Part shown: positions 1-33,349 of the stretch, one piece after another
Position numbering within the stretch: the first letter of the stretch is position 1
How the letters are laid out: every line of letters begins with the position of its first letter
Assembly: GCA_035948415.1 (NCBI GenBank)
Contig: DASZJD010000022.1
Coordinates: forward strand, 1 to 33,349
Length of the DNA stretch: 33,349 bases
DNA from: Acidimicrobiia bacterium
GTDB taxonomy: Bacteria; Actinomycetota; Acidimicrobiia; IMCC26256; PALSA-555
Direction of reading: 5' to 3'
Made by a program: the position numbers and the translations under genes
Notes under the pieces: generated by a model
Seen by the model: the letters and a program-made list of their open reading frames with translations, nothing else
Database searches by the model: none
Told to the model about the DNA's origin: nothing

Positions 1-996
1 GTCCTGCGCCGTCAGGCTCCAGCCGCTCGTCTGGCTGTGCGTCCGCAGCGACAGGCTCTTGGGGCTCTTGGGGCCGAACGGCTTGATGAGCTTCGCCCAG
101 AGCATGCGGGCGGCCCGCAGCTTGGCGACCTCCATGAAGTAATTCATGCCGATGCCCCAGAAGAACGACAGCCGCGGGCAGAAGGCGTCCACGTCGAGGC
201 CCGCCTTACGGCCGGTGCGGACGTACTCCAGGCCGTCGGCCAGCGTGTAGGCCAGTTCCAGGTCGGCGGTGGCGCCGGCCTCCTGCATGTGGTAGCCGCT
301 GATCGAGATGCTATTGAACTTCGGCATCCGCCGGCTGGTGTAGGCGAAGATGTCGGCGATGATGCGGACGCTCGGCTCGGGCGGGTAGATGTAGGTGTTG
401 CGGACCATGAACTCCTTGAGGATGTCGTTCTGGATGGTCCCCGGCAGCTGCGACTCGTCGACGCCCTGCTCCTCGGCGGCGACGATGTAGCCGGCGAGGA
501 CGGGGAGCACGGCGCCGTTCATGGTCAGGGACACGGTGATCTGGTCGAGCGGGATGCCGTCGAAGAGGATCTTCATGTCCTCGACGGAGTCGATCGCGAC
601 GCCCGCCTTCCCGACGTCGCCGACGACCCGGGGATGGTCGCTGTCGTAGCCCCGGTGGGTCGCCAGGTCGAAGGCCACCGAGAGGCCCGTCTGGCCGGCG
701 GCGAGGTTCTGGCGGTAGAAGGCGTTCGACTCTTCGGCGGTCGAGAACCCCGCGTACTGCCGGATCGTCCACGGCCGGTTCGCGTACATCGTGGCCCGGA
801 CGCCCCGGACGAAGGGCTCGAAGCCGGGCAGGGTGTCGACGAACTCGAGGCCCTCGAGGTCCTCGGCGGTGTAGAGCGGCGCCACCGGGATGCCCTCGGG
901 CGTGGGCCAGGTCAGCCGCTCGGGGTCACCGCCGACCTCGGCGGCGGCCAGCTCGGCCCAGTCGGCCCGGTCGTGGTGCGGGAATCGCTCACCCAT
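1..996 (-). CDS. mutA: Methylmalonyl-CoA mutase large subunit, partial (5' part, 332 codons)
   Basis: Adenosylcobalamin-dependent mutase interconverting methylmalonyl-CoA and succinyl-CoA, a cytoplasmic step in propionate and odd-chain or branched-chain acyl catabolism. Translating the minus strand from ATG 996 gives a typical start of the family: YTAEDL, then [64 protein letters not shown] and [20 protein letters not shown]. Near the window edge comes [15 protein letters not shown], containing the His and Gln of the active site. These match the acyl-CoA TIM-barrel. The gene runs off the left edge, so the C-terminal cobalamin-binding domain is not visible. A TACCCT element (1012-1007) lies 10 nt before the ATG, with GGAG directly before it, so a very short leader is likely. 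Isobutyryl-CoA or ethylmalonyl-CoA mutase are relatives, but these motifs fit methylmalonyl-CoA mutase best. Confidence 0.95.
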
Positions 997-1006
997 ACTC
1001 CGAACG

Positions 1007-1012
1007 AGGGTA
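1007..1012 (-). promoter_or_regulatory. -10 element (TACCCT) of the methylmalonyl-CoA mutase gene
   Basis: TACCCT on the minus strand ends 10 nt before ATG 996. It matches the TANNNT pattern seen before other starts in this window. No convincing -35 is visible. It lies downstream of the small gene ending at 1055, so the mutase probably has its own promoter. Confidence 0.5.
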
Positions 1013-1054
1013 GAGGGTGGCCGGCGAGGCCCGGCGACCGGGCCCGCGGTGGGC

Positions 1055-1276
1055 TCAGCTCGCGGCCCGCAGGTCGCCGTCGGCGGCCTTCGAGAGCGAC
1101 GCTCGGGCCGCCGCGACTCCCGCTCGCCCCACTTGCCGGGCGCTGGCGTCGAGGCGCCAGTCGGTGCTCCAGCGCGCGGCCCGCCGAGCGCGGCGCGGGA
1201 CCGCGCGCGCCCGTCGGGCACTGCGCCGCCCCGACGTCTCGGGCGGAGGATCGACCAGCCGCAGCTGCGTGCTCAC
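1055..1276 (-). CDS. Small hypothetical basic protein (73 aa)
   Basis: I do not recognise this gene. Read from GTG 1276 it begins [18 protein letters not shown], continues with a very Arg/Ala-rich stretch, and ends with [18 protein letters not shown] followed by an Ala-rich helix-like tail closing in LRAAS. No signal peptide or membrane segment is seen. Two points support a real gene. First, GATACT (1288-1283) sits 6 nt before this GTG, the spacing seen at leaderless starts elsewhere in the window. Second, it fills an otherwise empty 370-bp gap upstream of, and in the same direction as, the mutase gene. Against it, long open frames occur by chance at this GC content, and Arg/Ala richness is typical of such shadows. 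An in-frame ATG at 1372 exists but would overlap the iscS start. Confidence 0.4.
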
Positions 1277-1282
1277 GACAGG

Positions 1283-1288
1283 AGTATC
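1283..1288 (-). promoter_or_regulatory. Possible leaderless -10 (GATACT) of the small hypothetical gene
   Basis: GATACT on the minus strand is followed by 6 nt and then GTG 1276. It departs from TANNNT only at the first base. It is the main argument for the GTG start and for the small gene itself. Confidence 0.35.
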
Positions 1289-1357
1289 GCCGGGGGGTGT
1301 GACATCCATTCCCGGTGTGACCGGCGGCACCCCGGGGGCGACCCGAAAGCCGCCCCG

Positions 1358-1363
1358 TACACT
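1358..1363 (+). promoter_or_regulatory. Leaderless -10 element (TACACT) of the cysteine desulfurase gene
   Basis: TACACT is separated by 7 nt from ATG 1371, placing the expected transcription start on the A of the start codon. There is no Shine-Dalgarno sequence. It supports ATG 1371 over the longer upstream frame. Confidence 0.6.
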
Positions 1364-1370
1364 CGGCCCC

Positions 1371-2531
1371 ATGTCGGCGACCTACCTCGACTACGCCGCC
1401 AGCACGCCGATGCGACCGGAGGCGGTCGCGGCGATGGAGCCCTTCCTCTCCTCCTGCTTCGCGAACCCGTCCGGCATCCACGGCGCCGCCCGGGCGGCCA
1501 AGACCGCCCTCGAGGAGGCCCGCGAGACGGTGGCCGGCGCCCTCGGCGCCGAGCCGGGCGAGGTCGTCTTCACCGCCGGGGGCACCGAGGCCGACAACCT
1601 CGGGGTCGAGGGGGCGGCCCGGGCGGCAGGGTCCCGGGGCGGCGTCGTCACCACCGCGTTCGAGCACAAGGGGGTGCTCGCGGCCGGCGATCGGCTGGCC
1701 GCCGAGGGCTTCCCGGTGCACCACGTCGGCGTGCTGCGCAGCGGGATCGTCGACCTCGACGCCCTGGTCGCCACCCTCGACGAGCGCACCGCGGTCGTGT
1801 CGGTGATGCTCGTGAACAACGAGGTCGGGACGATCCAGCCGCTCCGCGAGGTGGCGAGGCTCGTGCGCCGACGGGCCCCGCACGCGGTGCTGCACACGGA
1901 CGCCGTGCAGGCGGTCCCGTGGCTCGACGTCGCCGTGGCCGCGGCGGACGCCGACCTGGTGGCGATCTCGGCCCACAAGTTCGGCGGCCCGAAGGGCACC
2001 GGGGCGCTCGTCGTGCGCGACGGCGTGCCGCTCGTGCCGCTCCTCGAGGGGGGCGGGCAGGAGCGGGGGTTGCGCGCCGGGACGGTGAACGTCGCCGGCG
2101 CGGTGGCGATGGCCGCCGCGCTGCGCGTGACGGTCGAGCGGCGCGCCGACGAGACCCGACGCGTGGCCGCGCTCCGCGAGCGGCTGCTCGCCGGCCTGCT
2201 CGAGCGGGTCCCCGACACGTTCGTGAACGGCGACCCGGCGGCGAAGGTCGCCGGCAACTGCCACGTCGGCTTCCGCGGCGTCGAGGCCGAGACGCTGCTC
2301 GTGGCCCTGGACCAAGGCGGCGTGTACGCCGCCGCGGGCTCGTCGTGCTCGTCGGGCGCGACCGAGCCGTCGCACGTGCTGGCGGCCATGGGCCTGCCCC
2401 GCGAGGACGCCCTGGCGTCGATCCGGCTCAGCCTCGGCTTCGCGTCCACGGCCGACGACGTCGACCGGGCGCTGGCCGCCATCCCCCCGGCCGTCGACCG
2501 GCTCCGGGCGCACGCCGGGGCGGCCCGATGA
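1371..2531 (+). CDS. iscS: Cysteine desulfurase (IscS/NifS family, 386 aa)
   Basis: PLP enzyme that removes sulfur from cysteine as a persulfide, supplying tRNA thiolation and Fe-S cluster assembly in the cytoplasm. The protein starts MSATYLDYAASTPMRP, typical of the family. It has the cofactor-region motif FEHKGVLA (about 97-104), the PLP lysine K203 in SAHKFGGPKG, the RAGT motif near 235, and the catalytic loop Cys C326 in SSCSSGATEPSHV. The 386-aa length is normal for class I IscS-like proteins. ATG 1371 is chosen because the family N-terminus begins there and a -10 lies 7 nt upstream. The stop overlaps the mnmA start by 4 nt (ATGA), so the two are translationally coupled. The direct neighbour is a thiouridylase, so tRNA 2-thiolation is the clearest role, though supply to Fe-S assembly is also possible. 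Confidence 0.95.
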   Translation: MSATYLDYAASTPMRPEAVAAMEPFLSSCFANPSGIHGAARAAKTALEEARETVAGALGAEPGEVVFTAGGTEADNLGVEGAARAAGSRGGVVTTAFEHKGVLAAGDRLAAEGFPVHHVGVLRSGIVDLDALVATLDERTAVVSVMLVNNEVGTIQPLREVARLVRRRAPHAVLHTDAVQAVPWLDVAVAAADADLVAISAHKFGGPKGTGALVVRDGVPLVPLLEGGGQERGLRAGTVNVAGAVAMAAALRVTVERRADETRRVAALRERLLAGLLERVPDTFVNGDPAAKVAGNCHVGFRGVEAETLLVALDQGGVYAAAGSSCSSGATEPSHVLAAMGLPREDALASIRLSLGFASTADDVDRALAAIPPAVDRLRAHAGAAR

Positions 2532-3550
2532 GGGTGCTCGCGCTGATGAGCGGGGGGGTGGACTCGTCGGTGGCCGCGGCCCGGCTCGTCGAGGCCGGGC
2601 ACGAGGTCGTGGGCGTGACGCTGCGCCTGTGGGGCGGCGAGACCGGCTCCGGCTGCTGCGGCGTGGGCGATGTCGAGGACGCCCGGCGGGTCGCGGCCCA
2701 GCTGGGCGTCCCCCACTACGTGTTCAACCTGACCGACGACTTCACGGCCTCGGTCGTCGACCCGTTCGTGGCCGGCTACGACGCCGCCCGCACGCCGAAC
2801 CCCTGCGTCGAGTGCAACCGCGCCATCAAGTTCGGGCGGGCGCTCGACCGCGCCGTCGCCCTCGGCTTCGACGCCGTCGCCAGCGGCCACCACGCCCGGG
2901 TCGAGCGCGACCGCCACGGCTCGTACCGGCTGCGCCGGGGCGCCGACGGCGCCAAGGACCAGTCGTACGTGCTCTACATGCTCGGGCAGCGGGAGCTGGC
3001 GCGGCTCCTCCTCCCCGTCGGCGACCTCACGAAGCGGGCCGTGCGGGCCCGGGCGGCCGAGCTCGGCCTGCGCACGGCGGCGAAGCCCGAGAGCATGGAC
3101 GTCTGCTTCGTGACGCGGCGCGACCGCGTCCGGTTCGTGTCCGCGCGCGCCGCGCCCCGCCCGGGGCCGATCGTCGACCGCGACGGGACCGTCGTCGGCC
3201 GTCACGACGGGGTGTCCCGGTTCACGATCGGGCAGCGGCGGGGCCTCGGCGTCGCCGCCGGCGAGCCCCGCTACGTCGTCGGCCTCGACGCCGCCGCCGC
3301 GACCGTCACCGTCGGGTCGCGGGACGACCTCCTGCGCCACGAGATCCCGGTGCGAGACCTGTCGTTCGTGCGCCACGCGCCGGGATCCGCGCCCGTCCTC
3401 GTGCAGACCCGGGCGCACGCCGAGCCGGTCCGGGGTCGTCTGGTCGGCCGCCTGGTGCGCCTCGACGCGCCGACGCCGCGGGTGGCGCCGGGCCAGGTCG
3501 TTGCCCTCTACGACGGCGACGAGCTCGTGGGCGGCGGCCTGGCCGCGTGA
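2528..3550 (+). CDS. mnmA: tRNA-specific 2-thiouridylase MnmA (340 aa)
   Basis: ATP-dependent enzyme that puts sulfur on U34 of Lys, Glu and Gln tRNAs, using persulfide delivered from a cysteine desulfurase. The PP-loop is MSGGVDSSVAAARL near residues 7-20. The first functional Cys is C93 in NPCVECNRAIKFG, and the persulfide-receiving Cys is C193 in ESMDVCFV. HHAR follows the GFDAVASG segment, and SRFTIGQRRGLGV marks the central domain, followed by a C-terminal beta-barrel. The CCGVGDVEDARRVA segment at about 43-56 is the form common in actinobacteria. At 340 aa it is a little shorter than the roughly 370 aa of E. coli MnmA, mainly in the C-terminal part. Its ATG overlaps the iscS stop, and its own stop overlaps the next GTG by 4 nt. 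Confidence 0.95.
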   Translation: MRVLALMSGGVDSSVAAARLVEAGHEVVGVTLRLWGGETGSGCCGVGDVEDARRVAAQLGVPHYVFNLTDDFTASVVDPFVAGYDAARTPNPCVECNRAIKFGRALDRAVALGFDAVASGHHARVERDRHGSYRLRRGADGAKDQSYVLYMLGQRELARLLLPVGDLTKRAVRARAAELGLRTAAKPESMDVCFVTRRDRVRFVSARAAPRPGPIVDRDGTVVGRHDGVSRFTIGQRRGLGVAAGEPRYVVGLDAAAATVTVGSRDDLLRHEIPVRDLSFVRHAPGSAPVLVQTRAHAEPVRGRLVGRLVRLDAPTPRVAPGQVVALYDGDELVGGGLAA

Positions 3551-4899
3551 CCGGGCCGGTCTCGCGCCGGCGGTTCCTCGCCGTCGGGGCCGGCGGCGTC
3601 GTCGCCGTCGCCTGGCCGCGACGCCCGTCGCGACCCACCCTCGACGTCCGGGCCTACGGCGCCACCGGCGACGGCACCCACCTCGACACCGCGGCCGTGC
3701 AGCGGGCCCTCGACGCCGCCGGTCGTCGGGCCGCCACGCTGCGGGTCGGCCCGGGCACCTTCCGATGCGGCACGCTGCGGCTGCGCAGCGGGGTCCAGCT
3801 CGTCCTCGAGGCCGGCGCCACGCTGCTCGCCAGCTCGCGGCCCGAGGACTTCCTCCCCGTCGAGCGGCTGCCGTACCCGACCTACTCCGACGCCGAGACC
3901 AGCGGCTTCCACGAGGCCCTGCTCCTGGGCGACGGGATCCACGACGTCGTGATCACCGGGCCGGGCACGATCGACGGGGGCCGCACCGAGCGGAACGGGC
4001 CGAAGCCGATCGCGCTGCACCGGTGCCGGCGGGCCACGGTCAGCGGCGTCACGATCCGCAACGCCCCCAACTACTGCGTCAGCCTCGGCGGCTGCGACGA
4101 CGTCGTCGTCGACAGCGTCACGATCCGCGATGCCTTCGCCGACGGCATCGACCCCGACTGCTGCCGGCGCGTCCGGATCGTCGGCTGCGACATCGAATCC
4201 GACGACGACGCCATCGTCCTGAAGACCAGCCTCATCCTCGGGGCCCCGCACCCCACCGAGGACGTGGTGGTCGAGCGCTGCCGGATGATGAGCCCCTCCA
4301 ACGGCTTCAAGATCGGGACCGAGACGAGCGGCGCCGTCCGGCGCGTCACCGTGCGCGACTGCCAGGTCAGCGGCCGGGCCCGCCCGACCGCGATCCCGGC
4401 CGTCGTCGCCGGCGAGGCCGGCGGCGTCGCGATCGAGAGCGTCGACGGCGCCGCGGTGGAGGACGTCGTCGTCGAGCGCGTGACCGTGACCGACGCCGCC
4501 GTGCCGCTCTTCGTCCGTCTCGGGGCCCGGGGCCGCGGCCAGCGGACACCGACGCCCGGCGCCATCCGCGGCGTCGCGGTGCGCGACCTCAGCGCCACCG
4601 GCGCCACGAGCGCGTGCACGGTGTCCGGGGTGCCCGGCCATCCGGTGGAGTCCCTCGTGCTCGAGCGGGCCCAGCTCCACACGGCCGACGCCGGCGGTCG
4701 ACGGTCGACCCCGGTCGCCGAGCTGCCCGCCGCCTACCCGCAGGCCGGGATGTTCGGACCGCTGCCCGCGTCCGGGCTCTGGATCCGCCACGCGCGACGG
4801 GTGCAGCTCCGCGACGTGACGGTGGCCGCGACCGGCGACCCGCGGCCGCCGCTGGTCACCGACGACGTCACGGGGCTCGACGTCGCGCCACCCCTCTGA
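3547..4899 (+). CDS. Tat-exported GH28-like right-handed beta-helix hydrolase (450 aa)
   Basis: Predicted exported enzyme of the polygalacturonase/rhamnogalacturonase family acting on polysaccharide outside the membrane. The N-terminus VTGPVSRRRFLAVGAGG carries a twin-arginine signal with a short hydrophobic stretch. The mature part opens with DVRAYGATGDGTHLDT, the usual pectate-lyase-type beta-helix start. It then shows repeated short strands and the acidic positions DGIDPDC (D202, D204) and SDDDA (219-221). The canonical GHG is not present; the matching place reads SPSNGFKIGTETSG, so substrate and mode of action are uncertain. The GTG start overlaps the mnmA stop (GTGA). That is tight coupling for a protein with no obvious link to tRNA thiolation. 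The 3' end overlaps the convergent membrane-protein gene by 32 bp. Family assignment is good; pectin as substrate is only a guess. Confidence 0.8.
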   Translation: MTGPVSRRRFLAVGAGGVVAVAWPRRPSRPTLDVRAYGATGDGTHLDTAAVQRALDAAGRRAATLRVGPGTFRCGTLRLRSGVQLVLEAGATLLASSRPEDFLPVERLPYPTYSDAETSGFHEALLLGDGIHDVVITGPGTIDGGRTERNGPKPIALHRCRRATVSGVTIRNAPNYCVSLGGCDDVVVDSVTIRDAFADGIDPDCCRRVRIVGCDIESDDDAIVLKTSLILGAPHPTEDVVVERCRMMSPSNGFKIGTETSGAVRRVTVRDCQVSGRARPTAIPAVVAGEAGGVAIESVDGAAVEDVVVERVTVTDAAVPLFVRLGARGRGQRTPTPGAIRGVAVRDLSATGATSACTVSGVPGHPVESLVLERAQLHTADAGGRRSTPVAELPAAYPQAGMFGPLPASGLWIRHARRVQLRDVTVAATGDPRPPLVTDDVTGLDVAPPL

Positions 4900-5782
4900 C
4901 CGGGTCGGCCACCTCGACGCGCACCCGCCGACCCGCCGCGGCCTCGAGCAGCTCCCGGCGGTACGAGACGGCGACGAGGAGCGCCGGCGCGAAGACGGTC
5001 TCGGCGCCGCGGCGCGGCCGCGGCGCGCGGAGCAGCTCGGCGGGCTCGTCGAAGGCGAGGAGCAACGAGCCGAGTGTCGCCCCGAGCCGGAGGTCGAGGA
5101 CGTCGCCGACCGGCTCGTCGGCGGCGACGCCCCGCATCCGCTGCACGTGCTCGCGAGGGAAGAGGACGTTGTCGGCGAGCGCCATGCGGTCCACGATCAC
5201 GACCCCGGCCGGCACGAGCACCACCCAGCGACGCGAGAGCCGGTGCAGCGCCCGCGCCGCCACCACCGCCGCCGGGACGCCGATCACGAGCGCGACGGCA
5301 CCCTCGGCGGCTCGGCCGGCGCTGAGGAGCAGGGGGCCCGCGCCGAGCCCGACCACCACGACCGCGCGCGCCGCCGGCAGCAGCCCCAGGAAGAGCGCCG
5401 GCGGGACCCGCAGCGGGTATCGCCGCTCGTCGCCGTAGGCGACGCCGTTGGCGGCTGCGAGCGCGAACGCCGGGTCGGCGGCGAGCGCGGCGGCGGCGAC
5501 GCTGGCGGCGACCGCGACGACCGCGGCCACCGTCGACGGGCGGCCGCTGGCGGCGCTCGCGATCGCCGCCGCGGCCCCCGCGGGCGCGACGACGCGCAGG
5601 GCGGTGAGCCCGGCCGGACGCGGCGCGAGCACGGCCACCAGGCCCACGGCCCACCCGAGCCAGCACAACGCCGCGCCGCACAGCCGGGCCGAGTCGCTCC
5701 AGCCGCGGAGGCCGCTGGCGAGCGCCGGCCCCGCCGTGAGCGGCAGCGTGACCCAAGCCGCGCGCACGAGCCAGGGTCGCAT
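4868..5782 (-). CDS. Hypothetical multi-pass membrane protein (304 aa)
   Basis: I do not recognise the family. The N-terminal two thirds hold several hydrophobic, Ala/Val/Leu-rich segments, for example around LCGAALCWLGWAVGLVAVLA, VVAVAASVAAAALAA, RAVVVVGLGAGPLLLSAG and VALVIGVPAAVVAARAL. These suggest about six membrane passes. The last third begins SRRWVVLVPAGVVIVDRMAL and continues NVLFPREHVQRMRG, which looks like a small beta-rich cytoplasmic domain resembling bacterial PH-like domains of membrane proteins. That comparison is from appearance only. ATG 5782 is supported by CAGACT ending 8 nt upstream, consistent with leaderless transcription. It is divergent from ligA and overlaps the GH28-like gene tail to tail. 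Confidence 0.7.
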   Translation of the reverse strand: MRPWLVRAAWVTLPLTAGPALASGLRGWSDSARLCGAALCWLGWAVGLVAVLAPRPAGLTALRVVAPAGAAAAIASAASGRPSTVAAVVAVAASVAAAALAADPAFALAAANGVAYGDERRYPLRVPPALFLGLLPAARAVVVVGLGAGPLLLSAGRAAEGAVALVIGVPAAVVAARALHRLSRRWVVLVPAGVVIVDRMALADNVLFPREHVQRMRGVAADEPVGDVLDLRLGATLGSLLLAFDEPAELLRAPRPRRGAETVFAPALLVAVSYRRELLEAAAGRRVRVEVADPVRGVARRRAP

Positions 5783-5790
5783 CGGCGCCC

Positions 5791-5796
5791 AGTCTG
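5791..5796 (-). promoter_or_regulatory. Probable leaderless -10 (CAGACT) of the membrane-protein gene
   Basis: CAGACT on the minus strand lies 8 nt before ATG 5782. It matches TANNNT except for C at the first base. Together with the ligA element on the other strand it forms a compact divergent promoter region of about 100 bp. Confidence 0.4.
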
Positions 5797-5797
5797 A

Positions 5798-7938
<2,141 letters not shown>

Positions 7939-7939
<1 letters not shown>

Positions 7940-8388
7940 TGGTCGACCGGTCGAAGGTCGGGCTCCAGGACGAGCCCGCGACGATGCCCATCGAGCGGGG
8001 CAAGATCCGAGAGTTCGCTCGGGCCTGTAAGACGACGAACCCGGCCTACGTCGACGACCCGACGCCGGTGTCGCCGCCGACGTTCCTCACCACCGTGAAC
8101 TTCTGGAGCGGCGGCGGCACGTCCCCGCTGCAGCGCCTCGACATCGACCTGCGCCGCCTGCTACACGGCGGCCAGGAGTACGTGTTCCACGGGCCGCCCC
8201 CACGAGCCGGGACCGAGCTCACCTTCCAGACCCGCGTCGACCAGATCTACGAGAAGGAAGGACGCCGGGGAGGCACGATGACGTTCATCGAGACGGTCAC
8301 CGAGTTCCGCGACCCGGAGGGCACCCTCGTCGCCGAGGCCCGCTCGACCGCGATCGAGACCGGACAAGCACCGACGGCGGGAGGCTGA
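7939..8388 (+). CDS. MaoC-like N-terminal dehydratase domain protein (HadA/HadC type, 149 aa)
   Basis: Hotdog-fold protein resembling the non-catalytic partner (HadA or HadC) of mycobacterial-type (3R)-hydroxyacyl dehydratases. It has the family start DRSKVGLQDEPATMPIERGK, the segment FARACKTTNPAYVDD, PPTFLTTVNFW, a central LHGGQEYVFHGPPPRAGTEL, and a C-terminal strand ending VAEARSTAIET. The catalytic Asp/His motif of R-hydratases is absent here, as in known HadA/HadC subunits, and is present in the next gene. ATG 7939 shares its A with the ligA stop, and GGAAGGAG lies 5 nt upstream. It very likely forms a heterodimer with the product of the following gene and acts on hydroxyacyl-CoA or hydroxyacyl-ACP. 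Which pathway it serves cannot be told from the sequence. Confidence 0.85.
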
Positions 8389-8390
8389 CG

Positions 8391-8807
8391 ATGGTGGCGT
8401 GGGACGAGCTGACCGAGGGCACGAAGGCACCGAGACGCGAGTACGGGCCGCTCACCCGCACCGACTTCGTCCGCTACCAGGGCGCGTCGGGCGACTTCAA
8501 CCCGATCCACCACGACGAGGAGTTCGCCAAGTCGGCGGGCTTCCCGACCGTGTTCTCGGTCGGGATGCTCCAGGCCGGGATCCTCGGCTGCTACTGCACC
8601 GAGTGGCTCGGCGCCGAGAACGTGCGGCGGTTCTCGGTCCAGTTCCGGGAGCAGGTGTGGCCGGGCGACCACCTCGTGTGCGAGGCGACGGTCCGTCGAC
8701 GCTCCGAGGAGGACGGCGAACGCCGCGTGGAGCTCCAGCTGCTCGTCACCCGCCAGGAGAGCGGCGGCGCCGCGATCAAGGGCGAGGCCACGTTCGCGGT
8801 CCCGTGA
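8391..8807 (+). CDS. MaoC-family dehydratase, catalytic subunit (HadB type, 138 aa)
   Basis: Hotdog-fold hydratase/dehydratase. The catalytic motif GDFNPIHHDEEFA places Asp35 and His40, followed by AGFPTVFSVGMLQAGIL, typical of HadB/MaoC proteins. Expected chemistry is reversible hydration of trans-2-enoyl thioesters. The gene starts 2 nt after the preceding stop, with GGGAGG upstream of ATG 8391, so the two subunits are made together. Ribosomal coupling back to ligA suggests the whole set is one transcript. Fatty-acid synthesis and fatty-acid oxidation are both possible roles. Confidence 0.88.
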   Translation: MVAWDELTEGTKAPRREYGPLTRTDFVRYQGASGDFNPIHHDEEFAKSAGFPTVFSVGMLQAGILGCYCTEWLGAENVRRFSVQFREQVWPGDHLVCEATVRRRSEEDGERRVELQLLVTRQESGGAAIKGEATFAVP

Positions 8808-8844
8808 CGCGCCGCCCGAGCCCGCGGTCCCGCCCGCGCTGACC

Positions 8845-9849
8845 GTGCGAGCGCAGGTCCTCCACGCGCCGGGCCCGATCTCGAGCCGGCCCCTGGCCCT
8901 CGAGGAACGGGACGTGCCGGAGCCGCCGGCGGACGCGGTGCGCGTGCGGGTGCACGCCTGCGCCTGCTGTCGCACCGACCTGCACGTCGTCGAGGGCGAC
9001 CTCGAGCTTCCGCACCTCCCGGTGGTGCCCGGCCACCAGGTCGTCGGCACCGTCGAGGCGCTCGGGTCCGGCTCCACCCGCCTTGAGGTCGGCGAGCGGG
9101 TCGGCGTGGCCTGGCTTCACTGGGCCGACGGGGACTGCGCCTTCTGCCGGCGCGGCGAGGAGAACCTGTGCGTGCGGGCCCAGTTCACCGGGTGGACCGT
9201 CGACGGCGGCTACGCCGACGCCGTGACGGTCCCCGAGGCCTTCGCGGTGCGGCTGCCCGCGTCCATCGCCGACGTCGCCGCCGCCCCGCTCCTCTGCGCC
9301 GGCGTCATCGGCTACCGCGCCCTCCGCCGGGCCGAGGTCCAGCCGGGGGAGCGCGTCGCGCTGCTCGGCTTCGGCGCCTCGGCCCACCTCGCCTTGCAGG
9401 TGCTCACCCACTGGGGCTGCGAGGTCGTCGTGCTGACCCGCGGCGAACGGCACCGGCAGCTGGCCGAGGAGCTCGGCGCGGCGTGGGTCGGCGACGCCGC
9501 CACCCTGCCGTCCGAGCCGTGCGACCGCGCGGTCGTCTTCGCGCCCGCGGGCGAGCTCGTTCCGGTGGCCCTGCGCCTGATCCGCGCCGGCGGCACGGTC
9601 AGCCTGGCGGGCATCCACATGTCACCGATCCCGTCGTTCGACTACGACCTGCTGTGGGGCGAGCGCAGCCTGCGGTCGGTCGCGAACATGACGCGGAAGG
9701 ACGCGGAGGAGTTCCTCGCCATCGCCGCCGCCGCGCCGGTCCGAGCCGAGGTCGAGACGTTTCCGCTCGAGGCGGCCGACGACGCGCTGCTCGCGGTGGC
9801 GCGCGACGAGGTGCGCGGCGCCGCGGTCCTGACCGTGGCCGGCTCGTAG
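8845..9849 (+). CDS. Zinc-dependent alcohol dehydrogenase family protein (334 aa)
   Basis: Medium-chain dehydrogenase/reductase. The N-terminal GroES-like domain includes CACCRTDLHVVEGDL, with the first catalytic-zinc Cys, and PVVPGHQVVGTVEALG, with the zinc His. The nucleotide-binding domain has a glycine-rich turn at VALLGFGASAHLALQV. A structural zinc loop is present as GDCAFCRRGEENLC, but the leading CG-x-C part of the usual four-Cys motif is missing: WADGDC appears instead. Three of four structural Cys are therefore visible. Cofactor preference and substrate cannot be read. GTG 8845 is chosen as the first start matching the family N-terminus; there is no clear ribosome binding site. The gene follows the dehydratase pair by 37 bp in the same direction and probably ends that operon. 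Confidence 0.85.
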   Translation: MRAQVLHAPGPISSRPLALEERDVPEPPADAVRVRVHACACCRTDLHVVEGDLELPHLPVVPGHQVVGTVEALGSGSTRLEVGERVGVAWLHWADGDCAFCRRGEENLCVRAQFTGWTVDGGYADAVTVPEAFAVRLPASIADVAAAPLLCAGVIGYRALRRAEVQPGERVALLGFGASAHLALQVLTHWGCEVVVLTRGERHRQLAEELGAAWVGDAATLPSEPCDRAVVFAPAGELVPVALRLIRAGGTVSLAGIHMSPIPSFDYDLLWGERSLRSVANMTRKDAEEFLAIAAAAPVRAEVETFPLEAADDALLAVARDEVRGAAVLTVAGS

Positions 9850-9850
9850 C

Positions 9851-10327
9851 TCAGGCGCCAACCCGGAACGTCCACGCGTACGTGGACGGGTGGATCGGGC
9901 GGGGCTTGGTTTGGAGCCAGTACTCGATGACGACGGTGTGCTCGCCGGGCTGCAGCTCCGAGAGGTCCTTGCCGGGGCCGGGCCGGAAGCTGACCTCGCC
10001 GAGTCCGGGCTGACGGGCGAGCTGACCCTCGGGGATCTCCTGGCCGTCGAGGACGAGGGCGCCGGTCAGGTCGGCGTTCAGCTGCACCGCGATCGTGTCC
10101 TGCGGGCGGATCAGCTCGCCCGGCCGGGGCTGGAGGGCGACGATCGTCGACGGGAGCCCGGTGGTCTGCTCGCGCGACGTGTCCGCCTTCGTGAGGAGCA
10201 AGACGCCGAGGTTCAGGACGACGAGCAGCGCGACGACGACGATCGCGACGCGCCACGGATGGCGGAAGAGCGGCCCGCGTCGGCGCGCCGATCCCACGGG
10301 CAGCGCCGTGGGTGTCGTGGTGCTCAC
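9851..10327 (-). CDS. Single-pass membrane protein with a small extracytoplasmic beta domain (158 aa)
   Basis: No named family recognised. The N-terminus is short and basic (ARRRGPLFRHPWR). It is followed by one strong hydrophobic segment, VAIVVVALLVVLNLGVLLL, at about 27-45, then a roughly 110-residue domain outside the membrane. That domain has an Ig-like or CopC-like look: LQPRPGELIRPQDTIAVQL, GALVLDGQEIPEGQL and a final edge strand ending AWTFRVGA. GTG 10327 is preferred over GTG 10333 because TACCCT ends 8 nt before it; the upstream GTG would be only 2 nt away. The gene is divergent from the PASTA kinase gene, with starts 92 bp apart. That raises the possibility that the two act together at the cell surface, which is inference only. 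Confidence 0.75.
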   Translation of the reverse strand: MSTTTPTALPVGSARRRGPLFRHPWRVAIVVVALLVVLNLGVLLLTKADTSREQTTGLPSTIVALQPRPGELIRPQDTIAVQLNADLTGALVLDGQEIPEGQLARQPGLGEVSFRPGPGKDLSELQPGEHTVVIEYWLQTKPRPIHPSTYAWTFRVGA

Positions 10328-10335
10328 CGTCACCG

Positions 10336-10341
10336 AGGGTA
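10336..10341 (-). promoter_or_regulatory. Leaderless -10 element (TACCCT) of the single-pass membrane protein gene
   Basis: TACCCT on the minus strand is followed by 8 nt and GTG 10327. It decides between two in-frame GTG codons. Confidence 0.5.
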
Positions 10342-10407
10342 CCGGGGGGCGCTGACGCTCAGGGCATCGCGTCGCGCGCGTGCCGCGACATCACGGTGAG
10401 CGACCCG

Positions 10408-10413
10408 TAGCCT
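10408..10413 (+). promoter_or_regulatory. Leaderless -10 element (TAGCCT) of the kinase gene
   Basis: TAGCCT lies 6 nt before GTG 10420. There is no ribosome binding site. It supports GTG 10420 as the first codon. Confidence 0.55.
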
Positions 10414-10419
10414 GGCCCG

Positions 10420-12291
10420 GTGCCCTCCAGCGCTGTCGCCGACCTGGTCGGCCGCGTCCTCGCCTCGCGCTACCGCCTCCTCGCGCCGATCGGAGCCGGC
10501 GCCAGCGGGCGCGTCTACGTCGCCGACGACGTGCGACTCCGACGTCGGGTGGCGGTCAAGGCCCTCCAGGCCGGGCTCGGCGACGACGCCGGCTTCATCC
10601 GCCGGTTCCAGGCCGAGGCGCAGCTCGCCGCGAGCCTGCACCACCCGAACGTGCTGGCCGTCTACGACTGGGGCCAGGATGAGGGCCTGGCGTTCATGGT
10701 CGTCGAGCTGCTCCGCGGCGGCTCCCTGCGCGCCCTCCTCGACACGCGGGCCCGACTGTCGCCGGCCCAGGCGACGCGGGTCGGGCGGCAGGTCGCCGAG
10801 GGGCTGCGCTACGCGCACGGCCGCGGGCTCGTGCATCGGGACATCAAGCCGGCCAACCTGCTCTTCGATGAGCACGGCGTCGTGCGCGTCGCCGACTTCG
10901 GGCTCGCTCGCGCCCTCGCGGAGGCCTCCTGGACCGAGCCGTTCGGCGCGCTGGTCGGGACCGCCCGCTACGCCGCCCCGGAGCAGGCCAGCGCCGTCCC
11001 GGTGGACGCCCGTGCCGACCTGTACGCCCTCGCCGTCGTGCTCGTCGAGTCCTGCACCGGCGAGGTGCCGGTGGTCGGCGACACCACGGTCGGCACCCTC
11101 GCGGCGCGACACACGCGCGGCATCGTGGCGCCGCCCGAGCTCGGTGCCCTCGGCGCGGTCATCGAGCGCGCCGGCCGACCCGATCGCGCCGAGCGGTATC
11201 CCGACGCCGCCACCATGGTGGCGGCGCTATCGGACGTGGCGGCGAGGCTCCCTGCGCCCGAGCCGCTCCCGCTCGCCGGGCTCGGCGACGAGGCCGAGGA
11301 CGCCGACCCCACCCGACTCGGCGTCACCCGCGCCGACGGCGCCACCCGATCCGGCGAGACGACCGCCAAGGAGGACGCCGCCCCGCTCGCCATCGCGGTG
11401 CGCCCCGCGCCCTTCCGGGCCCGGCGCGCGGTGCCGTACGTCGTCGGCGCCGCCATCGTGGCCGCGCTCGTCGCCGCGCTGCTCCTGCTCGTGACGGGCG
11501 GCCCCGGCCCGTCGGTCGCCGCGCCCACCCTCGTCGGCGAGTCGGCCGCGCAGGCGCGCGCCAGCGCGGCGAACGCCGGCTTCCTCGTCCAGGTCGTGCA
11601 GCAACGACGCGCCGACGACCCGACCGGCCTCGTCATCGCCCAGGACCCGGCGCCGGGCGCCTTCGTCGCCAAGGGCGGGACGCTCGACGTCGTCGTGTCG
11701 CGCGGCCCGCCCCCGGTGCCGGTGCCGAACGTCGCGTCGCGGCCGGCGAACGAGGCCCAGTACCTCCTGGCCCAGGCCGGGTTCGTCGTCGCGCTCGACC
11801 ACCGCTACGACGAGACCGTCCCGAGGGGCAGCGTGATCGGCACCAGCCCGGCTGGTGGCGCGCGCGCCGCCCCCGAGTCGACGGTGCGGATCGTCGTGAG
11901 CGATGGCCCGGCGCCCATCCCCATCCCCAACGTCGCCAACGAGAGCGCGGCCGCCGCGGCCCAGGCCCTGAGCGCCAGTGGCTTCAGCCCGGTGGCCCAG
12001 AACGCCTACAGCGACACCGTGCCGGTCGGGCAGGTGATCGACACCAACCCGCCCGCGGGCTCGTCGGCGCTCCGCGGCACGACGGTGACGCTCCACGTCA
12101 GCCAGGGCCCCCAACCGGTCGTGGTGCCCGACCTCCGGGGTCAGGCGGTCGAGGCCGCCAGCGCCCAGCTCACGGCCCTCGGGCTCGTCCCCGACGTCCA
12201 GAACTACGGGCCCGGCAAGCCGGTGCAGGCCATGTCGCCGGCGCCTGGGACCACGGTGAAGAAGGGGTCGAGCGTCACCCTCGTGCTCTGA
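10420..12291 (+). CDS. pknB: PASTA-domain Ser/Thr protein kinase, PknB/StkP type (623 aa)
   Basis: Membrane-anchored eukaryotic-like kinase expected to sense muropeptides or lipid II and control cell-wall synthesis and division. The kinase domain spans about 18-275, with glycine loop GAGASGRV, K47 in VAVKAL, HRDIKPAN (D141), DFG (159-161) and APE in YAAPEQA. The activation segment is SWTEPFGALVGTARY. It lacks the paired TxT phospho-sites familiar from mycobacterial PknB but keeps the conserved GT. A proline- and acid-rich linker leads to one membrane helix at about 338-359 (VPYVVGAAIVAALVAALLLL). Four PASTA repeats follow, roughly 364-432, 433-500, 501-567 and 568-623, each with the V-P-x-V start or the G-x-V-I...P-x-x-G...G-x-x-V pattern. 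The gene stands alone here, without the rodA, pbp or phosphatase genes that often accompany pknB. Confidence 0.93.
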   Translation: MPSSAVADLVGRVLASRYRLLAPIGAGASGRVYVADDVRLRRRVAVKALQAGLGDDAGFIRRFQAEAQLAASLHHPNVLAVYDWGQDEGLAFMVVELLRGGSLRALLDTRARLSPAQATRVGRQVAEGLRYAHGRGLVHRDIKPANLLFDEHGVVRVADFGLARALAEASWTEPFGALVGTARYAAPEQASAVPVDARADLYALAVVLVESCTGEVPVVGDTTVGTLAARHTRGIVAPPELGALGAVIERAGRPDRAERYPDAATMVAALSDVAARLPAPEPLPLAGLGDEAEDADPTRLGVTRADGATRSGETTAKEDAAPLAIAVRPAPFRARRAVPYVVGAAIVAALVAALLLLVTGGPGPSVAAPTLVGESAAQARASAANAGFLVQVVQQRRADDPTGLVIAQDPAPGAFVAKGGTLDVVVSRGPPPVPVPNVASRPANEAQYLLAQAGFVVALDHRYDETVPRGSVIGTSPAGGARAAPESTVRIVVSDGPAPIPIPNVANESAAAAAQALSASGFSPVAQNAYSDTVPVGQVIDTNPPAGSSALRGTTVTLHVSQGPQPVVVPDLRGQAVEAASAQLTALGLVPDVQNYGPGKPVQAMSPAPGTTVKKGSSVTLVL

Positions 12292-12344
12292 GACCCGGGT
12301 GAGCCGCGGCGCCGCAGGGTCGTCGCGGGCGGGCGCGCGTTGCG

Positions 12345-12374
12345 TACCATCCCGCGAGTCCCGAACGAGGGAGG
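12345..12374 (+). promoter_or_regulatory. Promoter -10 (TACCAT) and Shine-Dalgarno (GAGGGAGG) of the SDR gene
   Basis: TACCAT at 12345-12350 would start a transcript near 12357, giving a leader of about 20 nt. GAGGGAGG at 12367-12374 lies 3 nt before ATG 12378. This is the leadered design, in contrast to the leaderless genes nearby. Confidence 0.5.
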
Positions 12375-12377
12375 CCC

Positions 12378-13307
12378 ATGGGCACGCTGGACGGACGGGT
12401 CGCGATCATCACCGGCGCCGGTCGCGGGATTGGGCGCGAGCACGCGCTCTTCTTCGCCGCCGAAGGCGCCCGGGTGGTGGTGAACGACCTCGGTGGCGAC
12501 ATCCACGGCGAGGGGGCGGACCGGGCGCCGGCCCAGCAGGTGGTCGACGAGATCAAGGGGCTGGGCGGGGAGGCCGTCGCCAACACCGAGAGCGCCTCGG
12601 ACTTCGAGGGCGCCAAGCGCCTTATCGACCAGGCCGTCGAGACGTTCGGTGACCTGCACGTGCTCGTGAATAACGCCGGCATCCTCCGGGACCGCGTGCT
12701 CGTGAATATGACCGAGCCGGAGTGGGACTCGGTCATCAACGTCCACCTCAAGGGGCACTTCTGCCCGACCCGGCACGCGGCCGCGTACTGGCGCGAGCGG
12801 ACGAAAGCCGGTCACGAGGTGCGGGCCTCGATCGTGCACACGTCGTCGACCTCGGGCGTGCTCGGCAACGCGGGCCAGACGAACTACGGCGCCGCCAAGG
12901 CCGGCATCGCCGCCTTCTCGACCATCTGCGCGATGGAGCTCGGCCGCTACGGCGTGCGCTCGAACGCGGTCACGCCCATGGCGCGCACCCGCCTCACCGA
13001 GCAGACCCCCGGGCTCGAGGACGTCGTGCGCGCGCCCGCGGACGCCGGCGTGTTCGACGTCTGGGACCCGGCGAACATCTCGCCGATGATCGCCTACCTC
13101 GGCACCGCCGACTGCCCGTTCACGGGCGAGACCTTCTTGGTCCAGGGCGACACCGTCGCCCGCTACCAGCCCTACATCATCGCCGAGACCATCTCGAACC
13201 GCGGGCGGCGCTGGACGGTGCCACGGCTGATCGAGGAGGGCCCGAAGCTCGCCGCGGGCGATGACCGGCGGGGCGGGCCGAGCGAGCTCGGTCGCGTCTC
13301 CCGCTGA
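12378..13307 (+). CDS. Short-chain dehydrogenase/reductase, probable 3-hydroxyacyl-CoA dehydrogenase type (309 aa)
   Basis: Classical SDR with Rossmann fold. Visible motifs are the cofactor motif TGAGRGIG (12-19), NNAG near 98-101, catalytic Ser in HTSSTSG (S157), and YGAAK with Y170 and K174. VNDLGG after the second strand, with Asp37, suggests NAD preference. The overall form, with a long segment after the second strand (DIHGEGADRAPAQQVVDEI) and a long C-terminal extension after the catalytic core, resembles the (3R)-hydroxyacyl-CoA dehydrogenase domain of multifunctional enzyme type 2. The convergent neighbour encodes an SCP2-domain protein, and SCP2 is the usual third domain of eukaryotic MFE-2. 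That context fits a role in beta-oxidation of bulky acyl chains or steroid-like substrates, but this is inference. The exact substrate cannot be determined. Confidence 0.85.
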   Translation: MGTLDGRVAIITGAGRGIGREHALFFAAEGARVVVNDLGGDIHGEGADRAPAQQVVDEIKGLGGEAVANTESASDFEGAKRLIDQAVETFGDLHVLVNNAGILRDRVLVNMTEPEWDSVINVHLKGHFCPTRHAAAYWRERTKAGHEVRASIVHTSSTSGVLGNAGQTNYGAAKAGIAAFSTICAMELGRYGVRSNAVTPMARTRLTEQTPGLEDVVRAPADAGVFDVWDPANISPMIAYLGTADCPFTGETFLVQGDTVARYQPYIIAETISNRGRRWTVPRLIEEGPKLAAGDDRRGGPSELGRVSR

Positions 13308-13328
13308 GCCGCCGCCGACCGGCGGCGC

Positions 13329-13733
13329 CTATTCGGTGACGCCCTGGATCGCGGTCTGGAGGGGCGTGGCGCCCCCCGGGGTGCCGCCGGCGGCCTGGGC
13401 GGCCAGGAGCTTGGCCATGTCGCCCTGCACCTTCACCCGGCCCGACATGAACGCCTGCATCCCGGTGGCGGGGTCGCCCGAGACGAACACCTCCTTGGCG
13501 GTCCCGTAGTCGGTGGTGAGGTGCAGGTCGGCGTCGTCGACGTGGCCGATCCCCCAGTGCCCCTGCCCGCGCTGCGCGCCCATGTGGAGGCGCCGCTCGG
13601 AGCCGAACGGCGTGTCCGTGACCGTGACGTTCATGGTCACGTCGGCCTGGCCGGGCGCCTCGGCACCGTGCTCCTCGGCGAGCTCGTCGACGGCGGCGAA
13701 CCACTCGTCCGAGAGGAATCGGTACTTCGGCAC
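13329..13733 (-). CDS. SCP2 sterol-binding domain protein (134 aa)
   Basis: Small cytoplasmic lipid-binding protein. The pattern KYRFLSDEWFAAVDEL, then a beta-rich middle, then LTTDYGTAKEVFVSGDPATG, MQAFMSGRVKVQGDMAKLL, is characteristic of SCP2-like domains. A hydrophobic tunnel for acyl-CoA or sterol-like ligands is known for the family. GTG 13733 is chosen for its GGAGGAGC ribosome binding site and for a TACGAT -10 further upstream. It is convergent with the SDR gene (21 bp between stops) and divergent from gatC. Partnership with the SDR is suggested by adjacency and by domain fusions known elsewhere. Confidence 0.85.
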   Translation of the reverse strand: MPKYRFLSDEWFAAVDELAEEHGAEAPGQADVTMNVTVTDTPFGSERRLHMGAQRGQGHWGIGHVDDADLHLTTDYGTAKEVFVSGDPATGMQAFMSGRVKVQGDMAKLLAAQAAGGTPGGATPLQTAIQGVTE

Positions 13734-13761
13734 GTGCTCCTCCGCGCTCCAGGGTGGCGTG

Positions 13762-13767
13762 ATCGTA
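13762..13767 (-). promoter_or_regulatory. -10 element (TACGAT) of the SCP2-domain gene
   Basis: TACGAT on the minus strand predicts a start near 13755 and a leader of about 22 nt that includes GGAGGAGC before GTG 13733. Confidence 0.4.
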
Positions 13768-13803
13768 GCGCCGCGCGCACGACCGGATCGCGGCGACGAC
13801 CCG

Positions 13804-13809
13804 TAGACT
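13804..13809 (+). promoter_or_regulatory. Leaderless -10 element (TAGACT) of gatC
   Basis: TAGACT is followed by 8 nt and ATG 13818. No ribosome binding site is visible. It drives the gatCAB operon and defines the 99-aa GatC start. Confidence 0.55.
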
Positions 13810-13817
13810 CGGCGCGC

Positions 13818-14117
13818 ATGGCGCGACCGATCACACGAGCCGACGTCGAGCACGTGGCGCGGCTCGCGCGCCTGGCGCTGGACGACGACGAGCTCGACGG
13901 CTTCACTCGCGAGCTCGGCGAGATCCTCGAGCACGTCCAGGAGCTCGAGGCCCTCTCGCTCGACGACGTCGAGCCGACCGCCCACCCCCTGCCGCTCGCC
14001 AACGTGGTCCGGCGCGACGAGGTGCGCCCGACCCTCCCGCGCGACGAGGTGCTGGCCCAGGCCCCCGAGGTCGAGGACGGCCGCTTCCGCGTGCCGCGCA
14101 TCCTCGACGCGCCGTGA
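13818..14117 (+). CDS. gatC: Asp-tRNA(Asn)/Glu-tRNA(Gln) amidotransferase subunit C (99 aa)
   Basis: Small subunit that wraps around GatA and GatB in the transamidosome. It shows the family start [20 protein letters not shown], the [21 protein letters not shown] segment and the C-terminal [20 protein letters not shown]. Length matches the usual 95-100 aa. The stop overlaps the gatA GTG by 4 nt (GTGA). Presence of the complete complex implies that Gln-tRNA(Gln), and possibly Asn-tRNA(Asn), is made by the indirect route. Confidence 0.96.
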
Positions 14118-15535
14118 CCGCGGCCGGAATCGCCCGAGCGGTGCGGGCCGGCGATCGCCGCGCCCGCGACGTGCTCGAGGAGCACCTCGACCGGGTGGCC
14201 GAGCGCGAAGGCGGCGTCCACGCGTTCACCCTCGTGCTGGCGGACCAGGCGCGCGCCGCCGCCGACGCCGTCGACGCCGCGGTGGCCGGCGGCACCGACC
14301 CGGGCCCGCTCGCCGGCGTCCCCGTCGCGGTGAAGGACAACCTCTGCAGCCGCGGGATCCCGACGACGTGCGGCTCGCGGATCCTCGAGGGCTGGCGCCC
14401 GCCGTACACGGCCACGACGGTCGAGCGGGTCGTGGCGGCCGGCGCCGTGGTGGTCGGCAAGGCCAACTGCGACGAGTTCGCCATGGGCTCCTCGACCGAG
14501 AACTCGGCCTACGGCCCGACCCGGAACCCGCGCGACGAGGAGCGCGTGCCCGGCGGGTCGAGCGGCGGCTCGGCGGCCGCGGTGGCGGCCGGCTTCTCGG
14601 CGCTCGGGCTCGGCTCCGACACCGGCGGCTCGATCCGCCAGCCGGCGTCGCTCTGCGGCGTCGTCGGCGTGAAGCCCACCTACGGCACCGTGTCGCGCTA
14701 CGGGCTCGTCGCCTTCGCCAGCTCCCTCGACCAGGTCGGGCCCTTCGCGGCCACGGTCGCCGACGCCGCCCTGCTGCTCGACGTGATCGCCGGGCACGAC
14801 CCGCTCGACTCGACGAGCCTCGACGAGCCGCTGGCGGCCACGACGGATGCCCTCGACGCCGGGGTCGACGGGCTCCGGGTGGGGATCGTCGAGGAGCTCA
14901 CCGACGCCGACGGCGTCCAGCCCGAGGTGCGGGCGGCGGTCGACGCCGCCGGCGCCGCGCTCGAGGCCTCGGGCGCCACCGTCGAGCGGGTGTCGACGCC
15001 GAGCGCCCGCTACGCGCTCTCGGCCTACTACCTGATCGCGCCGGCCGAGGCCTCGTCGAACCTCGCCCGCTACGACGGGGTGCGCTACGGCCTGCGCGTC
15101 GACGCCGACGACGTCGCCACGATGAACGCGCGCACCCGCGCCGCCGGCTTCGGGCCCGAGGTGAAGCGACGGATCATGCTCGGCACGTACGCGCTCTCCG
15201 CCGGCTACTACGACGCCTACTACGGGAAGGCCCAGCGGGTCCGCACGCTAATCATCCGGGACTTCGCCCGCGTCTACGAGCGCTGCGACGCGCTGCTCGC
15301 GCCGACCTCGCCCACGGTGGCGTTCCCGCTCGGGGCCAAGACCGCCGACCCGCTGACCATGTACCTGTCCGACGTCTGCACGGTCCCGAGCAGCCTGGCC
15401 GGGCACGCCGCCATCAGCGTCCCGTTCGGCGTCGGCGAGGCCGGCCTGCCGGTGGGCGTGCAGGTGCTCGCGCCCGCGCTCGGCGACCCGCTGCTGTTCC
15501 GGGTCGGCGCGGTGCTGGAGGCGGCGGCGCCATGA
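14114..15535 (+). CDS. gatA: Asp/Glu-tRNA amidotransferase subunit A (473 aa)
   Basis: Glutaminase subunit of the amidase-signature family that releases ammonia for transamidation of mischarged tRNA. The Ser-cisSer-Lys triad is visible: K74 in [10 protein letters not shown]149 in [10 protein letters not shown] and S173 in [14 protein letters not shown]. Other family blocks are [33 protein letters not shown] and [10 protein letters not shown]. Near the C-terminus come [12 protein letters not shown] and [11 protein letters not shown]. Length is normal. The GTG start overlaps gatC. After the stop, a six-codon mini-frame (15532-15552) bridges to just before the gatB ATG, which may help the ribosome continue. 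Confidence 0.97.
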
Positions 15536-15553
15536 GCGGCGCAGGGGGCTGAC

Positions 15554-17014
15554 ATGCCGGCCGAGGACTACGAGCCCGTGATCGGCCTCGAGGTGCACAC
15601 CGAGCTGAGCACGGCGACGAAGCTGTTCTGCGGCTGCCCGAACGAGTTCGGCGCCGAGCCGAACACGAACGTGTGCCCCACGTGCCTCGGGCTGCCCGGC
15701 TCGCTCCCGGTCGTGAACGCGGCGGCGGTCGAGTACGCGCTGCGGCTGTCGGCCGCCCTCGGGTTCACGGTCCCAGCGCAATCGCTCTTCGCGCGCAAGA
15801 ACTACTTCTACCCGGACATGCCGAAGAACTTCCAGATCACCCAGTACGAGGAGCCCATCCTCGTCGACGGGTCGCTCGAGGTCGAGGGGGCCCGGATCGG
15901 GATCGAGCGCGCGCACCTCGAGGAGGACACGGGCAAGACCGTCCACGTCGGCGGAGGCGGGCGCATCCACGAGGCCGATCACTCGCTCGTGGACTACAAC
16001 CGCGCCGGCGTCCCCCTCATGGAGATCGTGAGCCGTCCCGACCTGCGCTCGGCCGAGCAGGCGCGCGCCTACGTCAACGAGCTGCGGGCGGTGCTGCGCG
16101 CGCTGCGGATCTCCGACGTGAAGATGGAGGAGGGGTCGCTCCGGGTCGACGCCAACGTCTCGGTGCGCCCCACGGGCTCCGACGGGCTCGGCACCAAGGT
16201 CGAGGTGAAGAACATGAACTCGCTGCGGTCCCTCGGTCGCGCCATCGATTTCGAGATCGCCCGCCAGGTCGACCGCCTCGACGCCGGCGAGCCCGTCGTG
16301 CAGGAGACCCGGCACTGGGACGAGGCCGACGACCGGACCCACGGCATGCGCACGAAGGAGGGGAGCAGCGACTACCGCTACTTCCCGGAGCCCGACCTGG
16401 TGCCGCTGGCGCCCGACGCGGCGCAGCGGGCCCGCGCCGGCGCCTCCGTCCCCGAGCTCCCGGCACCGCGACGGGCCCGGCTCGTCGCCGACTGGGGGAT
16501 CAGCGACGCCGACGCCCGGGTCCTCGTCGACGTCGACGGGCTCGCCGACTACGCCGAGGGCGCGGTGGCCGAGCTCGTCGGGGGCACGCCCCGCGACGTG
16601 GCGCACTGGTGCACGGTCGACGTGCTGGCGTTCCTGCGGGAGAGCGGCCTGCCGCCGTCGATCCTGCCCCTGCCGCCCGACGGCCTCGCCGAGCTGGTGG
16701 GGCTCGTCGCCGACGGGACGCTGTCGCGCCGCCAGGCCAAGGACGTCCTCGACGAGTGCCTCCGCGAGCCGAAGCGCCCGCGCCAGGTGGTCGCCGAGCG
16801 GGGCCTGGCCCAGGTGAGCGACGAGGCCGAGCTCGCGGGCGCCGTCGACGGCGTCGTGGCTGCGCACCCCGACGAGGTGACCGCCTACCGGGGCGGCGAC
16901 GAGAAGGAGCGGGCGAAGAAGCTGGGCTTCCTGATGGGGGAGGCGATGCGGGCCACCGGCGGCCAGGGCAACCCCCGGCTCGTGCGCGCGCTCCTGGAGG
17001 ACCGGCTCGGCTGA
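15554..17014 (+). CDS. gatB: Asp/Glu-tRNA amidotransferase subunit B (486 aa)
   Basis: tRNA-binding kinase/transamidase subunit that phosphorylates and amidates the mischarged Glu or Asp. Conserved parts are YEPVIGLEVHTELSTATKLF and a Cys4 zinc site at C26, C28, C41 and C44 (CGCPNEF...CPTCLGLPG). They continue with FARKNYFYPDMPKNFQITQY, LEEDTGKTVH, DYNRAGVPLMEIVSRPD, and the GTKVEVKNMNS block. The cradle and a C-terminal YqeY-like tail end in GFLMGEAMRATGGQGNPRLV. ATG 15554 lies 18 nt after the gatA stop, with GGGGG upstream. It is convergent with the next gene, with 12 bp between stops. Confidence 0.97.
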   Translation: MPAEDYEPVIGLEVHTELSTATKLFCGCPNEFGAEPNTNVCPTCLGLPGSLPVVNAAAVEYALRLSAALGFTVPAQSLFARKNYFYPDMPKNFQITQYEEPILVDGSLEVEGARIGIERAHLEEDTGKTVHVGGGGRIHEADHSLVDYNRAGVPLMEIVSRPDLRSAEQARAYVNELRAVLRALRISDVKMEEGSLRVDANVSVRPTGSDGLGTKVEVKNMNSLRSLGRAIDFEIARQVDRLDAGEPVVQETRHWDEADDRTHGMRTKEGSSDYRYFPEPDLVPLAPDAAQRARAGASVPELPAPRRARLVADWGISDADARVLVDVDGLADYAEGAVAELVGGTPRDVAHWCTVDVLAFLRESGLPPSILPLPPDGLAELVGLVADGTLSRRQAKDVLDECLREPKRPRQVVAERGLAQVSDEAELAGAVDGVVAAHPDEVTAYRGGDEKERAKKLGFLMGEAMRATGGQGNPRLVRALLEDRLG

Positions 17015-17026
17015 CCCGCCCGGCCG

Positions 17027-18184
17027 TCAGTCCATCGGCACCTGGCGGACGATCCGACCCTCGGTCCGCTCGAAGATCTCGTCGAGGTCGCGCCCGGTGA
17101 TCGTCAGCCCGTGGTTGCGCTGGCCGACGACCGCCCGCGACGGGTCGGGCGCGCGGCGGACGATGTCGGCGACGGCGCCGGCGAGCTCGATCGTGCCGCA
17201 GGGGTAGCTGATCTCGGTGGCCGGGGTCCCGTCGATCCAGGCGTGCACGTGCACGATGGCCCCGACGGCCGGGTGCTCGCGGTAGATCATCCAGTGCTCG
17301 ATGGCGTCCACCGACACCCGGTTCGGCGTCACGTGCGGCGGCACCGCGAGGACCATCGCGTCGGCGTCGGGGTCGTAGCCGCGCACGAGGAGCACCTCGC
17401 GGCCGACCTCGCGCAGGTGGCCCTTGTCGACGCCGCTGGCGCTCATCCAGAACTCCGGGCCGAGGCCGCGGTCGGCTCGGGGCTGGCGGCGGGCGCTGAG
17501 GTTCCCGTAGCTGAGCCCGCCGATCCCGTAGAGGAGCTTCACGTGGCGCAGGTCCCGCTCCGAGAGGAGCTCCTCGATCGGGAACGGCGCCGGGAGCAGG
17601 TCGAGCTCGGCCAGCCGCTGGCCGGCCCGGGCGATCTGGGCCGTCTGTTCGTCGCCGGCCCACAGCTCGACGGGGAGGTCGGGGCGGAAGTCGTTGCCGA
17701 TCACCAGTCGCGACGAGGCCATCGGCTCGAGGCGCGCGAACACGGCCTCGAAGAAGGCGTCGTCGTTCCCGTCGTGCTCGATGGTGGCCGTGCCCTGCTC
17801 GAGGGTGACGAAGTGCGCGGCCGGCCGGCCCTCGTCGCTGACGAGGACGGCGAGGTTGGCGAGGCCGCGGACCAGCAGCGGGTAGCCGGTGCGGAGCAGG
17901 TCGTCGGGCCGCTCGGGGAGCGCCGCGAGCGCGACCACGAACGTCGGGGCGCGCTTGCGCCGATACGGGCGCGGGTGGGCGAGGTCGAGGGCGTGCAGCA
18001 CGACCTGGGTGTCGGGCCCCGGCGCGTCCCGCGGCTCGTAGCCGGAGGCGGCGAGCGCGCGGGTGAGGCCGTCGAGCATCCAGGCCAGCGTCGGGGTGGT
18101 CGGCCGACCGTGACGCGCGAACGTGCGGTCGGTCACCCCCCGCCGGTCGGCCAGCGCGACGGCGCCGGTCCTGCTCTGCTGCAT
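17027..18184 (-). CDS. Class II aldolase/adducin-domain protein with an N-terminal extension (385 aa)
   Basis: The C-terminal 200 residues or so form a class II aldolase domain: YGIGGLSYGNLSARR, FWMSASGVDKG, EVLLVRGYDPDADAMVLAVP, the metal-binding HVHAWIDG, SYPCGTIELA and VVGQRNHGLTITG with the third His. Such domains bind zinc and catalyse aldol cleavage, epimerisation or dehydration of phosphorylated sugars or related compounds. The N-terminal 160-180 residues (for example LAWMLDGLTRALAASGYEP, VVLHALDLAHPRPYRRKR and PRLEPMASSRLVIGNDFRP-like segments) are not part of the standard 210-aa enzyme, and I do not recognise them. ATG 18184 is chosen because GGAG lies just upstream. The gene sits 98 bp downstream of the Asp-box protein gene, with three inverted-repeat copies between them. 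The reaction is unknown. Confidence 0.75.
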   Translation of the reverse strand: MQQSRTGAVALADRRGVTDRTFARHGRPTTPTLAWMLDGLTRALAASGYEPRDAPGPDTQVVLHALDLAHPRPYRRKRAPTFVVALAALPERPDDLLRTGYPLLVRGLANLAVLVSDEGRPAAHFVTLEQGTATIEHDGNDDAFFEAVFARLEPMASSRLVIGNDFRPDLPVELWAGDEQTAQIARAGQRLAELDLLPAPFPIEELLSERDLRHVKLLYGIGGLSYGNLSARRQPRADRGLGPEFWMSASGVDKGHLREVGREVLLVRGYDPDADAMVLAVPPHVTPNRVSVDAIEHWMIYREHPAVGAIVHVHAWIDGTPATEISYPCGTIELAGAVADIVRRAPDPSRAVVGQRNHGLTITGRDLDEIFERTEGRIVRQVPMD

Positions 18185-18211
18185 GCTCGCTCCGCTGTCG
18201 GGGGGGACCAC

Positions 18212-18259
18212 GACCGGGTCTGCCGACCCGGTCTCGTCGTCTACCCGTTGGACCGGGTC
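18212..18259. repeat. Three copies of the 9-bp motif GACCGGGTC (two direct, one inverted)
   Basis: On the plus strand GACCGGGTC is at 18212-18220 and again at 18251-18259. Its exact reverse complement GACCCGGTC is at 18225-18233. Copies 1 and 2 form a perfect 9-bp hairpin with a 4-nt loop. Copies 2 and 3 form an alternative 9-bp hairpin with a 17-nt loop. The two share copy 2, so they exclude each other. The block lies between the Asp-box gene stop and the aldolase-domain gene start on the minus strand. It could be an operator, an intercistronic terminator/processing site, or a switch; no T-run follows. Confidence 0.7.
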
Positions 18260-18282
18260 GTCATGCCGGCGGTTACGGCGGG

Positions 18283-19203
18283 TCAGCCCGCCGGCGGGTC
18301 GGCGATGGCGACGGCGCGGATCGGCGGGAGCTCGTCGGCGAGGACCCGCCAGGTGGCGCCTCCGTCCTCGCTGGCGAAGACGGTGCCGGCGGTCCCGGCG
18401 ACCACCTGGTCGCCGCGGGCGTCGAGGGCGCCGGTGTCCACGATCGCCGGCAGCCACTCGGGCAGCCCGTCGGTGCAGCGCTCGAAGGGGCCCCCCTCGA
18501 GCGCCCGCCGGTACAGGGCGGGGCGCGGGCCGAAGGGGCCGTCCGACGCGCTCACCACGACCGCGCCGGTCGGGAAGGCGAGGGCGCGCAGGTAGGTGGC
18601 GTGGAGCCCGGTCGTGGCCGGCGGGGCCCACCTCGCGCCCTCGTCGCGGCTCTCGAGGAGGCCGGCCGCCGCGGCCGCCATCACGACCGCGGGCTCGACC
18701 GGGTGGGCGCGGACCTCGTGCACGTCGGCCTCGATGTCGACCGTCGGCGCCCAGCTGGCGCCGTCGTCGGCGGAGCGGGGGATCCCCCCGACGTGGACCG
18801 ACGCCAAGAGGGTCCCGCCCGTGGCAGTGGCGCTCAGCGATCGGACGTAGGGGGTGCGGCTCCCGACCGCGTGCCACTGGTCCCGGCCGGCGAGCCGGTC
18901 GAACCCGCCGAGCGGCTCGGCCCGGCCGTCGACGACGCGCGCCAGTCGGGCGTCGGCGGTGCCGACGAGGTCGCCGCGTCCGGTGGCCAGGACGGCGGTG
19001 ATCGGCGCCTCGAGCGCCACCGGGCCGACCGCCCACGAGCCGCCCTCGGCGCGGCAGGCCAGCGCCTGGCCGTCGACGACGGCGCAGCCGCCGAACGTGG
19101 CGTCGACCCGGAGCGCGGTGATCCGACCGGCGAGCTCGGTGGTCGGCGCGGCGTCGTCGCGCACCGCGAGCAGGCCTGCCTCGGTCGCGACCAGCACCGT
19201 CAC
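18283..19203 (-). CDS. Asp-box (BNR) repeat beta-propeller protein, cytoplasmic (306 aa)
   Basis: Repeat protein with sialidase-type Asp-boxes visible as [16 protein letters not shown] and SEDGGATW, spaced as in BNR/photosystem-stability-factor-like propellers. Other blade-like segments are [31 protein letters not shown] and [11 protein letters not shown]. The catalytic residues of sialidases are not evident, so an enzymatic role is not supported. GTG 19203 is preferred to ATG 19215 because TATGCT ends 7 nt before the GTG, while the ATG lies inside that -10 element. With this start there is no signal peptide, so the product should stay in the cytoplasm, unusual for Asp-box proteins. The gene is divergent from ilvD and upstream of the aldolase-domain gene. 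Confidence 0.78.
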
Positions 19204-19210
19204 GGGAACG

Positions 19211-19216
19211 AGCATA
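19211..19216 (-). promoter_or_regulatory. Leaderless -10 element (TATGCT) of the Asp-box gene
   Basis: TATGCT on the minus strand is followed by 7 nt and GTG 19203. It overlaps the alternative ATG 19215 and so argues against that start. Confidence 0.55.
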
Positions 19217-19238
19217 TGGGCGCTCCGGACCGCCCCAG

Positions 19239-19244
19239 TACGCT
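19239..19244 (+). promoter_or_regulatory. Leaderless -10 element (TACGCT) of ilvD
   Basis: TACGCT lies 6 nt before GTG 19251. The divergent -10 for the Asp-box gene is only 22 bp away, so the two promoters share one short region. Confidence 0.55.
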
Positions 19245-19250
19245 GGCGGC

Positions 19251-20930
19251 GTGGACGAGTCCATGAAGCCGCGCAGCCACGAGGTGACCGACGGCATGGA
19301 GCGCGCGCCGGCGCGCGCCATGCTGCGGGCCATCGGCATGACCGACGCCGACTGGGACAAGGCGCAGGTCGGGGTGGCGTCGAGCTGGAACGAGGTCACC
19401 CCCTGCAACCTCCCGCTCGAGCGGCTCGCCAAGCGAGCGAAGGCCGGGGTCCGGGACGCCGGGGGCTTCCCGATCGAGTTCATGACCATCGCCGTCAGCG
19501 ACGGCATCTCGATGGGCCACGAGGGGATGCGGGCCTCCCTCGTCAGCCGCGAGATCATCGCCGACTCGATCGAGTGCGTGATGCACGCCGAGCGGCTCGA
19601 CGGGCTCGTCACGCTCGCCGGCTGCGACAAGAGCCTGCCGGGCATGCTCATGGCCGCGGCCCGGCTGAACCTGCCCTCGGTGTTCCTGTACGGCGGGTCG
19701 ATCCTGCCCGGGCACTGGAAGGACCAGAGCCTCGACATCGTCAGCGTCTTCGAGGCCGTCGGCGCCTGCGCCGCCGGCACGCTCACCGAGAACGAGCTCG
19801 GCGAGATCGAGCGGCGCGCGTGCCCGACCGAGGGCTCCTGCGCCGGCATGTTCACGGCCAACACCATGGCCTCGGCCGCGGAGGCGCTCGGCATGTCGCT
19901 GCCCGGCAGCGCGGCGCCGCCGGCGGTCGACCGCCGTCGCGACGACTTCGCCTTCGAGAGCGGGCAGGCCGTGCTGGGCCTGCTCCGGTCCGGGATCCGT
20001 CCCCGCCAGATCCTGACGAAGGAGGCGTTCGAGAACGCCATCGCGGTGGGCATGGCGCTCGGCGGCTCGACGAACCTCGTCCTCCATCTCCTGGCCATCG
20101 CCGCCGAGGCCCAGGTGGAGCTCGAGCTCGACGACTTCAACCGGGTCGGCGCCCGCGTCCCGCACGTCGCCGACATGAAGCCGCACGGCCGCCACCACAT
20201 GGTCGACCTCGACCGGATCGGCGGCGTGCCGGTCGTGATGCGCATGCTCCTCGACGCCGGCCTGCTCCACGGCGACTGCCTCACCGTCACCGGCCGCACC
20301 GTGGCCGAGAACCTCGCCGCGCTGGACCCCCCGGGCCCGGACGGCGACGTCGTCCACCCCCTGGGCTCGCCGATCCACGCCGAGGGCGGCATCGCCGTGC
20401 TGCGGGGCTCGCTGGCGCCGAACGGCGCGGTCGTGAAGGTGGCGGGCATCGACCGGCCGCGGTTCGAGGGGCGCGCCCGGGTCTTCGACGGCGAGGAGCT
20501 GGCGATGGAGGCGATCCTCGCCGGTGGGATCGAGCCCGGGGACGTCGTCGTCATCCGCTACGAGGGCCCGAAGGGCGGGCCCGGCATGCGCGAGATGCTC
20601 GCCGTCACCGGCGCCATGAAGGGCGCGGGCCGCGGCGCCGACGCCGCGCTCGTCACCGACGGGCGGTTCTCGGGCGGCACCCACGGGTTCTGCGTCGGCC
20701 ACGTCGCCCCCGAGGCGGTCGACGGAGGCCCGATCGCGCTCGTCGAGGACGGGGACCGCATCGTCATCGACGCCGCCACGCACACCCTCGACGTCCTCGT
20801 CGACGAAACGACGCTGCGGGCCCGGCGCGCGAGCTGGAAGCCCATCGACGCCCGCTACACGACCGGCGTGCTCGCGAAGTACGCCCGGCTGGCCCAGGGA
20901 GCCGAGCGGGGAGCGACGACGAGCGCCTGA
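19251..20930 (+). CDS. ilvD: Dihydroxy-acid dehydratase IlvD (559 aa)
   Basis: Dehydrates dihydroxyisovalerate and dihydroxymethylvalerate to the keto acids that precede valine and isoleucine. Iron-sulfur ligands are visible as C52 (VTPCNLP), C125 (AGCDKSLPG) and C197 ([15 protein letters not shown]). Spacing agrees with the family, probably [2Fe-2S]. Other family blocks are [45 protein letters not shown] and [23 protein letters not shown] 19251 is supported by the -10 six nt upstream; ATG 19263 is a possible internal alternative. ilvD stands about 3.6 kb before ilvB, in the same direction, with unrelated genes between. Confidence 0.97.
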
Positions 20931-20952
20931 CCGCGCGGCCACGTCCTCCACC

Positions 20953-20958
20953 TAGCGT
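20953..20958 (+). promoter_or_regulatory. Leaderless -10 element (TAGCGT) of the Fpg-like gene
   Basis: TAGCGT is followed by 6 nt and GTG 20965. The gene therefore probably has its own promoter, although ilvD ends only 34 bp upstream. Confidence 0.5.
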
Positions 20959-20964
20959 CGCGTC

Positions 20965-21792
20965 GTGCCCGAGATCCTCGAGGTCGAGGCGACGCGTCGC
21001 ACCATCGAAGCGCGCGCCCTCGGCCGGACCATCGCCGGCGTGGACGCGCCCGACGCCTGGTACCTGAAGCGCGGCCTCACCCCCGACGTCGTCGCCGCGG
21101 TCCTCCCCGGGCGACGCTTCGTCGGGGCCCGACGTCGCGGCAAGCTGCTGCTCCTCGACACGAGCGCGCGGACGGACGACGCCGCGCCCGCCGACGACCG
21201 CACCCCCGACGGGCCGACCCTCGCCGTGCATCTCGGCATGACCGGCCGCGTCCTGGTCGACGGCCAGCCCGCCGGTGACGAGCTGCGCTTCGCCAGCAAC
21301 CGCGACCGGCCCGGCTGGCACCGGTTCACGGTGCGGTTCACCGACGGCGGGTCCGTGACGGTGCGCGACCCGCGTCGGCTCGGCGCGGTCGAGCTCGATC
21401 CCGACGAGGACCGCCTCGGTGTCGACGCCCTCGCGCTCACGCTCGCGGGCCTGGGCGCGACGCTTCGCGGTCGCCGCGCCCCCCTGAAGGCCGTGCTCCT
21501 GGACCAGGCCGGCGTCGCCGGTCTCGGCAACCTGCTCGTCGACGAGATCCTCTGGCGGGCCGGCCTCGCCCCGGGCCGGCCCGCGGGCTCGCTGACGGCG
21601 GCGGAGCGGGCCCGGCTGGCTCGGGCGGTGCGCACGAGCCTGCGCGTCCTGGGCCGTCGGGGCGGATCGCACACCGGCGACCTCATGCCCGAGCGCCAAC
21701 CCGGCGGGCACTGCCCCCGCGACGGCGCCGCGCTGCGTCGTGACACCGTCGGGGGCCGTACCACCTACTGGTGTCCGCGCCACCAGCGTTGA
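20965..21792 (+). CDS. Fpg/Nei-family DNA glycosylase with an altered zinc finger (275 aa)
   Basis: Base-excision-repair glycosylase/AP lyase of the formamidopyrimidine family. After Met removal the N-terminal Pro-Glu catalytic pair is present (PEILEVEATRR). It is followed by RRGKLLLLD with the conserved Lys, HLGMTGRVLVDG, RDPRRLGAVEL, and the helix-two-turn-helix GVAGLGNLLVDEILWRAGLAP. The C-terminal zinc finger is not the usual four-Cys form. It reads HCPRDGAALRR then TTYWCPRHQR, so the second and fourth Cys are replaced by Asp and His. Metal binding by Cys/Asp/Cys/His is possible but unproved. GTG 20965 is set by the -10 and by the need for Pro at position 2. A second, canonical-finger member of this family lies at the right edge of the window. 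Confidence 0.88.
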   Translation: MPEILEVEATRRTIEARALGRTIAGVDAPDAWYLKRGLTPDVVAAVLPGRRFVGARRRGKLLLLDTSARTDDAAPADDRTPDGPTLAVHLGMTGRVLVDGQPAGDELRFASNRDRPGWHRFTVRFTDGGSVTVRDPRRLGAVELDPDEDRLGVDALALTLAGLGATLRGRRAPLKAVLLDQAGVAGLGNLLVDEILWRAGLAPGRPAGSLTAAERARLARAVRTSLRVLGRRGGSHTGDLMPERQPGGHCPRDGAALRRDTVGGRTTYWCPRHQR

Positions 21793-22083
21793 TCGGCGGC
21801 ACCCGGCTGTCGGCCGCGGGAGGCGACGTGCACCTCCTTCGGGCTGCCAACGGAAGGCCGAGGGCGAGCGACGCGCCGAGGACCGGCCCACTCCCACTCC
21901 GCGTCCCGTGCGCACACGTGGCGCGTGCAGTCCTGGCTCAGGTTGGCCCCGTTCGTCGTCGATGAAAGGGCAGTGCCCGCTCGCAGTGACCCTGTGGCGG
22001 CGCCACTCGCAGCGTCCGCCGACCGGCAGCGCGGCGCGGCTGCACGCCTGACGCCAGAAGGCCCACCGGACGCGACGGACCGT
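21793..22083. other. Non-coding gap before the GH43-like gene, with palindromes and no TA step
   Basis: About 290 bp with no gene I can support. The whole stretch lacks the dinucleotide TA on either strand, so no TANNNT -10 is available, unlike other gaps here. It contains GGAGG-9 nt-CCTCC around a GTGCAC palindrome (about 21820-21838), CCTTC/GGAAGG arms near 21836-21856, and a CACGTG core at 21915-21920. No known riboswitch was recognised. A minus-strand frame across 21860-21970 has unusually mixed residues (NLSQDCTRHV then DAEWEWAG), which may be chance or a relic. Confidence 0.4.
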
Positions 22084-23196
22084 GTGCAGGGCGGTCGGGA
22101 TCGGTCGTGGCGGCGGGCCCGCCGCGCCGGGCTCGTCCTGGCGTTGGTGGTCGCCGCCGCCGCGTGCGTCCCGCTCGCCCCGCCGCCCGCGGCGCCCGTG
22201 TACACGCCGCCGCCGCCCGTCTACGGGCACGACTTCCCCGACCCGACGATCGTCAACGCCGGCGCGGGCGGCTACCTGGCGTTCTCGACCAACTCCATCT
22301 ACCCGTACGCCGACGCGCCGCTGGTCCCGACCGCGCAGTCGAGCTGCCCCGCCGGCTTCGTCTGCGCCTCGACGACCGACCTGGGGACGTGGACCCGCGG
22401 GAACCCGACCGACGCGCTCGCCCGGCCGCCGGCCTGGCAGATGGACCCGTACCACCCGCTGCGGCTCCAGAACTGGGCTCCCGCCGTCCACGAGTTCGGC
22501 GGCACGTGGGTCCTGTACTTCACGGCCCCCGACCCGAGCGGCGACGAGTGCATCGGGGCCGCCACGTCATCGGCCCCGCAGGGCCCGTACGCGCCCGTCG
22601 ACGCCGGCCCGATCCAGTGCGACTTCGGCGCCGGCGGGTCGATCGACCCGAGCGTGGTCGTCGATGACAACGGGACGCCGTGGCTGCTCTGGAAGACCGA
22701 CGGCAACTGCTGCCAGCTCCCCGTGTACATCCGATCCCGACAGCTCGCGCCCGACGGCCTGTCGTTCGCGCCGGGCTCGAGCGCGCAGATCCTCATCGGC
22801 ATGGACCAGGCCTGGGAGGACGGCAGCGCCGGCGGGCAGCAGCCCTGGAAGAAGGGGGTCGAGGGGCCGGCCATGGTGCGGGCGTCCGACGCGTACTGGC
22901 TCTTCTACGCCGGGAACTGGTGGGACAGCGGCGCGTACGGCATCGGCTACGCCCGGTGCACGTCCCCCGCCGGCCCGTGCGCGAAACCCCACCGCGGCCC
23001 GCTGATCGGCAGCGGCGCCCAGGGCGCCGGGCCGGGTGGGGCCGACACGTTCGTCGATCAGAGCGGCCAGACCTGGATCGTGTACCACGCCTGGGACCCG
23101 TCGGCGGTCGGGAGCGCCGCCAACGGGACGCGCACCATGCGCCTCAGCCGCCTCGACCTGTCCCAGGGCACCCCCGTGCTCGGAGCCGGGCCGTGA
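22084..23196 (+). CDS. GH43-like five-bladed propeller lipoprotein (370 aa)
   Basis: Predicted secreted, lipid-anchored glycosidase of the GH43/arabinanase type. The N-terminus VQGGRDRSWRRARRAGLVLA then LVVAAAAC forms a signal peptide ending in a lipobox, with Cys28 as lipid-modified residue and a Pro-rich linker after it. The three acidic landmarks of the fold are visible: DFPDPTIV (Asp53, likely base), SIDPSVVVDDNGTPWLLW (likely pKa-tuning Asp) and KKGVEGPAMV (likely acid Glu). WAPAVHEFGGTWVLYFTAPD is the usual second-blade segment. GTG 22084 is chosen because the signal peptide begins there; a longer frame from 21925 would add about 50 residues before it. The stop overlaps the next GTG (GTGA). 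Substrate, perhaps an arabinose- or xylose-containing glycan, is unknown. Confidence 0.82.
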   Translation: MQGGRDRSWRRARRAGLVLALVVAAAACVPLAPPPAAPVYTPPPPVYGHDFPDPTIVNAGAGGYLAFSTNSIYPYADAPLVPTAQSSCPAGFVCASTTDLGTWTRGNPTDALARPPAWQMDPYHPLRLQNWAPAVHEFGGTWVLYFTAPDPSGDECIGAATSSAPQGPYAPVDAGPIQCDFGAGGSIDPSVVVDDNGTPWLLWKTDGNCCQLPVYIRSRQLAPDGLSFAPGSSAQILIGMDQAWEDGSAGGQQPWKKGVEGPAMVRASDAYWLFYAGNWWDSGAYGIGYARCTSPAGPCAKPHRGPLIGSGAQGAGPGGADTFVDQSGQTWIVYHAWDPSAVGSAANGTRTMRLSRLDLSQGTPVLGAGP

Positions 23197-24335
23197 GCGG
23201 CCACGCCCGATGGGTCGCGGGCGGCATGGCCGCGCTGGCCGCCACCGCCGTCGCGCTGGCGCTGGCGCTGACGACCGGCGCCCGTCCGGCCTCGGTGGTG
23301 ACGCCGGCCCAACCGGCCGCCGCGGCCGGCTGCCAGGCGCCGGGCGCCGGCCCCGCGGCGCCCCCGAGTCAGCCGGTCGCGCCGCCGGCGGCGGTGACCG
23401 TTCCCGGCGCGGTGTCCATCGACACGCGGGGGCTCGTGCCCGGCGCCGTGACCGAGACCGCCGACGGCCAGCCGTGGGCCATCGTCCGCGACCCCCGCTC
23501 GGCCGCGACGTCCGGGCTCGTCGCCCGCGTCGACACCGCCCGCCGGGTCCTCGGCGCGGTCACGCCCGTGGTCGACCACTGCACCGCGACCGCGATCACC
23601 GCCCAAGGCTCCTCGGTGTGGGTCGCCACCTGCGATCCGTCCGCCACCGGCACCGCGGCCGACGCCGAGCTGGTGCGCGTCGACGGGCAGGGCCAGATCG
23701 GCGCGCGGGTCGCGATGCCGACCGCGTGCGTGACCCAGCTCGCCGCCGGCGCCCACACCGTGTGGGCGACGAGCGCCCCGAGCACCACCGGGTCCCCGAG
23801 GCTGTTCCGGCTCGACACCGCCACCGGCCGCGTGGACGAACCGACCCCGCTGCACGGCGAGCAGCTCAGCGGCATCGCCGTCGTCGGCGACGATCCGTGG
23901 ACCGCCCGGACGGCGGCGACGGGCGCACGCCTCGTGCGCGCCGACCACGCCACCGGCGCCGACCTCGCCTCGCTGCCCACCGGCGCGCTCCGCGTCGGCG
24001 GGATCGTCGGGACCACGCTGTGGGTCGAGGACACCAGCGCCGGCACCCTCGTGGCCCGCGACGCCACCACCGGGAGCGCGGCCGCCTCCGTCCCCGTCGC
24101 CGACCTGCGGGCGTTCGCGGTCGGGTCGAGCGGCGTCTGGTACGAGCAGGCGAGCCCGGCGTCGCTGACCATCACCCTCGGGCGGGTCGGGCCCACGAAC
24201 ACGGCCGCCGCCGTGACCGCGTTCACCGGCCCGGGCCCGGACCGCACCGGGCTGCCGTTCCTCGGGACGCTGTCGGCCACGACCGGCGGCGCGTGGCTGG
24301 CGACCCAGGACCACCTGTTCCTCGTCCACTCCTGA
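23193..24335 (+). CDS. Secreted or anchored beta-propeller protein (380 aa)
   Basis: No enzyme family recognised. The N-terminus has a basic start and one hydrophobic stretch (WVAGGMAALAATAVALALAL, about 7-26) acting as signal or anchor, then a Pro/Ala-rich linker to about 75. The remainder consists of repeats of the type SSVWVATCDP, HTVWATSAPS, RLFRLDTATGRV, TTLWVEDTSAG and SGVWYEQASP. These are blade strands of a YVTN/Vgb-like propeller. The GTG overlaps the stop of the GH43-like gene, with CGGAG upstream, so the two proteins are made together and both go outside. A structurally similar protein lies at 26927-27895, beyond ilvBN. Binding or scaffold roles are more likely than catalysis, but this is inference. 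Confidence 0.75.
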   Translation: MSGHARWVAGGMAALAATAVALALALTTGARPASVVTPAQPAAAAGCQAPGAGPAAPPSQPVAPPAAVTVPGAVSIDTRGLVPGAVTETADGQPWAIVRDPRSAATSGLVARVDTARRVLGAVTPVVDHCTATAITAQGSSVWVATCDPSATGTAADAELVRVDGQGQIGARVAMPTACVTQLAAGAHTVWATSAPSTTGSPRLFRLDTATGRVDEPTPLHGEQLSGIAVVGDDPWTARTAATGARLVRADHATGADLASLPTGALRVGGIVGTTLWVEDTSAGTLVARDATTGSAAASVPVADLRAFAVGSSGVWYEQASPASLTITLGRVGPTNTAAAVTAFTGPGPDRTGLPFLGTLSATTGGAWLATQDHLFLVHS

Positions 24336-24362
24336 ACCGGCCCTCCCGACACGCGAAGCCCT

Positions 24363-24392
24363 TTGCCGCACCGCCGGCTCATCTGGCATACT
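24363..24392 (+). promoter_or_regulatory. Promoter of the ilvB leader (TTGCCG - 18 bp - CATACT)
   Basis: A -35-like TTGCCG (24363-24368) and a -10-like CATACT (24387-24392) are spaced by 18 bp. The predicted transcription start is near 24399, just before the leader-peptide ATG at 24402. This is the best two-box promoter in the window. Confidence 0.65.
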
Positions 24393-24401
24393 CGTCGGGC
24401 C

Positions 24402-24437
24402 ATGGAGCGCCTCGAGCTGATCGTCGTAGTTACCTAG
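24402..24437 (+). CDS. Leader peptide MERLELIVVVT of the ilvBN attenuator (11 aa)
   Basis: A tiny reading frame, ATG to TAG, encoding Met-Glu-Arg-Leu-Glu-Leu-Ile-Val-Val-Val-Thr. Six of eleven residues are Leu, Ile or Val, the end products of the ilv pathway. The three Val codons are GTC, GTA and GTT. GTA and GTT are rare in this GC-rich window, as expected if stalling at Val is to be sensitive. It starts only a few nt after the predicted transcription start and has no Shine-Dalgarno sequence. It is followed by a hairpin and a terminator before ilvB. Leader peptides of this kind are established for ilv operons in enterobacteria and have been described for actinobacterial ilvB genes. Confidence 0.85.
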   Translation: MERLELIVVVT

Positions 24438-24466
24438 CGCACGCCCGCCCCGACGCGCGCGTGCGC
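24437..24466 (+). promoter_or_regulatory. First hairpin of the ilvB leader (8-bp stem)
   Basis: GCGCACGC (24437-24444) and GCGTGCGC (24459-24466) form a perfect 8-bp stem starting at the last base of the leader-peptide stop codon. The loop contains CGCCCC (24446-24451), complementary to GGGGCG in the right arm of the terminator (24491-24496). GGAGCGC (24404-24410) can also pair with GCGCTCC (24463-24469). The position is that of the pause/antiterminator hairpin in ribosome-mediated attenuation; which pairing prevents termination is not certain. Confidence 0.6.
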
Positions 24467-24471
24467 TCCTC

Positions 24472-24500
24472 CGCCCCTCGCCCCGAGCGAGGGGCGTTTC
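24472..24500 (+). terminator. Attenuator terminator upstream of ilvB
   Basis: CGCCCCTCGC (24472-24481) and GCGAGGGGCG (24487-24496) form a perfect 10-bp GC stem with a 5-nt loop, followed by TTTC. It lies between the leader peptide and ilvB, so termination here would switch off ilvBN when branched-chain amino acids are plentiful. The short T-run is usual for GC-rich actinobacteria. Confidence 0.8.
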
Positions 24501-24527
24501 ATGTCCACCCACGCCCAAGGAACCCCG

Positions 24528-26252
24528 ATGCAACTGACCGGCGCCCAAGCCCTCATCAAGAGCCTCGAGATGGAGGGCACCGAGGTCATGTTCGGCCTCC
24601 CGGGCGGGGCCATCCTGCCCGTCTACGACCCGCTCATCGACAGCTCGATACGCCACATCCTCGTGCGTCACGAGCAGGGCGCGGGCCACATGGCCGAGGG
24701 CTACGCCGACGCCACCGGGCGTCCCGGCGTGGCGATGGTCACCAGCGGGCCGGGAGCGACGAACATCGTCACGCCGCTCTGTGACGCCTACATGGACAGC
24801 GTCCCGATCGTGGTCATCACCGGGCAGGTGCCCTACACCGTGATCGGCACCGACGCCTTCCAGGAGTGCGACACCCTCGGCATCACGATGCCGGTCACCA
24901 AGCACAACTGGCTCGTGACCGACGCGCGCGAGATCCCGCAGGTCGTGCGGGAGGCGTTCCACGTCGCGACGACCGGCCGGCCCGGGCCGGTGCTCATCGA
25001 CCTGCCGAAGGACATCTCGAACCAGATGATGGAGTGGTACTGGCCCGAGCGCGTCGACCTCCCCGGCTACAAGCCCACGACCCGGGGCCACCCGAAGCAG
25101 ATCAAGGACGCGGCCCGGCTCATGGCCGCGGCCCACCGCCCGGTCATCTACGCCGGTGGCGGCATCCTCAAGGCCCGCGCCGCCGAGGCCCTCCGCGAGC
25201 TCGCCGAGCTCACCGGGTACCCGGTGGTGACGACCCTGATGGCCCGAGGGGCGTTCCCCGACGACCACGAGCTGTGCCTCGGCATGCCGGGCATGCACGG
25301 CAACTACACCGCGGTCACGGCGATGCAGCGGGCCGACCTGCTCGTGGCCCTCGGCTCCCGGTTCGACGACCGGGTGACGGGCCGGGTGGGCACCTTCGCG
25401 CCCGAGGCGAAGACCATCCACGTCGACATCGACCCCGCCGAGCTCGGGAAGGTGCGCCGGCCCGACGTCCCCATCGTCGGCGACTGCCGACTCGTGATCG
25501 AGGAGCTGGTGCACGCGGTCCGGTCGAGCCGGTCGAAGCACGAGTGGCCGTCGCTCGAGGCCTGGCACGCGCAGCTGCGGGCGTGGCAGCGCGAGTACCC
25601 GCTCGTGTTCGAGCAGCACGAGTCCGGGCCCCTGAAGCCGCAGTACGTCATCGACATGCTGCGCGACCACACCCCGGACGACACGATCGTCGCCTCCGGG
25701 GTGGGGCAGCACCAGATGTGGACGAGCCAGCGGTGGCGGTTCAACTACCCCTACACCTGGATCAACTCGGGTGGGCTCGGCACGATGGGCTTCGCGGTTC
25801 CCGCCGCGATCGGCGCCAAGGTGGGTCGACCGGAGCGCCTGGTGTGGGCGGTGGACGGCGACGGCTGCTTCCAGATGACGGCGCAGGAGCTGGTGACGGC
25901 GAGCGCCGAGCGGATCCCGGTGAAGATCGCGATCTTGAACAACGCCTACCTGGGCATGGTGCGCCAGTGGCAGGAGCTCTTCTACGAGGAGCGCTACAGC
26001 GAGGTCTACCTCTCGCCCGACCTCCCCGACTACGTGAAGTGGGCCGAGGCGATGGGCTGCGTGGGCTTCCGGGTCGACCATCCCGACGAGGTGGTGCCGG
26101 CGATCGAGAAGGCGAACGAGGTGGACGACCGACCGGTCGTCGTGGACTTCCGCGTCGACTACCGGGAGAAGGTGTACCCGATGGTGCCCGCCGGCGGCTC
26201 GAACGACGACATCATCCTCGACCCGGCCCACGACCGGCCGGGCGGACGGTAG
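24528..26252 (+). CDS. ilvB: Acetolactate synthase large (catalytic) subunit IlvB (574 aa)
   Basis: ThDP enzyme condensing pyruvate with pyruvate or 2-ketobutyrate, the first common step to valine, leucine and isoleucine. Features are [33 protein letters not shown], catalytic Glu49 in [22 protein letters not shown] and [23 protein letters not shown] marks the FAD/central domain, and [12 protein letters not shown] with [18 protein letters not shown] forms the ThDP-Mg motif. ATG 24528 is chosen because AAGGAA lies 5 nt upstream and the family N-terminus starts there. ATG 24501 directly abuts the terminator tail and has no ribosome binding site. Expression is probably set by the leader-peptide attenuator at 24402-24500. 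AGGAG at its stop codon serves ilvN. Confidence 0.97.
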
Positions 26253-26260
26253 GAGACGCG

Positions 26261-26794
26261 ATGGCTGCCCCGCCTCGTCACCACATCCTGTCGGTGCTCG
26301 TCGAGAACCGGTTCGGCGTGCTCAGCCGCATCTCGGGGCTGTTCGCCCGCCGCGGCTTCAACATCGTGTCGCTCGCCGTCAGCCCGACCGAGGACGAACG
26401 GTTCAGCCGGATGACGATCGTCGTCGACGCCGACGAGACGCCCCTCGAGCAGGTCACGAAGCAGCTCAACAAGCTGATCCCGGTCATCAAGATCGTCGAG
26501 CTCAGCCCGGACGAGGCCGTCGAGCGCGAGCTCATGCTCGTCACGGTGAAGGCGACGGCCGACGGGCGGTCCCAGATCACCGAGCTGGCCGCCATCTTCG
26601 AGGCCAAGATCGAGGACGTGGGCTACGAGGCGATCACGATCATGGTGGCCGGGAGCCCGTCCAAGCTCGACGCCATGACCGACCTGCTCCAGCCCTTCGG
26701 CATCGCGGAGGTGCAGCGCACCGGCCGCGTCGCGCTCCCGGTGCTGGCCCGCCGACCGACTCCGCTGCGCGCGGTGCGAGCCCGCGGGGCGTGA
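26261..26794 (+). CDS. ilvN: Acetolactate synthase small (regulatory) subunit IlvN (177 aa)
   Basis: Regulatory partner of IlvB that raises activity and gives feedback inhibition by valine. The N-terminal ACT domain is clear: HHILSVLVENRFGVLSRISG, LFARRGFNIVSLAVSPTED and RMTIVVDAD, with the conserved ligand-site Gly/Asn pattern. The second, C-terminal ALS-type domain follows: ERELMLVTVKATADGRSQI, IFEAKIEDVG and LLQPFGIAEVQRTGRVAL. Length is normal. AGGAG (26251-26255) spans the ilvB stop and lies 5 nt before ATG 26261, so the two subunits are translated together. Confidence 0.96.
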   Translation: MAAPPRHHILSVLVENRFGVLSRISGLFARRGFNIVSLAVSPTEDERFSRMTIVVDADETPLEQVTKQLNKLIPVIKIVELSPDEAVERELMLVTVKATADGRSQITELAAIFEAKIEDVGYEAITIMVAGSPSKLDAMTDLLQPFGIAEVQRTGRVALPVLARRPTPLRAVRARGA

Positions 26795-26926
26795 GCGGCT
26801 GGAGGTGACGCGACGGCGCCCGCTCGGACCTCGCCTCACCCCGGCGCCCGGCCGGCGGGCGCCGCGTCGCCCGGCCGGACCGCGTTCGACCGCCGACATC
26901 GGGCCTGGGGCCCGGCGCTGGCCCTC

Positions 26927-27895
26927 GTGAGCGGCGCCGCGCTCGTGCTCGCGGCGTCGACGCCGGCCGGCGGCGGCCCGAGGCAGCGCCGGGAGGCGCC
27001 GCCGTCCATGCACAGCCTGAGCGTCGGCGGGACCGCGGACCGGGTCGCGGTCGGGCCGAGCGGGGTGTGGGTCGGGGACCTCTCGCGCCTGGCCCGGGTC
27101 GACCCGACGAGCGAGGCCATCGTCGAGGTGCCGGGCGCCACGACGCCGATCGGGGTCGGGCCCGCCGCCGTCTTCGCCGGCGTCTACACCCGGCCCGACA
27201 CCGTCGGCCGGGTCGACCCGACCGGGGCGCGGGTCGGCACGACGATCACCGTCGGTGGGTCCCCAGCCGCCGTCGCCGTCGCCGGCGCGTCGCTCTTCGT
27301 GCTCGACGCCGGCGGGACCCTGACGCGCCTCGACGCGACGACGGGGACGGTCACCGGGCAGCGCCCGCTCGGCAGCTTCGGGTTTGCGCTCGCGGTGGCG
27401 GGCGGCGCGGTGTGGGCGTCCGGCCGGACCGCGGACCCGAACGCCGGCCCCCTCGGATCGCTGCGGGCCCCCCACACCCAAGCCGTGCTGTGGCGCGTCG
27501 ACCCGGTGACGCTCGGCGTGGTCGCCACGATCCCGACCGGCGCCAACTGCGACGCGCTGGCGGCGAGCGACGCGGTCGCGTGGGCGGGGTGCGGGACCGC
27601 CCGCCGCATCGACGCGTCGGCCGACCGCCTCGTGAGCACGAAGGCCGGCGCGCTGAACGGAATCGCGGTCGGGGAGGGGGCGGCGTGGGCGCTGAGCCCC
27701 GACGGCACCGTCACCCGCCTCGACGCGTCGACCGGCCGCGTCGTCGGCACGATCGTCGTGCCGAGCGGCTCGGAGGGAATCGCGGCCGGCGACGGCGCGC
27801 TGTGGGTCGCGAACCCGCACCTGCACGACCCGCCGACCGAGCAAGGAACCGCGACGTTGCTGCGCGTCGCCGTCGGCGCCGGCGGCGGCGGATGA
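26927..27895 (+). CDS. Beta-propeller protein between ilvN and ilvC, N-terminus uncertain (322 aa from GTG 26927)
   Basis: Repeat protein of propeller type: GPSGVWVGDLSRLARVDP, AGASLFVLDAGGTLTRLDAT, GGAVWASGRTADP, DAVAWAGCGTARRIDAS, EGAAWALSPDGTVTRLDAS and DGALWVANPHLHD. No catalytic motif is seen. It resembles the 23193-24335 product in repeat style. GTG 26927 is the first start in frame after the ilvN stop (same frame). The residues just before it, read without a start codon (RRHRAWGPALALV), would complete a typical basic-plus-hydrophobic signal segment continuing into SGAALVLAAS. The true start may therefore lie upstream, hidden by a frameshift or an unusual codon. It separates ilvBN from ilvC and is probably transcribed with ilvBN. 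Confidence 0.65.
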   Translation: MSGAALVLAASTPAGGGPRQRREAPPSMHSLSVGGTADRVAVGPSGVWVGDLSRLARVDPTSEAIVEVPGATTPIGVGPAAVFAGVYTRPDTVGRVDPTGARVGTTITVGGSPAAVAVAGASLFVLDAGGTLTRLDATTGTVTGQRPLGSFGFALAVAGGAVWASGRTADPNAGPLGSLRAPHTQAVLWRVDPVTLGVVATIPTGANCDALAASDAVAWAGCGTARRIDASADRLVSTKAGALNGIAVGEGAAWALSPDGTVTRLDASTGRVVGTIVVPSGSEGIAAGDGALWVANPHLHDPPTEQGTATLLRVAVGAGGGG

Positions 27896-27968
27896 GCGTC
27901 GCGCCGACCACCGCGCGCGCCGCGTCGACCGCGAGCGACGTCCCGCCCCGACACCGCCGGGGCTTCGC

Positions 27969-28008
27969 TACCCTGACCCGCTGCCAGCAGCACCGACCGC
28001 ACGGAGGG
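27969..28008 (+). promoter_or_regulatory. Promoter -10 (TACCCT) and Shine-Dalgarno (GGAGGG) of ilvC
   Basis: TACCCT at 27969-27974 predicts a transcript start near 27981 with about 32 nt of leader. GGAGGG at 28003-28008 lies 4 nt before ATG 28013. ilvC can thus be expressed independently of the ilvBN attenuator; no leader peptide is visible here. Confidence 0.5.
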
Positions 28009-28012
28009 CCCG

Positions 28013-29041
28013 ATGGCTGCGTCCATCTACTACGACGGCGACGCTGACCTCGCCCTGCTCGAGGGCCGGAGGGTCGCCGTCCTCGGCTACGGGTCGCAGG
28101 GACACGCGCACGCGCTGAACCTGCGCGACTCCGGGGTCGACGTGCGCGTCGGGCTCCGGGACGGGTCTCGCTCCTGGGCCAAGGCCGAGGAGGCGGGCCT
28201 GCGGGTGCTCTCGACCGCCGACGCGGTCAAGGAGGCCGACGTCATCATGGTCCTGCTCCCGGACACCGAGCAGGCCCTCGTCTACGAGCGCGACATCGCG
28301 CCGAACCTCGAGGACCGCGACTCCCTGGCCTTCGCCCACGGGTTCAACATCCACTTCGGGCAGATCAAGCCGCCGTCGGGCGTCGACGTCTGGATGATCG
28401 CACCGAAGGGGCCGGGTCACCTTGTCCGGCGCACCTTCGAGGAAGGTGGCGGGGTCCCGTCGCTCGTGGCGGTGTCCGCCGACGAGACCGGGAAGGCCAA
28501 GCAGACCGCGCTCGCCTACGCGAAGGCCATCGGCGCCACCCGGGCCGGCGTGCTCGACACGACCTTCGAGGAGGAGACCGAGACCGACCTCTTCGGGGAG
28601 CAGGTCGTGCTGTGCGGCGGCCTCACCCAGCTCATCATGTCGAGCTACGAGACGCTCGTCGCCGCCGGCTACCAGCCCGAGTCGGCGTACTTCGAGACGC
28701 TGCACGAGGTGAAGCTCATCGTCGACCTCATCTACGAGGGCGGCATCGCGAACATGCGCTACTCGATCTCCGACACCGCGGAGTACGGGGACATGACGCG
28801 AGGCCCGCGGATCATCACCGACGAGACCCGGGCCGAGATGCGACGCATCCTCGACGAGATCCGCGGCGGCAGCTTCGCCAAGGAGTGGATCCTCGAGAAC
28901 AAGGCGGGACGGCCGGTGTTCAACGCCCTGCGGCGGCGCGCCGCCGAGCACCCGATCGAGGAGGTCGGCGAGCGGCTGCGGGCGATGATGCCCTGGATCG
29001 GCCAGGGGAAGGCTCGACCCCAAGACGTGTCCGGCGGCTGA
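28013..29041 (+). CDS. ilvC: Ketol-acid reductoisomerase IlvC, class I (342 aa)
   Basis: Converts acetolactate or acetohydroxybutyrate to the dihydroxy acids used by IlvD, with Mg and a nicotinamide cofactor. The Rossmann motif is [20 protein letters not shown], followed by [10 protein letters not shown]. The Arg and Ser residues of that loop are those that bind the NADPH phosphate in this family. The all-helical knotted domain carries the metal ligands in [18 protein letters not shown] and in [18 protein letters not shown], and SISDTAEYG follows. Length is typical of class I enzymes. The plsY-like gene starts 10 nt downstream in the same direction. Confidence 0.97.
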
Positions 29042-29051
29042 CGGGCCTCCG

Positions 29052-29657
29052 GTGAGCGACCCGCTGACGGTCGCAGCCGCCGTCGGGGCCGGCTACGGGC
29101 TCGGCACCTTCCCCACCGCGGTCCTCGTCACCCGGGCCGCGACGCGAGGCCGGGTGGACATCCGGGCGGTCGGGACCGGCAACCCGGGCGGCCTCAACAC
29201 CGCCCACGTGCTCGGCGCCCGCTGGGGCGCGCTCGTGATGATCGTCGACGCCCTGAAGGGGGCCGCCGCGGGGGTGCTCGGGTGGGTGATCGCCGGACCC
29301 ACCGGCGCCTACGCCGGCGCCACCGCCGCCATCGCCGGCCACATCTGGCCCGTGTGGACGCGCTTCCGCGGCGGCAAGGGCGTCGCCACCTCGGCGGGGT
29401 CGGTGCTGGCGGTGTTCCCGGCCTTCTTCCCGATCGACGCCGGCGTCGCGGCCGCGGGCGCGCTCCGGCTGCGGAACACCGAGCGCGCCATCCGCGTCAG
29501 CTGCACGGTCTGGGTCGTCGCGTCCTTCGCCTGGTGGGCGGCGGCGCTGCCGAACCTCTGGGGGCCGGACCCGACCATCGCCCTGCCGCTGTCCCAGACC
29601 GCCGGCGCGGCCTGCATCCTCGTGAAGTTCTACGAGGCCCGGCGGCGCGACGGGTGA
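29052..29657 (+). CDS. plsY: PlsY-like acyl-phosphate glycerol-3-phosphate acyltransferase, divergent (201 aa)
   Basis: Membrane protein of the PlsY family, which transfers acyl groups from acyl-phosphate to glycerol-3-phosphate. About five hydrophobic segments are seen. Two family blocks are recognisable: AVGTGNPGGLNTAHVLG, matching the S-G-N-x-G-A-T-N region, and GHIWPVWTRFRGGKGVATSAG, matching the G-G-K-G-x-A-T region. In the first block the usual Ala-Thr is Gly-Leu and the usual Arg is not in place. The third family motif (H-x-E-N-I-x-R-L near the C-terminus) is not visible; the protein ends ILVKFYEARRRDG. It may have reduced or changed activity. The GTG start follows the ilvC stop by 10 nt; its stop overlaps the degV GTG by 4 nt. 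Confidence 0.8.
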   Translation: MSDPLTVAAAVGAGYGLGTFPTAVLVTRAATRGRVDIRAVGTGNPGGLNTAHVLGARWGALVMIVDALKGAAAGVLGWVIAGPTGAYAGATAAIAGHIWPVWTRFRGGKGVATSAGSVLAVFPAFFPIDAGVAAAGALRLRNTERAIRVSCTVWVVASFAWWAAALPNLWGPDPTIALPLSQTAGAACILVKFYEARRRDG

Positions 29658-30490
29658 TCGCGCTCGTCACCGACTCGAACGCCTTGCTCCCGGACGACCT
29701 CCGGGCCCGATTCGACGTCGACGTGGTGCCGCTCACCGTCGTCGTGGACGGACGGGCCTACGCCGAGGGCGTCGACCTGACCACGGCCGACTTCTACGCC
29801 CACCTCGCCGCCGGCGCCTCGGTCTCGACCGCGGCGCCGTCGCCGGGGGCATTCGTCGCCGCCTACGAGCGCGCCGCGGCGCGGGGAGCCGACGCCGTCC
29901 TGTCGGTGCACATCGGCTCGAACACGTCGGCCACGCTCGCCAGCGCCCGGCTGGCGGCGCAGGGGGCCGCCATCCCGGTCGAGCTCGTCGACACCGGCAC
30001 CGCGTCCTTCCCGGTGGCGTGCTGCGTCTGGGCCGCCGGGCTCGCCCTCGCGCGCGGGGCGCCCCTGGCCGCTGCGGCCGGCGCCGCCCGGGCCGTCGCC
30101 GGCGAGGTCGGGAACGTGTTCGTCGTCGGGGCCGTCGACCTGGCCCGACGGGGCGGTCGCCTGGGCCGCGACGCCGAGGCCGCCGAGGGGCGGCCCGTCG
30201 TCGCCCTGCGGGGCGGGACGATGGAGGTCGTGGACCGGGCCCACGACGTCGAGGGCGCGGTCCGGGCGATCGGGGCCGAGTTCGGGCGCGCCGCCGCCGG
30301 CCGGCCGATGCGGTGCGGCGTCGGCGACGCCGCCGCCGCCGACCTGGCGGCGCTCCTCGAGGCCGAGCTCGGCGGACGCCCGGAGGTCGTCGACCTCGTC
30401 CGGTACCAGGTCGGCCCGTCGGTGGCCGCGCACACCGGCCTCGGCACCGCCGGCGCGGTCTACTTCCCGGCCGAGCTCGCGGCCTCCTGA
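29654..30490 (+). CDS. DegV/FakB-family fatty-acid-binding protein (278 aa)
   Basis: DegV proteins bind a fatty acid, and FakB members present it to the kinase FakA to make acyl-phosphate. Seen here are IALVTDSNALLPDDL, PLTVVVDGRAYAEGVDL, ASVSTAAPSPGAFVAAY with the ligand-contacting Ser/Thr, HIGSNTSATLASAR, VDTGTASFPVA and GAVDLARRGGRLG. Length is normal. The GTG overlaps the plsY-like stop (GTGA). Because PlsY uses acyl-phosphate, this coupling suggests a shared path for incorporating fatty acids into phospholipid. No FakA (DAK-domain) gene is seen in the window, so the partner kinase would have to be elsewhere. Confidence 0.88.
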   Translation: MIALVTDSNALLPDDLRARFDVDVVPLTVVVDGRAYAEGVDLTTADFYAHLAAGASVSTAAPSPGAFVAAYERAAARGADAVLSVHIGSNTSATLASARLAAQGAAIPVELVDTGTASFPVACCVWAAGLALARGAPLAAAAGAARAVAGEVGNVFVVGAVDLARRGGRLGRDAEAAEGRPVVALRGGTMEVVDRAHDVEGAVRAIGAEFGRAAAGRPMRCGVGDAAAADLAALLEAELGGRPEVVDLVRYQVGPSVAAHTGLGTAGAVYFPAELAAS

Positions 30491-30509
30491 CCGGGAGGAC
30501 GCGACCCGC

Positions 30510-31019
30510 TCACGCCGGTGGGCAGCCCCGGTCCTCGACGTAGCCGGCGTCGGGGCCGGCGACCGGCGCGCCGATGGCGTCGGTGGCCTGCTCGACGTCG
30601 AGCACCACCATCGCCGCCGACGCGGCCACGCAGACGCGCCGCTTGGCGTCGAGGACCGTCGCCTCGGTGCCGATGCGGCGCTCCGACCGGTCCGCGACCC
30701 GGGCCTCCACCCGGTACGGACGCCCGAGCCGCACCGGCCACGCGAAGCGCGCCGTCGTCTCGCCGGTGTAGGCGAACCTGCCCGCGAGCGCGATCGTCGC
30801 CCAGCTCATGGCCTCGTCGATGAGGGCCAGCGTCACCCCGCCGTGCACGAGCGTGGGGGCGCCCGAGAACTCGGCCGGCAGCTCGAAGTCGGCGAACACC
30901 ACGTGGGCATCGGTGTCCTCGAAGAACGGCACCTGCAGGCCACGGGCGTTCGACGGGTCGCAGACGAAGCAGCGACTGTCGAACCCGAAGCGCGACGCGT
31001 CGAGCCGCTCGACCGTCAC
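30510..31019 (-). CDS. Hotdog-fold thioesterase, PaaI/4HBT-like (169 aa)
   Basis: Predicted acyl-CoA thioesterase. An N-terminal CFVCDPSNARGLQV segment, found in one branch of such proteins, precedes the hotdog core. The core has APTLVHGGVTLALIDEAM with His59-Gly-Gly and Asp68-Glu69 in the usual helix, then RFAWPVRLGRPYRVEARV and VCVAASAAMVVLD. The substrate is unknown. GTG 31019 follows a strong GGAGGTGA lying on the 3' end of the flavoprotein gene, and the stop of that gene is 4 nt upstream, so the two form one operon. It is convergent with degV. Confidence 0.85.
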   Translation of the reverse strand: MTVERLDASRFGFDSRCFVCDPSNARGLQVPFFEDTDAHVVFADFELPAEFSGAPTLVHGGVTLALIDEAMSWATIALAGRFAYTGETTARFAWPVRLGRPYRVEARVADRSERRIGTEATVLDAKRRVCVAASAAMVVLDVEQATDAIGAPVAGPDAGYVEDRGCPPA

Positions 31020-31023
31020 CGGC

Positions 31024-32439
31024 TCACCTCCGCTTGACGAGCCAGCGGTACTTCTCGGCCTTCTCGAACGCCGCCTCCCCGGCCAGCTGGCCGATCGAGG
31101 TCGAGACCGTCGGGTAGACGTGCATGAACTGGCTGAGGCTGCTGAGGCTGACGTCCTCGGCGATCGCCAGCGCGAACTCGTGGATCATCTCGCCCGCCGC
31201 CGGCGCCAGGATGTGCGCGCCCACGATCCGCTTCTTGTGGGTGATCACCACGACCGCCCCGTCGGTGGCCCCGTCGGCGCGGGACCGGTCGTTGTGGATG
31301 AGGTCCTGGTGCCAGACCTCGACGTCGCCCTTGAACTCGTCGCGGGCCTCGGCCTCGGTGAGGCCGGTGTGCGCCAGCTCGGGGTCGGTGAAGGTGCACC
31401 AGGGGACGCTGGCGACGACCTTGCCGGTGCCGACGATGAACATGTCGCGCACGGCCCGGACGCCCTCGTACGCGGCGGAGTGCGTGAACAGGTACCGGCC
31501 CGCGATGTCGCCGCAGGCGTAGATGGTGTGGACGCTCGTCCGACCCCGGTTGTCGACGACGACGCCCTTCGGGCCGGTCTCGATCCCGAGCTCCTCGAGG
31601 CCGAGGCCCTCGATGTTCGGCCGCCGTCCCACCCCCACCAGCAGCTCGTCGGCCCCCCACGTCGTCGGCTGGCCGTCCTCGGTGCCGTGCACCACCTTCC
31701 TGCCGCCTTCCCGGGTCACCCGCTCGGTCTCCACGTTGAACCGGAGGTCGACGCCCTCGCCCCGCAGGTGCTCGACGAGCTTGTCGACGAGCGCGGGCTC
31801 GTCGCGGGGCAGGACCCGCGGCCCCTTCTGGAGCAGCGTCGTCGGGATATCGAGCCGCGTGAAGCCCTGGCTCATCTCGACGCAGATCGGGCCGCCGCCG
31901 ATGCTCACGAAGCTGGCTGGCGGGTCGGTCAGCTCGAAGAGCGACTCGCTCGTGACGTAGCCGACCTCGTCGAGGCCTTCGATCGACGGCACTGCGGGCC
32001 GACTGCCGGTGCAGAGCAGCACGTAGCGGGTCGTGAGCTCCCGGTCGCCCTCCTCGGTCTTCACGACGACCGTGTTGGGCCCGGTCACCCGGGCGGGCCC
32101 GGCGACGATCTCGACGCCCATGGCCCGGAAGCGGTCGGGGTTGTCGTCGGTGTCCGCCACCTGGCGCTGGACCGAGCGGATCCGCTCCCAGACCCGACCG
32201 CGGTCGACGGTCGGCGCGACCGGCTCGATCCCCCAGTGGTCGGCGTGGCGCATGTGATCCGCGACCTTGCCGGAGGCGAGGAGGGCCTTGCTCGGCACGC
32301 AGCCGGTCCACAGGCAGTCACCCCCGACCCGGCCCCGCTCCGCGACCGCGACCTTCAGGCCCAGGGTGGCGGCGAACTCGGCGGCAACCATGCCGCCCGA
32401 GCCCATGCCCACGATGACGAGGTCGATGTTGTCGGCCAT
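31024..32439 (-). CDS. Pyridine nucleotide-disulfide oxidoreductase, MerA/Lpd-like (471 aa)
   Basis: FAD enzyme of the disulfide reductase class. The N-terminal FAD motif is DLVIVGMGSGGMVAAEFAA. The redox disulfide is C42-C47 in VGGDCLWTGCVPSKALL, the NAD(P) motif SIGGGPICVEMSQG, and the second FAD block IYACGDIAGRYLFTHSA. The C-terminal interface motif of dihydrolipoamide dehydrogenase (H-x-H-P-T-x-S-E) reads HVYPTVST here, so the catalytic His and Glu are replaced by Tyr442 and Thr447. There is also no terminal vicinal Cys pair or HMA domain as in mercuric reductase. It is therefore neither a standard Lpd nor a standard MerA, and its acceptor is unknown. ATG 32439 has AGGAGGG 8 nt upstream and TAGATT as -10. 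It heads an operon with the thioesterase. Confidence 0.85.
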   Translation of the reverse strand: MADNIDLVIVGMGSGGMVAAEFAATLGLKVAVAERGRVGGDCLWTGCVPSKALLASGKVADHMRHADHWGIEPVAPTVDRGRVWERIRSVQRQVADTDDNPDRFRAMGVEIVAGPARVTGPNTVVVKTEEGDRELTTRYVLLCTGSRPAVPSIEGLDEVGYVTSESLFELTDPPASFVSIGGGPICVEMSQGFTRLDIPTTLLQKGPRVLPRDEPALVDKLVEHLRGEGVDLRFNVETERVTREGGRKVVHGTEDGQPTTWGADELLVGVGRRPNIEGLGLEELGIETGPKGVVVDNRGRTSVHTIYACGDIAGRYLFTHSAAYEGVRAVRDMFIVGTGKVVASVPWCTFTDPELAHTGLTEAEARDEFKGDVEVWHQDLIHNDRSRADGATDGAVVVITHKKRIVGAHILAPAAGEMIHEFALAIAEDVSLSSLSQFMHVYPTVSTSIGQLAGEAAFEKAEKYRWLVKRR

Positions 32440-32473
32440 GTCGGATGCCCTCCTGCCGGCTCCCCGGCGTCGC

Positions 32474-32479
32474 AATCTA
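32474..32479 (-). promoter_or_regulatory. -10 element (TAGATT) of the flavoprotein-thioesterase operon
   Basis: TAGATT on the minus strand predicts a start near 32467 and a leader of about 28 nt carrying AGGAGGG (32454-32448). The remaining 32480-32685 stretch before the Nei stop shows no gene I can support. Confidence 0.45.
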
Positions 32480-32685
32480 GGTGGGGTTCGGCACCGAGGA
32501 CAGGGCCGGATCAGCGCCGCGCTCGGGGTGATCCGCGAGCGTGGGCCGAGGCGAGGGTGGGGCCGTGGCAATCGCGGTGCGCGCACCCCAGCACGACCCG
32601 CCCGCGTCAGCGCACATGGTCCGGAGCGCCCGGGGGGCGTTCGCGACGCTCGGAGGCGCGGCGCGCTCGGCCGCCGATCCGCCCG

Positions 32686-33349
32686 CTACGGGGATCGGGG
32701 CTGGCAGGCCGGACACCAGTAGGTGGAGCGGGCGTGGCTCCCCTGGCGTCGGCACCGGATCGTGGCGCCGCAGCGAGGGCACGCCTCGCCCGCCCGGCCG
32801 TACACCGCCAGGCCCCGCGGCGTCGTGGCGCGGCGGTCGCGATCGAGGTTGGCGCGCAGCATCGCCGACGCCGTCTCCAGCAGCTCCCGCCGGACGCGGT
32901 CGTCGAGCGCGCCGACGGGGGTCCCGGGCTCGATGGCACGGGCGAAGCACACCTCGCTCTTGTACACGTTGCCGATACCGGCCGCGACCCGCTGGTCGAG
33001 CAGGGCGACGCCCACCTCGGTGGCCGGGTCGAGGCGATCGAGGCGACGGACGGCGTCGTCGAGGTCGGCGTCGGCGCGGCAGAGATCCGGCCCGAGCGCG
33101 TTCAGCGCCGCGTGCCGCCCGAGGCGGCGGCGGTCGAGGAGCTCCACCGTCGGCGCGGAGAAGCACACGGCGACGGTCCCGTCCTGGACCTGGAGGACGG
33201 CCACCGCGCGCGCCCGCGGCTTCCGCCAGGGCTCACCGACTCGGTAGAGGTGCCAGCTGCCGGTCATCCGCAGGTGGGTGTGGAGGACGTGCCCGTCGGC
33301 GAAGTGGACGAGCAGGTGCTTGCCGCGGGCTTCGACCGCGAGGACGGTG
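32686..33349 (-). CDS. Endonuclease VIII (Nei)-family DNA glycosylase, partial (3' part, 221 codons)
   Basis: Base-excision-repair glycosylase/AP lyase for oxidised bases; the 5' end with the catalytic Pro-Glu lies outside the window. The visible part begins TVLAVEARGKHLLVHFADG, holding the conserved Lys, then LHTHLRMTGSWHLYRVGEPW. Next come PRARAVAVLQV, LGPDLCRADADLD, ALLDQRVAAGIGNVYKSEVC (helix-two-turn-helix) and a complete zinc finger, CPRCGATIRC to STYWCPACQ, with Cys4 spacing. RMTGSWHLY and the KSEVCF-type helix favour the Nei branch over Fpg. ATG 33267 would truncate the enzyme before the conserved Lys, so the frame must continue beyond the window edge. Confidence 0.9.
   Translation of the reverse strand, partial: TVLAVEARGKHLLVHFADGHVLHTHLRMTGSWHLYRVGEPWRKPRARAVAVLQVQDGTVAVCFSAPTVELLDRRRLGRHAALNALGPDLCRADADLDDAVRRLDRLDPATEVGVALLDQRVAAGIGNVYKSEVCFARAIEPGTPVGALDDRVRRELLETASAMLRANLDRDRRATTPRGLAVYGRAGEACPRCGATIRCRRQGSHARSTYWCPACQPRSP

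Follow-up and report, generated by a model that had tools for sequence, protein, structure and literature searches.

There is an even chance, in our judgement, that plsY-B and degV-B, two overlapping genes of an Acidimicrobiia bacterium, form a translationally coupled, co-diverged fatty-acyl/acyl-phosphate module that is uncoupled from glycerol 3-phosphate (G3P) and probably from FakA, with a reaction that we infer. This reading is based on the recurrence of the pair and on the residues of the two proteins, as both PlsY-B and DegV-B keep most of their acyl sites and lose the sites for their usual partners. A similar trend in a second module, plsY-C/degV-C, is counted as support. The coupling of the genes, their recurrence, the predicted folds, the kept and lost residues and the presence of FakA and PlsX genes are established here.

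An earlier note on this DNA had suggested a dedicated route from scavenged fatty acids to lysophosphatidate through FakB, FakA and PlsY. The recurrent gene unit is retained. The dedicated route is not supported, since the PlsY-B of the window is devoid of His177, Asn180 and Arg45 (Aquifex aeolicus PlsY numbering) and its DegV-B is devoid of Arg205 (FakB1 numbering).

The plsY-B and degV-B genes

The two genes are located in a window of 33,349 nucleotides, which is the whole stretch of DNA that was analysed (Table 1). According to the open reading frame check, both start with GTG. The 4-nt overlap previously claimed for the plsY-like and degV-like genes was confirmed, with bases 29654-29657 reading GTGA. 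A 4-nt gene overlap is by itself ordinary in compact genomes, and it is the recurrence of this overlap which places the pair above chance. The possibility of a pseudogene remnant was rejected, as both frames are open and the residues of the clade are conserved. Decay does occur in other genomes: an in-frame TAG is present within plsY-B of G068, and degV-B of G123 is split across three frames. The ilvC gene is the 5' neighbour of plsY-B in many genomes of the order and was not the 5' neighbour at five loci read from other orders.

Table 1. Coordinates of the gene pair, of its 5' neighbour and of the codons and segments discussed in the text. Residue equivalences are from alignments; roles are as given in the papers indicated.
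Feature	Coordinates	Strand	Remarks
ilvC (ketol-acid reductoisomerase)	28013..29041	+	TIGR00465 462.7 bits; pair starts 10 nt downstream
plsY-B, PlsY-fold integral membrane protein, 201 aa	29052..29657	+	paralogue that has diverged from the canonical PlsY (contig C55)
Thr42 codon, Ser35 equivalent (phosphate clamp)	29175..29177	+	Ser/Thr in 44/44 of the clade
His52 codon, Arg45 equivalent (G3P phosphate clamp)	29205..29207	+	lost; alignment; role PMC5700162
His97 codon, His92 equivalent (acyl-phosphate binding)	29340..29342	+	kept, 44/44
Lys109 codon, Lys104 equivalent, GGKGVAT loop	29376..29378	+	Lys in 43/44
Loop joining the final two helices, residues 164-176	29541..29579	+	clade-specific N-x-WGP-x-P; helix ends from the AlphaFold2 model
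Phe193 codon, His177 equivalent (binds G3P 2-OH)	29628..29630	+	lost; alignment, in agreement with the C-terminal register of the structure alignment
Ala196 codon, Asn180 equivalent (G3P phosphate clamp)	29637..29639	+	lost; Asn in 3/44
GTGA overlap	29654..29657	+	degV-B start and plsY-B stop in the same 4 bases
degV-B, predicted DegV/FakB-fold fatty-acid-binding protein, 278 aa	29654..30490	+	domain and model
Thr59 codon, FakB1 Thr62 equivalent (carboxylate network)	29828..29830	+	kept; alignment
Ser92 codon, FakB1 Ser95 equivalent (carboxylate network)	29927..29929	+	kept; alignment
Arg169 codon, FakB1 Arg173 equivalent	30158..30160	+	kept; alignment
11-residue polar loop	30161..30193	+	replaces the FakB1 15-residue hydrophobic stretch with the membrane-inserting helix; role PMC8892158
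His197 codon, FakB1 Arg205 equivalent (FakA binding, membrane encounter)	30242..30244	+	lost; role PMC8892158
His260 codon, FakB1 His270 equivalent (carboxylate network)	30431..30433	+	kept; alignment

Recurrence of the gene pair

The survey of the class proposed in the earlier note revealed the pair in 13 of the 148 genomes searched, spread over ten family groups. PlsY-B type proteins are present in 28 of these genomes, 13 of which have the adjacent degV. An adjacency confined to the source genome was therefore rejected, as further loci also carry the pair.

A wider set was also considered, which draws on a contig scan giving at least 80 loci. Its 46 PlsY-B sequences were reduced to 44 by dropping L080 and L081, which duplicate the plsY-B of L030 and L036 (the label of L081, Bifidobacterium breve, looks wrong). 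The loci L036, L048 and L091, where the contig ends right after plsY-B, were left out, which gives 41 testable loci. Among the matches listed, and with gene neighbours in other genomes taken from rough codon-usage gene calls, degV is adjacent at 23 of these 41 loci. The order is plsY-degV in 22 of them and is swapped in one (L073), and 16 of the 22 same-order pairs, among the matches listed, overlap by precisely 4 nt. PlsY-B often occurs without DegV-B, with no adjacent degV at 18 of the 41 loci among the matches listed. Those 3' neighbours of degV-less loci that were typed by Pfam are mutually unrelated: cytochrome bd, GGDEF, ring hydroxylase and methyltransferase genes.

When the fetched flanks are considered (about 5-6 kb per side, shorter where a contig ends), degV is found at 24/41 PlsY-B loci versus 2/78 canonical PlsY loci, a group chosen by His177 and Asn180, among the matches listed (Fisher p 4e-12, a guide only, as related species are non-independent). 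At L083, degV-B lies 1.7 kb off on the opposite strand; this locus is outside the 23 adjacent loci and inside the 24 flank loci.

PlsY-B forms one clade in the tree (SH-aLRT 98). The label "pair" requires 11 changes on the tree of 73 rows versus a shuffled mean of 19.8, a contrast which was set aside because its shuffles also draw on rows that do not belong to the PlsY-B clade. When the comparison is limited to the 41 testable rows of PlsY-B, 11 changes are needed versus a shuffled mean of 13.7, and a number as low is reached in 46 of 500 shuffles. The idea of a strong clustering of the degV neighbour on the tree was dropped on the basis of this within-clade comparison.

Residues kept and lost in PlsY-B

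PlsY-B matches PF02660 with 107.4 bits (gathering cut-off 24.1). Its AlphaFold2 model (mean pLDDT 95.6) aligns with 5xj7 with a Z of 24.9 and an rmsd of 2.4 over 184 residues (VIA-align). The TIGR00023 score of 82.9 bits is below the cut-off of 137.2, but this cut-off is uninformative here, because the genome's own canonical-looking PlsY likewise falls below it (124.5).

With PlsY from Aquifex aeolicus (PDB 5xj5-5xj9), one of the closest known systems, PlsY-B shares the fold over these 184 residues, the GGKGVAT loop, His92, Ser/Thr35 and Lys104. In contrast, the protein of the window lacks His177, Asn180 and Arg45; its motif 1 is preceded by a basic ATRG insert, and a new N-x-WGP-x-P loop precedes its last helix. 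A W[GA]P is present within the last 75 aa of 33/44 PlsY-B; within the last 70 aa, it is found in 35/46 PlsY-B (duplicates included) versus 0/88 other PlsY.

In the alignments, which left out PlsY shorter than 160 aa or of at least 320 aa and on which the residue equivalences rest (S142 and the extreme C-terminus being the least certain), no PlsY-B of 44 has a His at position 177, where Phe is present in 40 and Leu in one, the position being uncovered in three. Arg45 is kept in 9/44 and Ser142 in 3/44. Of the six residues that form the G3P pocket (Ser35, Arg45, Lys104, Asn180, Ser142 and His177), Ser35, as Ser or Thr, and Lys104 are thereby the ones retained. When R45, S142, H177 and N180 are considered together, none is kept in 29/44 PlsY-B and one is kept in 15/44. 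By comparison, the 88 PlsYs that belong neither to the clade nor to its sister group, a set unselected for H177 and N180, exhibit R45 in 88, S142 in 77, H177 in 80 and N180 in 78. The loss of Ser142 is weak evidence, because Ser was found at this position in just 52.6% of the homologues surveyed in PMC5700162. In Table 2 of the same paper, the Aquifex mutants H177F, N180A and R45A keep 0.32%, 4.6% and 1.1% of wild-type activity, respectively, and T41A is reported to leave 4.75%. The residue equivalent to Thr41, whose hydroxyl helps to bind acyl-phosphate, is a Thr in only 6/44 PlsY-B and otherwise L, A, M, F, V or I, which makes the use of acyl-phosphate by PlsY-B uncertain. As judged from the alignments, PlsY-B appears to possess most of the acyl-phosphate site and to be devoid of the G3P pocket.

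Residues kept and lost in DegV-B

DegV-B matches PF02645 with 160.1 bits (cut-off 27), and its AlphaFold2 model (mean pLDDT 94.5) aligns with 2dt8 (Z 34.3) and with FakB1 5uto (Z 32.3; VIA-align). Against the NCBIfam FakB1 equivalog, it scores 59 bits for a cut-off of 350, and the DegV of the same genome with all the FakB residues is below as well (167.5). NCBIfam cut-offs thus fail to separate the paralogues here, because members with canonical residues also score below them.

DegV-B shares with FakB1/FakB2 the fold and the equivalents of Thr62, Ser95, Arg173 and His270, which are kept in 23, 24, 24 and 23 of 25 DegV-B, respectively (the alignments comprised DegV of 240 aa or more). Arg173 is required in the fatty acid kinase mechanism. 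Unlike in FakB1/FakB2, Arg205 and the surrounding basic segment are replaced by acidic or neutral residues, and the membrane-inserting loop is short and polar instead of hydrophobic. Arg205 is present in 1/25 DegV-B versus 23/25 other DegVs; this control count is, if anything, understated, because the DegV of L094, which lacks Arg205 and branches with DegV-B, fell in the control set when the two groups were split by an identity threshold. The control set also holds the DegVs of L133 and L149 and DegV-C of the source genome. The net charge of the segment around position 205 is -2.7 in DegV-B versus +3.3 in the others. The loop between GGR and KP has 15 residues in 25/25 other DegVs, with a mean hydropathy of 0.95, versus 6-17 residues (11 in 11/25) and a mean hydropathy of -0.06 in DegV-B. 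In PMC8892158, Arg205 is described as the key residue for FakB-FakA binding and as "completely conserved" in FakB. DegV-B thus seems to have a fatty-acid carboxylate site and to lack both the FakA-docking arginine and the hydrophobic membrane-inserting loop.

FakA, PlsX and further PlsY and DegV proteins

The earlier note was right that no FakA gene is nearby: the single Dak2 (FakA) match of the source genome (YloV, 558 bits) is on contig C102, outside the window. This match also led us to reject the absence of FakA from the genome. FakA and PlsX are on one contig of the source genome. The recommended check of the genomes with the pair found Dak2/FakA in 12/13 and PlsX in 12/13, so these genomes do not consistently lack a fatty-acid kinase. 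Since FakA is present in 12/13 and Arg173 is kept, FakA use by DegV-B is possible.

The source genome also encodes a PlsY with the G3P residues and a DegV with Arg205, which are separate from the pair and mutually unlinked. The source genome has protein families in common with the Firmicutes PlsX/FakAB/PlsY pathway, as described in PMC12594616, but the paired proteins are non-canonical here, and the PlsY and DegV with canonical residues are unlinked elsewhere. At least one further PF02660 match is present in 24/28 PlsY-B genomes, and the view of PlsY-B as just the sole PlsY was rejected on this basis. G110 and G138 have one PF02660 match each, which is PlsY-B, and a search for PlsB (PF19277) gave 0/21 tested genomes; taken together, these observations would fit an acyltransferase role of PlsY-B in G110 and G138.

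A second module, plsY-C–MFS–degV-C, is located elsewhere in the source genome (contig C66). PlsY-C is present in 19 of 58 genomes of the order, with degV-C beside it in 18/19. Like the pair, this module comprises a divergent PlsY and a DegV with translational overlaps, His177 being absent and H92 kept in 19/19 PlsY-C. It differs from the pair in the MFS transporter gene in between, in its separate PlsY clade and in the retention of Asn180 (19/19); Arg45 is kept in 13/19. DegV-C keeps T62, S95, R173 and H270 in 16/16 and R205 in 2/16. On these residues, the pocket of PlsY-C appears to have changed differently and less than that of PlsY-B, with a similar trend of the module.

Proposed mechanism and alternative explanations

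In the mechanism that we consider the most likely, acyl-phosphate from PlsX, or from FakA with the ordinary DegV, would enter PlsY-B, whose substrate-assisted chemistry would hand over the acyl group, the recipient being water or a non-G3P acceptor. DegV-B would dock on PlsY-B, instead of on FakA and the bare membrane, and would carry the released fatty acid off or deliver one. The physical contact between PlsY-B and DegV-B, the use of acyl-phosphate, the acceptor and the direction are those that we infer.

The route of the earlier note, in which DegV-B is a FakB feeding FakA and PlsY-B acylates G3P through a remodelled pocket, is rather unlikely. It is supported by the FakA and PlsX genes of the genomes with the pair, by the retention of Arg173, of the acyl-phosphate loop and of Ser/Thr35, and by PlsY-B as the sole PF02660 match in G110 and G138; the ATRG insert could provide a substitute arginine, and pairs with all the canonical residues exist elsewhere (L133, L149). 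However, PlsY-B exhibits Phe, Ala and His at the three positions where mutation nearly abolishes the activity of the Aquifex enzyme, Arg205 is missing in 24/25 DegV-B, and most PlsY-B genomes have another PF02660 protein. This coexistence is consistent with a non-catalytic sensor or scaffold, in which PlsY-B would bind acyl-phosphate and DegV-B fatty acid, the two reporting or buffering the acyl pool and perhaps modulating the canonical PlsY, as is the loss of the G3P residues and mostly of Thr41 in a retained fold. We nevertheless consider such a role unlikely, as the near-invariant acyl-phosphate loop points to selection on chemistry or, at a minimum, on binding, and no recurrent regulator gene was seen beside the pair in the rough gene calls.

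An incidental adjacency of two genes that drifted at the end of an ilvC gene group, without shared function, is very unlikely. Although ilvC is the 5' gene at many loci of the order, many testable loci have no adjacent degV and the neighbour is scattered within the clade, hardly above shuffled clustering, the pair is intact away from ilvC in other orders (L032, L046, L073, L074 and L075) and is swapped once. The contrast between the flanks of PlsY-B and of canonical PlsY, as well as the second pairing of PlsY-C with DegV-C, also argue against it.

Implications for the PlsY and DegV families

PlsY is usually presented as a single enzyme that catalyses one reaction and as a target for antibacterials, and DegV proteins are usually presented as FakB subunits. 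No description of a pair such as plsY-B/degV-B was found in a literature search of open-licence papers. Somewhat more tentatively than for the co-diverged module itself, we propose that there may be a new acyl-phosphate branch, comprising PlsY-fold proteins that would take acyl-phosphate but not G3P, each with its own non-FakA-docking DegV, the pairing having arisen at least two times in the class (modules B and C). With a recurrent pairing whose partners both retain most of their acyl sites and lose those for G3P and FakA, members of these clades may be wrongly annotated by automatic means as PlsY and FakB, and two small proteins suffice to make an uncharacterised way of using acyl-phosphate or fatty acid directly testable. 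If the proposal is true, DegV proteins would serve PlsY-like membrane enzymes, and not the fatty acid kinase alone, as dedicated carriers of fatty acids.

The plsY-B–degV-B pair and its paralogues

The window is the complete contig C22 of a 3.4 Mb assembly comprising 133 contigs. The overlap of the plsY-like and degV-like genes was borne out, as their ORFs, matched in a Pfam profile search by PF02660 and PF02645, respectively, share GTGA. Named proteins close to the window PlsY among the matches listed, such as that of locus L079 (70% identity), are mostly from metagenome assemblies of Acidimicrobiia and other actinobacteria, which makes Acidimicrobiia the very probable class of the window genome. 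The genome encodes three PF02660 proteins (C55, 132.6 bits; C22, 104.9 bits; C66, 83.7 bits) and three PF02645 proteins (C94, 263.1 bits; C66, 190.3 bits; C22, 159.5 bits). The C55 PlsY and the C94 DegV are named A, the window pair B, and the C66 pair C. Contig C102 encodes both FakA (Dak2; YloV model, 558 bits) and PlsX (TIGR00182, 276 bits), each over the cut-off, with about 6 kb between them. The lack of FakA near the pair therefore tells nothing of its absence from the cell.

Coordinates of the features discussed
Feature	Location	Position	Strand	Remark
ilvC	window (C22)	28013-29041		ends 10 nt 5' of plsY-B
plsY-B	window (C22)	29052-29657	+	PlsY-like
degV-B	window (C22)	29654-30490	+	DegV-like
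Cys-Cys-Val-Trp	window (C22)	30020-30031		DegV-B residues 123-126
plsY-C	L009 (C66)	8094-8696	minus	module C
MFS gene	L009 (C66)	6856-8097	minus	module C
degV-C	L009 (C66)	6023-6859	minus	module C
DegV-B gene group	L077 (G064)	6118-11528		degV-B is last gene
PlsY–DegV pair	L133 ('Frankiales' assembly)	4159-5555
PlsY–DegV pair	L149 (Spirochaetaceae)	about 1290-2800

Recurrence of the pair

Within the class, 119 of 148 genomes have a PF02660 match and 28 a full-length PlsY-B match, a set delimited by a clear gap (E 1.9e-37, then PlsY-A-type matches at 6e-26). DegV-B is found in 16 of the 148, with 15 intact copies, set by the gap between 4.1e-53 and 1.6e-28, and one broken copy (G123). The adjacency recurs, PlsY-B adjoining DegV-B in 13 of the 148 genomes searched (G000, G060, G100, G048, G111, G056, G138, G142, G110, G027, G075, G002, and G123), although these genomes are related and the counts are not independent. 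In G096, DegV-B has no PlsY-B neighbour, but the contig ends 153 nt upstream. The DegV-B of G019 has no adjacent PlsY-B either and is also without Thr62 and His270. In G064, DegV-B lies apart from plsY-B, grouped with genes for glutaredoxin, radical SAM/B12, MFS, and rhodanese/metallo-beta-lactamase proteins. The earlier note, which had proposed a FakB-FakA-PlsY route from scavenged fatty acid to lysophosphatidate, suggested looking for FakA and PlsX in such genomes; each is present in 12 of the 13, the exceptions being G111 (83% complete) for FakA and G100 (87% complete) for PlsX. FakA is not confined to pair-bearing genomes, since it occurs in 86 of the 148 overall.

Across 396 sampled genomes of the phylum, five yielded a PlsY-B match at E 1e-30 or better; all five belong to the same class, and the window genome is one of them. 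With named genomes added, the matches listed contain 46 PlsY-B sequences, or 44 once two duplicates are dropped, which form one clade (FastTree support 0.93 for the 46; SH-aLRT support 98 for the 44). Among the matches listed, with gene neighbours called by a simple codon-usage script, degV-B is adjacent in 23 of the 41 PlsY-B loci with enough 3' sequence; the order is plsY-degV in 22 of the 23, with an overlap of exactly 4 nt in 16 of the 22, and is swapped in one (L073, from G110). Counting L083, 24 of these 41 listed loci have degV within the fetched flanks, vs 2/78 canonical PlsY loci, 0/9 sister-group loci, and 1/10 other loci, the last being module C of the window genome itself. On the tree of the 41 listed sequences, the degV neighbour requires 11 changes, at least 4 of them forced by well-supported branches, so degV-B has been repeatedly lost or gained beside PlsY-B. 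As shuffled labels give a mean of 13.7 changes and a value as low as that observed in 46 of 500 cases, the tree by itself offers no strong evidence either way on the link. Many genomes of the order have ilvC immediately 5' of plsY-B; at the five loci read from other orders, the two genes of the pair are together without ilvC upstream.

Residues of the catalytic and binding sites

In Aquifex PlsY, whose numbering is used here, the phosphate of G3P is clamped by Ser35, Arg45, Lys104, and Asn180, its 2-OH is held by Ser142 and His177, and acyl-phosphate is held by His92, Thr41, and the Lys104 loop (PMC5700162). According to MAFFT alignments, on which all residue tallies rest, the 44 PlsY-B among the matches listed keep Ser/Thr35 (44), His92 (44), and Lys104 (43, with one Arg), while Thr41 is present in 6, Arg45 in 9, Ser142 in 3, Asn180 in 3, and His177 in none (Phe 40, Leu 1, not covered 3). 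None of Arg45, Ser142, His177, and Asn180 is found in 29 of these 44 listed sequences, and only one in the other 15, vs 88, 77, 80, and 78, respectively, of the 88 PlsYs outside the PlsY-B clade and its sister group. Position 142 is weak evidence, since Ser accounts for 52.6% in the published survey, and Phe at 177, found in 1.0% of its 7,288 homologues, is a variant present in databases (PMC5700162). The window PlsY-B exhibits Thr, Leu, His, Phe, and Ala at positions 35, 41, 45, 177, and 180; the activity left in Aquifex mutants is 17% for S35T, 4.75% for T41A, 1.1% for R45A, 0.32% for H177F, and 4.6% for N180A (PMC5700162, Table 2). Its predicted fold is intact (pLDDT 95.6; Z 24.9 to 5xj7). 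The final residue of the model pairs with chain residue 185 of 5xj7 in the structural match; with no gap in the last helix, Phe193 would align with His177. The loop preceding this helix contains W[GA]P, specific to the clade, in 35 of 46 PlsY-B among the matches listed and in 0 of 88 others. A further divergent PlsY-like group neighbours PlsY-B on the tree (L022, L043, L024, L015, L021, L040, L052, L049, L050), with Asn/Gln at His92 in 6/9, Asn at 180 in 0/9, and no degV beside any of the nine loci.

With regard to DegV, FakB1 holds the fatty-acid carboxylate via Thr62, Ser95, Ser171, and His270, requires Arg173 in the kinase mechanism, uses Arg205 as a key residue for FakA binding and membrane encounter, and inserts a hydrophobic helix into the bilayer (PMC8892158). 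Positions were set by aligning DegV-A of the window genome to FakB1, and the letters at 62, 95, 121, 158, 171, 173, 180, and 205 match the published numbering (PMC8892158). Comparing 25 DegV-B with 25 other DegVs, Thr62 (23 vs 25), Ser95 (24 vs 25), His270 (23 vs 25), and Arg173 (24 vs 25) are largely kept, whereas Arg205 is present in 1 vs 23, and the net charge of the surrounding segment is -2.72 vs +3.32. The GGR-KP loop has 15 residues in all 25 other DegVs; in DegV-B it is polar and has 6-17 (11 in 11/25). The window DegV-B has a predicted DegV fold (Z 34.3 to 2dt8, 32.3 to 5uto). Given the kept carboxylate residues, DegV-B should bind fatty acid, and the loss of Arg205 and of the hydrophobic loop makes docking on FakA, or loading at the bare membrane, unlikely in the known way. 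Cys-Cys-Val-Trp occurs in 16/25 DegV-B and 0/25 other DegVs.

Pairs of the kind the earlier note had in mind, with all canonical residues, do exist: at L133 and L149, a DegV with Arg205 adjoins a PlsY with His177 and Asn180, so that, judged by these residues, an ordinary FakB-PlsY linkage occurs as well. The window pair is without all three.

A second module and the proposed function

In module C, an MFS gene lies between plsY-C and degV-C, with a GTGA overlap at each of the two junctions. PlsY-C is found in 19 of 58 genomes of the order, with degV-C beside it in 18, the window genome included; no degV-C lies within the stretch fetched at L208. degV-C is downstream on the same strand in 16 of the 18, with MFS between in 14 (its match in two pieces at L200) and absent from between at L202 and L207; at L205 and L206, degV-C is divergent upstream (read in part) and MFS downstream. 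PlsY-C exhibits His92 in 19/19, His177 in 0/19, Asn180 in 19/19, and Arg45 in 13/19; DegV-C exhibits Thr62, Ser95, Arg173, and His270 in 16/16 and Arg205 in 2/16. Two PlsY clades, each paired with a DegV, have thus shifted in a similar direction, keeping the acyl-phosphate histidine and the fatty-acid residues and losing the G3P histidine and the FakA arginine.

Alternatively, PlsY-B may have a remodelled G3P pocket, as could be expected from G110 (one contig, 99% complete) and G138, in which PlsY-B is the single PF02660 match and PlsB is missing. However, PlsB is also lacking from G014, G023, G040, and G004, which have no PF02660 match, and from G114, which shares the family group of G110 and has no listed PF02660 match; profile searches of these five genomes of the class gave neither a PF02660 nor a PF19277 (PlsB) match, and PlsX is present in all but G040. 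The class therefore probably has another first acyltransferase, and this role need not fall to PlsY-B.

We favour a PlsY-B that would bind acyl-phosphate, no longer position G3P, and transfer the acyl group to water or another acceptor; PlsY chemistry has been proposed to be substrate-assisted, the acyl-phosphate itself taking the proton (PMC5700162). DegV-B, which has a carboxylate site and is without the FakA arginine, would take up the fatty acid that is released or deliver one, and may act at its own membrane partner.
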